Source: Ruegeria arenilitoris (GTDB lineage: Bacteria > Pseudomonadota > Alphaproteobacteria > Rhodobacterales > Rhodobacteraceae). From it: a stretch of DNA of 64,000 nucleotides. The stretch is taken from assembly GCF_013035425.1 (NCBI RefSeq), contig NZ_WQHX01000001.1, forward strand, positions 496,001-560,000. Direction: 5' to 3'. Below are positions 1 through 64,000 of the stretch, in pieces. Every line of letters begins with the position of its first letter. Position 1 is the stretch's first letter. The notes under the pieces were generated by a model. That model was not told where the DNA came from, searched no databases, and saw only the letters and a list, made by a program, of their open reading frames with translations. The position numbers were made by a program, and so were the translations under genes.

Positions 1-40
1 GCGTTACGCGCTGACCAAAGTCAAGTTGTTTTCCAGTCAT
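1..40 (-). CDS. Start of an unidentified gene running off the left edge
   Basis: Only the first 13 codons are present (MTGKQLDFGQRVT). An ATG whose last base pairs with position 40 is preceded, seven bases upstream on the minus strand, by a strong GGAGG ribosome binding site (about 48-52), which is why I accept it as a real start. It lies about 100 bases downstream of the prmA stop on the same strand, so it may follow prmA in a transcript. Too little is visible to assign a family. Confidence 0.6.
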   Translation of the reverse strand, partial: MTGKQLDFGQRVT

Positions 41-144
41 GGCAGCCTCCGAAAACCGCCCCCCGTTTCCACCATTTTACGGTAAAAACAGAATGCGCCG
101 AATCCGTGGCGAAACTCTAAAAAACTCCTGTAAATGGTCTAATT

Positions 145-1017
145 TTAGCCCTGATTTGTTAAGATTAGAGTTGTCCAGTCACCAATCTCTTGTTTTTGAG
201 ACTGATTGAAGCCGATTTGGGAATAAACTTTTAGAACATCTTCTGCCTGCTCATTTAGAATTCCCGATAGAATCGCATACCCTCCAATCCTCAAATTGCT
301 CAAAATATCAGGCGCCAATGCAATCAATGGCCCCTTTAGAATATTCGCGAAAATCAAGTCGTATGGCGCGTTTGCCTTCAGGTCGGGATGGTCAAACCCG
401 GCAGCTTCAACACATTTCACTGCGCTGAGCATTTCATTTGCTTTCAAGTTAGCCTCCGCCACTTCCACGGCTACAGGATCTATGTCGCTGGCAATGATCT
501 CACCATCCCAAACTCTTGCTGCCGCCATTGCAAGCACGGCGGTACCGCAACCGATGTCGGCCACCTTGGAGGCTTTGAAACCCTTTTCGATCAATCGATC
601 CAGCGCTTTAAGGCAACCCAAGGTCGTCCCGTGGTGCCCAGTGCCAAAGGCCATCGCAGCCTCGATCAAAAGTGGGATGCATCCGTCTGGCAACTTATCG
701 GCATCATGGCTGCCATAAACAAAAAACCTGCCTGCCTCGACCGGGGCCAATTCACGGCGGACATGTGCGACCCAATCCGTTTCCGGAAGTTCGGAAACGA
801 CAAAAGGTCTGGCTTGAAAAGCTGCCGCCAAAACAGCCAATGCAGTTTCGTCGGGAGTTTCGGTAAAGTAACCCCCAACTTCCCACAGACCTGAACCGTC
901 TTCTACTTCGAATACTCCAACCCCCGTTGGTTCAGGAAATAAGCGTTCCATTGCGTCGCCAAGACTTTCGGCAAGGGCTTTGCCCGAAAGAGTCGTCAAG
1001 GCTGTGAATGTAGGCAT
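145..1017 (-). CDS. prmA: Ribosomal protein L11 methyltransferase
   Basis: PrmA uses S-adenosylmethionine to methylate lysines and the N-terminus of ribosomal protein L11 in the cytoplasm. The 290-residue length fits the family. The conserved FGTGHHGTT segment lies at residues 124-132, the SAM-binding motif I (VADIGCGTA) at 152-160, and the substrate-side segment DLIFANILKGPL follows about 65 residues later, as in PrmA. The start is supported by an AGGAGGT ribosome binding site at about 1022-1028. It stands alone between the partial gene at the left edge and an MFS transporter. Assignment is firm at family level; the exact methylated residues are inferred from known PrmA. Confidence 0.93.
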   Translation of the reverse strand: MPTFTALTTLSGKALAESLGDAMERLFPEPTGVGVFEVEDGSGLWEVGGYFTETPDETALAVLAAAFQARPFVVSELPETDWVAHVRRELAPVEAGRFFVYGSHDADKLPDGCIPLLIEAAMAFGTGHHGTTLGCLKALDRLIEKGFKASKVADIGCGTAVLAMAAARVWDGEIIASDIDPVAVEVAEANLKANEMLSAVKCVEAAGFDHPDLKANAPYDLIFANILKGPLIALAPDILSNLRIGGYAILSGILNEQAEDVLKVYSQIGFNQSQKQEIGDWTTLILTNQG

Positions 1018-1081
1018 AACGACCTCCTGTCTAAGATAACCCAGCGCCTAGGGCCACAGACAGTCAAGGTCAAGCTTCCGC

Positions 1082-2314
1082 TTATTCAGCCGGTGCCGGA
1101 GCATATTTGGAAAGGACGGTTTCGTTTCCTGGTTCCGGGTGGCGCGGGATCAGCAGAGACAGGCCCAATGAAACAAGCGCCATCATTGCCGCCATAGCGA
1201 AGACTGCACCGGGTGAGACGACCCACAACAATCCCAAAAGCGCTGGCAGGAAGACAGCCGCGATATGATTGATTGTAAAGGCCACGGCAGCCGTTGGTGC
1301 AATGTCCGCCGGGTCGGCTATCTTTTGAAAGTATGTCTTCAGCGCCAGCGCCAATGCGAACAGCACATGGTCAGCTACATAAAGGATCGCGGCCAACAGC
1401 ACACCCCATCCAAACCAATAGATTCCGCCGTAGGCCGCAAACACAATGGCAAGACCCGTATACTCAAAAATCAATGTGCGGCGTTCTCCGAACCTGGATA
1501 CCGCTTTACCCAGCAACGGGGCTGCCATCATGTTGATCGCCAAGTTTATCAGGTAGAGGCTGGTTAATTCATGAACCTCAAAACCGAATTTCTCGACCAT
1601 CATGAAGCCTGCAAAAACCACGAAAATCTGCCTTCGCGCACCGGCCATGAACTGCAATGCATAATACAACCAATATCTGCGGCGAAGAACCAGCTTTTTG
1701 GTCTGCGCTGTAGGTGAATCGAATTGCGGGTAAGCGACTAAACAAAACAGCGCCAATACTGCGGCAAGCCCACCCGCAGCCATAAATACCGCGTTATAGG
1801 ACAGATCAAAACGATCCCAAGTCAGTACGATCACGCCGTAGACGACCATGGTCGCGGCGGAACCCATCGCCACAAGCCATCCCAACACCTGAGGGGCGCG
1901 GTCTATAGGTAGCCATTGCAATTGCAGAGACTGGTTGACTGTTTCGTAGTAATGGAACCCAATGGAGCTGAATAATGTAACAAACAATAGGCCACCTAGA
2001 CTGGGAAACCACGCCGTTACTGCAGTCGCCACGCCGAGCAACATCAGCGAAATCATCGCCAGAACCTGCTCTCGTATAAACAAGATTACCGCGATCACGC
2101 CGACAGCAAGAAACCCGGGAATTTCGCGCACCGTGTGCAGAAGCCCGATATCTGCACCGTCGAAATTCGCTACCTCAATCACAAAGTTGTTCAGCAGGGC
2201 GCTCCACGCGTTGAATGCGATCGGCATAATAATTGCCATCGCGAACAGCAACGTGACGGGTCGGCGCCAGAACGGAAGGCTCCGCGCTTCGGAAAGCGGC
2301 ATGAGTTTCAGCAT
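1082..2314 (-). CDS. MFS transporter, substrate unknown
   Basis: A 410-residue integral membrane protein with about 12 hydrophobic segments separated by short loops, and Arg/Lys-rich turns such as FGERRTL between the halves, as expected of the major facilitator superfamily. The first membrane segment begins near residue 17 after a short cytoplasmic tail (LPFWRRP). No substrate-specific motif is recognisable, so the transported compound cannot be stated. Two in-frame ATG codons (2314 and 2302) compete; neither has a strong ribosome binding site. It lies between priA and prmA on the same strand, with gaps of about 65-80 bases, so co-transcription is possible. Confidence 0.8.
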   Translation of the reverse strand: MLKLMPLSEARSLPFWRRPVTLLFAMAIIMPIAFNAWSALLNNFVIEVANFDGADIGLLHTVREIPGFLAVGVIAVILFIREQVLAMISLMLLGVATAVTAWFPSLGGLLFVTLFSSIGFHYYETVNQSLQLQWLPIDRAPQVLGWLVAMGSAATMVVYGVIVLTWDRFDLSYNAVFMAAGGLAAVLALFCLVAYPQFDSPTAQTKKLVLRRRYWLYYALQFMAGARRQIFVVFAGFMMVEKFGFEVHELTSLYLINLAINMMAAPLLGKAVSRFGERRTLIFEYTGLAIVFAAYGGIYWFGWGVLLAAILYVADHVLFALALALKTYFQKIADPADIAPTAAVAFTINHIAAVFLPALLGLLWVVSPGAVFAMAAMMALVSLGLSLLIPRHPEPGNETVLSKYAPAPAE

Positions 2315-2393
2315 GAGTGCCCTGTACGCCCATTTAAGCGGCTTGGCGAGAGAGAAAGCGCAAGGGCACAGTGGATCTGCATAGATGCAGACC

Positions 2394-4589
2394 TTAGTAA
2401 AAGCTTTGCGGATCGATATCGACAGTCAGACGAATGTCGCCTTTCAACTGAAGGGGCGCAATCCAACGGGCGATGGCATCCTGAATCGGTGCAGCTTTAG
2501 GTGCTTTGACAAGTAATCTTACCCGGTGCCGTCCGCGAATACGGGCGATGGGTGCCGGGGCTGGCCCGAAAACTTGGGCGCCGATTTCGCGTAGTGGCGC
2601 GTCGTTGCGTGCCATCGCGTTGCCAATGTCAAAGACAAGCGCGGCTTCCGGACCAGATAATACAATTCCAGCCATTCGACCATACGGGGGCACACCCGCC
2701 GCCTGCCTTTCCGCCGCCTCCGTTCGCCAGAATCCCTCTTCATCCCCCGAAAGTATTGCGCGAATGACAGGGTGCTCTGGCTGAAACGTCTGCAAAAGAG
2801 CCTGACCCGGCCTGTCGGCCCGCCCTGCCCGTCCAGCCACCTGCCGCATCAATTGAAATGTCCGCTCAGCTGCCCGAAGGTCCGCACCATGCAAGCTGAG
2901 GTCCGCATCGATTACACCGACCAAGGTCAACTTTGGAAAATTATGCCCCTTGGCCACAAGTTGGGTACCGATGACGATATCTGCGTTTCCTTCCGAAATT
3001 TCCTCGATTTTGGCTTTCAGCGAACGGGCCGAACCGAACAAGTCAGAACTGAGCATCTCTATTTCGGCATCAGGGAATGTCGCCTCAGCTTCTTCGGCTA
3101 ATCGCTCAATTCCTGGTCCGACCGGGGCCAGTTTACCTTCGACGCCACAGGATGGGCAGGCCTCTGGCATCGGTTTGGTCTCACCGCATTGATGGCACAT
3201 TAAGCGCTTAAGGAAACGGTGCTCGACCATCCGCGCATCGCAGTGATCACATGCAATTTGTTCGCCGCACGCCCGGCACAAGGTCACAGGCGCATATCCG
3301 CGTCGGTTTATGAACAAAAGCGACTGCTCGCCCCTTTCGATCCGCTGGTGAACGGCCTGCCGCAACGAAGGGGAAATCCACGTCCCTGGCTGCATCTGTT
3401 CGGCACGCATGTCGATTGGCTTCATTTCTGGCAAAACTGCGTCTCCGAAACGCGAAGTCAGGTCCAATCGACCGTACTTGCCCGCCTGAGCGTTTGCCCA
3501 GCTTTCAAGCGATGGCGTCGCGCTTGCCAGAATTACTCGCGCTCCGCAGATGGCTGCACGCAAAACCGCCATGTCACGGGCGCTGTAATGTACACCGTCT
3601 TCCTGCTTGTAAGACGTGTCATGTTCTTCATCGACGACCACTAAGCCCAGATTGCGAAAGGGCAAATACAGAGCTGATCTTGCTCCGACAACAAGCTGCG
3701 CATTACCCTGCCCAACCATACGCCAAACCCTGCGGCGCTCGGTCATCGTCGCGCCCGAGTGCCACTCTGCTGGTCTGGCTCCAAACCGCGCCTCGACTCG
3801 GGTTAGGAATTCTGCTGTAAGGGCAATTTCAGGCAGCATAACCAGCGCCTGACGACCTTTTCGCAAAACCTCTGCTATTGCTTCAAGATAAACCTCAGTT
3901 TTGCCCGAACCGGTGACACCTTTCAGTAATGTCGTGCCATAATCTTCTGTACGTACTCCCTCTTGCAACTTATTGACTGCATCTTGCTGATCCTCAGTCA
4001 ATTCCTTGCCCGGTAAATCCGGATCGAGATGCGGGTATGGCAAATCACGCGGACTGTCCTCTTCTCGCACCACACGCTGTTTCACTAGTCCTTTTACTAC
4101 CGACGAAGTAACACCAGCCTGTTCGGCCAGTTCCTTTAGTGTAAAAGCCAGACCACCGTATTCGCGCAATACTTCCAGCACCCGAGTGCGCGCATCGGTT
4201 ATTCGATCTGGCTGCCTGTCACCCAAGCGGTATATCTTGCGCATCGATGGCGGGTCGCCCAGACCCGGCGCCCGTGTGGCCAAACGCAGCATCGAAGGCA
4301 TTGGTGTCAGCGTATAATCGGCGACGCGTCCAAGAAAGACCCGCATTTCTTCGCGCATTGGCGGCACTTCGAGTTTTCGGATCACTGAACGAACCTTGCT
4401 GCGATCGAAATCACCTTTCCCTGGCCCCCAAACCACTCCCAACACCTTACGTGGTCCTAGTGGCACTTCGACGAAAGCACCAAGAAAACACCCTCCTTCG
4501 GGTGCTTTGTAATCCAAAGTCCGATCAAGAGGCTGAGTGGTTAAAACGGCCACCAACTCACCTTCTTCGAAAAATTCTTGGGCGCTCAA
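2394..4589 (-). CDS. priA: Primosomal protein N' (replication restart helicase PriA)
   Basis: PriA is the 3'-to-5' helicase that recognises collapsed forks and reloads the replicative helicase. At 731 residues it has the family length. Visible features: N-terminal DNA-binding region (1-190), Walker A GVTGSGKT at 224-231, DEEH box at 320-323, and paired zinc-binding cysteines within 438-481 (CRAC, CDHC, CHQC, CPSC), which are diagnostic. No in-frame ATG lies near the expected N-terminus; the start appears to be TTG at 4589, preceded by GAGGA about 11 bases upstream and an in-frame TAG. Transcribed divergently from the transaldolase gene across a 90-base gap. Confidence 0.95.
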   Translation of the reverse strand: MSAQEFFEEGELVAVLTTQPLDRTLDYKAPEGGCFLGAFVEVPLGPRKVLGVVWGPGKGDFDRSKVRSVIRKLEVPPMREEMRVFLGRVADYTLTPMPSMLRLATRAPGLGDPPSMRKIYRLGDRQPDRITDARTRVLEVLREYGGLAFTLKELAEQAGVTSSVVKGLVKQRVVREEDSPRDLPYPHLDPDLPGKELTEDQQDAVNKLQEGVRTEDYGTTLLKGVTGSGKTEVYLEAIAEVLRKGRQALVMLPEIALTAEFLTRVEARFGARPAEWHSGATMTERRRVWRMVGQGNAQLVVGARSALYLPFRNLGLVVVDEEHDTSYKQEDGVHYSARDMAVLRAAICGARVILASATPSLESWANAQAGKYGRLDLTSRFGDAVLPEMKPIDMRAEQMQPGTWISPSLRQAVHQRIERGEQSLLFINRRGYAPVTLCRACGEQIACDHCDARMVEHRFLKRLMCHQCGETKPMPEACPSCGVEGKLAPVGPGIERLAEEAEATFPDAEIEMLSSDLFGSARSLKAKIEEISEGNADIVIGTQLVAKGHNFPKLTLVGVIDADLSLHGADLRAAERTFQLMRQVAGRAGRADRPGQALLQTFQPEHPVIRAILSGDEEGFWRTEAAERQAAGVPPYGRMAGIVLSGPEAALVFDIGNAMARNDAPLREIGAQVFGPAPAPIARIRGRHRVRLLVKAPKAAPIQDAIARWIAPLQLKGDIRLTVDIDPQSFY

Positions 4590-4679
4590 GGCTAATGCAT
4601 CCTCGGCAGGGGTTTCAGCACGGGTCTCTTTGAGGTAAAGCCATCCGCGACCAACGCCAACCCTTCAAAGGACTGCCCA

Positions 4680-5333
4680 ATGAAATTCTTCGTAGACTCA
4701 GCCGAGATTGATGCCATCGCCGAACTGAACGATTTGGGAATGGTGGACGGCGTGACCACCAACCCTTCTTTGATCCTGAAATCAGGACGCGACATTTTGG
4801 AAGTAACCAAGGAGATTTGCGACTTGGTTGACGGACCAGTTTCGGCCGAAGTTGTCGCTACCGAGGCGGATGAGATGATCGCCGAAGGTCGCAAGCTTGC
4901 CAAAATTGCATCTAATATCGCGGTCAAAGTCCCACTGACATGGGCCGGTTTAAAAACCTGCAAAACGCTTAGCGACGAAGGCCAGATGGTCAACGTAACG
5001 CTGTGCTTTTCAACCAATCAGGCGATCCTGGCAGCAAAGGCTGGTGCGACATTCATTTCACCATTCATAGGGCGTTTGGATGACATCAATCTTGATGGTA
5101 TGGATCTGATTGCGGATATTCGGCAGGTCTATGATAATTACGGCTTTGAGACCGAAATTCTGGCGGCGTCAATCCGCACGGTAAACCACGTGACAGACAG
5201 CGCGCGCATCGGTGCGGACGTTATCACCGCACCTCCTGCCGTGATTAAGAAGCTTGCCGACCACCCACTAACGGACAAAGGTCTGGAAGCTTTCCTAGCC
5301 GACTGGGCGAAGACAGGGCAAAAAATTCTCTGA
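4680..5333 (+). CDS. tal: Transaldolase of the small (TalC/Fsa-like) family
   Basis: A 217-residue class I aldolase-fold enzyme of the short transaldolase/fructose-6-phosphate aldolase family. GVTTNPSL is at 24-31 and the Schiff-base lysine is K83 in AVKVPLT. The residue that separates the two activities is Phe here (F110 in LCFSTNQA), matching transaldolase; fructose-6-phosphate aldolases have Tyr. I therefore infer transaldolase activity in the non-oxidative pentose phosphate pathway, though many annotations call this family Fsa. It starts 90 bases from priA on the opposite strand and is followed by a long hairpin at 5378-5412. Confidence 0.9.
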
Positions 5334-5377
5334 AATTAGTAACGCTTATAGAAAGACAGAATCGGCGCCAGATGAAG

Positions 5378-5412
5378 CTGTCAGGGCCTGAACAGTAATC
5401 AGGTTCTGACAG
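5378..5412. other. Long RNA-type hairpin downstream of transaldolase
   Basis: Two arms of 14 bases (5378-5391 and 5399-5412) pair completely if two central G-U wobbles are allowed on the plus strand; the loop is 7 bases. No U-tract follows on the plus strand, so it is not a classical intrinsic terminator. It could protect the 3' end of the transaldolase mRNA or be part of a small RNA. The rest of the 195-base gap before DUF484 shows nothing else. Confidence 0.5.
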
Positions 5413-5528
5413 TTGGCAAAGTTTAGGCCACAGGCAGACCGTAAATCCTTTTTCACCGGAATTTTTCTCAAGGCAAATCAAACGAGGCATGTTATAAGTC
5501 CGCTCAACAAAAAAAGACCGGACAGGAC

Positions 5529-6236
5529 ATGAGCAGCAACCCTAAACTTAAAGACAATTTGCGTGCGGCGATATTAGCCGAACCCGACGTTGTATTAGAT
5601 GACAAGGATCTGATGCAGGCGCTAGTGGCAGCCAACGAACAAGCACGCGGCGACAACGTCATTGACCTGCGTGGCATAGCGATGCAACGGCTCGAGGCGA
5701 GGCTTGATCGGCTAGAAGATACGCACCGATCCGTTATCGCCGCGGCTTACGAGAATTTGGCGGGTACCAATCAGATTCATCGTGCCATTCTGTGTCTGTT
5801 AGAACCTGTTGAATTTGAAGATTTTCTTTACGCCTTAGGTAACGATGTGGCCGAAATATTACGTGTCGATCACATCACCTTGCTTCTGGAAACGACTGTG
5901 ATCAAAGAAGATCCTGCTGTTAACAAACTCGGCGGCATCCTTACAGTTGCTGAACCCGGCTCGGTCGACAGGTATATGGCCGGAGACAGAAATGGCCCGC
6001 CGCGTGAGGTTGTTTTACGTGAAATTCAGCATCCTTGCCCAAATATTTACGGTGAAAAAGCCTCGCATCTGCGGTCGGAAGCTTGCTTAAAACTGGAACT
6101 AGGCGAAGGTCGACTGCCCGGAATGATTGTAATGGGCGCCGTTGATCCTCGTCATTTCTCACCACAGCTTGGGACTGACTTACTTGCGTTCTTTGCCGGT
6201 GTGTTCGAGCGTTCGATGCGCCACTGGCTGTCGTGA
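5529..6236 (+). CDS. DUF484 (GAF-like) protein
   Basis: A 235-residue soluble protein matching the DUF484 family: an N-terminal helical stretch with an acidic start (residues 1-60, including RLEARLDRLEDTHR) followed by a GAF-like domain (about 75-230). DUF484 genes commonly sit directly before xerC, as here; the function is not established. The stop codon overlaps the GTG start of xerC in the four bases GTGA (6233-6236), so translation of the two is probably coupled, suggesting a shared role around chromosome dimer resolution or cell division. Start is ATG at 5529. Confidence 0.82.
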   Translation: MSSNPKLKDNLRAAILAEPDVVLDDKDLMQALVAANEQARGDNVIDLRGIAMQRLEARLDRLEDTHRSVIAAAYENLAGTNQIHRAILCLLEPVEFEDFLYALGNDVAEILRVDHITLLLETTVIKEDPAVNKLGGILTVAEPGSVDRYMAGDRNGPPREVVLREIQHPCPNIYGEKASHLRSEACLKLELGEGRLPGMIVMGAVDPRHFSPQLGTDLLAFFAGVFERSMRHWLS

Positions 6237-7153
6237 GCCTGATCTCTCCAGCCTGTCGCGACGCTTTGCAGCATTGGCTGGATGGTCTTGGGGCTCTCGC
6301 CGGACGTTCCGAAAACACTCTTGCAGCATATCGTGGCGATGTGACCGAGTTCCTTTCCTTTGTTACACTGCATCACAGTGAACGCCAGGGATTGTCTGCG
6401 TTGGAGCGGGTTACAGTATCCGATATGCGGGCGTGGATGGCCGAACAGCGTAGTGCCGGCGTCGGCTCCAGATCACTGGCGCGAAAGCTGTCAGCTGTAA
6501 AAAGCTTCTATCGTTGGCTGGCTGAACGAGAAGGCTTTGAGCCCACCGCCGTTTTGTCCACCCGTGCACCAAAATTCACAAAGAAACTACCCCGCCCGCT
6601 GGCCGAGGACGCAGCGCGCGCGATGATCGAAACCGTCGAGATACAATCGCCGTCAGATTGGGTTGCCGCACGTGATGTTGCGGTTGTCACCTTGCTTTAT
6701 GGGTGTGGTCTACGAATATCCGAGGCACTTTCTCTGACGGGCGCAGACGCACCTTTGCCAGACACGATACGTATCCTTGGCAAAGGCGACAAAGAACGGA
6801 TCGTACCGGTCCTTCCAGCGGCACGCGCTGCCGTCGATCGATATCTCAGGCTTTGCCCCCACCCGCAATCGCCCGACGCCCCGTTGTTTCGAGGAGTTCG
6901 AGGCGGTGCTTTGAACCCGCGCGCTATTCAAGGCGTCATGGCGAAGGCACGTATGCAACTTGGCTTGCCAGCGACAGCCACCCCGCACGCAATGCGCCAT
7001 AGCTTTGCCACGCATTTGCTGTCTGCGGGGGGTGACTTGCGTTCAATTCAAGAATTGCTTGGGCACGCCTCATTGTCGACAACACAAACCTATACGGCGG
7101 TCGATACCGCCCGATTAATGGAGGTTTATAATCGAGCGCATCCAAAGGCCTGA
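6233..7153 (+). CDS. xerC: Tyrosine recombinase XerC
   Basis: XerC, with XerD, resolves chromosome dimers at dif during division. The 306-residue protein has the SAM-like N-terminal core-binding domain (about 8-110) and the catalytic domain with every active-site residue: R161 (GCGLRISE), K184 (GKGDKER), H252 and R255 (PHAMRHS), H278 (LLGHAS) and nucleophile Y287 (TQTYT). The start is GTG at 6233, inside the stop of the DUF484 gene. Distinguishing XerC from XerD rests on the DUF484 neighbour and overall sequence; this is a chromosomal housekeeping recombinase, not a phage integrase. Confidence 0.93.
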   Translation: MSLISPACRDALQHWLDGLGALAGRSENTLAAYRGDVTEFLSFVTLHHSERQGLSALERVTVSDMRAWMAEQRSAGVGSRSLARKLSAVKSFYRWLAEREGFEPTAVLSTRAPKFTKKLPRPLAEDAARAMIETVEIQSPSDWVAARDVAVVTLLYGCGLRISEALSLTGADAPLPDTIRILGKGDKERIVPVLPAARAAVDRYLRLCPHPQSPDAPLFRGVRGGALNPRAIQGVMAKARMQLGLPATATPHAMRHSFATHLLSAGGDLRSIQELLGHASLSTTQTYTAVDTARLMEVYNRAHPKA

Positions 7154-7238
7154 CAGCAAATAAATTATTGAATTTCTGGGTCGTCCGCCTTTGGTTTTTT
7201 GCTTTGCATCTTTGGATGAGTTCGTACATGACACCAGC

Positions 7239-7943
7239 ATGACAATCAGATTCAAAGCTCTTTCCGTTCATTTGTTTACCGCAACAGGTGCCGTTTTTGC
7301 GATGCTGGCAATGCTTGCCGCCGTCGAAGAAAAATGGAGCCTTATGTATTTGTGGCTAGTGGTTTCATTCATCGTGGACGGAATCGATGGGCCGCTGGCG
7401 CGTCACTATCACGTAAAGAAAAATGCGCCGGAATTTGACGGGGTCCTGCTGGATCTTATCATCGATTATTTGACCTATGTCTTTATTCCGGCTTTTGCCT
7501 TGTTCAAATCCGGTTTGATGGACGGGTGGACCGGTTGGTTCGCGATCATTGTTATTACGTTTGCCAGCGCGATGTATTTCGCGGACACACGCATGAAAAC
7601 GAAAGATAACTCTTTTTCAGGATTTCCGGGCTGTTGGAACATGTTCGTTATTGTTGTCTTTGCCTTGGAGCCGAATTTTTGGGTCATCCTGATGTTGGTC
7701 ACGCTGTTTTCGATTGCTATGTTTCTGCCACTAAAATTCATTCACCCCATACGTACTGAACGTTGGCGAAATTTGTCCCTGCCCATGGCCTTTGCCTGGA
7801 CATTCTTCGCTGGTTGGTCTGCTTGGGTCGACTTTCACCCCGAAAGCTGGGCGCATTGGGGGTTGGTAGTCACCAGTATTTATCTGGTTTCCGCCGGGAT
7901 CGCCCAGCAGATTGTCCCAGTGCGTAAAAAAGTTGAAGCATGA
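7239..7943 (+). CDS. pcs: Phosphatidylcholine synthase
   Basis: Pcs joins CDP-diacylglycerol and free choline to give phosphatidylcholine in the inner membrane. The CDP-alcohol phosphotransferase motif is present in the expanded form that marks Pcs: DGPLAR, then 12 residues, then G-x3-D-x3-D (within GVLLDLIIDY), rather than the usual 8-residue spacing. The 234-residue protein has about 7-8 hydrophobic segments. I start at ATG 7239 (MTIRFKALSVHLFTATG) because homologues begin near this point; a longer reading from 7191 is less likely. The ribosome binding site is weak. It converges on the Gre-like gene 8 bases away. A Pcs route fits roseobacters that take up choline. Confidence 0.88.
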   Translation: MTIRFKALSVHLFTATGAVFAMLAMLAAVEEKWSLMYLWLVVSFIVDGIDGPLARHYHVKKNAPEFDGVLLDLIIDYLTYVFIPAFALFKSGLMDGWTGWFAIIVITFASAMYFADTRMKTKDNSFSGFPGCWNMFVIVVFALEPNFWVILMLVTLFSIAMFLPLKFIHPIRTERWRNLSLPMAFAWTFFAGWSAWVDFHPESWAHWGLVVTSIYLVSAGIAQQIVPVRKKVEA

Positions 7944-7950
7944 AGTTTGC

Positions 7951-8418
7951 CTACAGGATTTCCTGCACTTCAAACTCGGTGCCGTTATGGGTGAAAACAT
8001 CACCCTGACGCAGCCCTGCCATCGCCAAATAAATCGGGCTTTGGGTTGAAATACCCATATAAGTATGGCCGTCTACTTCAAACCGAGTGGTCGAAACGCA
8101 GACAACGAAACGGCGGTTATTGAACTTGATGACTGCGCCGGGCTGCACGGTATCAGTCAGGCTGAAATCGGTGTTCTCGATCACGTCGATTTTGGCATGA
8201 TGTGCGTGTACCGGCGCGTCAAAGGCTGCGGCCAAATCCGCATTTTCACGCGAAGCCGCAATGTCATCTTTGTCGTGCACCTCGCGATCATCCAATTGCG
8301 AGTCTTTTAGAAAAGCATCGTAATGGGCCTGCGCGGTCGCCAGCTCCTGCGCTTCAAGCGACATGAGGTGATCTATGATAGCCTTCTTTCGCGTAGCCGG
8401 ATCGGTCTGGGCGTTCAT
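7951..8418 (-). CDS. GreA/GreB-like transcription factor, divergent
   Basis: A 155-residue protein with a Gre-factor layout: an N-terminal helical coiled coil (about 8-85) and a C-terminal FKBP-like domain (about 95-155) whose SPIYLAMAGLRQGD segment matches the SPI-(x)-A-L-x-G-x-x-x-GD pattern of GreA. The coiled-coil tip carries an acidic cluster (DKDDIAASREN), comparable in position to the acidic residues GreA inserts into the RNA polymerase channel. It is too divergent to be called GreA itself; it could modulate RNA polymerase differently, like other Gre paralogs. ATG at 8418 follows a GAAGGA ribosome binding site. Confidence 0.6.
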   Translation of the reverse strand: MNAQTDPATRKKAIIDHLMSLEAQELATAQAHYDAFLKDSQLDDREVHDKDDIAASRENADLAAAFDAPVHAHHAKIDVIENTDFSLTDTVQPGAVIKFNNRRFVVCVSTTRFEVDGHTYMGISTQSPIYLAMAGLRQGDVFTHNGTEFEVQEIL

Positions 8419-8494
8419 GGAATGCGGTCCTTCAAATTCAACATTCTGTATAAGTTGGGCCGCAAACTGTTAGAATGCAACCGTATTCCGCATT

Positions 8495-8950
8495 TCATAT
8501 CAACAGACCGGCAGCCCCCTCGTGGCGTAACAAGGCAACTTTGGTTTCAATACCGCCCTGCCCTGAAAATCCACCAAGACCATTCGCGGCCAAAACGCGG
8601 TGACACGGGATAATCACAGGAATTGGGTTAGCCCCGCAAGCTTGGCCAACTGGTTGCGCCGGCTGGTCCAATTCTCGTGCTATATCGCCATAAGTCAAAG
8701 TTTCCCCGAACGGAATGTTCGACATGACTTCGCAGACACGCTGTTGAAATTTTGAACCGCTAACTTTCATCGGAAGGTCAAACCGATGAAGTCGACCCAT
8801 GTCGTATGCGCGCAATTGAGCAGCTGCTTCTTGCAGAAGCGGCGTTGCTTCGCCTTCTTCGACACCCCCCCATATCAGGCGGGTTACAACACCGTCTTTT
8901 TCCTCAACCCCTAACCGCCCGAACTGCGTATTGACTGCTATCATCGCCAT
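8495..8950 (-). CDS. ogt: Methylated-DNA-[protein]-cysteine methyltransferase
   Basis: This suicide enzyme removes alkyl groups from O6-alkylguanine onto its own cysteine. The acceptor motif PCHRV is at residues 115-119 (C116), and the DNA-binding helix region (FGETLTYGDIA) precedes it at about 81-91. At 151 residues it corresponds to the compact Ogt form lacking the Ada metal-binding domain. I start at ATG 8950 (MAMIAVNTQFG); an upstream TTG at 8998 would add 16 residues without homology. It follows ileS on the same strand after a GC-rich hairpin. Confidence 0.9.
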   Translation of the reverse strand: MAMIAVNTQFGRLGVEEKDGVVTRLIWGGVEEGEATPLLQEAAAQLRAYDMGRLHRFDLPMKVSGSKFQQRVCEVMSNIPFGETLTYGDIARELDQPAQPVGQACGANPIPVIIPCHRVLAANGLGGFSGQGGIETKVALLRHEGAAGLLI

Positions 8951-8999
8951 ATTTTCAGGCTCGCAGATCGACGTGACCCTCGCAAGCCGCGCAAGCAAT

Positions 9000-9026
9000 G
9001 TCTCCGCCCTAGTGTTCGGCGGAGAC
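9000..9026 (-). terminator. Hairpin just after ileS
   Basis: Nine-base perfectly paired arms (9000-9008 and 9018-9026) with a 9-base loop lie 9 bases downstream of the ileS stop. The minus strand lacks a clear U-tract afterwards, so termination may be partial or this may stabilise the ileS 3' end; the downstream ogt start is only 50 bases away. Confidence 0.45.
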
Positions 9027-9034
9027 CCAAAATT

Positions 9035-11953
9035 TTATCCAAGCGCATCGTTACAGCGGCCACAAACTCCCGAGTGGGAATGGCGTCCGACATCTGGCAG
9101 AATCTTCCAGCACCTTTGACATTTTTCACCATCTGCCTTTTCAAACACCACTCCGATCCCTTCGATTTCGGGTACACGGAACGCCTCGGCAGGTGAAGGA
9201 TCACCCGACACGATCAGGCCTGATGTGATGCACATGTCGTCAACGTCAAACGTGGACAGAAGCGCGCGTGTTTCAGCATCTTCGACATGAACAATGGGCG
9301 CAGCTTCAAGGCTTGAGCCAATTACTTTGTCTTGTCGCTGAACTTCAAGGGCTGAAGTGACCGCACGGCGAACGCGGCGAACCTTGGCCATGTTAGCCTC
9401 AAGCTCTTTATCACGCCACTCCGCAGGCGTATCCGGAAAATCGACCAAATGGACAGAGCTTTCGTCGCCAGAGAAACGTTCCAACCAAACCTCTTCCATC
9501 GTGAAAACAAGGATCGGGGCAAGCCACGTCGTAAGACGATGGAACAAGATGTCCAAAACGGTGCGGGATGCGCGACGACGAGCACTGTCACCGTCGCAAT
9601 ACAGCGCATCTTTGCGAACGTCGAAATAGAACGATGACAGGTCTACCGTTGCAAAAGTGAACACTGCGCTGAACACGCCTTGGAAATCAAATGCGGCGTA
9701 GCCTTTGCGCACCTGTTCATCAAGATCGGCTAGACGGCTGAGCACCCAGCGTTCCATGCGCGGCATTTCACTTGGGTCAACCCGGTCCGCTTCGGTAAAG
9801 TCAGCCAGAGAACCGAGCATGAAACGCATAGTGTTACGCAATCGGCGGTAACTGTCGGCGGTGCCTTTCAGAATTTCCGGGCCGATACGCTGATCAGCGG
9901 TGTAATCAGTCTGCGCGACCCACAGGCGCAGGATATCCGCGCCGTATTGCTTGACAACTTCCTCCGGAACGATCGTATTGCCCAGCGACTTGGACATCTT
10001 GTTACCCTTGGCGTCCAGCGTGAAACCATGGGTAACTACGTTGCGGTAAGGCGCACGGCCTTTGGTGCCACAGGCCTGCAGCATCGAGGAGTGAAACCAA
10101 CCGCGGTGCTGGTCGGTGCCCTCCATATAGACGTCTGCGATACCGTCCTCTGTTCCGTCCTCGCGATCGCGCAAGACGAAAGCGTGGGTGGAGCCCGAGT
10201 CAAACCAAACGTCCAACACATCAAAGACTTGTTCGTACTCATCCGGGTTGGCGATGCCATCCAACATTAGCTCTTTGAAACCGTCTGTGTACCAGATGTC
10301 TGCACCGCTTTTCTCGAACGCAGCCTTGATGCGTGCGTTCAGTTCTTCGCTACGCAGAAGGAAATCCGGGTCTGTCGGCAGCGCGCCTTTCTTAGTGAAG
10401 CAAGTCAGCGGCACGCCCCAAGCACGCTGGCGCGACAGAACCCAATCCGGTCGCGCTTCGATCATCGAATACAAGCGGTTGCGGCCAGTCTGCGGCGTCC
10501 ACTTCACCAGCTCGTCGATTGACCGCAAAGCACGTTCGCGGATGGTGTCACCCATCTCACCCATGCCATCGTTCAACTTACGGTCGACTGACGCAAACCA
10601 CTGCGGCGTATTACGGTATATAATCGGCGCTTTCGAGCGCCATGAATGCGGATAGCTGTGCTTGATCTTGCCTCTTGCCAGCAGTCCGCCAACTTCTGCA
10701 AGTTTGTCGATGACCGCCTTGTTTGCGTCGCCTTCGCCACCCTTGCGAGACAGGATGTACTTGCCTCCAAAGAACGGCAGGTCGGCGCGGAACGAGCCGT
10801 CGTCCATCACATTATAAGTGATGACCTGCTCAAGCATGCCCAAGTCGCGGTAGAGTTCGAATTCTTCCATACCATGCGAAGGGGCGCAGTGGACAAAGCC
10901 GGTACCTTCAGTATCGGTCACAAAGTCCGCGGCGCGGAAATCACGGATGTCATCCCATTCGCCGTTTCCGCCCTCGGCCCCGGCCAGCGGGTGGGTCAAT
11001 TGGATCTTGGCTAAATCCTCCTGCGAAACATCGCAAACGCGGCGGTACATTGAGTCATCCAGACGCGCGCGCGCAAAAACATCCGCAGCACGATCATCAG
11101 CCAGCAGATAACGCTCGCCAATCCTCGCCCAGCATTCCTCTGGGCGACCGATGACTTCGTAAAGGCCATAAGAAATGTCTTCGCCATAGACCACAGCCTT
11201 GTTCGACGGCATGGTCCACGGAGTGGTGGTCCAAATGACCACATAGCTGTTATCCAGCGTCACGTCGCCCGTATTAACGACTTTGAACTTCACCCAGACG
11301 GTAAAGCTCTCCTTGTCGTGATACTCGACTTCAGCCTCGGCCAGCGCGGTTTTTTCGATGGGCGACCACATCACAGGCTTTGAACCCTGATAAAGCGTGC
11401 CGTTCATCAGAAACTTCATGAACTCATCGGCAATCACGGCCTCGGCGTGATAATCCATAGTGATGTAGGGATCGGCCCAGTTGCCGGTGATGCCCAAGCG
11501 CTTGAACTCTTCACGCTGGATATCGATCCAGCCGTCAGCGAATTTGCGGCATTCCTGCCGGAAATCGACAACGTTTACTTCGTCTTTGTTCTTGCCCTTC
11601 TTTCGGTATTGCTCTTCGATCTTCCATTCGATCGGCAAGCCGTGACAATCCCAGCCTGGAACATACCGCGCGTCAAAACCCATCATTTGATGGCTGCGCA
11701 CTATCATATCCTTGATTGTCTTGTTCAGCGCATGACCAATGTGCAAGTGACCGTTCGCATAGGGGGGACCGTCATGTAGGGTAAAAGGTTTGCGCCCTTC
11801 TTTTTCACGCAATCGATCATATACCCCGATTTTCTCCCAATGCTCCAACCAGTTAGGCTCGCGCTTGGGTAATCCAGCTCGCATCGGAAAATCGGTTTTG
11901 GGCAGGTTCAGCGTATCTTTGTAGTCAGGTGTCTGGGTCATGTCGGCGCACAT
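9035..11953 (-). CDS. ileS: Isoleucyl-tRNA synthetase
   Basis: IleS charges tRNA-Ile with isoleucine. The 972-residue protein shows the class I signatures HIGH (residues 71-74, in NGHLHIGH) and KMSKS (652-656), the connecting editing domain between them, and a C-terminal zinc-binding segment (CQRCW ... CGRC near 945-968), which is typical of the bacterial type. ATG at 11953 (MCADMTQ) is chosen over the in-frame ATG at 11941 because the reading starts with a short MCA segment I associate with related sequences; neither start has a strong ribosome binding site. It is preceded by a 163-base leader holding a hairpin (12025-12054). Confidence 0.96.
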   Translation of the reverse strand: MCADMTQTPDYKDTLNLPKTDFPMRAGLPKREPNWLEHWEKIGVYDRLREKEGRKPFTLHDGPPYANGHLHIGHALNKTIKDMIVRSHQMMGFDARYVPGWDCHGLPIEWKIEEQYRKKGKNKDEVNVVDFRQECRKFADGWIDIQREEFKRLGITGNWADPYITMDYHAEAVIADEFMKFLMNGTLYQGSKPVMWSPIEKTALAEAEVEYHDKESFTVWVKFKVVNTGDVTLDNSYVVIWTTTPWTMPSNKAVVYGEDISYGLYEVIGRPEECWARIGERYLLADDRAADVFARARLDDSMYRRVCDVSQEDLAKIQLTHPLAGAEGGNGEWDDIRDFRAADFVTDTEGTGFVHCAPSHGMEEFELYRDLGMLEQVITYNVMDDGSFRADLPFFGGKYILSRKGGEGDANKAVIDKLAEVGGLLARGKIKHSYPHSWRSKAPIIYRNTPQWFASVDRKLNDGMGEMGDTIRERALRSIDELVKWTPQTGRNRLYSMIEARPDWVLSRQRAWGVPLTCFTKKGALPTDPDFLLRSEELNARIKAAFEKSGADIWYTDGFKELMLDGIANPDEYEQVFDVLDVWFDSGSTHAFVLRDREDGTEDGIADVYMEGTDQHRGWFHSSMLQACGTKGRAPYRNVVTHGFTLDAKGNKMSKSLGNTIVPEEVVKQYGADILRLWVAQTDYTADQRIGPEILKGTADSYRRLRNTMRFMLGSLADFTEADRVDPSEMPRMERWVLSRLADLDEQVRKGYAAFDFQGVFSAVFTFATVDLSSFYFDVRKDALYCDGDSARRRASRTVLDILFHRLTTWLAPILVFTMEEVWLERFSGDESSVHLVDFPDTPAEWRDKELEANMAKVRRVRRAVTSALEVQRQDKVIGSSLEAAPIVHVEDAETRALLSTFDVDDMCITSGLIVSGDPSPAEAFRVPEIEGIGVVFEKADGEKCQRCWKILPDVGRHSHSGVCGRCNDALG

Positions 11954-12024
11954 TGGAGGCGTCCCTTGGATGATCTTGTCGTATATGGGTCGAAGCGGTC
12001 AGTGCGAATTCTCAAGCACCTTTG

Positions 12025-12054
12025 CCCGGCGTCTCGCGATATCAGAGCGCCGGG
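12025..12054 (-). other. GC-rich hairpin between DUF2339 and ileS genes
   Basis: Arms 12025-12031 and 12048-12054 (7 bp, all but one G-C) are extended by a further 3 bp around a one-base bulge. It sits about 60 bases after the DUF2339 stop and about 70 before the ileS start on the minus strand. No U-tract follows, so it may be an imperfect terminator for the upstream gene or a structured leader of ileS. No T-box features were seen. Confidence 0.4.
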
Positions 12055-12116
12055 GATATAATTCGAATAATGATGGCCATCCGGTCAAACATGCGGGGCT
12101 TATAAGACGCCAGTGG

Positions 12117-14813
12117 CTAATGGTCCAGTGGTTCCGGTGATTGGGGCGACTGACGAAGTTTGGCCCAGCGGTTTAGCCACGCAAGACCTGCTAAAGACAA
12201 GCCCAATACCAAAAGCGAAAACACCCTGATTAAACCGCCCAATCCCGCGATATCGATTAGGAAAACTTTGCCGACAGCCAAACCGATCACTGCCAAACCT
12301 GCCTTTCGCATCAGGCCAGATTGACGGGCAAGTGACTGATAAAACAACACTGCCCCAATAATCAAAAGCACCACCGTATATGTATAAAGTTCCGGCTGAG
12401 ACACTCCATTGTCCGCATACATTCCAGCCGCACCCTGCCAAAAATGTCGAACCATCAACCCGAGCCATACAGAACCCAATAGGACCGCAAGACCATAACT
12501 GACTTGACGTAACAGTTTGGGCATCGGCTTGATGCGCAATGCAGAAAATAGCATAGCAAGTCCCGGCAGCAGATATGCAACGGCCAACGTATTGAAAACA
12601 GGCAGACCCATAACCGGGTCAGCATCCGGGACCAAAAGTGGATTGGCGTCGGTCAGCGCCTGCCCAAGCCGATAAGCCGCGTGACCTGCAAAGAATACAG
12701 CGAGCAAGTAGCGAAATTCTGTCAGTTTTCCACCAATTTCGAACCTTTGCACCTGCGCATACGCCAGCAACAGCCAAATCACCGAAAGAAGACCAAGCCC
12801 CCAATGACTGTCCTGCGCCCCGCCTTCCCCAAAGCCTTCCAACCAGCGCAGCAGCAACAACGATAGCAGGATACCTGCAGTCGCCCACGCCGCGCTTTCC
12901 AAAAGCAACTTTGCAACCGGGCGATCAAGCGGTTTAAGCACAATCCAGGCAACTACAAACCCGACCGCCGCGCCTCCGTAAACCAGCGTCATTTCGAGCA
13001 ACGGAGCAGAATTCGCCCAGTCAAGACCAGGGTCCAGCACAAGGCGTACAGTGACAGAAAATACCCCGGCCCAAATGAACCAACTCATCGGTGGCAGCTT
13101 GAACGCTCTGTCCAGCGCGGCTGCGACTATGGTAGCAACCACAATTGCGATAGTAAGCGCGGCTGAGCTAAGAACAATGACACAGGCAAAGGTCATGCAA
13201 GATAAGGCAGACAGCGTGAACAGGGCGGTTCTAATCCGCTCTTCTCCGTCAACACGGGCAAATCTTTCGGCAAGGACAACCATCAAAACTGCAAGTGCGA
13301 CTGCATGCAGTGCCCACGTATAGGCTCCGATTACCACAGCTGGAAGCCAGCCGATTTCAAGCGCTATCCCTAAAAGCGGAGCAAATACCGCCGCTGCACC
13401 GGCCCAGACCACGGAATAGCGCCTGGAAGCGAACGATCGTAACGCAGCGCAAACCGAAATAATGGCTCCTAAAGCGACAAGAATAGTCGCAACCCATGGA
13501 AAATCCGCCTCAGCTGTCTGAGCATACGTTATCGCAAAGTCTCGCGCAGCCAAGCCACCATCTAGGCCGTGCGCTAAGACAAACCAAACCAGCCCTAAAG
13601 CAGGCAGCAAGGTTGCATCCTGCAGCGCCCTTGCGTTTCGTGCCCAAAGGGTCAGAGACAGGGTGAGGCCAGATAATAGAAACACGCTGAGCCAAAACTC
13701 GGCGATTGAATCCGCCCCGTTAAAGGACAAAATCCCAGATGTTACTGCCACCGTGCCGAAACCCAAAAGCGTTGGAAACGCTGGCCAAGCATCTCCATCC
13801 TTTCGTTCGAAGATTTCAAACGTCATTGGACCAGAGTGATCAGGCCAAATGCGCCGCACAGGTATCGCAATAGAAACCAAGGCTATCACCGTAACAAATA
13901 TCAGATATCCAGATTCAGTCGTTGGCGCGGACAACACCAACATCGCGCCAGATCCATATGCGCCAACTAGCGATAAGATCGAAATCCAGGCCCATCGCCT
14001 TACCGTGTCGATCCCGAGACCCAGAACAGCAACAGCGAGAAAGTAACCCAATAGCCATGTCGGATCTTCCGAAGTTCCACCCACAACAAAGGGCGCTGCA
14101 TAGGCACCGATCAGGCTTACGGCTGCCAGCAATGGACCATGAAACCAGCCAAGCAGCAGACCAATCAGAGCGACAACTATCATCGCAAACAGGGCGGATT
14201 CCGCACCGATGAGATCGTAAAGCTGGCGCGCGGCCAACACGCCTCCGAAAAGCGTAACCAAGCCAGCCCCGGAAAACACCGACGGGATATACGCGGAAGC
14301 AAACTTTTCATCGTCGCCAAATCGGCGGCGGACGACCTCGCCAAACAAAATTAGCGCAGCGCCGAAGGTCAGCGCTGCGACCACCCGCGCCGCCGGAGGT
14401 AACAAGCCGGTTTCTACCCCATACTGGACCAGGAATATGCCCGCCAATGCCAGCGACAACGCTGAAACTGCATAAAACCAGTTTTCACGAAGCCAAGCAC
14501 CAAATCTGCTGAGCCAATTGCTCTGTTCGGATTTTTCCTTAGGCGGTTTGACGGGCCGCTGAGTCTTGGTTGGCTCGATTTTAGCGGGTTTTTCCTTGGC
14601 TTTAGACTGGTTCCAAGGTCCTTTGAGAGGTTCCGCGGGTTTTTGTAAAGATGCCGGTGGCAATTCGGTATCTGCGCCACGAAGTTGCGCAACAGTGCGT
14701 TCCAGATCATCCAGCCTGCGACGCATGCGTATTTGCTTGACCAGCAGGACGACAATCGACACAGGTATGGCGACCAGAATAGCAAAAACAACAAGAGCAA
14801 CCAGCGTTTCCAA
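12117..14813 (-). CDS. DUF2339 multi-spanning membrane protein
   Basis: An 898-residue protein of the DUF2339 family, function unknown. After one N-terminal membrane segment (about 5-27) comes a short coiled coil (RMRRRLDDLERTVAQLR) and a Pro/Lys-rich linker (about 55-100), then some 25 hydrophobic segments to the C-terminus. The start is TTG at 14813: a perfect GGAGG lies six bases upstream and no ATG is near, so the non-ATG start is well supported. Stand-alone gene; gaps of about 126 and 163 bases flank it. An inner-membrane location is clear, a transport or envelope role only a guess. Confidence 0.82.
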   Translation of the reverse strand: METLVALVVFAILVAIPVSIVVLLVKQIRMRRRLDDLERTVAQLRGADTELPPASLQKPAEPLKGPWNQSKAKEKPAKIEPTKTQRPVKPPKEKSEQSNWLSRFGAWLRENWFYAVSALSLALAGIFLVQYGVETGLLPPAARVVAALTFGAALILFGEVVRRRFGDDEKFASAYIPSVFSGAGLVTLFGGVLAARQLYDLIGAESALFAMIVVALIGLLLGWFHGPLLAAVSLIGAYAAPFVVGGTSEDPTWLLGYFLAVAVLGLGIDTVRRWAWISILSLVGAYGSGAMLVLSAPTTESGYLIFVTVIALVSIAIPVRRIWPDHSGPMTFEIFERKDGDAWPAFPTLLGFGTVAVTSGILSFNGADSIAEFWLSVFLLSGLTLSLTLWARNARALQDATLLPALGLVWFVLAHGLDGGLAARDFAITYAQTAEADFPWVATILVALGAIISVCAALRSFASRRYSVVWAGAAAVFAPLLGIALEIGWLPAVVIGAYTWALHAVALAVLMVVLAERFARVDGEERIRTALFTLSALSCMTFACVIVLSSAALTIAIVVATIVAAALDRAFKLPPMSWFIWAGVFSVTVRLVLDPGLDWANSAPLLEMTLVYGGAAVGFVVAWIVLKPLDRPVAKLLLESAAWATAGILLSLLLLRWLEGFGEGGAQDSHWGLGLLSVIWLLLAYAQVQRFEIGGKLTEFRYLLAVFFAGHAAYRLGQALTDANPLLVPDADPVMGLPVFNTLAVAYLLPGLAMLFSALRIKPMPKLLRQVSYGLAVLLGSVWLGLMVRHFWQGAAGMYADNGVSQPELYTYTVVLLIIGAVLFYQSLARQSGLMRKAGLAVIGLAVGKVFLIDIAGLGGLIRVFSLLVLGLSLAGLAWLNRWAKLRQSPQSPEPLDH

Positions 14814-14939
14814 GTAAAACCTCCAAGTTTAAGTTGCTCTAGGTTACCCCAGCACATGTGCGGGATTGTTTCAGATTGTCTTATTATTTCAATGTTTTGT
14901 GCAAGTCATTTATTGCGACGGACATCAAGCGAAAAGGGG

Positions 14940-15650
14940 TCAGGGATGAAAAAGTGACCCCACCAGATAGGCGATCGACGCTGCAGCACCTCCGATCAGG
15001 GTGGTTTCGAGCCCTGAACGCCACCAAGGAGCTAATGACCAGCGGCTTTTTAAGGCGCCTATAAAAAAGAACACTCCCATGGTCATCCAGACAGAGACGG
15101 TAAATGCGTTTTCGACCGAAGCCAAAAAAGGCAACAAGGGGATCATTCCTGCGACAAGAAAGGCAAAGAAGGTCGCCATCGCAGCCTTCATCGGATGTGG
15201 ATCGACGCCACTAAGCCCGTATTCTCCCTCGATCATCAGATCGATCCAGTTTTCGTGGTTGGCTGTAATAGCATCTGTCGCGTCTTCCAGAACGCTTCCG
15301 GTCAGGCCCTTTTGCGAAAGAATTTCGCGAACTTCGCGCCGTTCACCTTCGGGATAAAGCTGGATGTGTCTTGCTTCAACGGCGCGAAGGCGGCGAATGT
15401 TATCCAATTCGGCCTTCGTTCCTGAATAGTTACCTGCCGCCATTGAAAACCCGTCCGCCAGGACATTGGCCAAACCCAATGCGACAATCACGAATGGTGA
15501 CAGACCCGCACCCGCCACGCCTGCAACTATGGCGAAGGTGGTGACTGAACCGTCTATTCCACCGTAAACCACGTCGCGCAACACTCCGCGCCCCGGCGGT
15601 GCGTTAATGCGGGCGGTGATTTCCTGCTCGCTGTGGCCGTGATCGGTCAT
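14940..15650 (-). CDS. VIT1/CCC1-family iron/manganese transporter
   Basis: A 236-residue membrane protein of the vacuolar iron transporter family. The first membrane helix carries the family segment GVLRDVVYGGIDGSVTTFAIVAG in two parts (residues about 19-42), followed by GLANVLADGFSMAAGNY. A cytoplasmic loop rich in Glu and Arg (about 80-150; EARHIQLYPEGERREVREIL) corresponds to the metal-binding domain, and three hydrophobic segments follow. Known members move Fe2+ or Mn2+ out of the cytosol; the bacterial substrate here is inferred. N-terminal MTDHGHSEQE is His-containing. No obvious operon partner. Confidence 0.82.
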   Translation of the reverse strand: MTDHGHSEQEITARINAPPGRGVLRDVVYGGIDGSVTTFAIVAGVAGAGLSPFVIVALGLANVLADGFSMAAGNYSGTKAELDNIRRLRAVEARHIQLYPEGERREVREILSQKGLTGSVLEDATDAITANHENWIDLMIEGEYGLSGVDPHPMKAAMATFFAFLVAGMIPLLPFLASVENAFTVSVWMTMGVFFFIGALKSRWSLAPWWRSGLETTLIGGAAASIAYLVGSLFHP

Positions 15651-15704
15651 GGCTGGCTCCGCCCTGTTTACATAGGAAACGCTAGACCATCATTGCGCGT
15701 TGGA

Positions 15705-16694
15705 TCAAGTTTTTGAGAACAGCCCGCTTAACGCCCGCTTGACTATGCCGCTAGTCGAGGGTCTGTGTCGCGCCGAGAAAGGCAAAGGGCGGCAGACCTC
15801 CATCGCCGCGACGCCGACCCTCGCACTAAGGGCACCGTTGACAAGCCCTTCACCAAAGCGGCGGGACAATTTGCTTAGAACCGAGCCGCCAAGAATAGGT
15901 TCGAGCAAATCGTCGCCAACCGCAACAGCGCCAGTGGCTACCAGATGAACAAAAACAGCGCGTGTCAGGCGCCAGCTACCCAGAAAACCTGCTCTTCCAC
16001 CATAGACTTCGGCAATTCGTCTGATCATTCGAAGCGACGCGGCCAGAGCTGTAAAAACATCTGCTAGGGCCAATGGTACAAGCGCGGTAACCGTAGCGAC
16101 TTGGCGCGCAGCGGCTTCAACTTCTTTGCTGGCGGCGGCATCTAAGGGGGCAAGTATTTCGTCTTCGGCTAATCCCAGCAGAGTAGATGCTTCGAACTGA
16201 TCGCCAACGCGTTCCTGTGTGCGATCGCGACCCCAGCGAGTTTCTTCACGCCCCTTATAAAAGTTGATCAACCTGTTCGTGACCTCGCGCGCCTTTGCCA
16301 AGTCATCTTCGGCGATGGCCGCATCTGCGGCACGGCGCAATTCATCTACTTTCGACAACCGAGCGATCGCAGCCAGTTCGCGCAAGGCAATGATAATTGC
16401 TACCAAAACAAGTGCGCCCATCAAAACGGAAATGATCCCGCCCAGAACAGGGGCACGCGTCAACAAAGAAGTCGCGAAGTCCCAAGCTGAAACCGAAACC
16501 ACCGCGCCAATTACTGCAAGCGCCAAGCCCCAGAACCAGCGTGACAGAACTGAGGGGCCACTTGCGGCTAATCGAGCTGCTCTCTGCATCGCCTGTCCCT
16601 GCGGCTGCACAAGATCGGGAACGGGCGGAGCCTGTGCGACATCCGCAATCTGTTCGTCTTGCTCCAAGTTGATCAGTACAGGGCCTTTAGACAT
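15705..16694 (-). CDS. ycjF: YcjF-type membrane protein (DUF697/TIGR01620)
   Basis: A 329-residue membrane protein similar to YcjF, with an acidic and Gln-rich N-terminal tail, two hydrophobic segments (about 50-110 from the start), a charged central region and a C-terminal DUF697-like helical domain. The ATG at 16694 is used because it overlaps the end of the GNAT gene in ATGTCTAA (16687-16694); an upstream start at 16706 is possible. Usually paired with the ATPase-like YcjX, and here both are kept with an acetyltransferase between. Reported links of the ycjX-ycjF pair to envelope stress come from enterobacteria; function here is not established. Confidence 0.75.
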   Translation of the reverse strand: MSKGPVLINLEQDEQIADVAQAPPVPDLVQPQGQAMQRAARLAASGPSVLSRWFWGLALAVIGAVVSVSAWDFATSLLTRAPVLGGIISVLMGALVLVAIIIALRELAAIARLSKVDELRRAADAAIAEDDLAKAREVTNRLINFYKGREETRWGRDRTQERVGDQFEASTLLGLAEDEILAPLDAAASKEVEAAARQVATVTALVPLALADVFTALAASLRMIRRIAEVYGGRAGFLGSWRLTRAVFVHLVATGAVAVGDDLLEPILGGSVLSKLSRRFGEGLVNGALSARVGVAAMEVCRPLPFSARHRPSTSGIVKRALSGLFSKT

Positions 16695-17142
16695 CCTTAG
16701 CCTCACCGCTATGCCAAACGTACTTTACATCCGGAAGGTTTTCGTCATTTTCTGCCCCGTCGCTTCGGGCAGCTTCTGAAAACCCATTGCGCTCGTAAAA
16801 CCGGCATGCGCCTGCATTGGCTTGAAACGCAAACAGCGACAGTTCCGTTTGCTCCAATTTCGCGTGATCAAGAAGGTAGCGACCAATCCCCTGTCCGCGA
16901 AATGCTTGCTCGATATAAAGAGAGTGGATTTCGACCCCACAACGGGCCAGGAATCCGACAACCCTGTTATCATTTTCAGCCACGGTCACCCAATCCCTAT
17001 CGATCATGCTTCCACAAAACGCGATGGTTTCAGCGCCTGAATGCAATTTGGGCATCCAATCATGCTCGTCGGAAAAATCGTACAATATTTCCCCGGTGGC
17101 ACCTGCGTCTGTACTGCGGGCAGAACGAAGAAAAACGGTCAC
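16687..17142 (-). CDS. GNAT-family N-acetyltransferase
   Basis: A 151-residue acetyltransferase of the GNAT fold. The acetyl-CoA binding motif A is visible as FRGQGIGRYLLDHA (about 81-94), preceded by the strand VEIHSLYIEQA and followed by motif B, NAGACRFYERNGFSEA. Start is GTG at 17142, sharing the bases GTGA with the stop of ycjX (17139-17142); its own stop overlaps the ycjF start. Such tight overlaps on both sides suggest that ycjX, this gene and ycjF are made in fixed proportion. The substrate is unknown; a protein or small-amine acceptor cannot be told apart from the sequence. Confidence 0.82.
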   Translation of the reverse strand: MTVFLRSARSTDAGATGEILYDFSDEHDWMPKLHSGAETIAFCGSMIDRDWVTVAENDNRVVGFLARCGVEIHSLYIEQAFRGQGIGRYLLDHAKLEQTELSLFAFQANAGACRFYERNGFSEAARSDGAENDENLPDVKYVWHSGEAKDV

Positions 17143-18569
17143 AATCGGTCTCCGATCAGAAACTGCATGGCGCGGTCGAGCCGGATATGGGGCGGTCCAT
17201 CTCCGGGACGCAGGGACAGACAGGACGGCGCAAAGTTCATAAATTCATATTCTGCGCCCAACCAGTTTTTCGCACCATCCCGCGCCAGACCTAGCAAATG
17301 GGATGAGTCTAGTGGCAATTCGCCGGGATAGAAAGCCGCCTGCTTGCCGCTATCCAGTAAGGTCCCGCGTATGCAGGGCAACTCAACCCCGTTATGACTG
17401 CGCATCTCCTCAGTTGTTGCGCGCAATGCGGCCAAGGACAGGGCCGCCGTTTCGGCCCCTGCGAAATTGGCCTTGTCGCGCGCGTCCCGTGTGAGAGCCT
17501 CAATGATCGCAGTCAAACGAGGATGTTGCAGGTGATGCAAATGATCAGCTTTCGTAGCCGCGAATAGAATACGCTCCACACGCTTACCCAGCAGTAATTT
17601 GCTGAGCCATGCATTTCGGCCGGGGCGGAACGCAGACAGTGTGTCAACCATCGCGCGACGCATATCTTCGACCGCCTGTGGCCCCTTATGTATGGCACCC
17701 AATGCGTCAACTAATACCACCTGACGATCTATCCGCGCAAAATGATCGCGAAAAAACGGTTTAACCACCTGCGATTTATAGGCTTCGTATCTACGTTCCA
17801 TCTCACGGCCCAAAGAACCCCGGCGCAGCACACCCGAAATCGGTAGCGGTGCGAACGTTAAAACCGGCGACCCGGCCAGGTCACCGGGTAAAAGAAAACG
17901 CCCTGGCGTGCAGTCGTAAAACCCTAAATCCCGCGCTGCGTTTAGATAGTCAGTAAAGCTTCGGGCCAGATTTAGTGCGGTTGGTTCGTCATGGACCGCT
18001 GCAGAATCCGACGCGCAAGCGGCAGCAACATATTCCGACGCTTCCGGACGCCTTTCGATACGTAGCCAGGTTTCATTCGACCAATCCGCATAGGATTTTT
18101 CCAACAGCGCAAGGTCCAGCAGCCACTCGCCAGGGTAATCGACAATATCCAAGTGAATCTTGCGTGGCCCCTGCAACCCTGACAAAAGACCGGCTGGCCG
18201 CACCTTAAGCGAAAGACGCAGCTCTGACACTGAGCGGGTGCTTTCCGGCCAGTATGGTTTTGCCCCTGTCAGCGCGGATAAATGAGACTCGTAATCAAAC
18301 CGTGGCACCGTGTCATCTGGTTGGGGCTGCAAATATGCGGCTGTGATCCGACCTTCTTGTTGGGCAGCAAGCGCCGTCATTCGACCCCGGTCCAACAGGT
18401 TTGCCACAAGGGATGTGATAAACACTGTTTTGCCCGAGCGCGCCAAACCTGTGACCCCCAGTCGGATGACCGGCTCAAAAAAAGTCTCGGACACGGTATC
18501 GCCGATGGATTCCACGCCTCGGACAAGACCGTCTGCCAGTGATGAAATGACCAAGCTGTCGCCCCGCAT
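17139..18569 (-). CDS. ycjX: YcjX-family P-loop protein
   Basis: A 476-residue protein matching the YcjX/DUF463 family of stress-associated P-loop NTPases. Walker A is GLARSGKT at residues 41-48 and a Walker B-like IHLDIVDYPGEWLLDLALLE run follows at about 135-155 (quoted in part: VDYPGEW). First gene of an apparent operon ycjX-GNAT-ycjF, with start-stop overlaps at each junction. Start ATG at 18569. In other proteobacteria ycjX and ycjF are adjacent. The biochemical function is unknown; nucleotide binding is inferred from the motif. Confidence 0.82.
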   Translation of the reverse strand: MRGDSLVISSLADGLVRGVESIGDTVSETFFEPVIRLGVTGLARSGKTVFITSLVANLLDRGRMTALAAQQEGRITAAYLQPQPDDTVPRFDYESHLSALTGAKPYWPESTRSVSELRLSLKVRPAGLLSGLQGPRKIHLDIVDYPGEWLLDLALLEKSYADWSNETWLRIERRPEASEYVAAACASDSAAVHDEPTALNLARSFTDYLNAARDLGFYDCTPGRFLLPGDLAGSPVLTFAPLPISGVLRRGSLGREMERRYEAYKSQVVKPFFRDHFARIDRQVVLVDALGAIHKGPQAVEDMRRAMVDTLSAFRPGRNAWLSKLLLGKRVERILFAATKADHLHHLQHPRLTAIIEALTRDARDKANFAGAETAALSLAALRATTEEMRSHNGVELPCIRGTLLDSGKQAAFYPGELPLDSSHLLGLARDGAKNWLGAEYEFMNFAPSCLSLRPGDGPPHIRLDRAMQFLIGDRL

Positions 18570-18663
18570 TTATCGTTTCATCCAAGATAGGTAGCAGATC
18601 GCGCACTTGCCAGAGATTTTACAGCCTCTTGCCCGCTCGCGCGTCGCGCGATACGAGCGGCTT

Positions 18664-19431
18664 ATGCCTAGGTACGCTTTGAAAATCGAATACAACGGAG
18701 AACCGTTTGCCGGATGGCAGCGGCAAAAAGAGCTTCCATCTGTTCAAGGCGCGATCGAACAGGCTTTGTCCCGAATTCAACCGGGCCAACATACAATTGC
18801 GGCGGCTGGACGTACCGACGCAGGTGTTCACGCATTGGGGCAGGTGGCGCATTGCGATCTAAACAAAGATTGGGACCCGTTTCGCCTATCCGAAGCATTG
18901 AACCATCATCTAAAGCCTCATCCGGTCGCCATCTTGAAAGCCGTTCATGTCGCTGACGACTGGCACGCAAGATTTACCGCGGTTGAGCGGCAGTATCTAT
19001 TTCGAATCCTGATGCGGCGCGCGCCAGCGACGCATGACAAAGGTCAGGTCTGGCAGATCAACCACCAGCTGGACGTCGCTGCAATGCAGGCCGGAGCGGA
19101 TATGCTGATTGGGCGGCACGACTTTACAACCTTCCGTTCATCCATTTGTCAGGCTGCCAGTCCTACAAAAACTTTGGATGAGTTAAGGGTGGAAGAGGTT
19201 CAGGGGTTTTCTGGCCCCGAAGTTCATTTCCATGTTCGCGCCAGATCGTTTCTGCACAATCAAGTTCGCAGCTTTGTCGGTACTTTGGAAAGGGTCGGAG
19301 CAGGCGCTTGGTCACCACAGGATGTAAAGGACGCGCTTGAGGCAGAAAATCGCGCCGCTTGCGGGCCTGTTTGTCCGCCCCAAGGGTTGTACCTTGCAGC
19401 AGTCAGATATCCTGATCCAGTTTTCGAGTAG
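18664..19431 (+). CDS. truA: tRNA pseudouridine(38-40) synthase TruA
   Basis: TruA isomerises uridines 38-40 in the anticodon stem-loop. The 255-residue reading from ATG 18664 ([12 protein letters not shown]) matches the family's N-terminus; a longer reading from 18607 adds 19 residues without similarity. The catalytic aspartate is D52 in [12 protein letters not shown]. Later family segments RSFLHNQVR and the C-terminal PPQGLYL are present. Transcribed divergently from ycjX and convergent with the NicO gene, whose stop codon is almost adjacent (19433). Confidence 0.95.
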
Positions 19432-19432
19432 T

Positions 19433-20368
19433 TCAAAACGTCCGCAGCAATAAGCCGCCAGCTATAACCGCAATCAAAAGCCCTGCTACCAACTCGATAG
19501 TAGGCGCAAGAACCGCTGCAAACCTCGTGGCTGAAGCCGACGTTAAAAGCCCTCCGCGCAGTCCGAAAGAAGTCCAACCAACCAAGGTTGTTACGGTTGC
19601 TGTCCCCAGTGCCATCGCGAACGCGCCAGCTATTCCGACCAACGCAATACCCATCTGCCATGTAAGGATCAGAACGAACAATGCACCGGTGCAGGGGCGC
19701 GCGGCGATACCCGCGATCAGGATCAAAGCCTCGCGTATGCTGCCGACATTGGCCACCTCTTCAACGCTTGGGCCGTGCCGATGGCCGCATTCTGAGCAAG
19801 CATCGTGATCATGGTGGTCGTGGTTATGGTGATGGTCGTGATCGTGGTGATCCTCGTGCGCAGACACGCTTCGATGCCGTTTGGCAAAACTGCGCAACGC
19901 GCGGACTACCAACCAGAGGCCAATTATCGCTATGGCACCGTAACTTATCGGCGCCATAATCTGTTCAGTGGTGCCGACAAGGCTTTCTCGGGACATCTGA
20001 AAAACTAGAACCCCCGCATAAACCAACACAACGGCCGTTACCGCCTGCCCCAAACTAGACAATACACTGATCGCCGACAGACGCCAAAAAGCAACTTGGC
20101 GGCCAAGACCATAACCGCCAATCAAAACCTTGCCGTGACCAGGACCGATCGCGTGAAAAAATCCGTACGCGAAACACACGGTAAGCAGAGTCGCGACTGC
20201 TTGTGGTTGCTCGGCCCGCGCGGCCCGCAAGGATCGTGCAATCTGGTTCTGAAACTCTCGTTGCTCGCCCGCTGCCCAAGCTGCCAGGTGATCAAAACCA
20301 CCGCTTCCCCAGAACCAAATCAGCAGGCCGCAGGCCAACGCAACCGGAAAAATCAGGTATCTGGACAT
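19433..20368 (-). CDS. NicO/RcnA-type nickel-cobalt transporter
   Basis: A 311-residue membrane protein of the NicO family. The conserved HAIGPGHGK motif is at residues 72-80, followed by six or so further hydrophobic segments, and a cytoplasmic loop at 171-198 is made largely of His and Asp, ending in CSECGHRHG: a metal-binding loop typical of RcnA-like exporters. The motif AARPCTGALF lies in the second half. Its start overlaps the end of the DUF1007 gene by 16 bases, a pairing common in proteobacteria. Direction of transport (export versus import) and metal identity are inferred, not seen. Confidence 0.88.
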   Translation of the reverse strand: MSRYLIFPVALACGLLIWFWGSGGFDHLAAWAAGEQREFQNQIARSLRAARAEQPQAVATLLTVCFAYGFFHAIGPGHGKVLIGGYGLGRQVAFWRLSAISVLSSLGQAVTAVVLVYAGVLVFQMSRESLVGTTEQIMAPISYGAIAIIGLWLVVRALRSFAKRHRSVSAHEDHHDHDHHHNHDHHDHDACSECGHRHGPSVEEVANVGSIREALILIAGIAARPCTGALFVLILTWQMGIALVGIAGAFAMALGTATVTTLVGWTSFGLRGGLLTSASATRFAAVLAPTIELVAGLLIAVIAGGLLLRTF

Positions 20369-21000
20369 GAAACGAAAATCTCTGTCGCAAAGTTTTCACC
20401 GATCAGAGGGATATCGTTCTCCTCCAGATCATAATCGGCATCCAGCGTTTTCAAAAATGCCTGCATCTGAGCCAGCTGCCCGTCGATATCAGGTTCGATG
20501 CGCTCAATAGCACAAGAAACAGGACCCGATATTACAACAGGCCGGGTAACCTCGTAAGCGGTATAATAGGTTTCGTCAAATGCCTTAGCAGACAGGGAAT
20601 TCGCTGGAATCCTTCCGCTTTCCACAGTTCGCAGGTGGGTGGTTACAATCCGCCCATCCTCAGTAGTGGCTGTGGCCTGCTGCGGGCCAGACAGCAGCAC
20701 CGGCTGCCCGGCTGAGCGAACCACCAGATCACCATTGTATCCCTCTACCCATTGCGCATCAAAGCCAGCCAAAAACTTCTCTTCGTCTTTGCTCAGTACT
20801 CCGTCAGCGTCCTGATCCAACTTCAGATCTTCCAATACCAACAACGAATAAAACTCATCGTAGGCCCAAGTGACCCTGACATGAGTGAGAGCACCAGTTT
20901 CATCGACGATAAATTCCAAACCCGTGTCGATAAAGACATGAGGGTGAGCCATTGCCGGAACAGGCAAACAGAAAGTTAGTGTAATAGCCAACCAACGCAT
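20353..21000 (-). CDS. DUF1007 periplasmic protein with EF-hand
   Basis: A 215-residue DUF1007 protein. A signal peptide is clear (MRWLAITLTFCLPVPAMA, cleavage after A18), giving a mature N-terminus HPHVFID that could coordinate metal. Residues 62-73 (DQDADGVLSKDE) form a complete canonical EF-hand loop with Asp at 1, 3, 5 and Glu at 12, so Ca2+ or another divalent ion is likely to bind. It overlaps and precedes the NicO gene and presumably delivers or senses metal for it. ATG 21000 is preferred; an upstream GTG at 21024 is possible. Confidence 0.85.
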   Translation of the reverse strand: MRWLAITLTFCLPVPAMAHPHVFIDTGLEFIVDETGALTHVRVTWAYDEFYSLLVLEDLKLDQDADGVLSKDEEKFLAGFDAQWVEGYNGDLVVRSAGQPVLLSGPQQATATTEDGRIVTTHLRTVESGRIPANSLSAKAFDETYYTAYEVTRPVVISGPVSCAIERIEPDIDGQLAQMQAFLKTLDADYDLEENDIPLIGENFATEIFVSCPDT

Positions 21001-21075
21001 TTGGCAAAGATAGGTTGCCAGCACACCAACGGCAATGCCGTTTCGTTAGCAAACACAGAAACAAGCAAACTGACG

Positions 21076-21873
21076 CTAGCCGGGCGGAAATAACACTAAG
21101 GTTTGCAAAGCGGTGCCGACAGGTCCTTTAATATCGTACAAAACAGATTGTGACATACCTATACCTGTCGGTTGCCAATGCGAAACAGACTGCGATGCAA
21201 ACCAGCCCGGAACAGGCTCACGGTGGATTTGAACCGTCAGATCCGTGTTCATAAAGCCCATTTCGCTTGTCGGCGCGTTCCACGAAATACCATTCCCGCA
21301 ATCCGCCAGGGGGCATAGCGCCTGAACGGGCGAAGGGGTTTCGCCATCAAGAATAGCCGGGGTATGCATCCAGATTGTTTTTGGACCCGCCCCCTGATTG
21401 CCTCCTTTCGGATACTGCACATCCGCATAGTGCGCAAAACAAGGTAGACCATGGCGCATCTCACCAATCGGAAACGGGCCGTCGACCAGATCTTCGAACA
21501 GAATCGGATCGTTAGGAGCGTCCGGCACCGGACCCAAGTCTCTGCTCTGAAGATGCATTGTAGACGCAGTCGCGCACAATGTGTCGTTCAGATCATGTAC
21601 TGTCACTCGTGTCGTCGCCAAAGTCTTTGTGTGGCGGGTTGTTTCTGCAACAACTCGAAGACCTGTCAGTGGTAACGGGCGCAGCAGGTCAACTGTTAAC
21701 CGGGTCAAAATTTTACCTGGCCCGACTTCTGTCTCGGCTGCCCGCGCAATCAGGCTGGAAACGGGTCCCGCATGACAATGCTCTGCTGACCAAGGTCCGC
21801 GGGCTGGATCGTTTCCCACAAAAGCGCCATCGGCTCCGACATGAAAAAAAGCCGGTTTGGAATCGATTTTCAT
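21076..21873 (-). CDS. Acyl-CoA thioesterase-like (double hotdog) protein
   Basis: A 265-residue soluble protein resembling thioesterase-superfamily proteins with two tandem hotdog domains: an N-terminal half with GPWSAEHCHAGPVSSLIARA (about 26-45), LTRLTVDLLRPLP (about 60-72) and a C-terminal half ending in SQSVLYDIKGPVGTALQTL. It lies 10 bases downstream of an acyl-CoA dehydrogenase gene on the same strand, supporting a role in acyl-CoA or fatty-acid turnover. Substrate unknown. Confidence 0.75.
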   Translation of the reverse strand: MKIDSKPAFFHVGADGAFVGNDPARGPWSAEHCHAGPVSSLIARAAETEVGPGKILTRLTVDLLRPLPLTGLRVVAETTRHTKTLATTRVTVHDLNDTLCATASTMHLQSRDLGPVPDAPNDPILFEDLVDGPFPIGEMRHGLPCFAHYADVQYPKGGNQGAGPKTIWMHTPAILDGETPSPVQALCPLADCGNGISWNAPTSEMGFMNTDLTVQIHREPVPGWFASQSVSHWQPTGIGMSQSVLYDIKGPVGTALQTLVLFPPG

Positions 21874-21883
21874 GGAAGCGTTC

Positions 21884-23119
21884 TCAGACCTTTTCCTGAG
21901 TGTGTTTCTTTAACTCTGCCCTGGCCACCTGCCGGCGGTGAACGGCATCTGGGCCGTCTGCCAATCTAAGTGTCCGCACATGCGTCCAGGCAGCAGCCAA
22001 AGAAGTGTCCTGACTGATGCCTTGCGCCCCGAACATTTGCACTGACTCGTCAATTACTTTTAACGCAACGCGTGGCGCGACGACCTTGATCTGGCTAATC
22101 CATGGGGCAGCTGCGCGCGCATCGCCTTGATCCATGTACCATGCGGCTTTGAGGCAAAGTAATCGGGCCATTTCGATTTCCATGCGGCATTCAGCGATAA
22201 TGTCAAAATTCGCTCCGAGTTGTGCCAGCTTTTTGCCAAACGCCTCGCGTTGAAGGGAACGTTTGCACATCAGTTCTAGTGCCGCCTCAGCTTGCCCAAT
22301 GGCCCGCATGCAATGATGAATGCGTCCGGGCCCAAGGCGACCTTGGGCTATCTCGAACCCGCGACCCTCACCCAGAAGAATGTTTTCAGCGGGCACCCTT
22401 ACATCTGTGAACCTGATATGCATATGGCCGTGCGGAGCATCGTCGTGGCCGTACACTTCCATTGGACGCAAAATTTCGATCCCGGGGGCGTCGGCAGGTA
22501 CCACAATCATCGATTGACGCTTGTGTTTGGGTTGGTCTTCGCCAGCGGTTTTCACCATGACGATATAGACTTTGCAGCGTGGGTCGCCCGCGCCAGACGA
22601 CCACCATTTCTCACCATTCAGCACGTAAGCTTCGCCGTCCCACACACAGGACATCGAGATATTGGTGGCATCAGATGAAGCAACATCCGGCTCTGTCATG
22701 AGATAGGCCGAGCGTATCTCACCATTGAGAAGTGGTCTCAGCCACTTTTCCTTCATGGCTTCGGTTCCATAACGCTCAAACACCTCCATGTTTCCCGTAT
22801 CGGGGGCAGAGCAATTGAACACTTCAGCACCCAATGGGGTTTTCCCCATTTCCTCGGCAAAGTAGGCGTATTCTACTGTCGTCAGGCCCAATCCCTTATC
22901 GCTGTCAGTCAGCCAAAAGTTCCACAAACCGGCAGCTTTGGCCTTGGCTTTCAAACTTTCCAAAATCTCTGATTGACGTTCCGTGTACTGCCAACGGTCG
23001 CCTTTGTTAATTTCGGCTTGATATTCTTCCTCCAAAGGCATGATTTCGTCTCGGACCATTTCCGCCACACGGTTCAGCAGATCACGGTTTTCATCGCGTA
23101 ACCCGAACGACATATTCAT
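21884..23119 (-). CDS. Acyl-CoA dehydrogenase family protein
   Basis: A 411-residue flavoprotein with the full acyl-CoA dehydrogenase layout: alpha-helical N-terminus, central beta domain ([16 protein letters not shown] around 136-151) and C-terminal helical domain with [12 protein letters not shown] and [18 protein letters not shown]. The ADGPDAVH ending is typical of the ACAD10/11-like branch. ATG 23119 has an AGGAG ribosome binding site eight bases upstream. Forms a probable two-gene operon with the thioesterase. It oxidises an acyl-CoA at the alpha-beta bond with FAD, passing electrons to ETF by analogy; the chain length is unknown. Confidence 0.9.
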
Positions 23120-23244
23120 GAACTTCTCTCCTCAGCTCAGGGAACCGGTCTTTACCTTGGGTTCGAGAATGACTTAGCTGCCGTGACTATGTCCAGCCGC
23201 GTGACGGGACGTAAATTGCAAACTAATTGCGTGGGAACAAAATA

Positions 23245-24180
23245 GTGGCGCTATTGATTGAAACCGGACTGTCCGACTGGATGAGCGATGACGAAATCGC
23301 CGAGGAAATTCGAAGTCTGGCGCCTAACGCAGATGTCAGAACACCTGACACGATTGGCGATGCGTCGGAAATCACTATGATAGCTCTGGTCGCTTTAAAG
23401 GATGATCACCCTAGCCGATTACCGAACTTGCAGCTGGTACAAAAACTTGGCGCTGGGGTCGAAACGATTGTAAGCAACCCAATCCTTCCTTCGAATGTTC
23501 GTATTGCACGACTAAAGCCTGACGCTCCTGCCCAAGGTATCGCAGAATGGTTTCTGGCCTATATCCTACGCAGACAACGACACATGGCTTTTCATGAGTC
23601 CGCGCAGCGTCGGTCAGAATGGATCCCCAAAGCGCCGCTTTTTTCACCCGAAACAAAGGTCGGAGTGCTGGGATTAGGTCACATAGGCGCGCGTACGGCG
23701 GAAATGCTTCGCGCCGTTGGCTTTCAGGTCATCGGCTGGAGCCGTTCACCAAAATCCATCGAAGGTGTCGTATGTCTTCACGGTGAAAATGCGCTGACTG
23801 TGTTATTGGGCCAATGCGACCACATCTGCGCGATCCTGCCGTCCACCCCTCTGACCAGCGGTTTGTTCGATGAAGAAATGCTGTCGAAGATAAATCCCGG
23901 CAGCCAATTGCTGAATGCAGGCCGGGGTGACCTGATTGATGAGATCGCCCTTGTGACCGCATTAAACAACGGAAATTTGAGCCACGCCGTTCTGGATGTC
24001 ACAAGCGAAGAGCCACTGCCTGCTTCAAGCCCGCTTTGGCGACATCCCAACGTTACAATAACACCGCATGTATCAGGCTGGCATCTCGGCGAGGCACTGG
24101 CTGATGTGGCAGAAAACTTTCAACGGTTGAGTTCCGGCAAACCAATATTGCACGAAGTCGATCGAGAAAGAGGATATTAA
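23245..24180 (+). CDS. D-2-hydroxyacid dehydrogenase (glyoxylate/hydroxypyruvate reductase A-like)
   Basis: A 311-residue NAD(P)-dependent 2-hydroxyacid dehydrogenase. The nucleotide-binding GLGHIG lies in GVLGLGHIGARTAEML (about 143-158), followed by WSRSPK, where Arg-Ser after the second strand favours NADPH. Catalytic residues are Arg in NAGRGDLID and His in TPHVSGWH. The start is probably GTG at 23245 (GALLIETGLS region); the apparent reading from a TTG at 23227 is less likely. It precedes the purine catabolism genes, and a GhrA-like enzyme could reduce glyoxylate released by AllA, an inference from position only. Confidence 0.78.
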   Translation: MALLIETGLSDWMSDDEIAEEIRSLAPNADVRTPDTIGDASEITMIALVALKDDHPSRLPNLQLVQKLGAGVETIVSNPILPSNVRIARLKPDAPAQGIAEWFLAYILRRQRHMAFHESAQRRSEWIPKAPLFSPETKVGVLGLGHIGARTAEMLRAVGFQVIGWSRSPKSIEGVVCLHGENALTVLLGQCDHICAILPSTPLTSGLFDEEMLSKINPGSQLLNAGRGDLIDEIALVTALNNGNLSHAVLDVTSEEPLPASSPLWRHPNVTITPHVSGWHLGEALADVAENFQRLSSGKPILHEVDRERGY

Positions 24181-24192
24181 AGAAAAAGAGCT

Positions 24193-24549
24193 TTACGGGG
24201 TGAGAATCCAGTTGCCGTTTGCATCACGGCATCTGCGGGTTCTGATCTGCCTAGTTTGGCTCACTCCTGCGGGGCGAATGAAGTGCTGAAGGCTCGCACA
24301 ATTGTCGCGCACTTCGAGGACGCGAATTGTGCCCTTTGAACCAGTGCTTTCGTTGATCCATTCACGTTCCTTTCCTGCTCTGGGCGTACCACTGGCTAAC
24401 ATCGAATCAGATGTTGCGCTTAGCACTTCGAAGTCCTCTGGACTCAAACCCGTCTCTGAAATTATGCGGGAAAGCGGTTTTGCCAAAACAACTCCTCCTA
24501 GTCCCAAAGTGACGGCAGCAGCCAAAGCAATAGAACCAAAAGCCTTCAT
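24193..24549 (-). CDS. Secreted protein, RT0821/Lpp0805-like surface antigen
   Basis: A 118-residue small protein. From ATG 24549 it begins with a signal peptide (MKAFGSIALAAAVTLGLGG ... VLA) and continues with a domain in which W, G, a Cys in DNCASL and a C-terminal CRDANGNWIL recur, as in the family of small surface antigens with a 'CR-x-DG-x-W' ending. The two Cys could form a disulfide. It is on the strand opposite its neighbours and is not part of the purine genes. Function unknown. Confidence 0.65.
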   Translation of the reverse strand: MKAFGSIALAAAVTLGLGGVVLAKPLSRIISETGLSPEDFEVLSATSDSMLASGTPRAGKEREWINESTGSKGTIRVLEVRDNCASLQHFIRPAGVSQTRQIRTRRCRDANGNWILTP

Positions 24550-24723
24550 GATAGCCTCGCAAAGCTGAAAATCATTGGGATCAACACTATACCTCGTCTC
24601 GCACTGGGCCAATACCCGCCGCCATATCTTCAAAATTTTCAGAACATTCCTATTGGAAGGCCAACGCTAGGACTATGAGGTCTTTCTTCGCATAGTGCCC
24701 GAACCACCAACCAGAGGCATCTG

Positions 24724-25557
24724 ATGGCAAAATCAAACTACTTCGCGCCAACTGGCGGGCATCCGGGCCAAGATCAACTTTTGACTGATCGCGCCATGTT
24801 TACAGAGGCTTATGCAGTGATCCCAAAAGGGACCATGCGGGACATCGTCACCAGCCATCTGCCTTTTTGGGATCAAACGCGACTTTGGGTTCTCTCCCGC
24901 CCTCTCAGCGGGTTCGCCGAGAGCTTTTCCCAATATATCATGGAAGTTCAGCCGGGCGGTGGGAGCAATCACCCTGAGACTGACCCTAGCGCACAAGCTG
25001 TATTGTTTGTTGTCGAAGGTTCGGTAACACTGACGCTATCTGGGCAAATGCACGTACTGGAAACCGGAGGCTACGCCTATATCCCTCCAGAATCCGAATG
25101 GACCCTGCGCAATTCCGGCGACACGGTTGCTCGTTTTCATTGGGTGCGCAAGGCGTACGAAGCCGTTCCTGGCCTACCGTCTCCCGAGGCAATCATTACG
25201 AACGAGAATGACATAACTCCCAATGAAATGCCTGATACTGATGGGCGCTGGTCCACAACCCGTTTCGCTGACCCACTGGATTTGCGACATGACATGCATG
25301 TAAATATCGTAAATTTCGAACCCGGTGGTGTTATCCCATTTGCCGAAACCCATGTGATGGAACACGGCCTGTATGTGCTTGAAGGAAAAGCAGTTTACCG
25401 CCTTAATCAGGATTGGGTCGAGGTCGAAGCGGGTGATTATATGTGGTTGCGCGCGTTCTGCCCGCAAGCTTGCTATGTCGGAGGACCCGGTCGGTTTCGT
25501 TATCTGCTTTACAAGGATGTGAACCGACATATGCCACTGAAGTTATCCAATCGCTGA
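24724..25557 (+). CDS. allE: (S)-Ureidoglycine aminohydrolase
   Basis: AllE releases ammonia from (S)-ureidoglycine to give (S)-ureidoglycolate. The 277-residue bicupin matches the family in length and sequence: an N-terminal cupin (FVVEGSVTLTLSGQ near 98-111) and a C-terminal cupin carrying the metal site (ETHVMEHGLYVLEGKAVYRL region, about 213-235, then FCPQACY near 250). Presence of AllE implies that allantoate is degraded by an allantoate amidohydrolase, which is not in this window. It starts the purine group; the next gene is a small secreted protein about 90 bases downstream. Confidence 0.9.
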   Translation: MAKSNYFAPTGGHPGQDQLLTDRAMFTEAYAVIPKGTMRDIVTSHLPFWDQTRLWVLSRPLSGFAESFSQYIMEVQPGGGSNHPETDPSAQAVLFVVEGSVTLTLSGQMHVLETGGYAYIPPESEWTLRNSGDTVARFHWVRKAYEAVPGLPSPEAIITNENDITPNEMPDTDGRWSTTRFADPLDLRHDMHVNIVNFEPGGVIPFAETHVMEHGLYVLEGKAVYRLNQDWVEVEAGDYMWLRAFCPQACYVGGPGRFRYLLYKDVNRHMPLKLSNR

Positions 25558-25646
25558 AAGCGCACTGCCTTGCTCCAGCTTAGGGCTTCACAGAAGCTGC
25601 TGAATCTGTTGAAATACGACCAGAATTTCAGCACTGGAGAATTTCC

Positions 25647-25970
25647 ATGTTACTGCGCGGAACGATTTTGGCCATTGTGGGTTTTGTTGGCCTTACTGCC
25701 CTCGACGCAACTCCGGTTGCAGCCAAGGAAGAAACCAAATCGGTGTTTGTTATGAGCCGCACTTGGGCGGTTACTCAGGTGTCGGAAGAGCCGGTAATTT
25801 ATCGCGCTACCCGCGATAATAATAACCTTAACCCGTTCGGGCCTCCTCCGCGTCTTCGTACTATTCAGGCTATGGCGGCAATCCAACAAGCAACCGGCTG
25901 CAAGGTGATTTACTCCAGCATGTATCAGAATATGTCTGGTCAATTCTTCTCACAGGTAAGCTGCAGCTAA
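25647..25970 (+). CDS. Small secreted protein, unknown function
   Basis: A 107-residue protein not recognised as a known family. A signal peptide is visible (MLLRGTILAIVGFVGLTALDATPVAA, cleavage near residue 26). The mature part is about 80 residues, with two cysteines (C89 and C106) that could form a disulfide, a Pro-Gly-rich stretch (NPFGPPPRL) and no further membrane segment, so a periplasmic location is likely. It lies between allE and a GAPDH-like gene on the same strand. ATG start is at 25647 after GGAGAATTTCC. Its place in a purine-degradation neighbourhood may be incidental. Confidence 0.62.
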   Translation: MLLRGTILAIVGFVGLTALDATPVAAKEETKSVFVMSRTWAVTQVSEEPVIYRATRDNNNLNPFGPPPRLRTIQAMAAIQQATGCKVIYSSMYQNMSGQFFSQVSCS

Positions 25971-26023
25971 AATCGCAATCTTCAGGCATTGAGGTCCCTT
26001 GATCCGCCTGCCATAGCTTGCGA

Positions 26024-27010
26024 ATGAAACTCGCGATCAATGGATTCGGCCGTATCGGCCGCACGATTTTGCGGCAGGTACTTACCAAGCCGCAGAACAC
26101 CGATATCGAACTGGTTTTAATAAACGATATCGCCCCAATTGAAACCTGCTCCTATCTATTCAAATACGACAGTACATTTGGCCCCTACCCCGGAAACGTA
26201 GTGCACAAAGATAGCAATCTGCACGTGGACGGGCAGTCAATCCCCATGACACACAGCACCGATTTGGCGAATGTGGACCTAAGTGGTGTCGACGTTCTAC
26301 TGGACTGTACCGGTATCGCTCGCACTTCGGATGTGGCTCGACGCGGGTTGAGTGCTGGGGCGGGTAAGGTATTGATTTCTGGCCCCTCTCCCGCTGCAGA
26401 AGTGACGATCGTTTTGGGTGCCAATGAAGATCAGCTGGGGACAGCGCGCATAGTGTCCAACGCTTCCTGCACCACCAATGGGCTGGCACCTCTGGTCAAA
26501 TTGCTGGATACGATCGGAGGCGTTTCAACGGCGCATATGACGACGATTCACTGTTATACGAATAGTCAGCCAATGGTCGACGCGCCGCGGGGTGATCTCG
26601 CACGCTCCCGTGCCGGAGCGCTTTCCATGGTTCCCACAACCTCCAGCGCGACAGATCTTATCAATGTCGTCCTGCCGCATCTGAAAGGCCGCATTTCAGG
26701 AGCGGCAGTCCGCGTTCCAACAGCCAGCGTTTCCGCAGTGGATCTGGTCGTGTCTTTGGAACGCGCTATGAGTTTCAATGAGTTCATCGCCGCCTTACAA
26801 CAAAGAGTTCAAGACTCTTCAGTTCTCGGCTGGACAGATATGCCATTGGTTTCGTCGGACTTGCGAACAAGACCGGAATCGCTTGTTTTGGCTGGACCTG
26901 AAACGCGGATGGTTGGTGAGCATCAAATAAGGTTATTCGGTTGGTACGACAACGAATGGGGATTTTCCGCGCGTATGCTGGACGTCGCCCGACTGATGGC
27001 AGCAAGCTGA
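26024..27010 (+). CDS. Divergent glyceraldehyde-3-phosphate dehydrogenase-like protein
   Basis: A 328-residue NAD(P)-dependent dehydrogenase of the GAPDH/E4PDH family. The N-terminal Rossmann motif INGFGRIGRT begins at residue 4 and the catalytic Cys is in SNASCTTNG, with His in TTIHCYTN. Several usual GAPDH positions differ: the second half of the Cys motif is NG rather than NC, and the segment after it reads NSQPMVDAPRGDLARSRAG instead of the common DQ-x-x-x-D-x-x-H-x-DLRRAR. It is outside any glycolytic gene group and sits amid urate-degradation genes. It could be a specialised aldehyde dehydrogenase; glycolytic function is not assured. Confidence 0.72.
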   Translation: MKLAINGFGRIGRTILRQVLTKPQNTDIELVLINDIAPIETCSYLFKYDSTFGPYPGNVVHKDSNLHVDGQSIPMTHSTDLANVDLSGVDVLLDCTGIARTSDVARRGLSAGAGKVLISGPSPAAEVTIVLGANEDQLGTARIVSNASCTTNGLAPLVKLLDTIGGVSTAHMTTIHCYTNSQPMVDAPRGDLARSRAGALSMVPTTSSATDLINVVLPHLKGRISGAAVRVPTASVSAVDLVVSLERAMSFNEFIAALQQRVQDSSVLGWTDMPLVSSDLRTRPESLVLAGPETRMVGEHQIRLFGWYDNEWGFSARMLDVARLMAAS

Positions 27011-27074
27011 CTTTGGATTGAACCAACATCTCGCGACCACGTGGACAGATTGGACCCGACAAAAGCGGTATAGT

Positions 27075-27563
27075 TCAAGCCTGCACCACCTCGTACGGCG
27101 AAGCAAACCAGTGTTCTTCCAGATTGTCACCCTTGCCGATGCGATCCATCACTGCGAACAAGCCCGGTTCATGCAGCGGGGTAAGCACACCGTGCCATGT
27201 ACCCCGATGATAATTCACGACCTGCCCCGGGTTCGTCAAAAAAGCGTGGGGACGCCCGGGCTTACCATCTTCGTCCGGGGCAACAATTACTAGAAAAGGG
27301 TTTTCGGTCATTGGGATAAACGCTTGGCTCCCATCAGGATGACGCTCAACCATTTCGAGCTTGTAAGGCAATTCACGGGGAATGGCGTTAAACAAGCTAA
27401 TCCCCGGGCGCCCATCAGCGAAATCCAATATCGCGCGGTCATGATAACGACCGCATAGCCCTTGATTGATAATCTTATCTGGTTGACCTGCGTGATCAAT
27501 CAGGTCGCCAAATGGCGCAAAAGCTTGAACCGTAATTGGTTCAATTTCGATCTGACAATTCAT
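27075..27563 (-). CDS. allA: Ureidoglycolate lyase
   Basis: AllA splits (S)-ureidoglycolate into glyoxylate and urea, the last step of allantoin breakdown by this branch. From ATG 27563 (MNCQIEIEPITVQAFAPFG) it is 162 residues, the family length, with the AllA segments FGDLI, NPFLVIVAP and YHRGTWHGVL (about 122-131). Its start overlaps the stop codon of the PuuE-UraD gene in ATGA (27560-27563), so translation is likely coupled. It is the second gene of that two-gene unit. Confidence 0.9.
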   Translation of the reverse strand: MNCQIEIEPITVQAFAPFGDLIDHAGQPDKIINQGLCGRYHDRAILDFADGRPGISLFNAIPRELPYKLEMVERHPDGSQAFIPMTENPFLVIVAPDEDGKPGRPHAFLTNPGQVVNYHRGTWHGVLTPLHEPGLFAVMDRIGKGDNLEEHWFASPYEVVQA

Positions 27564-29005
27564 GATGGCAAGACATCCCTTAACCGAAACTCGGCAATCC
27601 GCTCCACCTGGCGACATGCTTCGGCAAATTCCGTCCCACGATCATGTTCAATTCGGCGCAAGAATGCTTGCATTATCGAGGCTTTATCGTGGTCCCGCAC
27701 TGCAATGATGAATGGAAACCCAAATTTCGTGGAATATTTTTGGTTAAGATCGGTAAAGTTTGCTCTTTCCTCATCAGTCAATGCGTCCAATCCGGCAGAG
27801 GCCTGTTCGGAAGTACTTTCCAAGGTCAACCGTTTTGCTTGCGCCAGCTTGCCCGCCAGGTCTGGATGCGCCAATAAAACACCCAGCCGTTCTTCTTGGG
27901 TCGCAGAGCGGAATATCCGCGACAGCGCATTGTGCAAACCACCCGCGGTGTCATGTGCCGGGCCCAGCTCCAGTTCGAATGCACGCTCGGCGATCCAGTC
28001 CGAGTGCTCAAAAATACCTCCGAACGCCGTCATGAATGCTGCTTTTTCCATTTGTGACGGTCTCGATGCTTTGTGCGGTGGGTGTAATCTGGCCCAGTGC
28101 TGCGCAATCTGTTGCCGCGTTGCAAACCAAACGTCTGAATACCCGCGCGCGTAATCGAGAAACCGTTTTAGCGCCATCACCCGACCGGGACGTCCAATGA
28201 GGCGGCAGTGCAATCCTATTGAAAGCATTTTGGGAGACCCTGCTTCACCTTCTTCGTAAAGCGCATCAAAGCTATCTTTAAGGTAAGAAAGAAACTGGTC
28301 ACCGGAATTGAATCCTTGCGGCGTAGCAAAACGCATGTCGTTGCAATCAAGCGTGTAAGGCACAATCAGCTGATCCTGCCCCTCTGCTATTTGCAGCCAA
28401 TAAGGCAAGTCGTCGGCGTATGCGTCGGCGACATAGTCAAATCCACCTTCTTCCGCCACCAAACGCACGGTATTTTCAGAGCAGCGACCGGTATACCATC
28501 CGCGCGGACGTTCCCCGACAACTTCGGTATGCAACTGTATCGCCTCTGCGATCTGTGTGCGCTCTTCCTCCTCCGACATATCCTTGTGTTCGACCCATTT
28601 CAGCCCATGGCTGGCAATTTCCCAACCAGCAGATTTCATCGCAGCCACTTGATCCGGTGATCGAGCGAGCGCCGTGGCGACACCGTAGACTGTGATCGGC
28701 AGGTCCTTCATCAATCGGTGCAGCCGCCAAAAACCTGCCCGCGATCCGTATTCGTATATCGACTCCATGTTCCAATGGCGCTGTCCCGGCCATTGCGCGG
28801 CACCCACAATCTCGGACAAAAAAGCCTCAGACGCGGCATCACCGTGCAGAATACAGTTTTCACCGCCTTCTTCGTAGTTCAACACGATTTGAACGGCCAA
28901 TTTTGCGCCCCCTGGCCATTGCGCATCCGGCGGATTAGCTCCATATCCGATCATATCACGAGGGTAGCGCGGTACCTGCATTGTGTTTTCCATCCCGTCT
29001 TTCAT
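27560..29005 (-). CDS. puuE: Fused allantoinase PuuE / OHCU decarboxylase
   Basis: A 481-residue two-domain enzyme. Residues 1-305 form a cofactor-light allantoinase of the polysaccharide deacetylase fold (YPRDMIGYG at 14-22, NYEEGGEN 43-50, SHGLKW 132-137, IGLHCRLIGRPGR 263-275). Residues about 312-481 form OHCU decarboxylase (UraD), with the catalytic HPDLAG at 380-385 and PFIIAVRDH at 431-439. Consecutive steps are thus in one chain: OHCU to (S)-allantoin, then allantoate. Start could be ATG 29005, 28993 or 28981 (MQVPRYPRD); none has a decisive ribosome binding site. Coupled to allA downstream. Confidence 0.9.
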   Translation of the reverse strand: MKDGMENTMQVPRYPRDMIGYGANPPDAQWPGGAKLAVQIVLNYEEGGENCILHGDAASEAFLSEIVGAAQWPGQRHWNMESIYEYGSRAGFWRLHRLMKDLPITVYGVATALARSPDQVAAMKSAGWEIASHGLKWVEHKDMSEEEERTQIAEAIQLHTEVVGERPRGWYTGRCSENTVRLVAEEGGFDYVADAYADDLPYWLQIAEGQDQLIVPYTLDCNDMRFATPQGFNSGDQFLSYLKDSFDALYEEGEAGSPKMLSIGLHCRLIGRPGRVMALKRFLDYARGYSDVWFATRQQIAQHWARLHPPHKASRPSQMEKAAFMTAFGGIFEHSDWIAERAFELELGPAHDTAGGLHNALSRIFRSATQEERLGVLLAHPDLAGKLAQAKRLTLESTSEQASAGLDALTDEERANFTDLNQKYSTKFGFPFIIAVRDHDKASIMQAFLRRIEHDRGTEFAEACRQVERIAEFRLRDVLPS

Positions 29006-29150
29006 CTATTGAGTACTGCCATACCGCATAAAAGCTACAACGATTATCAAATCAAACCGAACGCAGCTTCCGTCCATTTTGGCATTTCCTATTATTTGAA
29101 GTTTGTTCCAAACTGGACCCAACAAAAAGGTAATTTAAAGGGAGAGGCCT

Positions 29151-29507
29151 GTGGCAGGTTATCTGACGACCCATGTACTTGATACGGCACGCGGCTGTCC
29201 GGCAGAAGGGCTAAAAATCGCTCTGTATAAAGTGTCCGGAAACTCACATAGCAAGCTGGTGGAAATGCAAACCAACACGGATGGGCGTACGGACAGTCCA
29301 ATACTGCCTATGGATCACTTTAAAACAGGAACGTACGAACTGATCTTTTTTGCCGGCGACTATTTACGCGATACGCACCAAGTTAGCGAGGATCTGCTGT
29401 TTCTCGATCAAATACCCATCCGTTTCGGCATGTCCGATCCAGAGTCGCATTACCACGTCCCTCTGCTATTGTCCGCCCATGGATATTCTACCTATCGCGG
29501 TAGCTAA
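29151..29507 (+). CDS. uraH: 5-Hydroxyisourate hydrolase (transthyretin-like)
   Basis: UraH hydrolyses 5-hydroxyisourate, the product of urate oxidation, to OHCU. The 118-residue protein has all family marks: the N-terminal THVLDTARGCPA with catalytic His8, Arg46 in GRTD, the paired His in HYHVPLLLS, and the terminal YRGS. The GTG start at 29151 follows the strong ribosome binding site GGGAGAGG. It is transcribed divergently from puuE-uraD across about 145 bases and converges with the LysR gene, leaving 4 bases between stops. Confidence 0.94.
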   Translation: MAGYLTTHVLDTARGCPAEGLKIALYKVSGNSHSKLVEMQTNTDGRTDSPILPMDHFKTGTYELIFFAGDYLRDTHQVSEDLLFLDQIPIRFGMSDPESHYHVPLLLSAHGYSTYRGS

Positions 29508-29511
29508 CACA

Positions 29512-30426
29512 TCAATCCTCGTACTGGCGCACAACTTTGCTGATCCTTTCAATCATAAAGTCCATGAACAGACGCGCCTTGGGATCCTGATGACGGCGAT
29601 GCGTGTAAAGGCATGCCATTTGCACCGGCACTGGCGGCGTCTTTGAAGCCACTGGAACCAACCGCCCTGCCTTGAGGTGCTCGGCCACCTCAAATGCCGG
29701 TTTCATTGCAATGCCTTGCCCGGATAATGCCCAGTCCGTTAGAACGTCGCCATCGTCACACTCGAAACGCCCGGTCACAGCAAATTTTTTTGGACCCTCT
29801 GGCGTTTCCAGCAGCCATTGGAATTCTGTAGCGCCGGGGAATCTCAGGTTCAGACATTCGTGTTTGTCTGAAATCAAATCATCACCCGAATTAGGCATTC
29901 CGTGCTTCTTTACGTACTCGGGCGCCGCGCACAAAAGTCGCTGGCAATCGGCAATTTTGCGAATACGTAGCGTGCTATCTTCGGGTTGACCGATGAAAAA
30001 TGCCAGGTCCAGACCTTCGGTTGTGAGATCGACTGATCGATCTGTCAATCGTAACCGAACATCGATTTCCGGATATTCTGACAGAAAGTCAGGCACATGG
30101 GGCGCTATCAGCCGACGGCCCACCCCCAAAGGTGCTGCGACAAACAATGATCCACGTGGTGACTCGGTCAGGTGGATGACCTGCGCTTCGGCTTCATCCA
30201 CAGCGTCCAATACTGCAACAGCACCGGGGTAAAAGGCGCGCCCCTGTTCCGTAGGGGTGAGGTTTCGTGTGGTGCGCTGAAACAATCGAACGCCCAAATG
30301 CTCTTCCAGTTGAGAAATCCGCGCCGAGGTAACGGCTGGGGAAATTCGCATGTCGCGCCCGGCAGCAGACATGCTGCCCAAATCGTAGACCCTGACAAAT
30401 GTGCGGATATTATCGAGATAGGACAT
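29512..30426 (-). CDS. LysR-family regulator, likely of urate catabolism
   Basis: A 304-residue LysR-type regulator: winged helix-turn-helix at residues about 2-60 (SMSAAGRDMRISPAVTSARI in part, then QLEEHLGVRLFQRT), linker helix, and an effector-binding domain (about 90-300). It belongs to the large group with N-terminal LDNIRTFVRV. It is transcribed divergently from puuD; the 97-base gap would hold both promoters, so control of puuD and perhaps of uraH and puuE is inferred from position. The effector, possibly urate or a purine intermediate, is not known. Confidence 0.85.
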   Translation of the reverse strand: MSYLDNIRTFVRVYDLGSMSAAGRDMRISPAVTSARISQLEEHLGVRLFQRTTRNLTPTEQGRAFYPGAVAVLDAVDEAEAQVIHLTESPRGSLFVAAPLGVGRRLIAPHVPDFLSEYPEIDVRLRLTDRSVDLTTEGLDLAFFIGQPEDSTLRIRKIADCQRLLCAAPEYVKKHGMPNSGDDLISDKHECLNLRFPGATEFQWLLETPEGPKKFAVTGRFECDDGDVLTDWALSGQGIAMKPAFEVAEHLKAGRLVPVASKTPPVPVQMACLYTHRRHQDPKARLFMDFMIERISKVVRQYED

Positions 30427-30523
30427 CTTTTCGTTTTTTTTTGATACAGTTTGACAATATGCGGGAATACCGAAGAAAAGCCCGCTTGCCTAGTGTGGCT
30501 GCAAGTAATCGGAGACCTCATTC

Positions 30524-31747
30524 ATGTACGACTTCGCCGTTTTCTGGGACTGGATGGCGTTCGGTGTGCGCTGGCTGCACGTCATCACCGCCATCGCCTG
30601 GATCGGATCATCATTCTACTTTATTGCGCTGGACCTCGGTCTTAACCGCGACATCAACGGCCCGGCGGATGGTGAGGAGTGGCAAGTACACGGGGGCGGT
30701 TTCTACCATATCCAGAAATACCTAGTCGCACCTGACAAGATGCCAGAGCACCTCACCTGGTTCAAATGGGAAAGCTACGCAACATGGCTAAGCGGCGCGG
30801 CCCTTTTGATGATCGTCTATTGGTTAGGTGGAGAGCTTTATTTGATAGATGCCCAAAAGGCTGATCTGGCCCTGTGGCAAGGCATTTTTATTTCCGCAGC
30901 CTCTCTAACTGTAGGTTGGCTGGTCTATGACAACTTGTGCAAATCCGGCTTGGGCGAACGGCCGACCCTGCTGATGCTGCTGCTTTTCGCGCTGCTGGTG
31001 GCGATGGGTTGGGGTTATAACCAGATTTTTACCGGTCGGGCGATGATGCTGCATCTGGGTGCATTTACGGCGACGATCATGACCGCAAATGTATTCTTTA
31101 TCATCATGCCGAACCAACGGATTGTAGTAGACGATCTAAAAAACGGTCGCACACCCGATCCGAAATACGGCAAGATCGCAAAACTGCGCTCAACTCACAA
31201 CAACTACCTGACCCTGCCGGTCGTATTCCTGATGCTTTCGAACCATTATCCGTTGGCATTCGCGACTGAATACAATTGGATTATTGCCGCATTGGTGTTC
31301 TTGATGGGTGTTACAATCCGGCATTACTTCAATACGCGTCATGCCCGATCCGGCAATCCAACATGGACCTGGCTTGTAACCGCACTGCTGTTCATTGCTA
31401 TTATGTGGCTGTCGACCGCCCCGATGTATGAACCATTGGAAGAGGCCGAGGCCACTCCGCTCACACCTTTTGAACAGCGCTTCGCTGCTGCGGACGGATT
31501 TGATGAGGCACACGACGTTGTTTTGGGTCGATGTTCGATGTGTCACGCAAGAGAACCGGTTTGGGAAGGCATTCTTTGGGCTCCGAAGGGTGTTTTGCTT
31601 GAAACGAAGGCTGACATCGCCCGCAATGCACAGCAAATTTACCTGCAAGCGGGTGTTACTCACGCGATGCCGCCGGCCAACGTAACCTACATGGAAGAAG
31701 AAGACCGCGAAGCCATTGTTCGCTGGGTTCGCAATGCTGGGTTGTAA
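30524..31747 (+). CDS. puuD: Membrane-bound urate oxidase (urate hydroxylase PuuD)
   Basis: PuuD oxidises urate to 5-hydroxyisourate in the inner membrane. The 407-residue protein has eight or so membrane segments in its first 300 residues (starting FWDWMAFGVRWLHVITAIAW in part) and a C-terminal cytochrome c domain with the haem motif CSMCH (C337, C340, H341), the combination diagnostic for PuuD. The ribosome binding site GGAG stands about nine bases before ATG 30524. It begins the pathway completed by uraH, puuE-uraD, allE and allA in this window. Electrons probably pass to the respiratory chain via the haem. Confidence 0.94.
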   Translation: MYDFAVFWDWMAFGVRWLHVITAIAWIGSSFYFIALDLGLNRDINGPADGEEWQVHGGGFYHIQKYLVAPDKMPEHLTWFKWESYATWLSGAALLMIVYWLGGELYLIDAQKADLALWQGIFISAASLTVGWLVYDNLCKSGLGERPTLLMLLLFALLVAMGWGYNQIFTGRAMMLHLGAFTATIMTANVFFIIMPNQRIVVDDLKNGRTPDPKYGKIAKLRSTHNNYLTLPVVFLMLSNHYPLAFATEYNWIIAALVFLMGVTIRHYFNTRHARSGNPTWTWLVTALLFIAIMWLSTAPMYEPLEEAEATPLTPFEQRFAAADGFDEAHDVVLGRCSMCHAREPVWEGILWAPKGVLLETKADIARNAQQIYLQAGVTHAMPPANVTYMEEEDREAIVRWVRNAGL

Positions 31748-31906
31748 TCCCGAAACAATCTGATCACAGGGTCGACCAAAACGGCTGCCTAAAGAACATA
31801 AATCCTTTCCCTATTGGCATTCAGATGCTCTAAGTTGAATTTAACGAGCCGCAAAACCTGAGTTCCTGCGGCGATAACGATTTCGAGTTGGGGCAGTCAG
31901 GGCCAG

Positions 31907-33715
31907 ATGATTACAGGGAGCAGTCCGCGGCGCGTTCTGAAAAGCTGGCTTGTCGCCACATTGGCGGCTGTTGCACCTAATGTTGTGTCAGCGCTGGAAA
32001 TCAGCCTGACGGCAACTGGTGCCCCCGAAACGCTGGTAACAAGGCTGGAAGAAACGTCTTCAGTTTTCACTGCTGAATCACGCGGGCTGGACACCTCGCT
32101 CGAGATTCTCTCGGCCGCCTTGTCCGATTATCGCACGATTGTTCAAATCATGTATGACGAGGGTTATTTCGCCCCTGTTGTCAGCATCAAGTTAGACGGT
32201 CAGGAAGCCGCCGAGATAAACTCGTTAGAGGCACCAGCGCAGTTCAATCGGGCCACGATTACTGTTACGCCCGGCCCTCTTTATACCTTTGGTACAGCTG
32301 TTGTTGAGCCGGTTACGCCCGGAACCGAGTTACCCGCGGAATACGCAACCGGCAAGACAGCAACCACTGGCGCAATTCAGCAGGCTGCATCCGCTGGAGT
32401 GCAGGCATGGCGGGACGTTGGCCACGCAAAAGCCGAAGTTGCAAGCGAAAGAGTCATTGCCCGGCACGCTCAGGCCCGTTTGGATTCTGATATTGGTCTC
32501 TCGCCGGGGCCAAGACTGACATTTGGGAAAATGTACATAAAGGGCGACACCAAAGTCCGACGCAGATCAATTGAAAAGATTGCCGGCTTTCCGACCGGTG
32601 AAGTGTATTCCCCAGCAGAAATTCAGAAAGTGGGCACAAGGCTGCGGCGCACTGGTACGTTCAGTGTTGTTTCGATCAAAGAGCGCGAGGAGCCAAATCC
32701 GGATGGCACTTTGGATTTTGACGCCGAGTTCGAGGACCTCCCGCCTCGCCGGATAACTTTTGGGGCCGAGCTCGCTTCGCGCGACGGCTTGGATCTGACG
32801 GCCACATGGACCCATCGGAATGTTTTTCGAAGGGCCGAACGGTTGAGGTTTGAATTCGCTATTCGCAATATCGGCGGGGCTGAAGATTTGGACGGCCGCA
32901 TCGGGCTACGCCTGGATCAACCCGACCGGCTAGGACCGGACGACAACACTTTTTGGAACGCCCTTCTGGAACGACGTAATACAGAAAATTACAATGTTAC
33001 TATCGCGGCGCTTGCCTACGGTGCGAGACGCACATTTTCAGATCGCCTGTATGCTGAGGCCTCGGCTGGATTTCAATGGTCGGATGCTGACGACGCCTAC
33101 GGTGACGGGCGCAAATTCAGATATTTCATCATTCCATTCCGGTCGGAGTGGGACGAACGCGACAGCAAAGTCAGCGCGACACGCGGGTTCTATCTGGATT
33201 CGCGGGTTATGCCTTTTGCCGGATTGTCAGGCACCGAGTCAGGGCTTCAGATGACTTTTGATGGGCGCGCTTACACTAGTTTTGGAACAGGTGGCAATTT
33301 GGTACTGGCCGGCCGCGTGCAAATAGGATCGGTGATTGGGCCTTCAGCCGATGGTGTCACCCCAGATTTCCTGTTCTTTTCAGGTGGCGCCGGAACTGTT
33401 CGCGGCCAACCTTATGAAAGCCTGGGCATCCCCATCGGGGACGAGGTGGCTGGTGGAAAGTCATTCCTTGGCTTTTCCGGTGAGGTTCGCGGAAAAATCA
33501 CCGACGCGATTTCATTGGTCGGTTTTTACGACTACGGTGCGGTTGATACATCTTCGTTTGTGGGTACAGACGCCGAGTTTCACTCTGGAGCGGGTCTCGG
33601 GGTCCGTTATGATCTGGGTGGTTTTGGCCCACTTCGTGTGGATCTAGCCGTTCCAGTTCAGGGCGACACCGGCGACGGCCTGCAATTCTACATTGGGATC
33701 GGACAAGCGTTTTGA
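31907..33715 (+). CDS. tamA: Outer-membrane assembly protein TamA
   Basis: TamA is the Omp85-type barrel of the translocation and assembly module. The 602-residue protein has a signal peptide (about 1-29, ending AVAPNVVSA), POTRA-like domains (about 30-275; LTFGKMYIKGDTKVRRRSI ... FPTGEVYSPAEI), and a C-terminal beta-barrel of the bacterial surface antigen family from about residue 285, ending in a terminal Phe (GIGQAF) as barrel-assembly substrates do. Its stop overlaps the tamB start by one base (TGATG at 33713-33717). With TamB it would export or insert autotransporter and lipid cargo into the outer membrane. Confidence 0.93.
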   Translation: MITGSSPRRVLKSWLVATLAAVAPNVVSALEISLTATGAPETLVTRLEETSSVFTAESRGLDTSLEILSAALSDYRTIVQIMYDEGYFAPVVSIKLDGQEAAEINSLEAPAQFNRATITVTPGPLYTFGTAVVEPVTPGTELPAEYATGKTATTGAIQQAASAGVQAWRDVGHAKAEVASERVIARHAQARLDSDIGLSPGPRLTFGKMYIKGDTKVRRRSIEKIAGFPTGEVYSPAEIQKVGTRLRRTGTFSVVSIKEREEPNPDGTLDFDAEFEDLPPRRITFGAELASRDGLDLTATWTHRNVFRRAERLRFEFAIRNIGGAEDLDGRIGLRLDQPDRLGPDDNTFWNALLERRNTENYNVTIAALAYGARRTFSDRLYAEASAGFQWSDADDAYGDGRKFRYFIIPFRSEWDERDSKVSATRGFYLDSRVMPFAGLSGTESGLQMTFDGRAYTSFGTGGNLVLAGRVQIGSVIGPSADGVTPDFLFFSGGAGTVRGQPYESLGIPIGDEVAGGKSFLGFSGEVRGKITDAISLVGFYDYGAVDTSSFVGTDAEFHSGAGLGVRYDLGGFGPLRVDLAVPVQGDTGDGLQFYIGIGQAF

Positions 33716-36700
33716 TGCGCCGCGTTGGATATCCCCTGCTGCTTTGCATGGTCGCTGTTACGGCACCGATCCCGTCGATGGCACAGGATGAAGACGGCGG
33801 CAGCATGATCGAACGCTTTTTGCAGGATACTTTGTCCGGCGAAGATCAGAACGTTCGGGTTATCGGGCTTGAAGGCGCGCTGAGTTCGCGCGCTAGAATT
33901 CAGGAAATCACCGTTGCCGACGATGAAGGTGTTTGGCTGACCATCAAGAATGCGGTATTGGACTGGAACCGGCTGGCATTGATCCGAGGCCGCTTTTCTG
34001 TCAACGCACTTACGGCGCAGGAAATCGATATTGCCCGAGCGCCTGGAACCACAACGAAAGAAAAACCGCCTCCATCCGCTGAGACTGAACCGTTTCAACT
34101 GCCGGAGTTGCCCGTCTCCATTGAAATCGGCGAGCTGCGCATCGACCAGCTTTCGTTAGGTCAACCGCTCATTGGAGTTGCGGCAGATCTAGCAGTCAAC
34201 GGCGATCTGTCCCTTTCGGACGGGGCACTGGACACCACTTTGGATATTGATCGACTTGACCGGGCCGGAGACACTGTGGACTTGGTCGCTGGATTTGAGA
34301 ACTCCACCCGCCAGATCGATCTAGACCTGACAGTTGCAGAAGCTTCTGGCGGTTTGATTTCGACTGCGTTGGGAATTCCGGGGAGCCCACCGTTGGGGCT
34401 TACCGCCAAAGGTTCCGGCCCCCTAACCGATTTCACCGCAGACATCGGATTGAGCAGCGACAGTGTTGAACGCCTGGGAGGTCAAGTGCGGTTGCGATCG
34501 GCCACTTCGGAGAGCGACGACGATGCTGACGGCATTGCGTTTACTGCCGATCTGGGAGGAGATCTCACACCGTTTCTCGCCGAGGAGATGGATACGTTCT
34601 TCGGAACAGACACAAAACTGTATGTAGATGGGAGAACCCATTCTGACGGCGCGTTGGACATTTCCGACATCGAAATTACCTCACAGGCGCTAAAGCTCGA
34701 AGGGCAGTTCAGTCTTGCGTCAGGCGGTGCCTTGCAGATGGTTGCTGTACAAGGGCGAATTACCCCACCAGACGGGGATCGCGTAGTGCTCCCAATCAGT
34801 GGCGGCGAAACTTCAGTCGGTGCGGCACACTTGTCGGCGTTGTACGATGTTAAAAACGGTAATCTCTGGGATTTGAGCCTAACGGCGGATGACGTGCTGG
34901 CGGCCCAATTGGATTTGCAACGAGCGCAAATTGCTGGTCAGGGAACCCTGACCCAAGACGGCGGCCTGACTGCCGACGGGGATATTCAGGTTGCGCTAGA
35001 TGGGATCGATATGTCTGATCCCGCACTTAACGCGGCGGTTGGAAATCGAATTACGCTTGACGGGCAATTCGATTACGGCAGCGACCAGACCGTCAAATTA
35101 TCCGGCTTTGAACTTTTGGGCCGCGATTATTCTTTGGAAACTGATGCAATTGTCAGCGGATTGTCGACGGGTTTGAAAGTTGAAGGAGCTGCCACTGTAC
35201 TTGCTGATGACCTTTCGCGGTTTTCGCAAATAGCCAAACTGGACCTCGGCGGAATGGCCTCGATCAGTGTTGAAGGAGCTGGTTCGCCTCTGGAGCGCAG
35301 TTTTGATGGCAAAGTCACTGTGGGAGGTCGAAACCTTTCCACAGGTCGGGACGATATCGATCCGGTAATCTCTGGCGAAACTGACATTTTTCTGGATGCC
35401 AAGAGAGCTTCGGACGGAATAACAATTCGCAGTTTCACAATCTCTTCCGAGACTTTGGATGCGAAGGCTGACGGCGTTGTTACGACAACCGCTGGAAACC
35501 TTACAATTGATGGCAGTGCCGACGTCAATGCGGACGACTTGTCAATATTCTCGGGCCTTGCCAAACGCAATCTAAGCGGATCCGTGCAGGTTAAGATGGA
35601 GGGTAAAGGAACGGTACAGACGCTTGAGTTCGACGGTACCGCAAATATCGTTTCGAATGACATCCGAACCGGGATGACCGAAATCGATCCTTTACTGACC
35701 GGCAGAACAACAATCGAACTGGACGGCGCGCGCACCAAAGACCAAGTCGTTATCCGTAATGCAACGGTCAAAGGGAATGCGTTGAACGCACAAGTCGCGG
35801 CCACGATCGATGACTTAACCAATAATATATCTGCCGATGGCCAGGCCCAGTTAGACATCCCCAACCTGTCTTTGTTTTCAGGACTTGCCAAACGAGACTT
35901 AGGCGGATCTGTGCAGCTTCAGGTGGACGGCAAAGGAACGGTTAAGACACTTGAATTTGACGGCACTGCGAATGCGGTTTCGAATGACGTCCGAACCGGC
36001 TTGGCAGAAATCGATCCTTTGCTGACCGGCAGGACTACAATCGAACTGGACGGCGCGCGCACCAAAGACCAAGTCGTTATCCGCAACGCGACGGTCAATG
36101 GAAGCGCGCTGACGGCGCAGGTCGCAGCAACGATTGACGACCCAACGAACTATATCTCGGCTGACGGCAAGGCCCAAGTGGACATCCCTGATCTATCTGT
36201 GTTCTCGGGCCTAGCCAAACGCGATTTGAGCGGTTCGGTCCGTGCGGACGTTCAGGGGCGAGCAGCCCAATCTGATAGAACATTCGACGTTCAAGGCACG
36301 GTGACGGCCGATGACATCAAGACAGGTATCGACAATGTGGACGCGCTTATTCAAGGGCGAACAACTTTGAATGTAGATGCCGTGAACGACGATCAAGGTC
36401 TAGACATCCGTACATTTAAATTGAACGGTACTGCACTGACCGCAACTGCCTCAGGCAAGCTTGATCGAACCGCAGGGGGATTGGATTTTTCGGCAGCTTT
36501 GGATGACATCGGGCGCGTTTCGCCAATTGTTTCTGGGCAGCTAAAACTGGACGGCAACGTCGCCCCGACCAGTTCAGGATTAGAGGGCAGCCTGCGTCTG
36601 CAAGGCCCAGAAAGTTCATATGCCGATCTGCAAGGGACTGTAACAACAGACGGTGCTGCGGATTTAGATTTTGAGGCGCAACTGAACAGAATCGAACGAT

Positions 36701-38130
36701 TTGCGCCCGAGTTTCCGGGTACTATTTCCGCCACGGGCAATGCGCGTCGCGCCTCGGGCGTTTGGACTATTGACGCCAAGGCCGACGGCCCCGCCCAGAT
36801 CAACAGCACCGTTGCTGGAACCTTTGATGAAGCCAGCGGCGAAGCGGACCTGACCATGCAAGGTGGCGTTAATATCGGGATCGCAAACCGTTTTATCGAA
36901 CCCAACACCATCGAAGGGACCGCCAGCTTTGATCTCACGCTCAAAGGTCCCCCCGCTTTGGATGCGCTGAGTGGAACCGTAACCACCTCGGGAACAGCGA
37001 TGGCATTACCCGGTGTCGGACAAACAATTACTGGGATAGGAGGTTCAGTCACTCTTGATCAAAGCCGCGCTACTATAGCGATGCAAGGTGGCGTTCGTGC
37101 CGGAGGAGGGTTTACAGTCAATGGCCCAGTCAACCTGACACCTCCGTTCAATGCACAGATCACAACCGCAATCAACGAACTGGTTTTGACTGACAAGCTT
37201 CTTTACGAAACCACCCTCAACGGTCAGATTGTTATGAACGGCGCGTTGGCGGGTAACAGCTCGATAGCCGGCCAAATCAATTTCGGTGAGACGAACATTA
37301 ACCTTGCAGCCGCAGCAGGAGCCGTTGGAGCAGCTCCAATACCAGACATTGAACACGTAAACGAAAGCAATGCCAGCTTTGTTACCCGAGAAAGAGCGCA
37401 GTTGGTGGTCACCGAAAAAGCCAGCAAAAGCACGTCGCGCATTTCACTGGACATCGGGTTACTAGCGCCCAAGGCAGTGTTCGTACGGGGCCGTGGCGTG
37501 AACGCGGAACTGGGTGGGCGCATTCAAATCGGCGGCACGACCGCTTCGGTGGTACCATCTGGTCAGATCGAGTTGATCCGCGGAAATATTGACATTCTTG
37601 GCCGTCGTTTAGCTTTGACCAAAGGATTGGTCACGTTGCAAGGCGACCTGACTCCATATATCGAGTTTGAATCCTCAACCAGCACATCTGACGGAACAGC
37701 CACAATCGAAATCGCCGGGCCGCTGGATTCTCCACAGGTTGACGTGTTTTCCGACCCAGAGCGCCCAACGGAAGAGGCGCTGGCAATGCTTCTATTCGGA
37801 AACCGGTTTTCCGAGCTTTCACCGTTTGTCATTGCCCAGATGGCTGCTTCACTCGCACAACTTAGCGGTGCTGGCGGTGATGCGACCAAGGGTGTGCGCG
37901 ATGCCACCGGCGTTGATACGGTCGATGTTGGGACAACAGAAGAAGGCGCAGGGCGACTGGGTGCAGGCGCTTACCTAAGCGATAACCTGTACACCGATTT
38001 CACGGTAAACACCGAAGGGGATACCGAGGTGAATCTCAACTTGGACGTCACTGATAGTTTCACAGTGCGCGGTACCGTAGATGGTCGCGGCGAGACCGGG
38101 ATTGGCGTCTTTTTTGAACGCGACTACTGA
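33715..38130 (+). CDS. tamB: TamB translocation and assembly module subunit
   Basis: TamB spans the periplasm as a long beta-rich duct between the inner membrane and TamA. At 1471 residues it has a signal-anchor (MRRVGYPLLLCMVAVTAPIP), a long beta-repeat body and the C-terminal TamB/DUF490 domain (about 1140-1471) ending FFERDY. Residues 499-930 are four tandem repeats with period 109 residues (see findings), two of them almost identical. ATG 33715 is chosen over a TTG three bases upstream because it overlaps tamA by one base. Translational coupling with tamA is likely. Confidence 0.93.
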   Translation: MRRVGYPLLLCMVAVTAPIPSMAQDEDGGSMIERFLQDTLSGEDQNVRVIGLEGALSSRARIQEITVADDEGVWLTIKNAVLDWNRLALIRGRFSVNALTAQEIDIARAPGTTTKEKPPPSAETEPFQLPELPVSIEIGELRIDQLSLGQPLIGVAADLAVNGDLSLSDGALDTTLDIDRLDRAGDTVDLVAGFENSTRQIDLDLTVAEASGGLISTALGIPGSPPLGLTAKGSGPLTDFTADIGLSSDSVERLGGQVRLRSATSESDDDADGIAFTADLGGDLTPFLAEEMDTFFGTDTKLYVDGRTHSDGALDISDIEITSQALKLEGQFSLASGGALQMVAVQGRITPPDGDRVVLPISGGETSVGAAHLSALYDVKNGNLWDLSLTADDVLAAQLDLQRAQIAGQGTLTQDGGLTADGDIQVALDGIDMSDPALNAAVGNRITLDGQFDYGSDQTVKLSGFELLGRDYSLETDAIVSGLSTGLKVEGAATVLADDLSRFSQIAKLDLGGMASISVEGAGSPLERSFDGKVTVGGRNLSTGRDDIDPVISGETDIFLDAKRASDGITIRSFTISSETLDAKADGVVTTTAGNLTIDGSADVNADDLSIFSGLAKRNLSGSVQVKMEGKGTVQTLEFDGTANIVSNDIRTGMTEIDPLLTGRTTIELDGARTKDQVVIRNATVKGNALNAQVAATIDDLTNNISADGQAQLDIPNLSLFSGLAKRDLGGSVQLQVDGKGTVKTLEFDGTANAVSNDVRTGLAEIDPLLTGRTTIELDGARTKDQVVIRNATVNGSALTAQVAATIDDPTNYISADGKAQVDIPDLSVFSGLAKRDLSGSVRADVQGRAAQSDRTFDVQGTVTADDIKTGIDNVDALIQGRTTLNVDAVNDDQGLDIRTFKLNGTALTATASGKLDRTAGGLDFSAALDDIGRVSPIVSGQLKLDGNVAPTSSGLEGSLRLQGPESSYADLQGTVTTDGAADLDFEAQLNRIERFAPEFPGTISATGNARRASGVWTIDAKADGPAQINSTVAGTFDEASGEADLTMQGGVNIGIANRFIEPNTIEGTASFDLTLKGPPALDALSGTVTTSGTAMALPGVGQTITGIGGSVTLDQSRATIAMQGGVRAGGGFTVNGPVNLTPPFNAQITTAINELVLTDKLLYETTLNGQIVMNGALAGNSSIAGQINFGETNINLAAAAGAVGAAPIPDIEHVNESNASFVTRERAQLVVTEKASKSTSRISLDIGLLAPKAVFVRGRGVNAELGGRIQIGGTTASVVPSGQIELIRGNIDILGRRLALTKGLVTLQGDLTPYIEFESSTSTSDGTATIEIAGPLDSPQVDVFSDPERPTEEALAMLLFGNRFSELSPFVIAQMAASLAQLSGAGGDATKGVRDATGVDTVDVGTTEEGAGRLGAGAYLSDNLYTDFTVNTEGDTEVNLNLDVTDSFTVRGTVDGRGETGIGVFFERDY
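35209..36504 (+). repeat. Four tandem 327-bp repeats inside tamB
   Basis: Units start at 35209, 35536, 35863 and 36190, spaced exactly 327 bases (109 codons). Each begins with a (D/N)LS-x-FS motif followed by LAKR-(N/D)L-x-G. Units 2 and 3 are nearly identical over long stretches, including the segment around 35683-35769 versus 36010-36096, with only scattered mostly synonymous differences; units 1 and 4 are more diverged. Confidence 0.9.
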
Positions 38131-38155
38131 ACTGCGCGCTGGTTTAAACTGAAAA

Positions 38156-38177
38156 GGGCCGGTTCTGTGACCGGCCC
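38156..38177 (-). terminator. Intrinsic terminator of the porin gene
   Basis: Perfect 8-base arms (38156-38163 and 38170-38177) with a 6-base loop; on the minus strand the arms are followed by TTTTCAGTTT, a U-rich tail. It lies 23 bases after the porin stop and 26 bases after tamB, and could also work weakly for tamB on the other strand, where no U-tract follows. Confidence 0.75.
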
Positions 38178-38199
38178 TATCGTTAGCGCTCAGACCAAC

Positions 38200-39153
38200 T
38201 TAGAAGTTGAAACGTGCACCAAAGTCAGCAAGGATTCGGCCGTCTTCATCACCGCGCTCTGAATGCGCGACACCGCCCTGCAGCGAGGCACCGCTTCCCA
38301 GATCATAGATGAAGCCAACACCGTACTGCTGTTCGTCATCGTCAGCCGAGCCGTCACCGTACGCTGCGGTGATAGTGGTTGCAGCGCCGATGTTGTAAGC
38401 CAGCGAGAAACCGTAAGCGGTGCCATCCCGGTCGTCATTTGCAACATCATCGTCAGCCAGGAACAGAGTGCCCGACAGGTCGCCAAATTCGGCTCCCAAA
38501 GTCAGAACTGCCAAGCTTTCGTCTTCAGCACCAGCTGTGTCCCCTGCCTCGGTTTCACCATAGGCCAGAGCAGCGGTGACGTTGTTGAAGGTATAGGTCG
38601 CGCTGACATCCCAGCGGTCTGCACCGTTGTCCGGATCGGTGTCGTAAGACGCACCGAACGCCAAATCTCCTACTGCGTACTGAAAGAATGCAGCGTTTGA
38701 GCCTGCTTTAGTCGAGTCAAAAGCTAGGATCTTATAATCAACGCCTGCATTCTGCGAAATGAATGCTTCAAGGCCAGGTTCGTTACCGGCATAATCTGCC
38801 AGGTTGTCGATTGCGCCTGATACGTTGCCAGCGTCAACACGCAGACCACCGTAGATTACCGAGAAACGCGCGCCGCTCAGCTCTGCTTTCTTGGCATTGC
38901 CGTTTGTTTCGTCTTCATTAGCCTCCAGTCGAACGCGTGCCGAGAATTTTACACCAGCGTCGGTTTCGGCGTTGGCGTCAATGTTCAGGCGAAACCGCGA
39001 AACCAGAATGGTATCGTCAATATTATCATTGGTAGTCGAGCGGTCTTCCGCGTAACCGATACCAAAGCGGGCATAACCGCTGAGTTTAACTTCTGCTGCC
39101 GCAACGCTTGCTGTCGCAATCAGTGCTGTTGTTGCGAGGAGAACATTTTTCAT
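38200..39153 (-). CDS. Outer-membrane porin (Rhodobacter type)
   Basis: A 317-residue porin precursor. The signal peptide is MKNVLLATTALIATASVAAA followed by mature EVKLSGYARFGIGY, the usual first strand of alphaproteobacterial general porins. Amphipathic beta strands alternate with short Asp- and Gly-rich turns, and the chain ends in GARFNF with the terminal Phe needed for BAM insertion. ATG 39153 is selected over an upstream in-frame codon because it places the signal peptide correctly; 28 bases upstream is a stem-loop in the 5' leader. Acidic composition suggests a cation-leaning general pore, but selectivity cannot be read from sequence. Confidence 0.9.
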   Translation of the reverse strand: MKNVLLATTALIATASVAAAEVKLSGYARFGIGYAEDRSTTNDNIDDTILVSRFRLNIDANAETDAGVKFSARVRLEANEDETNGNAKKAELSGARFSVIYGGLRVDAGNVSGAIDNLADYAGNEPGLEAFISQNAGVDYKILAFDSTKAGSNAAFFQYAVGDLAFGASYDTDPDNGADRWDVSATYTFNNVTAALAYGETEAGDTAGAEDESLAVLTLGAEFGDLSGTLFLADDDVANDDRDGTAYGFSLAYNIGAATTITAAYGDGSADDDEQQYGVGFIYDLGSGASLQGGVAHSERGDEDGRILADFGARFNF

Positions 39154-39180
39154 GTCTTTAGTCCGTAAGTGTGTGAATGA

Positions 39181-39202
39181 GTGAGCCACTAATTCGGCTC
39201 AC
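39181..39202 (-). promoter_or_regulatory. Stem-loop in the porin mRNA leader
   Basis: Arms 39181-39187 and 39196-39202 pair over 7 bases (loop 8), 28 bases upstream of the porin ATG. Its place just before the ribosome binding region suggests mRNA stabilisation or translational control, as known for ompA-type mRNAs. No U-tract follows, so it is not a terminator. Confidence 0.45.
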
Positions 39203-39660
39203 GCTCTCTTCGACCAATTTTGTTTCACCTACAAGGCAACCGCCTCAATCGTTTGTAATTGAAAATTTGTACGTCACGAAGAATAGGCGCTGACAACGTG
39301 TTTCAAGCGCTTCGTTTTTCAATTCTACGACCGAGAGTTTAATTGAATGTGTTTTTTAATGCTCTCATTGACACTTATATTTAAGGCTATTTTTCGAATT
39401 AATGTAATCCAAATTGTGAATTAATGATGATTTTCTCAAGTAGATTCTTAAATTACTTATGCGAGTATTTAAATTCGAAATTGCTGTCCAAAAGTCACAC
39501 TTTTTAACCCCAATTGAATTTAATTTCCTCTGCCTATTGAAAGAATTTTTTTCGTACCTATAGCATACGAAATTTGTAGTTTTATCGTTTATTGTCATGG
39601 CATTAAATCATTTTCAGCCTCTCCTCATTTTTCGAAAAATTTGAATTATTCTTGGGAAAG
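39203..39660. other. AT-rich intergenic stretch, no convincing gene
   Basis: About 460 bases of clearly AT-richer sequence than any neighbour, between the porin leader and the formate dehydrogenase terminator. A 77-codon open frame on the minus strand (39365-39598) has low-complexity Asn/Lys/Ser-rich content, no convincing ribosome binding site and no recognisable family, so I do not call it. The stretch probably holds the porin promoter and upstream regulatory sites. Confidence 0.6.
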
Positions 39661-39669
39661 AATCGAAAA

Positions 39670-39694
39670 AAGGCGATTCAAATTGAATCGCCTT
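39670..39694 (-). terminator. Intrinsic terminator of the formate dehydrogenase operon
   Basis: Arms 39670-39679 and 39685-39694 pair perfectly over 10 bases (up to 12 with a tighter loop). On the minus strand the stem is followed by TTTTTCGATT. It lies 27 bases after the fdsA stop, so it closes the fds operon. Confidence 0.85.
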
Positions 39695-39720
39695 CAGATT
39701 GATTCGTAATTAGATTCGCG

Positions 39721-42504
39721 TCACTCAGCTGCGATAGCTTCCCCGGCTTTCTCTACCCGGATCGCAGAGAACTTGAACTCGGGTATTTTCGCATATGGAT
39801 CGGTTGCCGAATTTGTCAGGATGTTCGCTGCCGCTTCTACATATGCAAACGGGATAAACACCATATTTTCGGCAATCGCTCGGTCTGCTCGCACCATGAT
39901 CTCGATGGAACCGCGACGTGTGGTAAGGCGGATCATTTCACCGGGCTCGATCTCCATCAGCTTGAGCGTACGCGGGTTCATTGAGCAGTTGGCTTCGGGC
40001 TCTACAGCGTCCAAAACCTTGGCGCGACGGGTCATCGACCCAGTATGCCAATGCTCCAATTGACGACCGGTGGTTGCGATCATCGGATATTCGTCATCCG
40101 GTGCTTCATCGGGTGGGATAACACTGGCTGGGGTGAATTTCGCCCTGCCGTCAGCGCGCGGGAAACCATCGCCGAAAACAATTGACTGCCCCGGATCGGT
40201 TTCACTCAGTGACGGGTACGTAATCGTCTCGGACTCCAAACGTTCCCAAGTTATGTTGTCGAGTGACCCCATCGTCAGCTTCATCTCGGCAAAGACCTGA
40301 GACACGTCTGAGTAATCCCATTTCAACCCAATCCGTTGGGCAAGTTCGACTGTGATCTTCCAATCCTCGCGCGCCTCACCCGGAGGAGTGACAGCGGGGC
40401 GCACCCGCTGCACCTGGCGGTTTGTGTTCGAAACGGTGCCGTTTTTCTCATAAAGCGCCGAGGCAGGTAGAATGATATCGGCATAGTTCGCCGTTTCGGT
40501 CAGGAAGATGTCCTGCACAATCATCAAGTCCAGCTTGGCCAACGCTTCGCGGGCATGATTCACATCCGGATCGGACATTGCCGGATTTTCACCCAGAATA
40601 TACATGCCTTTGATATTCCGCGCGTAAATCTGGTCGATGATTTCCGTGACAGTCAAACCCTTTTCGTTCGAGAAGTCATCGGAGCCCCAGACTTTGGTAA
40701 ACTGAGCCCGGATATTGTCGTCTGTTACTGTTTTGTAATCTGGCAGAAACATCGGGATAAGCCCCGCATCCGACGCCCCCTGAACGTTGTTCTGACCGCG
40801 TAGCGGGTGCAACCCAGCGCCAGACTTGCCCACATTACCGGTCATAAGTGCAAGGCTGATCAGGCAGCGCGAGTTGTCTGTGCCATGTATGTGCTGGCTG
40901 ACTCCCATCCCCCAGAAAATCAGCCCCGCCTTGGCCTGAGCAAAAGTGCGGGCAACACGGCGCAGTTGATCGGGTTCGATACCACAGATCTGCGACATGG
41001 CCTCTGGCGTAAACTGGCGCAGATGTTCTTTTTCTGCCTCCCAGTTCTCGGTCCAACGATGGATGTATTGGCTGTCGTACAACTCCTCCTCAACGATCAC
41101 GTTCATGATAGCGTTGAGCATCGAAACGTCTGCACCCGGACGGAATTGCAGCATTTCTGTCGCGAATTTACGCATACCAACTCCGCGTGGGTCCATCACG
41201 ATCAGTTTGCCGCCGCGTTTGGCAAACTGTTTGAAATAGGTGGCGGCGACCGGGTGGTTCTCGATGGGATTGGCCCCGATGATTATCGCCACATCTGCGT
41301 TTTCGATTTCATTAAAGGTCGCTGTTACTGCGCCCGAACCCACGTTTTCAATTAGTGCCGCGACCGAAGAGGCGTGACACAAGCGGGTACAATGGTCCAC
41401 GTTGTTGTGGCCGAAACCCTGGCGGATCAACTTTTGAAACAAATAGGCTTCTTCGTTGGTGCATTTGGCGGAGCCAAAGCCCGCAACGCTGCGCGGATCT
41501 TCGTCACGCAGGGCCATCAGCTTGCTAGCAGCCAAATCCATCGCTTCTTCCCAGGTCGCTTCGCGGAAATGGGTCGACAGATCACCCGGATCAACGTTTA
41601 GCCCCTTGGCCGGCGCGTCTTCGCGCCGGATTAGTGGCTTGGTCAGACGATGTGGGTGATGGATATAATCAAAACCAAAGCGACCTTTGACGCACAGGCG
41701 GCCTTCGTTAGCAGGCCCATTAATGCCCTCAACATATTTTACCTTGCCGTCTTTGACCTTCAACGAGACCTTGCATCCCACGCCGCAAAACGGGCAGACA
41801 CTTTCAGTTTCGCTGTCATAGTCTTTGCTATCGCCCTCTTGTTTCTCATCCAGCACAGTTGCAGGCATCAGCGCGCCAGTCGGACAGGCTTGCACACATT
41901 CACCGCACGCCACGCAGGTCGAGTCGCCCATTGGGTCATTCTGGTCGAACACCACCTGCGAAGTATGACCGCGGCCAGCCATGCCGATCACATCGTTCAC
42001 TTGCACTTCCCGGCACGCACGGACACAAAGGTTACAGTTGATGCAGGCGTCAAGATTCACGCGCATTGCCACATGACTGTCATCCAACAGCGGGATTATC
42101 TCTGGTTCTTTCGCCGGGAACCGGCTTTCGCTGACATCCGTCAATTCGGCCATGTCCCAAAAGTGGCTGGATTTGTCGTGGGTGACCTCTGGCTGGTCAG
42201 AGACCAAAAGTTCCATCACCATCGCACGGGATTTTTCGGCGCGATCAGTGTCGGTTTTGACCACCATACCTTCTGCCGCAGGACGAACACATGAGGCGAC
42301 CAGTGTGCGCTCTCCCTCCACTTCCACCATGCAGGCGCGGCAATTTCCGTCTGGGCGATAGCCCGGTTGTGGTTTGTGGCACAGATGTGGAATGACCAGG
42401 CCGCGACCGTTGGCCGCTTCCCAGATTGTCGTGCCCTCGGGCACAGTGACGTCGTCTCCATTCAGGTTGAAGGTGACATTTTTGGTTGGGCTTGCGTCAA
42501 GCAT
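39721..42504 (-). CDS. fdsA: NAD-dependent formate dehydrogenase, alpha (catalytic) subunit
   Basis: FdsA carries the molybdenum bis-MGD active site that oxidises formate to CO2. The 927-residue chain has an N-terminal [2Fe-2S] domain (C42, C55, C58, C72), a His/Cys cluster, two [4Fe-4S] ferredoxin motifs (CINCNLCVRAC, CVACGECVQAC), a further [4Fe-4S] motif CPFCGVGC, then the molybdopterin domains. The Mo ligand is Cys376, followed by His377 (in CTRLCHASSV): a cysteine, not a selenocysteine, enzyme. It follows fdsGB by 11 bases on the same strand and ends before a strong terminator. Confidence 0.94.
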   Translation of the reverse strand: MLDASPTKNVTFNLNGDDVTVPEGTTIWEAANGRGLVIPHLCHKPQPGYRPDGNCRACMVEVEGERTLVASCVRPAAEGMVVKTDTDRAEKSRAMVMELLVSDQPEVTHDKSSHFWDMAELTDVSESRFPAKEPEIIPLLDDSHVAMRVNLDACINCNLCVRACREVQVNDVIGMAGRGHTSQVVFDQNDPMGDSTCVACGECVQACPTGALMPATVLDEKQEGDSKDYDSETESVCPFCGVGCKVSLKVKDGKVKYVEGINGPANEGRLCVKGRFGFDYIHHPHRLTKPLIRREDAPAKGLNVDPGDLSTHFREATWEEAMDLAASKLMALRDEDPRSVAGFGSAKCTNEEAYLFQKLIRQGFGHNNVDHCTRLCHASSVAALIENVGSGAVTATFNEIENADVAIIIGANPIENHPVAATYFKQFAKRGGKLIVMDPRGVGMRKFATEMLQFRPGADVSMLNAIMNVIVEEELYDSQYIHRWTENWEAEKEHLRQFTPEAMSQICGIEPDQLRRVARTFAQAKAGLIFWGMGVSQHIHGTDNSRCLISLALMTGNVGKSGAGLHPLRGQNNVQGASDAGLIPMFLPDYKTVTDDNIRAQFTKVWGSDDFSNEKGLTVTEIIDQIYARNIKGMYILGENPAMSDPDVNHAREALAKLDLMIVQDIFLTETANYADIILPASALYEKNGTVSNTNRQVQRVRPAVTPPGEAREDWKITVELAQRIGLKWDYSDVSQVFAEMKLTMGSLDNITWERLESETITYPSLSETDPGQSIVFGDGFPRADGRAKFTPASVIPPDEAPDDEYPMIATTGRQLEHWHTGSMTRRAKVLDAVEPEANCSMNPRTLKLMEIEPGEMIRLTTRRGSIEIMVRADRAIAENMVFIPFAYVEAAANILTNSATDPYAKIPEFKFSAIRVEKAGEAIAAE

Positions 42505-42515
42505 CTCAGTCTCCC

Positions 42516-44219
42516 TCAGATTTCGTCAGCGAAATGTTTTATGACCAAACGGATCGGGTTCGGCGCCGCCTGCCCCAGACCGCAGATTGACGCATCGCCC
42601 ATGACCTGACAAAGGTCCTCAAGCAGATCAGTGTCCCAAGTTTCTGCCTGCATCAGTTTCACAGCCTTTTCACATCCCGCGCGGCACGGAGTGCACTGGC
42701 CACAGCTTTCATCCTCGAAAAAGCGAAGCATGTTCAAAGCTGCATCGCGGGCGGCATCTTGATTAGAAAGAACCACAACAGCAGCGGACCCGATAAAGGT
42801 ACCGAGTGGCTGCAGGGTGTCAAAGTCGAGCGGGACGTCGTCTATGCTTGAGGGGAGAAGACCTGACGACGGCCCGCCCGGTTGATACGCCTTGAAAACA
42901 TGACCCTCGGCCATGCCGCCGGCGGCATCAATCACATCAAGAATGGTCGATCCTGCGGGCAACAGGTACACGCCCGGTTTTGCCACGCGGCCTGAAACCG
43001 AATAGCTGCGCAGGCCCTTACGACCATTCTTTTCAACTGAGTTTAGAATCTGCGGCCCCTCGCGGCAGATCTTTGACACCCAATAGAGTGTCTCGACATT
43101 GTGCACCAATGTTGGGCGGTTAAAGACTCCAACTTGTGCAACAAACGGAGGACGGTGTCGCGGCATTCCGCGCTTTCCCTCGATTGATTCGATCATTGCG
43201 GATTCTTCACCGCAGATATAGGCACCTGCGCCTCGGCGAAGGTCAATGTAACCCTTGGCTACGACCCCGGCCTCTTCCAGTGCAGCAATTTCCCGGCGTA
43301 GGATTTCGAGCACCGCCGGATATTCGTCGCGCATATAAATAAAGCAGGTCTCGGCTTCCACCGCCCAAGCAGCGATCAACATGCCTTCGAGGAAGACGTG
43401 CGGTGTACGCTCCAAATAGTAGCGGTCCTTAAACGTACCGGGTTCGCCCTCATCACCATTCACGGCCAGATAGCGCGGGCCTTCGTTCATTCGAACAAAG
43501 CCCCACTTTTTACCCGACGGGAAGCCTGCACCGCCCAATCCGCGCAGCCCCGAGGAAAGGATGTCTTCTTGAACTTTCTCCCAGTCACCACCCTCGCGCA
43601 GCTCTTCTAGCTTGGTGTAGCCGCCATTATCGGCATATGAGGCGTAAGTTTCGTATTCGGGAAGATGAACATGAGTATCATCGGCTGCGATCGCCGCCTG
43701 AACTTTTTCAGGGGTCGCGTGATCGATGTGGTTGTGACCTATTTCCAGTACCGGGGCGGTGTCACAACGACCCATGCAGGGCGCACGCACCACACGAACC
43801 TGAGCCGGATCCAGCCCGTCTTCCAATGCTTGCTGCAACTGTTGTGCTCCAGCCATTTCGCAGGATAAGGAATCACAAACTCGAATCGTGAGGGCTGGTG
43901 GAGGTGTTTCATCCTCTTTGATTACGTCGAAGTGGGCGTAAAAGGTGGCCGTCTCATATATCTCGGCCTGACCAATCCGCATCTCAACTGCCAAAGCTGC
44001 GATGTGGTCGGCACTAATGTGACCGTGTTTATCTTGAATTAGATGCAGAAACTCGATCAGCAAGTCGCGCCGACGCGGGCGATCGCCCAGCAAGCCAGCA
44101 ATATCGGCCTGGGCCTCATCTGTGAATTGGCGGCCTTTGGGCGTATGCCTTCCTTTGCCTTTACCTGACTTCCAGACGCCCTTTGGTGCGCCTGATGGCT
44201 TGGTGTCTAATGGTGCCAT
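42516..44219 (-). CDS. fdsB: Formate dehydrogenase gamma-beta fusion (NuoE-NuoF-like)
   Basis: A 567-residue protein joining two subunits that are separate genes (fdsG and fdsB) in many bacteria. Residues about 30-175 form a thioredoxin-like [2Fe-2S] domain (C115, C120, C148, C152); residues about 200-440 bind FMN and NADH (NGDEGEPGTFKDRYYLERTP in part, then GAYICGEESAMIES), followed by an SLBB domain; the C-terminus has a [4Fe-4S] site (C506, C509, C512 and C546). It passes electrons from FdsA to NAD+. Start ATG 44219. Operon with fdsA. Confidence 0.9.
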   Translation of the reverse strand: MAPLDTKPSGAPKGVWKSGKGKGRHTPKGRQFTDEAQADIAGLLGDRPRRRDLLIEFLHLIQDKHGHISADHIAALAVEMRIGQAEIYETATFYAHFDVIKEDETPPPALTIRVCDSLSCEMAGAQQLQQALEDGLDPAQVRVVRAPCMGRCDTAPVLEIGHNHIDHATPEKVQAAIAADDTHVHLPEYETYASYADNGGYTKLEELREGGDWEKVQEDILSSGLRGLGGAGFPSGKKWGFVRMNEGPRYLAVNGDEGEPGTFKDRYYLERTPHVFLEGMLIAAWAVEAETCFIYMRDEYPAVLEILRREIAALEEAGVVAKGYIDLRRGAGAYICGEESAMIESIEGKRGMPRHRPPFVAQVGVFNRPTLVHNVETLYWVSKICREGPQILNSVEKNGRKGLRSYSVSGRVAKPGVYLLPAGSTILDVIDAAGGMAEGHVFKAYQPGGPSSGLLPSSIDDVPLDFDTLQPLGTFIGSAAVVVLSNQDAARDAALNMLRFFEDESCGQCTPCRAGCEKAVKLMQAETWDTDLLEDLCQVMGDASICGLGQAAPNPIRLVIKHFADEI

Positions 44220-44304
44220 GGTACCCTCCGATTGAGGTGTCGTGTCTCATCAGAATAACATATCGTCAAATCGCTAATTGCAATCGCACGATAACGACAG
44301 ATTA

Positions 44305-45186
44305 TCACCGAAAAGACGTCACGACCGCCCGCAATGCCTCGACAGTTGGAAGCTCTGGATCCCGCGTCAGGGTCGCCAGACAAATCGGCTTACTAACAAC
44401 GGGATCAACAAGTGGCAGCACACGGGTACCCTCAAGCTCGCCCAGCGCACGTACCAAAATCCGAGGAACAACTGTGGCGGCCAAACCTTCGCGTGCCATG
44501 ACCATAGACGCGGTGAAGCCGCTAGTCTCGGCGACAATATCCGGATGTAACCCCTGCTCAGTAAAAATACGGTCCAGAATACGACGATTTTGCATTTGAG
44601 GTTCGAGCAGACTTATGGGGAACTCCGACACACGAGCCCAAGATACAGGTCCGGTTTCGTCAGTCATATGTTCTGGGACCAACAGTACATACGTCTCTTC
44701 ATACAGGGGTTCGACCCGGCGAAGATCGGTACCGATGCTGTCACCGTAAGTTACCCCTGCGTCCAGGCTACCCTCGTCCAGGCGATGCTGAATAGCGGTG
44801 GCCGACATCGTTTCGATACGTGTGATAATTCGTGGATGCGCCTGCCTGAGACGCTTTGTAAGGCGACCGGTAAAGGCTATCGCAGTGGGAATCACACCCA
44901 AAATCAGGGTTCCGGTGATTTCCCCCCTTGTCGCCAAAACCTGTTGTTCCAATGCCTTGGTGTCGTCAAGGATGCGCCGCGCGCGCTGCACGATCATCTC
45001 ACCTTCTTCGGTCAGACCCTGAAACCGGTTTGCGCGCCTTACAATCGAAACGCCTAGCCGGTCTTCCAGGTTACGAATACGCATGGAAAACGCAGGTTGA
45101 GAAATCCCGCATTCTTCGGCGGCTTTGGCAAAATGGCGATGCCGCGCCAAGGCGCTGAGCAACTGAAGGTCACGGATTTCGATCAC
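44305..45186 (-). CDS. LysR-family regulator beside formate dehydrogenase
   Basis: A 293-residue LysR-type protein: helix-turn-helix in HFAKAAEECGISQPAFSMRIR (first 37 residues, quoted in part), linker helix, and a periplasmic-binding-like effector domain (about 90-290). It lies 85 bases upstream of fdsGB in the same direction, so it probably regulates, and may be co-transcribed with, the fds genes. Effector unknown; formate or a one-carbon intermediate would be plausible. Convergent with nothing; ychF lies 67 bases upstream on the same strand. Confidence 0.85.
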   Translation of the reverse strand: MIEIRDLQLLSALARHRHFAKAAEECGISQPAFSMRIRNLEDRLGVSIVRRANRFQGLTEEGEMIVQRARRILDDTKALEQQVLATRGEITGTLILGVIPTAIAFTGRLTKRLRQAHPRIITRIETMSATAIQHRLDEGSLDAGVTYGDSIGTDLRRVEPLYEETYVLLVPEHMTDETGPVSWARVSEFPISLLEPQMQNRRILDRIFTEQGLHPDIVAETSGFTASMVMAREGLAATVVPRILVRALGELEGTRVLPLVDPVVSKPICLATLTRDPELPTVEALRAVVTSFR

Positions 45187-45253
45187 TTTAAGCCTCGGTG
45201 CTGCAGATGCGACAGGATAACTCGCTCATCCCGCAGGAAAAGACCCAAAGTCG

Positions 45254-46351
45254 TCACGTGTTGAACAGAAAGTGCATCACATCGCCATCTTTGACGATGT
45301 ATCCTTTGCCTTCGGCCCGCATCTTGCCCGCTTCCTTGGCGCCTTGCTCGCCATTTGCCGCAATGTAATCGCTATAAGAAATAGTTTCAGCGCGAATAAA
45401 ACCCTTTTCAAAGTCGCCGTGGATAACTCCTGCCGCCTGCGGTGCAGCGGTACCGGTTCGGATTGTCCAGGCCCGGGCCTCCTTGGGACCCACAGTGAAA
45501 TAGGTTTCCAGTTTCAGCAGATCATATCCAGCGCGGATCAATCGGTCGAGGCCTGGCTCCTCAAGCCCCATTTCCTCTAGGAACATCTGAGCTTCGTCAG
45601 GTTCCAGAAGACTGATTTCTTCTTCGATCTTGGCGCTGATGATGACGTGGGCGTTGCCCTGTGCCGCGGCCATTTCGGCCACGCGAGCCGAGTATTCGTT
45701 GCCTTCGGCAGCTTCTTCCTCGGATACGTTACAAACGTATAGAACCGGTTTTGTCGTCAAAAGCTGTAGTGTTTTCCAAGCTTTGGCATCCTCGTCAGAC
45801 ACTTCGACTAATCGAGCTGGTTTGCCGCTTTCCAGGACCTCTTGCGCGGCAGCAAGAAGGCGATCTTGTTGCTTAGCTTCTTTGTCGTTGCCTTTAAGCT
45901 TACGTACCAGATTGGCCCGACGTTTCTCAATACTTTCAAGATCAGCCAGCATCAATTCTGTTTCGATCGTATCGGCATCTGCCACGGGATCCACGCGTCC
46001 ATCCACGTGGGTCACATCCCCGTCTTCGAAACATCGTAGAACGTGTGCAATGGCGTCTGTTTCTCGAATGTTGGCAAGAAACTGGTTTCCCAACCCCTCA
46101 CCTTTGGATGCACCTTTAACCAGCCCCGCAATGTCGACGAATGTCATTCGGGTGGGAATAATCTGCTTCGAGCTGGCAATCGCCGCCAGTTTGTCCAGCC
46201 TGTCATCTGGCACCGCCACATCACCGACATTGGGTTCGATAGTACAGAACGGGAAATTCGCCGCTTGCGCAGCAGCGGTTTTTGTCAGCGCATTGAACAG
46301 GGTCGATTTGCCGACATTAGGCAAGCCTACTATTCCCATTTTAAAACCCAT
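45254..46351 (-). CDS. ychF: Ribosome-binding ATPase YchF
   Basis: YchF (OLA1) is an Obg-family ATPase that binds ribosomes and responds to oxidative stress. From ATG 46351 ([17 protein letters not shown]) it is 365 residues, the family length, with G1/P-loop GLPNVGKST at 9-17, the coiled-coil insert and a C-terminal TGS domain ending [17 protein letters not shown] in part. An AGGAGA ribosome binding site precedes this ATG, so an upstream in-frame extension is rejected. It lies 67 bases from the LysR gene and is transcribed away from trpA. Confidence 0.93.
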
Positions 46352-46702
46352 GACGGTCTCCTGATGCCATTCGAGCGAAGCTTCTATGCAGGTCGAGGGG
46401 AATGCGCAAGTTAATGGTCGCACGAGTTATCAGAGAACGACCTCGCAATCCTTTAATACTACGATGTGTTTATTTGCTGCGTTGCTAGTAAACTAAATGA
46501 AGGACTAGGCAATCCCGTCGGAATTCCAGCCCGCGACGATTGAAGGTTCAAATCCCTCGTTAGCGTCCAACAATCTTAGTAAAGATTTCACTCGTAACTG
46601 CTTCTATGCTTATGCGCGTTCTAGTGTTGGCGACATAACCGGGATTGATTTTCAGGCAAAGTTTTTGCACATCAGATCGAAACCTTTACACAAGGACCGA
46701 AA
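46352..46702. other. 351-base gap between ychF and trpA
   Basis: The gap holds both promoters and, at 46510-46569, an unusual structure: a paired stem (46510-46513 and 46539-46542 flanking 46516-46520 with 46534-46538) directly joined to a tRNA-like T-arm and a CCA end. No protein-coding frame is supported. Confidence 0.5.
46542..46569 (+). other. tRNA 3'-end-like fragment
   Basis: The bases 46542-46558 resemble a tRNA T-arm: a 5-base stem with one mismatch around a loop TTCAAAT, which fits the consensus. Seven bases of acceptor-like sequence, a discriminator and CCA (46567-46569) follow. A 5' partner at 46483-46489 pairs with the acceptor strand only through several wobbles, giving an 84-base span. 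No anticodon arm can be drawn, so this is not a functional tRNA; it may be a relic or chance. Confidence 0.3.
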
Positions 46703-47494
46703 ATGACCCGTATCGACGCCAAATTTGCAGCTCTGAGAGATCAGGGGAAAAAGGCTTTCGTCGCCTATGTCATGGCCGGAGACCCGGATTATGACACCTC
46801 ACTCGAGGTGATAAAAGGTCTACCCGGTGCGGGTGTTGATGTAATCGAATTGGGACTACCCTTTACCGATCCAATGGCAGACGGCCCTACTATTCAGGCC
46901 GCTGGGCAGCGGGCTTTGGATGGTGGCATGACCCTGCAACGTACGTTGGACCTGGCGGGGGCGTTTCGTGAAACCGACGATACCACTCCGATTGTTTTGA
47001 TGGGATACTACAACCCGATCTACAACAGGGGCGTCGATAAATTTCTAATTGATGCCAAGGCGGCTGGGATCGACGGGCTGATCGTTGTCGACCTTCCACC
47101 AGAAGAAGACGAGGAACTTTGTTTGCCTGCGCAAACAGCTGGCCTGAATTTTATCCGCCTTGCGACGCCAACTACGGACGACGCCAGATTGCCGAGAGTT
47201 CTTCAGAACACGTCAGGCTTTGTTTACTATGTTTCGATCACTGGAATTACAGGCGCTGCAGAGGCTCAGGCCACTGACGTTGGCCCGGAAGTATCTCGTA
47301 TCAAATCCGCCACCGACCTACCGGTTATTGTTGGTTTTGGCATTAATACCCCTGAAAAATCTCGGGCCATTGCATCGGTTGCTGATGGCGCAGTTGTGGG
47401 ATCGGCGATAGTCAGCCAGATAGGCGCAGGCAAACCAGTGCACGATGTCTTAGACTTTGTGAAAACACTTGCGGACGGGGCTCATTCCACCTGA
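46703..47494 (+). CDS. trpA: Tryptophan synthase alpha chain
   Basis: TrpA cleaves indole-3-glycerol phosphate to indole in the last tryptophan step. The 263-residue protein has the catalytic pair E49 ([11 protein letters not shown]) and D60 (PMADGPTIQ) at the canonical positions, and the phosphate-binding loops GFGINTPEK and GSAIV. ATG 46703 is the family start. It is separated from trpB (52645-53892, opposite strand) by about 5 kb, unlike the trpBA operon of many bacteria. An intrinsic terminator follows at 47526. Confidence 0.96.
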
Positions 47495-47525
47495 TCCTTT
47501 AAAATACCAAGTAACAGCCTTGAAC

Positions 47526-47559
47526 GCCGCAATAGACAAACTTCCGTTGCGGCTGTTTT
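47526..47559 (+). terminator. Intrinsic terminator after trpA
   Basis: Arms 47526-47532 and 47547-47553 pair perfectly over 7 bases with a 14-base loop and are followed by TGTTTTC. It lies 32 bases beyond the trpA stop. The long loop makes it moderate rather than strong. Confidence 0.6.
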
Positions 47560-47654
47560 CATATCGAACGTGGCAACGGACCGCATTTTGTATCGTTGCC
47601 CCAGGTTCGGAAAATTGGTAAGAAATCCTAACCAATCATGCGAAGGGCTGCGCC

Positions 47655-48821
47655 ATGCCTACCATTACAAATATTGAAGACCTTAAGCGGATTTATGAAC
47701 GCCGCGTGCCGCGTATGTTTTTCGACTATACAGAAAGCGGCAGCTGGACCGAGCAGACATTTCGCGAAAATACGTCGGATTTCGAGAAAATCCGCCTTCG
47801 TCAACGGGTTGCAGTGGATATGTCAGGACGCTCGACCGCATCCCAGATGATTGGAGAAGATGTTTCAATGCCTGTGGCACTGGCCCCCGTAGGATTGACC
47901 GGGATGCAACACGCCGACGGGGAAATCAAGGCGGCCAAAGCTGCCGAGGCGTTCGGCATACCTTTTACGTTGTCTACAATGTCGATTAACTCGATCGAAG
48001 ACGTAGCCGAAGCGACCACCAAACCTTTTTGGTTCCAACTATATACGATGAAGGACGAAGATTATGTCAGCCGCCTGATCCAACGCGCGAAGGATGCCAA
48101 ATGCTCGGCGCTGGTCATAACGTTGGACTTGCAGATTCTTGGGCAGCGTCACAAAGACATAAAGAACGGTTTGTCCGCGCCGCCAAAGCTAACGCCCAGG
48201 ACAATTGCCAATCTCATGACGAAATGGGCCTGGGGCATCGAAATGTTAGGAGCCAAAAGGCGCGAGTTCGGCAATATCGTTGGTCACGTCGACACCATCA
48301 CCGACACGTCTTCGCTGGGAACTTGGACAGCCGAGCAATTCGACCCCAGTCTCGACTGGAACAAAGTTGAAAAGTTGATGGAGCAATGGGGTGGCAAGGT
48401 AATACTCAAAGGCATTCTGGATGCCGACGATGCCAGAATGGCCGCAAAGTTAGGGGCTGATGCTATCGTGGTTTCCAACCACGGAGGGCGTCAATTGGAT
48501 GGCGCACTTAGCTCGATCCGGGTGTTGCCCGAAATAATGGAAGCAGTCGGCGGAGAAATAGAGGTGCATTTGGATAGCGGTATCCGCTCGGGTCAGGACG
48601 TGTTGAAAGCATTGGCGCTGGGCGCCACGGGCACCTTTATTGGTCGGGCCTTTATCTATGGGTTAGGTGCGATGGGTCAGCAGGGCGTGTCAACCGCGTT
48701 AGAGGTCATTCATAAAGAGCTGGACACAACAATGGCCCTGTGCGGTGAGCGGAATGTTAAAAACTTAGGACCGCACAATCTGCTGGTTCCCGAAGATTTT
48801 GGAGGCCGCTGGCAGGGCTGA
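47655..48821 (+). CDS. lldD: FMN-dependent alpha-hydroxy acid dehydrogenase (L-lactate dehydrogenase type)
   Basis: A 388-residue flavoenzyme of the L-lactate dehydrogenase/glycolate oxidase family, a TIM barrel with FMN. The N-terminal helix segment RRVPRMFFDYTESGSW and the active-site loop SNHGGRQLDG (His at the base of catalysis, then Arg) with DSGIRSGQDV are characteristic. The substrate (lactate, glycolate or another 2-hydroxy acid) cannot be told from sequence alone; lldD is used as the closest family label. Alone between trpA and the GFA gene, with its own start ATG 47655. Confidence 0.87.
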   Translation: MPTITNIEDLKRIYERRVPRMFFDYTESGSWTEQTFRENTSDFEKIRLRQRVAVDMSGRSTASQMIGEDVSMPVALAPVGLTGMQHADGEIKAAKAAEAFGIPFTLSTMSINSIEDVAEATTKPFWFQLYTMKDEDYVSRLIQRAKDAKCSALVITLDLQILGQRHKDIKNGLSAPPKLTPRTIANLMTKWAWGIEMLGAKRREFGNIVGHVDTITDTSSLGTWTAEQFDPSLDWNKVEKLMEQWGGKVILKGILDADDARMAAKLGADAIVVSNHGGRQLDGALSSIRVLPEIMEAVGGEIEVHLDSGIRSGQDVLKALALGATGTFIGRAFIYGLGAMGQQGVSTALEVIHKELDTTMALCGERNVKNLGPHNLLVPEDFGGRWQG

Positions 48822-48880
48822 TCATGTCACAAGAGGATTGATCTTGGTACCAGAACTTCAATTCAGCGCAGGAGAGTAGA

Positions 48881-49285
48881 ATGCCATCCAAATATTCCAT
48901 CGGTTGCGACTGCGGTAAGACACAATTGACTTTGTCGGGTGAACCAAGGGTGCGAGGACACTGTCATTGCAACGCCTGTCGGATACTTCTCAACACCCCT
49001 TACCACTCCGTCACAGCATGGAACCCCGAGCAGATCTCAGTCGATAAAGGCGAAGATTCAATCTCGGAATTCCAACATCCAACCCTGTCTATGAAAAAGA
49101 TCTTTTGCCGGGATTGCGGTGAAGTTCTGTACAATACAAATGGTCTAGGTTGGAAAGTGGTGTCCCAGCACCTGATCGCCAAGCGCAACGGCGGAGTTCT
49201 TCCAGAGGAACTCAGTTCTATCAGCCACTTTCACTATGCTAACCGTGTAGTAGACGTGGACGACGAATTGCCCAAGCGGGAATAG
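48881..49285 (+). CDS. GFA-family zinc protein (glutathione-dependent formaldehyde-activating-like)
   Basis: A 134-residue protein of the GFA/CENP-V fold. Cysteines fall at the expected places for two zinc sites: C9, C11, C28, C30, C33 and the pair C76, C79 (FCRDCG). Classical members catalyse or assist S-hydroxymethylglutathione formation, but many GFA proteins have no proven activity. It lies 59 bases after lldD on the same strand. Formate dehydrogenase genes are in the same window, but a functional link to formaldehyde oxidation is only a guess. Confidence 0.82.
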   Translation: MPSKYSIGCDCGKTQLTLSGEPRVRGHCHCNACRILLNTPYHSVTAWNPEQISVDKGEDSISEFQHPTLSMKKIFCRDCGEVLYNTNGLGWKVVSQHLIAKRNGGVLPEELSSISHFHYANRVVDVDDELPKRE

Positions 49286-49430
49286 TATGCGCCCAATTCA
49301 ATCAACAAATAGCAGAAACGATTGAAGACCCAAAAAGGTGCTTTTCAATTCGACAGATTCGGTCTATGGACGCGGCTTCACGCGGGTATACAGCCTTGGA
49401 GGATGCCCGCCCTAACATTGGAGATTTATC

Positions 49431-50090
49431 ATGGCTGGTGAGATTCCTGATCTCGAAGCTCTGGAACGGACGGGGACAGGCAAGGGCGCCGCTCGTCAGG
49501 CACGCCGCGACGGCATGGTTCCGGGCATTGTTTTTGGTGGCGACAAAGATCCGCTGCCGATCCAAATTCCGTTCAATGAACTGCTCAAGCGTCTGAAAGC
49601 TGGCCGGTTCAAGTCAACACTGTGGAACCTGAAGGTGGAAGGCCACGAAGACGTACGTGTCATCTGCCGCGACGTGCAGCGCGACGTCGTCAAAGACCTT
49701 CCTACCCATTTGGATCTGATGCGTCTGCGCCGGACAACCAAAATCGCGTTGTTCATTCCCGTTGAATTCATCAATGAAGACGCGGCCCCCGGCATCAAGA
49801 AGGGTGGCGTTTTGACCGTTGTCCGCCCGGAAGTTGAACTGTTGTGCACCGCAGGTGAAATTCCCGAGAAGATTACAGTTGATCTGACCGGCATGGAGAT
49901 CAACGATGTTGCGACCATTTCCTCAGTCGACCTGCCCGGTGGTACAAAACCCACAATCGACCGTGATTTTGTGATCGCGAACGTGTCGGCGCCAACAGGC
50001 TTGTCGACCAGCGAAGACGAGGAAGGCGAAGAAGAAGAAGTGGCCGCGGACGAGGTTGAAGTCGTTGGCCAGGAAGAAGCTGAAGAATAA
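49431..50090 (+). CDS. rplY: Ribosomal protein L25/general stress protein Ctc
   Basis: A 219-residue two-domain L25 (TL5/Ctc) protein: the N-terminal 5S rRNA-binding domain (about 1-95, [16 protein letters not shown]), the C-terminal beta domain (about 96-190), and an acidic tail rich in Glu and Asp at 192-219. The strong ribosome binding site GGAG is 7 bases before ATG 49431. It leads the L25-Pth pair often found together; a strong terminator lies between the two genes here. Confidence 0.95.
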
Positions 50091-50118
50091 ACCGAACTAA
50101 CGTTTTTCGGACTTTTTG

Positions 50119-50148
50119 ACGGGGCTCCAACGGGGCCCCGTTTTCTTT
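50119..50148 (+). terminator. Intrinsic terminator after rplY
   Basis: GC-rich arms 50119-50125 and 50135-50141 pair perfectly over 7 bases and are followed by an almost pure T-run (TTTTCTTTT). It lies 29 bases beyond the L25 stop, so Pth is likely made from read-through or its own promoter. Confidence 0.85.
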
Positions 50149-50228
50149 TGGTGCACTTGGGCTGGAAAACGGATGCCGATCCGTGCCATCAACCGATTGC
50201 GCATGTCGCACAGCACGAGGACGAGGCC

Positions 50229-50912
50229 ATGAAACTGTTTGTCGGGTTGGGAAACCCCGGATCAAAATACGCCCGAAACCGACACAACATCGGCTTTATG
50301 GCCGTGGACCGGATCGCTGCGGATCACGGATTCAGCCCATGGAAATCCAAGTTTCAGGCTGAGATTGCCGAAGGACGTTTGAGTGATGAGAGAGTGCTGC
50401 TGATTAAACCGCAGACCTTCATGAATCGCTCTGGTCAAGCCGTGGGTGAAACGATGCGGTTTTACAAACTTGACTCGACCGATGTGACAGTTTTTCACGA
50501 CGAACTGGACCTCGCACCGGGTAAGGTTCGGGTAAAGGCAGGTGGCGGGCACGCGGGCCACAACGGATTGCGATCGATCCACGAACATATAAGTCCAGCC
50601 TATGATCGGGTGCGCTTGGGCATCGGCCATCCTGGTCGGAAAGAACTAGTCTCACCCTACGTCCTGAGCGATTTCGCCAAAGCCGATAGCGAATGGTTGG
50701 AGGAGGTGTTGCGTGGCGTCTCAGATGGGGCTGCTTATTTAGCCAAGGATGAAGGTGGCAAGTTCATGAATGCAGTTGCCCTGCGCTCCGCTCCGCCACG
50801 TTCATCCAAAAAAACGGAGCCTGCCGCTTCCGAAAAGGCCCCTGCCAAAAGCCCTGAACCTGCGACCGACGATCGTTCACCCATGCAAAAATTATTGGAT
50901 AAATTCCGGTAA
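50229..50912 (+). CDS. pth: Peptidyl-tRNA hydrolase
   Basis: Pth frees tRNA from peptidyl-tRNAs that drop off the ribosome. From ATG 50229 ([20 protein letters not shown]) it is 227 residues, with catalytic H19 in NRHNIGF, the conserved [10 protein letters not shown] and the substrate segment [14 protein letters not shown] 27-residue upstream extension in the same frame is rejected because a GAGG ribosome binding site precedes 50229. The C-terminal 35 residues are Lys/Pro/Ala-rich ([19 protein letters not shown]), an extension beyond the usual core. Confidence 0.95.
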
Positions 50913-50989
50913 ATGAACAGAATTGATCGATTCCGGAATACGAAACACATCAACTCTTGTTCCTATTTTGAGCGACAGAAAGGAAACAC

Positions 50990-52153
50990 ATGAGAATTGC
51001 GCTTAGATGGTTGTTGCGTATCGTGTTGACGCTGGCCTTGGCCGCACTGATTGTAGGCCTTTGGAAACGCGAAGAAATCCAACGACTTTTGGCCGTGAAC
51101 TCTCTGTTTTCCAAAGAGAAAATCGTTCATAATTTTTCGCACATGAACGAAGCATTTCTTACTGTGAACCTGCCAAGAGGGACCGGCCCGACGCATGAGC
51201 TGCCTTACGGACCCAGTTTCGAATTACCAGAAGGAACTGATAATTGGGTCGAGGATCGTGCGGTTACCTCTTTAGTCGTGATGCAGAACGGGCAGATCCG
51301 TTTTGAAGAATATTACCTTGAAACCGGCCCGGATGACCGCCGGATATCTTGGTCGGTCGCCAAAAGTTATTTATCCGCTTTGCTCGGTATCCTCCTGGCC
51401 GAAGGCTCGATCGAATCGCTGGATGACTTGGTCGTAAAGTATTCGCCAAAACTTAAGGGAACGGCCTACGATGGCGCCACGATCCGCAATGTCCTGAACA
51501 TGGCCAGCGGCGTCACATTCGACGAAGATTATTTGGACTATAACTCAGACATCAACCGGATGGGACGCGTGGTGGCGTTGGGCCAAGAGTTGGACGACTT
51601 TGCAGCATCTTTGCAGGACAGCTTTATCGCACCGGGAGAGACCTGGCAGTACGTGTCAATTGATACACACGTGATCGGCATGGTCGTTCGAGGGGCATCC
51701 GGACGCAGCGTGACGGAGTTGCTTACGGAACGAATAATCGAGCCACTAGGCCTGGAATATGACGGGTACTACATTACAGACGGAGCGGGCGTTGCCTTTG
51801 TTCTGGGTGGCCTCAACTTTACCACGCGCGATTTTGCCCGCTTTGGCCAGATGATCCTGCAAAACGGATTTTGGAATGGGAAACAACTGGTTCCGGAAAA
51901 TTGGATTGCCGAGTCAACTTGGCCCAGCGCACCGACTGAGCCCGGGAAAATAGGATATGGATATCAGTGGTGGATCCCCAAAAACGCCCATGAAGGTGAA
52001 TTTTTAGCGCGGGGTATCTACGGTCAGTACATCTATTTCGACCAACCTCGCGGAGTGCTGATCGTCACGACAGGGGCGGATCGCAAGTTCCGCGATCCGG
52101 GTATCAACGACCAGAACATAGAAATGTTCCGCAAGATTGCACAAACACTGTAA
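50990..52153 (+). CDS. Membrane-anchored serine hydrolase, NylB-like beta-lactamase fold
   Basis: A 387-residue protein with an N-terminal membrane segment (about 7-25; LLRIVLTLALAALIVGLW) that probably tethers a periplasmic domain. The nucleophile and base are S122 and K125 in WSVAKS (SxxK), and the third motif is ETWQYVSIDTHVIG, which resembles the Tyr motif of 6-aminohexanoate-dimer hydrolase NylB more than the YxN of class C beta-lactamases. It may be an esterase or amidase; the substrate is unknown. Ten bases separate its stop from the DUF2237 gene. Confidence 0.82.
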   Translation: MRIALRWLLRIVLTLALAALIVGLWKREEIQRLLAVNSLFSKEKIVHNFSHMNEAFLTVNLPRGTGPTHELPYGPSFELPEGTDNWVEDRAVTSLVVMQNGQIRFEEYYLETGPDDRRISWSVAKSYLSALLGILLAEGSIESLDDLVVKYSPKLKGTAYDGATIRNVLNMASGVTFDEDYLDYNSDINRMGRVVALGQELDDFAASLQDSFIAPGETWQYVSIDTHVIGMVVRGASGRSVTELLTERIIEPLGLEYDGYYITDGAGVAFVLGGLNFTTRDFARFGQMILQNGFWNGKQLVPENWIAESTWPSAPTEPGKIGYGYQWWIPKNAHEGEFLARGIYGQYIYFDQPRGVLIVTTGADRKFRDPGINDQNIEMFRKIAQTL

Positions 52154-52162
52154 GATACCCTT

Positions 52163-52537
52163 ATGCAGAAACAGGATAGCATTAATGTTTTGGGCAATGT
52201 TCTGGCTCCATGTTCACGCGATCCATTAACCGGTTTCTTTCGCGACGGTGCCTGCAACACTTGCCCCGAGGATCAGGGAAGCCACACAGTCTGCGCAGTG
52301 ATGACGGCCGAGTTTTTGGCCTTTTCAAAATACGTCGGCAATGACTTGAGCACACCGAGGCCAGAGTTTGATTTTCCCGGCCTGAAACCTGGTGATAATT
52401 GGTGTCTGTGCGCTGGCCGCTTTCTGCAGGCCCATGACGAAGGCTGTGCGCCCAAAGTAAACTTGGAGGCCACGCATCAAGGTGCGCTAGAAGTTGTCTC
52501 GTTGGATATCCTGACCTTGCATCGGGCCGAGAATTAA
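52163..52537 (+). CDS. DUF2237 protein
   Basis: A 124-residue soluble protein matching DUF2237 throughout: NVLGNVLAPCSRDPLTGFFRDG in two parts, then CAVMTAEFLAF, GNDLSTPRPEFDFPGL and a central GDNWCLCAGRF. Several cysteines (PC, CNTC, VCA, WCLC) are conserved; their role is not known. It starts 10 bases after the serine hydrolase stop, so the two may be co-transcribed. It converges on trpB with about 107 bases between. Function unknown. Confidence 0.8.
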   Translation: MQKQDSINVLGNVLAPCSRDPLTGFFRDGACNTCPEDQGSHTVCAVMTAEFLAFSKYVGNDLSTPRPEFDFPGLKPGDNWCLCAGRFLQAHDEGCAPKVNLEATHQGALEVVSLDILTLHRAEN

Positions 52538-52644
52538 ATTCCATCGGTACGCGGTGGTAACTGACGGGGCCCAACAAGTAAGGCTGAGTCATCGAAGCCT
52601 GTTAGCCAGACTTCAAATTATTACCTCTGCCTTTTCTTTCAGAT

Positions 52645-53892
52645 TTAATCCGCCGTGCGTCCCTCGGTATCAGACATGTCAAAGTTCAGATATTTTGCAA
52701 CGGTTTGAACATCCTTGTCGCCCCGTCCGCACATGTTCATACAAATCAGGTGATCTTTGGGTAGATCGGGCGCAATTTTCATCACGTGGGCCAGTGCATG
52801 GCAGGGTTCAAGCGCGGGAATGATACCTTCCGTCGAGCAGCAAAGCTGGAATGCGTCCAGCGCCTCTTTGTCCGTAATTGAAACGTATTGCGCGCGCCCA
52901 ACGTCATGTAGCCAGGAGTGCTCAGGGCCAATTCCCGGGTAATCCAAGCCGGCGGAAATCGAGTAACCCTCAAGAATTTGTCCATCCTCGTCCTGCAATA
53001 GGTATGTCCGGTTACCGTGCAGCACGCCGGGGCGCCCGCCTGTCAGCGAAGCGCAATGCTCCATCTTTTCGTTTACGCCTTTACCACCCGCTTCCACGCC
53101 GATGATTTCCACCGACTTGTCATCCAAGAACGGATAAAAAAGCCCCATTGCGTTCGACCCACCGCCGATGGCGGCGATGATTGTATCCGGCAGACGACCC
53201 TCGGCCTTTTGCATCTGTTCTTTGGCTTCCTTGCCAATTATTGACTGGAAATCTCGCACCATCGCCGGATAAGGATGTGGGCCTGCAACTGTTCCAATGC
53301 AATAAAAGGTGTCACGTACATTGGTCACCCAATCGCGGAGCGCGTCGTTCATAGCGTCCTTAAGCGTCCCTCGACCACTGGTTACTGGAATCACCTCGGC
53401 ACCAAGCAGGCGCATACGGAATACGTTTGGAGCCTGTCGTTGGACGTCATGCGCACCCATATAAACCACGCATTTCAGGCCGAATTTGGCACATACAGTT
53501 GCCGTTGCTACGCCGTGCTGCCCTGCCCCCGTTTCGGCAATGATCCGTGTCTTGCCCATGCGACGGGCTAGAATAATTTGGCCGAGCACATTGTTGATCT
53601 TATGCGCACCAGTGTGGTTCAGCTCGTCACGTTTCAGATAAATCTTGGCGCCACCTAAATGCTCGGTCAAACGTTCCGCGAAATACAGCGGAGACGGGCG
53701 ACCAACGTAGTTGGCCCACAGATCATCCATCTCGGCCCAGAAGGAAGGATCATCCTTCGCCTTTTCGTATTCCTCTTCCAGCGACAGGATAAGCGGCATC
53801 AGCGTTTCACTGACGAAACGACCACCGAAAATGCCAAAGCGTCCCCGCTCATCCGGTCCGGACATGAAGGAATTGAATAAATCATTGGCCAT
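52645..53892 (-). CDS. trpB: Tryptophan synthase beta chain
   Basis: TrpB condenses indole with serine using pyridoxal phosphate. The 415-residue protein carries the PLP lysine K98 in HTGAHKIN, the substrate segment ETGAGQHG, the phosphate-binding GGGSNAMG and the C-terminal region ending in TAD. ATG 53892 follows a GGGAGA ribosome binding site. It is the last gene of the minus-strand trpF-(unknown)-trpB group. Its alpha partner trpA is on the other strand 5 kb away. Confidence 0.96.
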
Positions 53893-53959
53893 GGATGTCT
53901 CCCTCGTCGTACCCGTCGTTAATAGGTGGTGGCGGCAAGATTTGCCATCGCAAAACGCA

Positions 53960-54295
53960 TCAATTTGACGCCCCGCTATGCTCTTTCCACATCAGCAACG
54001 CCTGCTGCTGGGTGGGCACTGCGATGCAGGGAAAGTTGTGAAACCCGTGTGAGATTGCCAACCGTTCCGACACAGCAAGAACGCGACGGTGCGGACCGGA
54101 TTGTGCGAAAGTCAACATCGCCTCAATATCATGCCAGACACTAAACGAAAAATAGAGACCGCCATGTGAAAAGACAGATGCGTGCAGGCAAAGAGGATCG
54201 CCTTTCGCCTGATTTAAGGCCTGCCTCGCTCTCCAAAAAAATTCAGGCGCGTTATACCAGTTTCTTAAGGTAAGCCCGCCAATCGCTGCCAGCAT
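53960..54295 (-). CDS. Small protein between trpF and trpB, possible dimeric alpha-beta barrel
   Basis: A 111-residue soluble protein not recognised with certainty. The segment [30 protein letters not shown] (in part: FSVWHD, AMLTF, SGPHRR) resembles the 'SxW x-x-x-x-a-m-x-x-y/f-x-x-x-x-x-H' pattern of antibiotic-biosynthesis-monooxygenase/DUF3291-like proteins, so a dimeric alpha-beta barrel is likely. It sits between trpF and trpB on the same strand with gaps of 56 and 67 bases, and may be a co-transcribed passenger. ATG 54295 is chosen over TTG 54307. Confidence 0.6.
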
Positions 54296-54351
54296 GTTGC
54301 ATTCCAATTCAAACGAATGTCCTTAGGATACGCAACCATGTGTCTGTCAGA

Positions 54352-54996
54352 TCACCTTGTTGCCGCAATAAAATCTTTAATTTTCCCGGAATCCTTGACG
54401 CCTGGCGCGCGTTCCACTCCGGAAGATACATCAACCTGCTGCGCCCCGGTCATTCGGATTGCTTCGGCAACATTGTCAGGCGTCAATCCCCCGGCCAGCA
54501 TCCACGGAAGCTGCCAGTATTTCCGCCCGGCCAACAGACGCCAGTCAAATGACAATCCGTTGCCACCAGGAAGCTCAGAACTTCGCGGTGGTTTTGCGTC
54601 GATTAACAGTTGGTCCGCCACCTCGGAATACCGGTCAATTGCAGCCAGATCTTCAGCTTCGGCTATCCCAATAGCTTTCATTACGGGCAGGCCAAAACTG
54701 TCTCGAACCTCAGAAACCCGCTGGGGCGTTTCCGTTCCGTGCAGTTGCCACATGTCCAGAGGTACCGAAGCGGCGATACGGTCTAGTTCTTCATCTGTCG
54801 CATTAACGGTAAGGGCGACTTTGGCGATGCCCGCTGGCACCAGATGGGCAAGTTCCGCAGCAGTAGAAAGCTCTAGATGCCGGGGGGATTTGGGGAAAAA
54901 TACAAACCCAACATAGCGCGCACCTGCCAACACCGCTGCATTCACATGTTCAGATGCAGTCAAACCGCAGATTTTTACGCGGATATCGCTTGCCAT
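54352..54996 (-). CDS. trpF: Phosphoribosylanthranilate isomerase
   Basis: TrpF converts phosphoribosylanthranilate to the enol-CdRP by an Amadori rearrangement. The 214-residue TIM barrel begins KICGLT (catalytic Cys in strand 1), contains [19 protein letters not shown] and ends with AGGLTPDNV and [15 protein letters not shown], where the second Asp/Ser-Ser region binds phosphate. It lies 10 bases downstream of lapA, in line with the rpsA-ihfB-lapA-trpF run, followed by a small gene and trpB. Confidence 0.95.
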
Positions 54997-55005
54997 GATA
55001 CGCGC

Positions 55006-55359
55006 TCAGCTTGCTTCATCAAGCAATGCCAAAACATCATCCTGACCTTCATGTTGCTTTTTCTTGAGCTTCTTAACCTCGCGCTCCAGCTTTCGCACTT
55101 CGCTTTTCTTCACAGTTGCATCGCGACGGTGCTTATGCTCGCGCAGCCATTCCCAAAGAAACCCAATAATCAATCCGGCAACAACCCCACCAAGGACCAC
55201 AAGAAACAGCGGCAAGGATGTGGACAAGTTAAAGCCCAGAAGTTCTGAAATGGCATCTGGCAGCAGTTTCAGTTCGACATTTTGCCGATTGGCCAGCGAG
55301 ATCGAAACCAGCACGATCCCAAGGATCGCGAGAAAAGCATAGCGAATGTAGCGCATCAT
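55006..55359 (-). CDS. lapA: LapA-family (DUF1049) membrane protein
   Basis: A 117-residue LapA homologue, the smaller partner of LapB in lipopolysaccharide assembly control. Two membrane segments (about 5-23 and 47-69) are followed by a basic coiled coil (REHKHRRDATVKKSEVRKLE, in part) ending in an acidic tail. Two adjacent ATG codons (55359, 55356) could start it. It follows ihfB with 4 bases between and precedes trpF by 9 bases, a shared transcript. Confidence 0.88.
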   Translation of the reverse strand: MMRYIRYAFLAILGIVLVSISLANRQNVELKLLPDAISELLGFNLSTSLPLFLVVLGGVVAGLIIGFLWEWLREHKHRRDATVKKSEVRKLEREVKKLKKKQHEGQDDVLALLDEAS

Positions 55360-55363
55360 AAAG

Positions 55364-55648
55364 TCAGGCTTTACCGTTCAATCGATCCCGTAGCAACTTG
55401 CCAGTTTTAAAAAACGGAACACATTTCTCTTCGACCTGCACAGTCTCGCCAGTTCTTGGATTGCGGCCTACCCGAGCGTCACGTTTCTTGACGGAAAAGG
55501 CGCCAAAACCTCGCAGTTCCACACGGTCGCCACGCGACATTGCATCCGTCACTTCTTCGAACACAGTATTCACAATCCGTTCGACGTCGCGTTGGTAGAG
55601 ATGCGGATTTTCGTCGGCGATTTTTTGAATCAATTCTGAACGGATCAT
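55364..55648 (-). CDS. ihfB: Integration host factor beta subunit
   Basis: IhfB pairs with IhfA to bend DNA. From ATG 55648 ([20 protein letters not shown]) it is 94 residues, with the DNA-intercalating proline P64 in [10 protein letters not shown] and the arm [13 protein letters not shown], as in IHF and HU. A GGGAGGG ribosome binding site stands before this ATG; an upstream in-frame reading to 55681 is rejected. It lies between rpsA (271 bases upstream) and lapA. Confidence 0.94.
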
Positions 55649-55865
55649 GCGTGTTACCCTCCCAGGCGACTGGTTTACCAAGCCTATTGCTCTGGCCAGT
55701 ATAGGAAAAAACCCTGTTCGGGGGAACTTAGACTCTTGCCAATGTGGTAGAAAATTCAGGCAATCTCGCTCGATTTTTCGCCTGCCAGGTCGATTTGCAC
55801 ACTTATTGGGTGAACAAGACGCAAACTAAGCGTGCAAATTAGAAGGTGTTGATTCGCAACAAAAA

Positions 55866-55891
55866 CGACCCCGCGCGGTTGCACGGGGTCG
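55866..55891 (-). terminator. Intrinsic terminator after rpsA
   Basis: Arms 55866-55873 and 55884-55891 pair perfectly over 8 bases with a 10-base loop; on the minus strand they are followed by TTTTTGTTG. It lies 29 bases after the rpsA stop, so ihfB-lapA-trpF-trpB is probably a separate transcription unit. Confidence 0.85.
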
Positions 55892-55919
55892 AAATTCGCT
55901 TCCTATTGGGAATCTGAGA

Positions 55920-57596
55920 TCAGTCGCCTGACTTCAGAGCTGCTCCCAAAATGTCGCCCAAAGACGCTCCCGAGTCGGAAGAACCGTACTGTTCCACGGC
56001 CTCTTTCTCTTCGGCGATCTCGCGCGCCTTGATCGACAGACCCAGTCGGCGGGTTTTGCTGTCAACATTGGTGACACGTACGTCGACCTTGTCGCCAACC
56101 GAGAAACGCTCGGGGCGCTGTTCTGCACGGTCACGTGACAGGTCTGAGCGACGAATGAAGGACTTCATGCCCTCATACTCAACCTCAATGCCACCTTCTT
56201 CGATTGCAGTGACTTCTACGGTCACGATTGAGCCACGCTTAACGCCGCCCACGGCTTCGGCAAACTTGTCACCACCAAGGGCTTTGATCGACAGAGAGAT
56301 GCGTTCTTTCTCTACGTCCACCTCAGACACAACCGCCTGAACTACGTCGCCTTTGCGGTAATTCTGGATTGCATCCTCGCCACGCTCGTCCCAAGACAAG
56401 TCCGAAAGGTGAACCATACCGTCGATGTCGCCTTCCAGGCCGATGAACAGCCCGAATTCGGTGATGTTCTTGACTTCGCCTTCGACCTGAGTTCCCTCGG
56501 GGTGTGTTTCTGCAAACACTTCCCACGGGTTGCGCTGGGTCTGTTTGAGGCCCAGAGAAACACGACGCTTTGTACCGTCGATTTCCAGAACCATGACATC
56601 TACTTCCTGGCTCGTAGAAACGATCTTGCCGGGGTGCACGTTTTTCTTGGTCCAAGACATCTCAGACACGTGAACCAGACCTTCGACTCCAGCTTCCAGC
56701 TCGACGAACGCACCATAGTCTGTGATGTTGGTCACGCGACCCTGATGTACCGATCCCAGCGGATATTTAGCAGCAACCAGATCCCATGGATCTTCCTGAA
56801 GCTGCTTCATTCCAAGGCTGATGCGATGGGTGTCTTTGTTGATCTTGATGACCTGAACCTTGATGGTTTCGCCGATCGTCAGGATTTCGGAAGGATGGTT
56901 CACACGGCGCCACGCCATGTCGGTTACGTGCAACAACCCATCAACGCCGCCCAAGTCAACAAATGCGCCGTATTCGGTGATGTTCTTGACGACACCTTCT
57001 ACGGTCTGACCCTCTGTCAGGTTACCAATAACTTCGGCACGCTGTTCGGCACGGGATTCTTCAAGGATTGCGCGGCGCGATACAACGATATTGCCGCGAC
57101 GGCGATCCATTTTAAGGATCTGGAACGGCTGTTTCAGTCCCATCAAAGGTCCTGCGTCACGAACAGGGCGCACGTCAACCTGCGAACCCGGCAGGAATGC
57201 AACGGCACCGCCCAGATCGACAGTGAAGCCGCCCTTGACCCGACCAAAGATTGCACCTTCGACGCGCTGGTCATCGGCATATGCTTTTTCAAGGCGGTCC
57301 CATGCCTCTTCACGGCGGGCCATCTCACGCGAGATGACAGCTTCGCCTTTGGCATTTTCAGCAGCGCGCAGGTAAACTTCGACCTCGTCACCGACTGCGA
57401 TTTCAGGGGCTTCGCCGGGATTTGCGAATTCTTTAAGATCAACGCGGCCTTCCATTTTATAGCCTACGTCGATGATGGCTTGGCCGGCTTCGATTGCCAG
57501 AACCTTGCCTTTGACAACAGAACCCTCTTCGGGCGTGTCCATTTCGAAGCTTTCATTCAGGAGGGCTTCGAATTCCTCCATGGATGCGTTAGCCAT
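55920..57596 (-). CDS. rpsA: Ribosomal protein S1
   Basis: S1 binds mRNA on the 30S subunit. From ATG 57596 (MANASMEEFEALLNESFEM) it is 558 residues, with six S1-type OB-fold repeats (from about residue 25), recognisable by recurring V-x-x-I-x-x-Y/F-G-A/L-F-V/I-x-L segments such as ITEYGAFVDLG, ITDYGAFVELE and ITEFGLFIGLE. The upstream in-frame reading to 57701 is an extension without similarity. A GC-rich terminator at 57712-57733 isolates it from the genes upstream, so it should have its own promoter. Confidence 0.95.
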   Translation of the reverse strand: MANASMEEFEALLNESFEMDTPEEGSVVKGKVLAIEAGQAIIDVGYKMEGRVDLKEFANPGEAPEIAVGDEVEVYLRAAENAKGEAVISREMARREEAWDRLEKAYADDQRVEGAIFGRVKGGFTVDLGGAVAFLPGSQVDVRPVRDAGPLMGLKQPFQILKMDRRRGNIVVSRRAILEESRAEQRAEVIGNLTEGQTVEGVVKNITEYGAFVDLGGVDGLLHVTDMAWRRVNHPSEILTIGETIKVQVIKINKDTHRISLGMKQLQEDPWDLVAAKYPLGSVHQGRVTNITDYGAFVELEAGVEGLVHVSEMSWTKKNVHPGKIVSTSQEVDVMVLEIDGTKRRVSLGLKQTQRNPWEVFAETHPEGTQVEGEVKNITEFGLFIGLEGDIDGMVHLSDLSWDERGEDAIQNYRKGDVVQAVVSEVDVEKERISLSIKALGGDKFAEAVGGVKRGSIVTVEVTAIEEGGIEVEYEGMKSFIRRSDLSRDRAEQRPERFSVGDKVDVRVTNVDSKTRRLGLSIKAREIAEEKEAVEQYGSSDSGASLGDILGAALKSGD

Positions 57597-57711
57597 GTGG
57601 CGTTGTTTTCCTTTACAATACGTTTTATCTGGCCGAGCGGTTGTCTCCGCCGGTCTTGTTTCATGATGCCTTAAAGCGTGTTCCGGAACGCCTCTGAACA
57701 AACAAACACAA

Positions 57712-57733
57712 AGGGCCGAGGTAACCCGGCCCT
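57712..57733 (-). terminator. Intrinsic terminator upstream of rpsA
   Basis: Arms 57712-57718 and 57727-57733 pair perfectly over 7 bases (loop 8) and are followed on the minus strand by TTTGTGTTTGTTTG. It ends transcription arriving from the DUF6525 side about 130 bases after that gene. Confidence 0.75.
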
Positions 57734-57862
57734 GCTCAGAAACGTCACCCGGACGTTAACCGCCCTTGTATCGACAGCGCGCGTATAGGCGGATTTTTCT
57801 TCTAGCGCAAGGGCCAAGCCCATATTTCCAAAGCCCGGCCGGATATTGCCACTGGGTCATCC

Positions 57863-58117
57863 TCAACTCTTTGGAGCCCAAACCTTGGTGTCCTGTTGCA
57901 ACATCGCCTGCTCGACCGCATTAAGACGACCAATCGCAGCGGCGGGATTGCGGCTGCCGCCAGTCTGCCTCCAGATTTTCAAAGCCGAAGCTGGACTCCA
58001 GGGCAGACAGGCTTGCGTCAACCACTGCCGTAAGGGCTGCGGTAGCGCATCATAGGCTTGCATCGGTGACGCCTGCCTACGACGACGTTTCAGCTCACTG
58101 CGAAGGTTGCGCGACAT
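57863..58117 (-). CDS. DUF6525-like small protein
   Basis: An 84-residue soluble basic protein beginning MSRNLRSELKRRRRQASP and containing YDALPQPLRQWLTQA and LPWSPASALKIWRQ, which I recognise as the DUF6525 family found in Rhodobacteraceae. Function unknown. The strongly basic N-terminus could bind nucleic acid, but this is not shown. It lies between the halogenase and rpsA with 177 bases upstream and a terminator downstream. ATG 58117 is the only reasonable start. Confidence 0.65.
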   Translation of the reverse strand: MSRNLRSELKRRRRQASPMQAYDALPQPLRQWLTQACLPWSPASALKIWRQTGGSRNPAAAIGRLNAVEQAMLQQDTKVWAPKS

Positions 58118-58220
58118 CGTGAATCAGCACCGCTTAATTCCAGAATTTTCGTAATGTGATGACATTACATATCTTATCAAGAGGTGCAATGGGAATCGAG
58201 CGTTTCGCCATACGTAGTAT

Positions 58221-58251
58221 CGAAGGCTAAGCGTCAACACTCCAGCCTTCG
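58221..58251 (-). other. Hairpin downstream of the halogenase gene
   Basis: Arms 58221-58228 and 58244-58251 pair perfectly over 8 bases around a 15-base loop, 43 bases after the halogenase stop. No U-tract follows on the minus strand, so it may be a weak or Rho-assisted terminator. The 177-base gap otherwise shows nothing. Confidence 0.35.
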
Positions 58252-58294
58252 TACTTACCTCAGCAACACCCGGTATCGGCAACTCAGAGAGTTT

Positions 58295-59980
58295 CTAGAA
58301 CAGTTGCAAATCCTTCGCGCCGCTTTGGATCTCAGCAAGATTCGGCATATTCAGGACCGCTAACGGTGCTGGTGCGGTGCCCGGCATTGCGGCGGCCGGT
58401 TTCATAGCAGCAGCCTTTCCAACAGCTGGTCGTTCCAGCTCACCCCGGATATCTCGCAGCAGCGTTTTGTGATCCGGCATCGTTTTGAGTATCTGCGCAA
58501 GATCCACTTTCGCGCCCTTCCACCAATGGAACCAAATCGGCTTCTTCAATGGCCGCACACGATCACGGATGCCGGTACCATAGCCAGTATCATAGACCTG
58601 CTTGCCTAAAAGAACGGTCTGATAAACGCGAAAATTGAATAGCGTTGCAAACTCGATATCATGCTCTACCGGCAAACGGTGCTGCCATAACTCTAGGTTT
58701 TCGGCCAACCGATCCGGTAACTTCATTTCCGTGCGCGCGTCGATCCAATATTGATCATCCGTACGGTTGCCCAATCGATAGTGCAGACAGATGAAATCCA
58801 GAACCTCGTCATAAAGCTTATTCATCTGCCTATTATATCTGGTTCGCAGGGACGGCTCGATATCGCGTGTGGGCAAGTGCTCGGCGAACCAGCGTATCGC
58901 GTGGTCAATCATGTGGATCGCTGTACTCTCTAGCGGCTCGATAAATCCGCCGGACAGACCTATCGCGACGCAATTCTTGACCCATGCGTTACGTACGCGC
59001 CCGATACGCATTGGGATCACACGCGGGGTTGCACCCTTGCCGCTGTCACCCAACCATTCGAGGTATTCGTCTGCCGCCTGATCATCCGTGCGATGTGCAG
59101 ATGAGAACACATAACCCGTGCCAACCCGGTTGTAGAGCGGTACTCGCCAAGTCCAACCTGCCCCTAGTGCGGTAGACCGAGTGACGCTTTCGATCTTCTC
59201 TGGATCTGGGTGCTCGATCTGCAGCGCCATGGCGCGGTCGTTTGGCAGATAGTCCGAGTAATCCATAAACGGTTCGCCCAGAGCTTGATTGATTATCAAT
59301 CCGCGGAATCCTGTGCAATCGATGACCATTTCAATGTCATGGCGACCCTTACGCTCCAGCATCAAATGGCTGACGTTGCCTTGTTCATCAAGTTCGACTG
59401 ATTGTACTTCGTCCTGGATGTGCTCAACACCGCGCTTAGTGCAGACTTTGGTGAGCATGCCGGCAAATTTTACAGCGTCTAAATGATATGCGTAGCCGAA
59501 CCGCTGTTCGAATTCAGGCTGCCCCAACTGCCGCGCCCCTTTGCATAGGCGGGCCAGATCGTCATGCGGAGAGATCGACTGAGTGAAGTCCCGATCTCCG
59601 TTGCCAAAGCGCAAAAAATACTCGGCGGCCTCCAACCCCTCTAACAGCTGTCCGTGTGCAAAAGGGTTTACATAATCAATTCGGTTTCCCTTTGGGTCTT
59701 TGTTCCAATTACAGAACTTTACACCTAGCTTGAACGACGCATTGGTTTCACGAAAAAAATCCTGCTCTGAAATACCCGCTTGGCGGAGTGTAACTGGCAT
59801 GCGCGGCACCGTGGCCTCACCAACACCAACAGTCGCAATATTAGGGCTTTCGATCAGACAGATGCGCGGACGGTCTTTGGGTGCAGAAGTGCGAGAAAAC
59901 ACCATGTCGAGGATCAGCGCACTCATCCAACCTGCAGTGCCACCCCCAACGATGGTGATTTTGCTCAAGCGATTATTCAT
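58295..59980 (-). CDS. Flavin-dependent tryptophan halogenase-family protein
   Basis: A 561-residue FAD-dependent halogenase. The FAD motif GGGTAGW is at 12-18, the catalytic Lys is K84 in ASFKLGVKF, the diagnostic halogenase motif W-x-W-x-(I/V)-P is W276-T-W278-R-V-P281, and EPLEST at 348-353 matches the FAD/chloride-side segment. All key residues are intact. ATG 59980 follows AGGGA; upstream codons are rejected. A Pro/Ala-rich C-terminal tail (about 525-550) is unusual. Substrate is not knowable; no flavin reductase, TonB receptor or SapC gene is adjacent. It would halogenate tryptophan or an indole, peptide or phenol. Confidence 0.88.
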   Translation of the reverse strand: MNNRLSKITIVGGGTAGWMSALILDMVFSRTSAPKDRPRICLIESPNIATVGVGEATVPRMPVTLRQAGISEQDFFRETNASFKLGVKFCNWNKDPKGNRIDYVNPFAHGQLLEGLEAAEYFLRFGNGDRDFTQSISPHDDLARLCKGARQLGQPEFEQRFGYAYHLDAVKFAGMLTKVCTKRGVEHIQDEVQSVELDEQGNVSHLMLERKGRHDIEMVIDCTGFRGLIINQALGEPFMDYSDYLPNDRAMALQIEHPDPEKIESVTRSTALGAGWTWRVPLYNRVGTGYVFSSAHRTDDQAADEYLEWLGDSGKGATPRVIPMRIGRVRNAWVKNCVAIGLSGGFIEPLESTAIHMIDHAIRWFAEHLPTRDIEPSLRTRYNRQMNKLYDEVLDFICLHYRLGNRTDDQYWIDARTEMKLPDRLAENLELWQHRLPVEHDIEFATLFNFRVYQTVLLGKQVYDTGYGTGIRDRVRPLKKPIWFHWWKGAKVDLAQILKTMPDHKTLLRDIRGELERPAVGKAAAMKPAAAMPGTAPAPLAVLNMPNLAEIQSGAKDLQLF

Positions 59981-60295
59981 TTGGTTCAGTCCCTGTTGAT
60001 TATTGGGGAGATGTACAAACATTCCCATATTTTGTTTTTAGACTGTATAGCAGAATTCTTTTTGGGTCCGAGGGGAAGAATTGCCGCTATCCTGCATCGA
60101 ACCAAGGACTGTGGCGCCCGGCCTACATGCTCTGCCAACCATAGGGATCTTTGGCCCTCGGGTACGAACCCTGTAACCTCGGGTCTGCAAATAACCCTAG
60201 GGCGCCTGATGCGAGCCCCGCCGCGTATATTCTAGACTATATTGGATTTCTTGAGTCTGCCTCACATCAGCTTCGGCATAAACTCGGGACGAGGC
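59981..60295. other. 315-base gap with degenerate tRNA-like remains
   Basis: No protein-coding frame is supported. On the minus strand, 60148 down to 60082 reads like a decayed tRNA (see separate entry), and a short perfect hairpin of GGGT/ACCC lies near 60160-60171. The remainder shows no recognisable signal; a promoter for the halogenase should lie close to 59985-60050. Confidence 0.45.
60082..60148 (-). pseudogene. Possible tRNA relic (tRNA-Thr-like 3' end)
   Basis: Reading the minus strand from 60148 to 60082 gives a D-arm-like GGTTGGCAGAGCA, then a T-loop-like GGTTCGATGC and an acceptor-like TAGCGGCA end, which matches the tail of tRNA-Thr genes I remember. The span is 67 bases, about six short of a tRNA, the missing bases falling where the D-stem 5' strand should be. 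Acceptor pairing is 5 of 7 and the anticodon stem does not pair. Non-functional if real; may be chance. Confidence 0.3.
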
Positions 60296-60811
60296 TTAGA
60301 TTTCCTCGCCTTTCTTAAGAAGCTCTTCAATCAGGGCGCGCTGCAGATCAAGGCTATCGCCCCCGCCGAATTCCGCAGCGCCGCCTGAATAAAGTGTACC
60401 GTAGGTTTTGGAGATGTTTACGGTCTGGGCCAGCCCCGAGATAAACTGCTCTTTTTTCAGAGCAGACAACGGGTGTATGTAAACAGCCCACAAGATACCA
60501 TTGGCGATCGCGTAACGCGCGTCCAGCGTGCTGTCGAAATTTGCTTGCATCATTCGCTGCAAATCCGCGGTTGATAAATCCGCGGCGCTGCCAATCGATA
60601 CCATCGCTCGCATCCTGTCTGCGGTGACGTCAGTGATCACTAGCACCGTCTGGTCCGACACCAATAACTCAAACCCCGGCCCAACTGGTTGGGCGTCGGG
60701 GTCCAACGCAAATATGATCTCACCCAGCCGTTTATAATCCATCGGAGGTTCAGCTTCCTGAGCAAGTGTACTGCCAGCCAAAAGAATAAGCGCCAGTGCG
60801 TACCGGATCAT
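60296..60811 (-). CDS. Secreted protein of unknown function
   Basis: A 171-residue protein. From ATG 60811 it starts with a signal peptide (MIRYALALILLAGSTLAQ, cleavage after about A17 or Q18) and continues with an alternating alpha/beta pattern: DYKRLGEIIFALD, GFELLVSDQTVLVITDV, then a helical stretch and an acidic C-terminus. The fold looks like YbjN/CesT-type domains, but this is only a resemblance. It lies 87 bases downstream of cmk and about 315 bases before the halogenase start on the same strand. Function unknown. Confidence 0.6.
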   Translation of the reverse strand: MIRYALALILLAGSTLAQEAEPPMDYKRLGEIIFALDPDAQPVGPGFELLVSDQTVLVITDVTADRMRAMVSIGSAADLSTADLQRMMQANFDSTLDARYAIANGILWAVYIHPLSALKKEQFISGLAQTVNISKTYGTLYSGGAAEFGGGDSLDLQRALIEELLKKGEEI

Positions 60812-60898
60812 GGTCAATCTCCTGAAGACGTTGCCTCGACCATAAAATACGGGTGAAACAAAGGCCAAACAAAGCTTGGTGAACAGCAAGGCCCGAGG

Positions 60899-61516
60899 TT
60901 ACCGAACTGTTGGTAGCTTTCGTTCTACGATTGCCACAGCTTGCGCAAGCGCCTCTTCAATACTCAAACTCGAAGTATCAAGCATACTTGCGTCCTTGGC
61001 TGGCTTCATCGGAGCGGTACTGCGTTGGGCGTCACGCGCATCACGTTCCTTGACGTCGGTCAGCACCTGATCGCGCGTCACGTCTGCACCTTTGGCTTTA
61101 AGTTCAAGAAAACGCCGTTCGGCGCGGACCTTGGCGCTGGCAGTCACAAACAATTTAACCTCGGCTTTGGGACAAATTACCGTTCCGATGTCGCGTCCAT
61201 CCAACACAGCCCCACCTGCCCTGCAGGCAAATGCGCGTTGAAAATCAACCAGTGCGGACCGAACTTCTGGTATGACTGCCACCTTCGATGCTGCTTGTGC
61301 TATTTCAGCTGTGCGCAGATCCCCTTGTTCAAGTTCTTCGGCTTTCAGAGCTTTGGCGGCCTCGGCGGCTGGTGTGCCATCAAGAGTACGCCTTCCAACT
61401 GCGCGATACAGCAACCCTGTGTCCAGATGTGAAAACCCAAAGCGCTCCGCTATGCCCTTTGATATTGTCCCCTTGCCGGCTGCAGCTGGACCGTCGATCG
61501 CGACAGTGAACCTCAT
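60899..61516 (-). CDS. cmk: Cytidylate kinase
   Basis: Cmk phosphorylates CMP and dCMP using ATP. The 205-residue protein starts with the P-loop GPAAAGKGT (residues 9-17), contains the DGRDIGT segment (CMP-binding) and a lid with ARDAQRS. ATG 61516 overlaps the aroA stop as ATGA (61513-61516), so aroA and cmk are translationally coupled. In related genomes I expect rpsA immediately downstream of cmk; here about 3.2 kb of other genes intervene. Confidence 0.95.
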
Positions 61517-62859
61517 GTGCGTTCGACCCTGGCACCCAAACCTGCCATCAGAGGCTCAAAAATCGGAAATGAGGTGGCAATTGGCCCACCGTCATCCACC
61601 GAAACTTCAACTTTCGCACCCATACCCAGCACCATAAAGGACATGGCTATGCGATGATCAAGGAAACTCTCGCATACACCGCCGCCTGGCACACCACCAA
61701 TACCCAACCCTTCGACCGACCACCAATCTTCACCTTCCTCTACTGCGACACCATTAGCACGCAAACCGCGCGCCATAGCGTCGATTCGGTCACTTTCTTT
61801 GACCCGCAACTCTCGCACCCCGCCCATGAGCGTGGTTCCGACGGCGTTTGCAGCGACCACGGACAGCACGGGGTACTCATCTATCATCGACGCAGCACGT
61901 TCAGGCGGTACTTTGATACCCTTCATTTCAGGTGAATACCGGGCTCTGAGGTCGGCGACGGGTTCGCCGCCTTCTTCGCGTTCATTTTCATAGGTCAAAT
62001 CAGCGCCCATTTCGCGCAAAGTAGTAAACAAGCCGGCTCGCGTTGGGTTCAAGCCAATACCTGGAACCAAAACATCTGAACCGGGCGTGATCAACGCAGC
62101 ACAAACCGGGAAGGCTGCACTGGACGGATCACGTGGTACCGCGATGATCTGCGGCTTAAGTTCTGGCTGGCCAGTCAAGGTAATCACATGGCCTTGGTCT
62201 GTGTCCTCTACCGTGATTTCTGCCCCAAACCCGGCTAACATCCGCTCTGAATGATCACGAGTGGCTTCTTTTTCGATTACGACGGTTTTACCAGGCGCAT
62301 TCAAACCCGCCAGCAAAACGGCTGATTTGACTTGAGCCGACGGCACTGGAACCTCGTATCGAACTGGGATCGGATCATTGGCACCAACGATAGTCATCGG
62401 CAACCGTCCAGCAGAACGCCCGACAGATTGCGCCCCGAACAGCGCTAGTGGATCGGTAACACGCGCCATTGGACGCTTATTCAAACTCGCGTCACCAGTA
62501 AAGGTTGCCGTAATTGGCGAGGTGGCCATAGCACCCATGATCAGACGCACTCCAGTTCCAGAGTTGCCACAATCAATCACCTGATCCGGTTCGGCAAAGC
62601 CGCCTACACCAACACCATGAACCGTCCATTCACCACCGCCGAGATCCGTTACCTCAGCCCCGAAAGCTCGCATCGCCTTAGCGGTATCCAGAACATCCTC
62701 GCCCTCCAACAATCCAGATATCCGGGTTTCGCCCACTGCCATAGCACCTAAAATCAGCGATCTGTGCGAAATCGACTTGTCCCCGGGTACTTCGGCTGTG
62801 CCGTTCAGCGGTCCGCAGGGATGCGAAGTCATCGGTATGGGCGTGCCTTGTCCGGACAT
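61513..62859 (-). CDS. aroA: 3-Phosphoshikimate 1-carboxyvinyltransferase (class II EPSP synthase)
   Basis: AroA makes EPSP in the shikimate pathway from shikimate 3-phosphate and PEP. All four class II motifs are present: GDKS, SAQVK, RDHSE and NPTR; the segment [10 protein letters not shown] is also class II-like. Where the CP4 enzyme has Ala in NAATG, this protein has NSGTG with Gly. It is 448 residues; ATG 62859 follows an AAGGAG ribosome binding site. It leads the aroA-cmk unit. Confidence 0.95.
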
Positions 62860-62926
62860 GGGGGCTCCTTATGCGCTGTCAATCCATGGCCGATTAGCGA
62901 ATTGGCACCAATTGGTCCAGCAGCAA

Positions 62927-63637
62927 TCAATCTTTGCGGCGGAAGGTCAGGTAGTGCGGCGTGCGGCACTCACGCAGAGCTTTCTGTTCGTAACGGGTGG
63001 AAATCCAATCACCCCAAGGCTCGCGCCAGTCTTTGGGGCCTTCGGCCAACCATTCGAACCCGGCACGCGGCACTTCTTCCATTGTTTGGCGCACGTAATC
63101 AGGGATGTCTGTAGCCACACGAAAAACAGATCCGGGCTTCAACGCCCTAGCAAGCGGCTCCAAATGTTCAGGCGTGACGAACCTGCGGCGGTGATGACGC
63201 TTTTTGGGCCATGGATCGGGATAAAGAAGGAATGCACGCGAGATGCTGGCTTCTGGTAAAACATCGAACAGATCACGCGCGTCACCAGGATGAACTGCCA
63301 AGTTTTCGACCCCGGCTTTCCGGATCTTACCCAATAACATTGCAACACCGTTGATGTATGGCTCTGCCCCAATAATACCGATATCCGGATTGCTTTTCGC
63401 CTGATGCACCAGATGCTCGCCTCCTCCGAACCCAATCTCTAGCCAAACAGGGCGATTGTCGAACAGACCCGCAAGATCCAACGGAACGCGTTCAGGATTA
63501 GTATGCCAATCGACCGCACCGGGGGAAAGTGCGGTCAAATCCTCGCTCAAATAGGCCTTTTGACTGGGCTTGAGGGCTTTGCCCTTGAGACGGCCATAAA
63601 AATTCCGGTGCGGACGTTGCGAAAGCTGATTGCTCAT
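62927..63637 (-). CDS. trmB: tRNA (guanine-N7-)-methyltransferase
   Basis: TrmB methylates G46 of tRNAs with SAM. From ATG 63637 (MSNQLSQRPHRNFYGRLKG) it is 236 residues, with the SAM motif EIGFGGGEHL at 67-76 and the family signature YPDPWPKKRHHRRR starting at 139. An alternative ATG at 63649 would add four residues, and a still longer reading to 63739 overlaps metK. It follows metK by about 98 bases on the same strand, an arrangement common in related genomes. Confidence 0.93.
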   Translation of the reverse strand: MSNQLSQRPHRNFYGRLKGKALKPSQKAYLSEDLTALSPGAVDWHTNPERVPLDLAGLFDNRPVWLEIGFGGGEHLVHQAKSNPDIGIIGAEPYINGVAMLLGKIRKAGVENLAVHPGDARDLFDVLPEASISRAFLLYPDPWPKKRHHRRRFVTPEHLEPLARALKPGSVFRVATDIPDYVRQTMEEVPRAGFEWLAEGPKDWREPWGDWISTRYEQKALRECRTPHYLTFRRKD

Positions 63638-63735
63638 AGCGGTGGCCATACTGCTGCAGTTCAAGCGTTTCAAGGGCGAAGACTCAACGGCCAATGTAAA
63701 AAATGCACCGTCTTCGGTGCGCTTTTTCCGTTGGA

Positions 63736-64000
63736 TCAAACCGCTTGTTTCAGTGCGTCAACCAGATCTGTGCGCTCCCAACTGAAACCACCATCTTCAT
63801 CTGGCTGGCGACCAAAGTGGCCGTAGGCCGCAGTACGTTGATAGATTGGTTTGTTCAGCGCAAGATGCTCTCGGATACCGCGTGGCGTGAGGTCCATGAC
63901 TTGCCCCACTGCTTTTTCGATATCAGCATCTGGAACTTGGCCAGTGCTATGTGTGTCAGCATAAATCGATAGAGGTTTGGATACGCCAATCGCGTAGCTC
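63736..64000 (-). CDS. metK: S-adenosylmethionine synthetase, C-terminal part
   Basis: The last 87 codons of MetK enter from the right edge and end at TGA 63736-63738. Recognisable C-terminal segments are QVSYAIG-like [30 protein letters not shown] and the terminal [16 protein letters not shown]. This is the C-terminal domain that completes the SAM-synthetase tetramer fold. Its start and any upstream riboswitch lie outside the window. Confidence 0.93.

Follow-up and report, generated by a model that had tools for sequence, protein, structure and literature searches.

A free-standing flavin-dependent halogenase with an upstream leader and an invariant C-terminal end in the cmk-rpsA interval of Ruegeria

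Halogenases are usually interpreted from the gene cluster that surrounds them. In a 64,000-nt stretch of the Ruegeria arenilitoris genome (contig NZ_WQHX01000001.1, positions 496,001 to 560,000; hereafter the window) a gene for a flavin-dependent halogenase lies between cmk and rpsA (Table 1), which raises the questions of how it came to lie there and on what its product might act. A sequence-only reading of the window had proposed that the halogenase arrived with its two flanking genes in a ~3.2-kb insertion, that it has no local partner, and that it lies near tryptophan genes.

Table 1. Features of the window around the halogenase gene (positions are those of the window).
Feature	Position	Strand	Basis or remark
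trpF	54352..54996	-	present in the stretch fetched from each of the 54 genomes
rpsA, S1-domain protein (ribosomal protein S1)	55920..57596	-	downstream border of the hotspot
DUF6525 gene (PF20135, 93.5 bits)	57863..58117	-	in the interval in 32/54 genomes
Flavin-dependent halogenase gene (PF04820), 561 aa	58295..59980	-	ORF and profile match
Site of the 79-nt leader with likely hairpin; window copy degenerate (18 bits, E 0.2)	59988..60067	-	leader model
Site aligned with the orthologs' -10-like TATAGT; reads AATTCT in the window	60077..60082	-	alignment
171-aa protein with a signal-like start; window copy without a Pfam family	60296..60811	-	in the interval in 44/54 genomes
cmk, cytidylate kinase	60899..61516	-	upstream border of the hotspot
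aroA, EPSP synthase	61513..62859	-	Pfam scan

The halogenase gene

Translation of the reading frame gave 561 residues and a stop with no interruption, and in a Pfam scan the sole family at E-values up to 0.001 was PF04820 (Trp_halogenase), which scored 440 bits against a cut-off of 21 and was covered from position 1 to 445 of 458. An alternative in-frame ATG 48 bases upstream would give a protein of 577 residues; we placed the start at the ATG of 59980, where the aligned orthologs begin and where an AGGGA lies 5' of the ATG. The FAD-binding GxGxxG, the WxWxxP and the Lys and Glu that are known catalytic residues of halogenases were all present, with GGGTAGW at residues 12-18, the lysine at K84, WTWRVP at 276-281 and EPLEST at 348-353; translation, Pfam and alignment thus bear out the complete enzyme described from the sequence. 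K84, W276, W278 and E348 were identical in all 46 orthologs of the genus, and in a 40-sequence alignment these four and the stretch G12-W18 were invariant.

The GC content of the halogenase stretch was unremarkable (0.50-0.56 in 500-base windows, 0.49-0.57 around it). A crude count of codon differences from near neighbours gave N/S values of 0.05-0.34 in 46 lineages, a range that shows, at the level of codons, a gene kept under purifying selection. Relaxed selection on the window copy was not seen, its value (0.09) being among the lower ones. Orthologs in two genomes (G441, C13 309333-311017; G130, C49 3075-4746) were found in two pieces, and three further orthologs or relatives (G380, G372 and G246) were also in two pieces or had one in-frame stop, so that in all five the gene is broken or misassembled.

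The cmk-rpsA interval in the genus

With the rpsA start assigned at MANAS, the gap between cmk and rpsA in the window measures 3303 bp and holds the 171-aa gene, the halogenase and the DUF6525 gene; coordinates and Pfam scan agree with the earlier description of a halogenase flanked by a secreted gene and DUF6525. The order continues downstream from DUF6525 through rpsA, ihfB and lapA to trpF. We read the same interval in all members of a genus set of 54 genomes, the window's own included, where the gap ranged from 280 to 5732 bp and fell below 500 bp in only 3 of the 54, contrary to the expectation that it would be compact in relatives. The most frequent gene in the interval was the 171-aa gene (44 genomes), followed by a YHS-domain gene (41), the halogenase (36), DUF6525 (32) and a sulfatase gene (13), and wherever these modules occurred their order was constant (cmk-YHS-secreted-halogenase-sulfatase-DUF6525-rpsA). 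Among the 18 genomes with no halogenase in this slot, the 171-aa gene was kept in 12 and DUF6525 in 8. Judged by its gene content, the interval is a modular hotspot rather than the site of one three-gene insertion.

Full-length orthologs, 88-95% identical to the window protein, were found in 46 of the 54 genomes (47 if weak matches in G012 are counted); in 36 genomes the gene occupied the cmk-rpsA slot, in 10 it lay elsewhere and in 8 it was absent. With the halogenase occupying this slot in 35 of 53 relatives, and the two flanking genes mostly there as well, the idea of an insertion largely fails and a single recent one is refuted; what survives of it is that the halogenase comes and goes alone (10 of 46 elsewhere, 8 of 54 absent). 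Among named records with related halogenase loci, 38 of 53 were titled Ruegeria.

Two neighbours deserve separate mention. The sulfatase gene (PF00884; L007 7978-9723, and 12 further genomes) lies in the interval on the strand opposite to the halogenase, and two of its 13 carriers (G012 and G024) have no halogenase there. The 171-aa protein had weak similarity to CesT (Tir chaperone) in 3 of 20 orthologs, at best with E 0.00036, and none for the window copy; a structure-based identity was dropped, the model (pLDDT 58.3) being too poor for a search.

Local partners

A scan of nine proteins, spanning trpF to aroA, turned up no flavin reductase, TonB receptor or SapC, so the description of the halogenase as stand-alone holds over this neighbourhood. 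The genome has five PF01613 matches above cut-off, and FADH2 could come from any of these proteins, encoded elsewhere. In 20 loci of the group of halogenases at 44-61% identity, compared by mechanical ORF calls and blastp clusters, no other family occurred in more than three, and the constant neighbours in the genus slot are present in its absence too; these 20 loci and the genus slot thus gave no conserved neighbouring biosynthetic genes that would mark the halogenase of a biosynthetic gene cluster. One relocated copy (G052) has upstream of it, in the same orientation, a PF00724 (NADH:flavin oxidoreductase) gene (L010 4336-5439).

Relocation and exchange

For the ten relocated copies, the 600 bp to either side were set against the flanking sequence of other orthologs. 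Homology covered the reading frame and a median of 66-137 bp upstream in eight (the exceptions being G020, with none, and G042, with 36 bp in one match), and downstream there was none in eight and a single match in two. As homology stops at the reading frame and a short upstream stretch, the moving unit is the gene together with its own promoter and leader. The neighbours of the relocated copies were varied metabolic, regulatory and transport genes and, once, a ribosomal S4 gene; the mobile elements beside them came to one integrase-core gene, at L019 (ten neighbours scanned). Carriage of the close clade by plasmids or phages was not found: no copy reached 60% identity among 78 matching records of a plasmid collection or 58 of a phage collection, two collections that may lack records close to the genome of the window.

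Comparison with 18 genomes of other genera (aroA not found in two) points to exchange. Ten of them carry a halogenase 85-92% identical to the window's (in two pieces in G441 and G130), a range overlapping the 88-95% seen within the genus, whereas their aroA drops to 78-89%; six, with aroA at 74-83%, have a halogenase of a 56-60% type. Across the 36 slot genomes, halogenase distances followed aroA distances only very weakly, with a Mantel r of 0.17 (p 0.066). For cmk, YHS, secreted gene, sulfatase and DUF6525 the r with aroA was 0.45-0.88, some of these on fewer genomes, and for trpF and ihfB it was only moderate (0.43 and 0.52). In trees read without support values, the window's sister by core genes (G031) has its halogenase elsewhere, and its sister by halogenase (G044) belongs to a distant core lineage. 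Few tree splits were common throughout, core genes included (10 of 33 for halogenase and aroA, 11 for aroA and cmk, 7 for aroA and rpoB), so it is the distances and the relocated copies, and not the tree topology, that carry the case for exchange.

These distances and tree positions weigh against a mainly vertical history, in which 8 genomes would have lost an ancestral slot gene and 10 would have relocated it internally, exchange between lineages being slight. Such a history would suit the constant module order and a halogenase split sharing no lower than that between core genes. It would also suit a MAG of another genus (L044 3190-4878) that has a halogenase in the same cmk-rpsA slot despite a cmk only 64% identical, from which the slot is either older than the genus or was refilled. 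Taking both sides together, we find it somewhat unlikely, and regard exchange of the halogenase between lineages as likely, not proven. One apparent outlier is a record titled Nocardioides marinus (L032, JAHVJD010000006.1) with a 90% identical halogenase; the genes downstream of it group with Ruegeria conchae (L009) genes, so a wrong label or a mixed record is probable.

The leader

A 79-nt leader before the halogenase start is common to 39 of the 46 genus orthologs, preceded in orthologs by a -10-like element that mostly reads TATAGT. It was found once per genome and directly 5' of the halogenase, in 32 of 36 slot genomes, 7 of 10 with a relocated gene and 0 of 8 gene-less genomes, in a search with stricter filters that lose weak matches. 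A regulon was rejected, because a strong leader stood only before the halogenase and 15 further matches (E 0.02-0.94) were taken as chance. Eleven halogenase copies from other genera or unplaced MAGs had no such leader. Rfam gave 0 matches at E-values up to 1 in ten leader-bearing loci and, over the window region, a single one (MIR444 at E 3), which lies inside DUF6525 and looks like chance. Parts of the leader's own promoter and ribosome-binding region (GGGAAAGCTGCTATA and AAGCCAAxAGGGA) recur within it, and it may therefore have arisen by tandem duplication.

The alignment behind the leader model includes 34 of the 39 sequences (outside it are G010, G034, G035, G037 and G039). Pairing in a fold of three stacked helices was tallied over 34 leaders, a set from which L027, the window copy, four genomes outside the set and the leaderless orthologs were out. 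In this fold 90.5% of cells paired against 87.7% in shuffles, and 16 cells were changed on both sides against 5.1, neither value being reached in any of 500 shuffles. Two other counts were weaker: pairs with a both-side change numbered 5 against 2.9 (as high in 28 of 500), and additional pair types numbered 19 against 17.3 (84 of 500). When partners were slid by 1-3 columns, 40.5-55.3% of cells paired, yet 4-7 pairs showed a both-side change. Fitting 48 matches, some of them weak, to the model produced an alignment that by its making leans to structure; there, 8 such pairs were counted where shuffles gave 3.5 (1 of 500), and 25 cells where shuffles gave 6.3. RNAalifold on 36 sequences returned one of the three helices and a CCC-GGG pairing to the Shine-Dalgarno region, and single folds of eight leaders had z-scores from -1.1 (the window) to -4.1. 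A conserved hairpin in the leader is likely, not proven, and we report the hairpin leader, with some covariation, as new here. A test for hiding of the Shine-Dalgarno sequence by the leader showed no effect: the unpaired probability of that sequence averaged 0.31, against 0.34 in dinucleotide-shuffled leaders, and was lower than the mean of the shuffles for 27 of the 46 orthologs in the genus and 6 of 10 from outside it (with poor starts chosen by the -10 finder in a few rows, e.g., G000 and G032).

The window copy departs from this pattern. Its leader scores 18 bits against 48-96 in the 39 genomes, and AATTCT stands where orthologs have TATAGT, as would be expected if an intact reading frame sat behind a decayed control region and were poorly or no longer expressed. 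Six other orthologs also have no leader, and the low N/S of the window copy speaks for continued selection, so we think poor or lost expression here rather unlikely.

The C-terminal tail

The structure model of the halogenase (mean pLDDT 87.2, from 40 aligned sequences) has a folded part of about residues 1-514 and a low-confidence tail from about 518, with pLDDT below 50 at 518-547 and 556-561. KDLQLF nonetheless forms the C-terminal end in 46 of 46 genus orthologs and in all ten examined from other genera, and we report this invariant end of a predicted disordered tail as new here. In relatives a hydrophobic residue followed by L or F comes after a linker of varying length: the last two residues were [LIMV][LF] in 24 of 29 relatives grouped as 45-60% identical (a count that includes L125, in which a stop interrupts the frame) and in none of 12 at a greater distance, or in 24 of 33 and 0 of 8 if L169-L172 (44-46% identical) are moved to the nearer group. 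A PTVxMPG-like motif stands in the linker of 44 of 46 genus orthologs, the window copy reading PAAAMPG, and a looser pattern occurred in 7 of 10 other-genus copies, 15 of 29 of the 45-60% group and 0 of 12 distant relatives.

A disordered linker with a fixed end, as modelled, would suit docking or a turnover signal. Docking could mean that the tail binds a partner presenting a peptide, a carrier-bound aromatic or a tryptophan within a protein, MibH with its lanthipeptide substrate being a parallel, and the conservation of an end with such low pLDDT, together with the recurrence of [LIMV][LF] in relatives, is what such a bound-substrate enzyme might show. Against it, no peptide, carrier or other gene recurs in more than three of the 20 loci, and the tail could equally serve turnover. 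Nor was a tail common to other proteins of the genome recognised by two narrow patterns: DLQLF-stop matched three times (in the halogenase itself, where a short ORF ends, and once without a true stop), and PTVxMPG had none, a null that says little because the window's own tail fails that pattern too. We judge action on a bound substrate quite improbable.

Fold, motifs and substrate

Foldseek and VIA-align placed the model among tryptophan halogenases, and the best-matching solved sequences and folds were halogenases (Z scores: PyrH 2wet 45.9, AbeH 45.2, Tar14 44.4, BrvH 6frl 41.0, MibH 38.1, VirX1 36.9). Among the closest were AbeH, Tar14, PyrH and other tryptophan 5-/6-halogenases at 32-37% identity; Tar14, AbeH, Th-Hal and SttH read EPLESTGI where the window halogenase has EPLESTAI. 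A tryptophan halogenase of Shewanella frigidimarina (2pyx), for which we know of no tested function, aligned over residues 3-480 at 32-33% identity and also has no Trp4 motif. The Brevundimonas-like BrvH has the same fold (rmsd 2.0 over 475 residues) with 35% identity in the structural alignment, and shares with the window halogenase the catalytic Lys and Glu and the missing loop residues that bind the tryptophan amino and carboxyl groups (available part of PMC5945002).

The available part of PMC8269204 defines the Trp motifs: group A and B tryptophan halogenases carry Trp4, group B also carries Trp3, and group C is without Trp4. By this partial account AbeH, Tar14, PyrH and their like have both Trp3 and Trp4, and the window halogenase has neither. 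In place of Trp4 (YYxxF... in group A, (Y/H)YHG(L/F)(P/E)PYS in group B) it reads FATLFNFRVYQ when aligned with Tar14 and AbeH, and it has F157 and R160 opposite the glutamines of the AbeH Trp3 motif (QxxQ or QxxxQ before FPYAYHF). Genus orthologs keep the Trp4 stretch stable: position 446 is T in 45 of them and S in one, and position 452 is V in all 46. On these alignments, then, the window halogenase lacks the residues with which classical enzymes hold tryptophan by its amino and carboxyl groups. With Trp1 (ATVPRM) and Trp2 (NPFAH) present and Trp4 absent, the enzyme fits group C by motifs alone. Two group members that likewise have no Trp4 come close in the motifs printed in the available part of PMC8269204, a likeness of printed motifs alone: MHal3 has ATVPGM for Trp1 and MHal2 has NPFQP for Trp2.

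According to the same part of that paper, MHal2-4, which are without Trp4, halogenate indole at C3, do not convert tryptophan and are more reactive with bromide; BrvH likewise halogenates indole and leaves tryptophan unconverted (available part of PMC5945002). Absence of Trp4 does not in itself fix the substrate, because group C is mixed: its list in the available part of PMC8269204 includes KrmI, which accepts tryptophan and not indole, and MibH, which acts on a lanthipeptide, and MHal1 was inactive even on indole. By analogy, we infer that the expected substrate would be a small free aromatic, probably brominated.

Nearness to the tryptophan genes, the remaining element of the sequence-only reading, carries little weight, because ihfB and trpF lie in the fetched cmk-rpsA stretch of all 54 genomes, halogenase or not, and Trp3 and Trp4 are missing. 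That a tryptophan halogenase entered a compact cmk-rpsA interval in a single recent insertion and is functionally tied to those genes is suggested by the family name of PF04820, by trpF about 3.3 kb away and by KrmI (available part of PMC8269204), but is very improbable given the same slot in 36 of 54 genomes, the gap below 500 bp in only 3, the trpF present regardless of the halogenase and the two absent motifs.

Conclusions

The FAD motif, the Lys and Glu, a confident fold model, purifying selection, the absence of Trp3 and Trp4 and the lack of any conserved neighbour in the loci compared are shown here, and on this basis the gene probably encodes a free-standing two-component flavin-dependent halogenase of group C, an autonomous accessory unit at home in the cmk-rpsA hotspot. 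In this enzyme a general flavin reductase would supply FADH2 in trans, the flavin peroxide would turn bromide or chloride into hypohalite, and the hypohalite would reach K84 and halogenate an electron-rich aromatic, most likely a small and free one such as indole or phenol, with bromide the likelier halide at sea. Promoter, leader and reading frame would be lost, moved or exchanged between lineages as a unit. A bolder version, in which a mobile promoter, RNA leader and enzyme form a partnerless single-gene halogenase unit of a new type, the tail docking a partner in trans, the leader controlling expression and the product a brominated diffusible aromatic, is speculative and on balance unlikely; if true, the genus would hold a freely exchanged, genus-wide brominating enzyme, whose substrate may perhaps be a signal or a competitor's compound.

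In the open-licence literature we found no account of the halogenase, its leader or its tail in titles and abstract starts among the matches listed. The available part of PMC3784947 describes 107 sponge isolates, six of them Ruegeria, with a halogenase PCR product from a Psychrobacter only, and in the available parts of PMC13101523 and PMC7333567 halogenases are mentioned only in other bacteria. The enzyme family is a known one; the distinctive features are its lone, genus-wide form, the leader and the tail.

Here, then, is a halogenase without a recognisable cluster in the loci examined that is yet found in 46 of 54 genomes of a marine genus and kept under selection. The leader and the invariant C-terminal peptide offer two handles, on its regulation and on its partner. 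If bromoindoles or similar compounds are made, this would be the gene for a widespread marine source of organohalogens, possibly of chemical signals.
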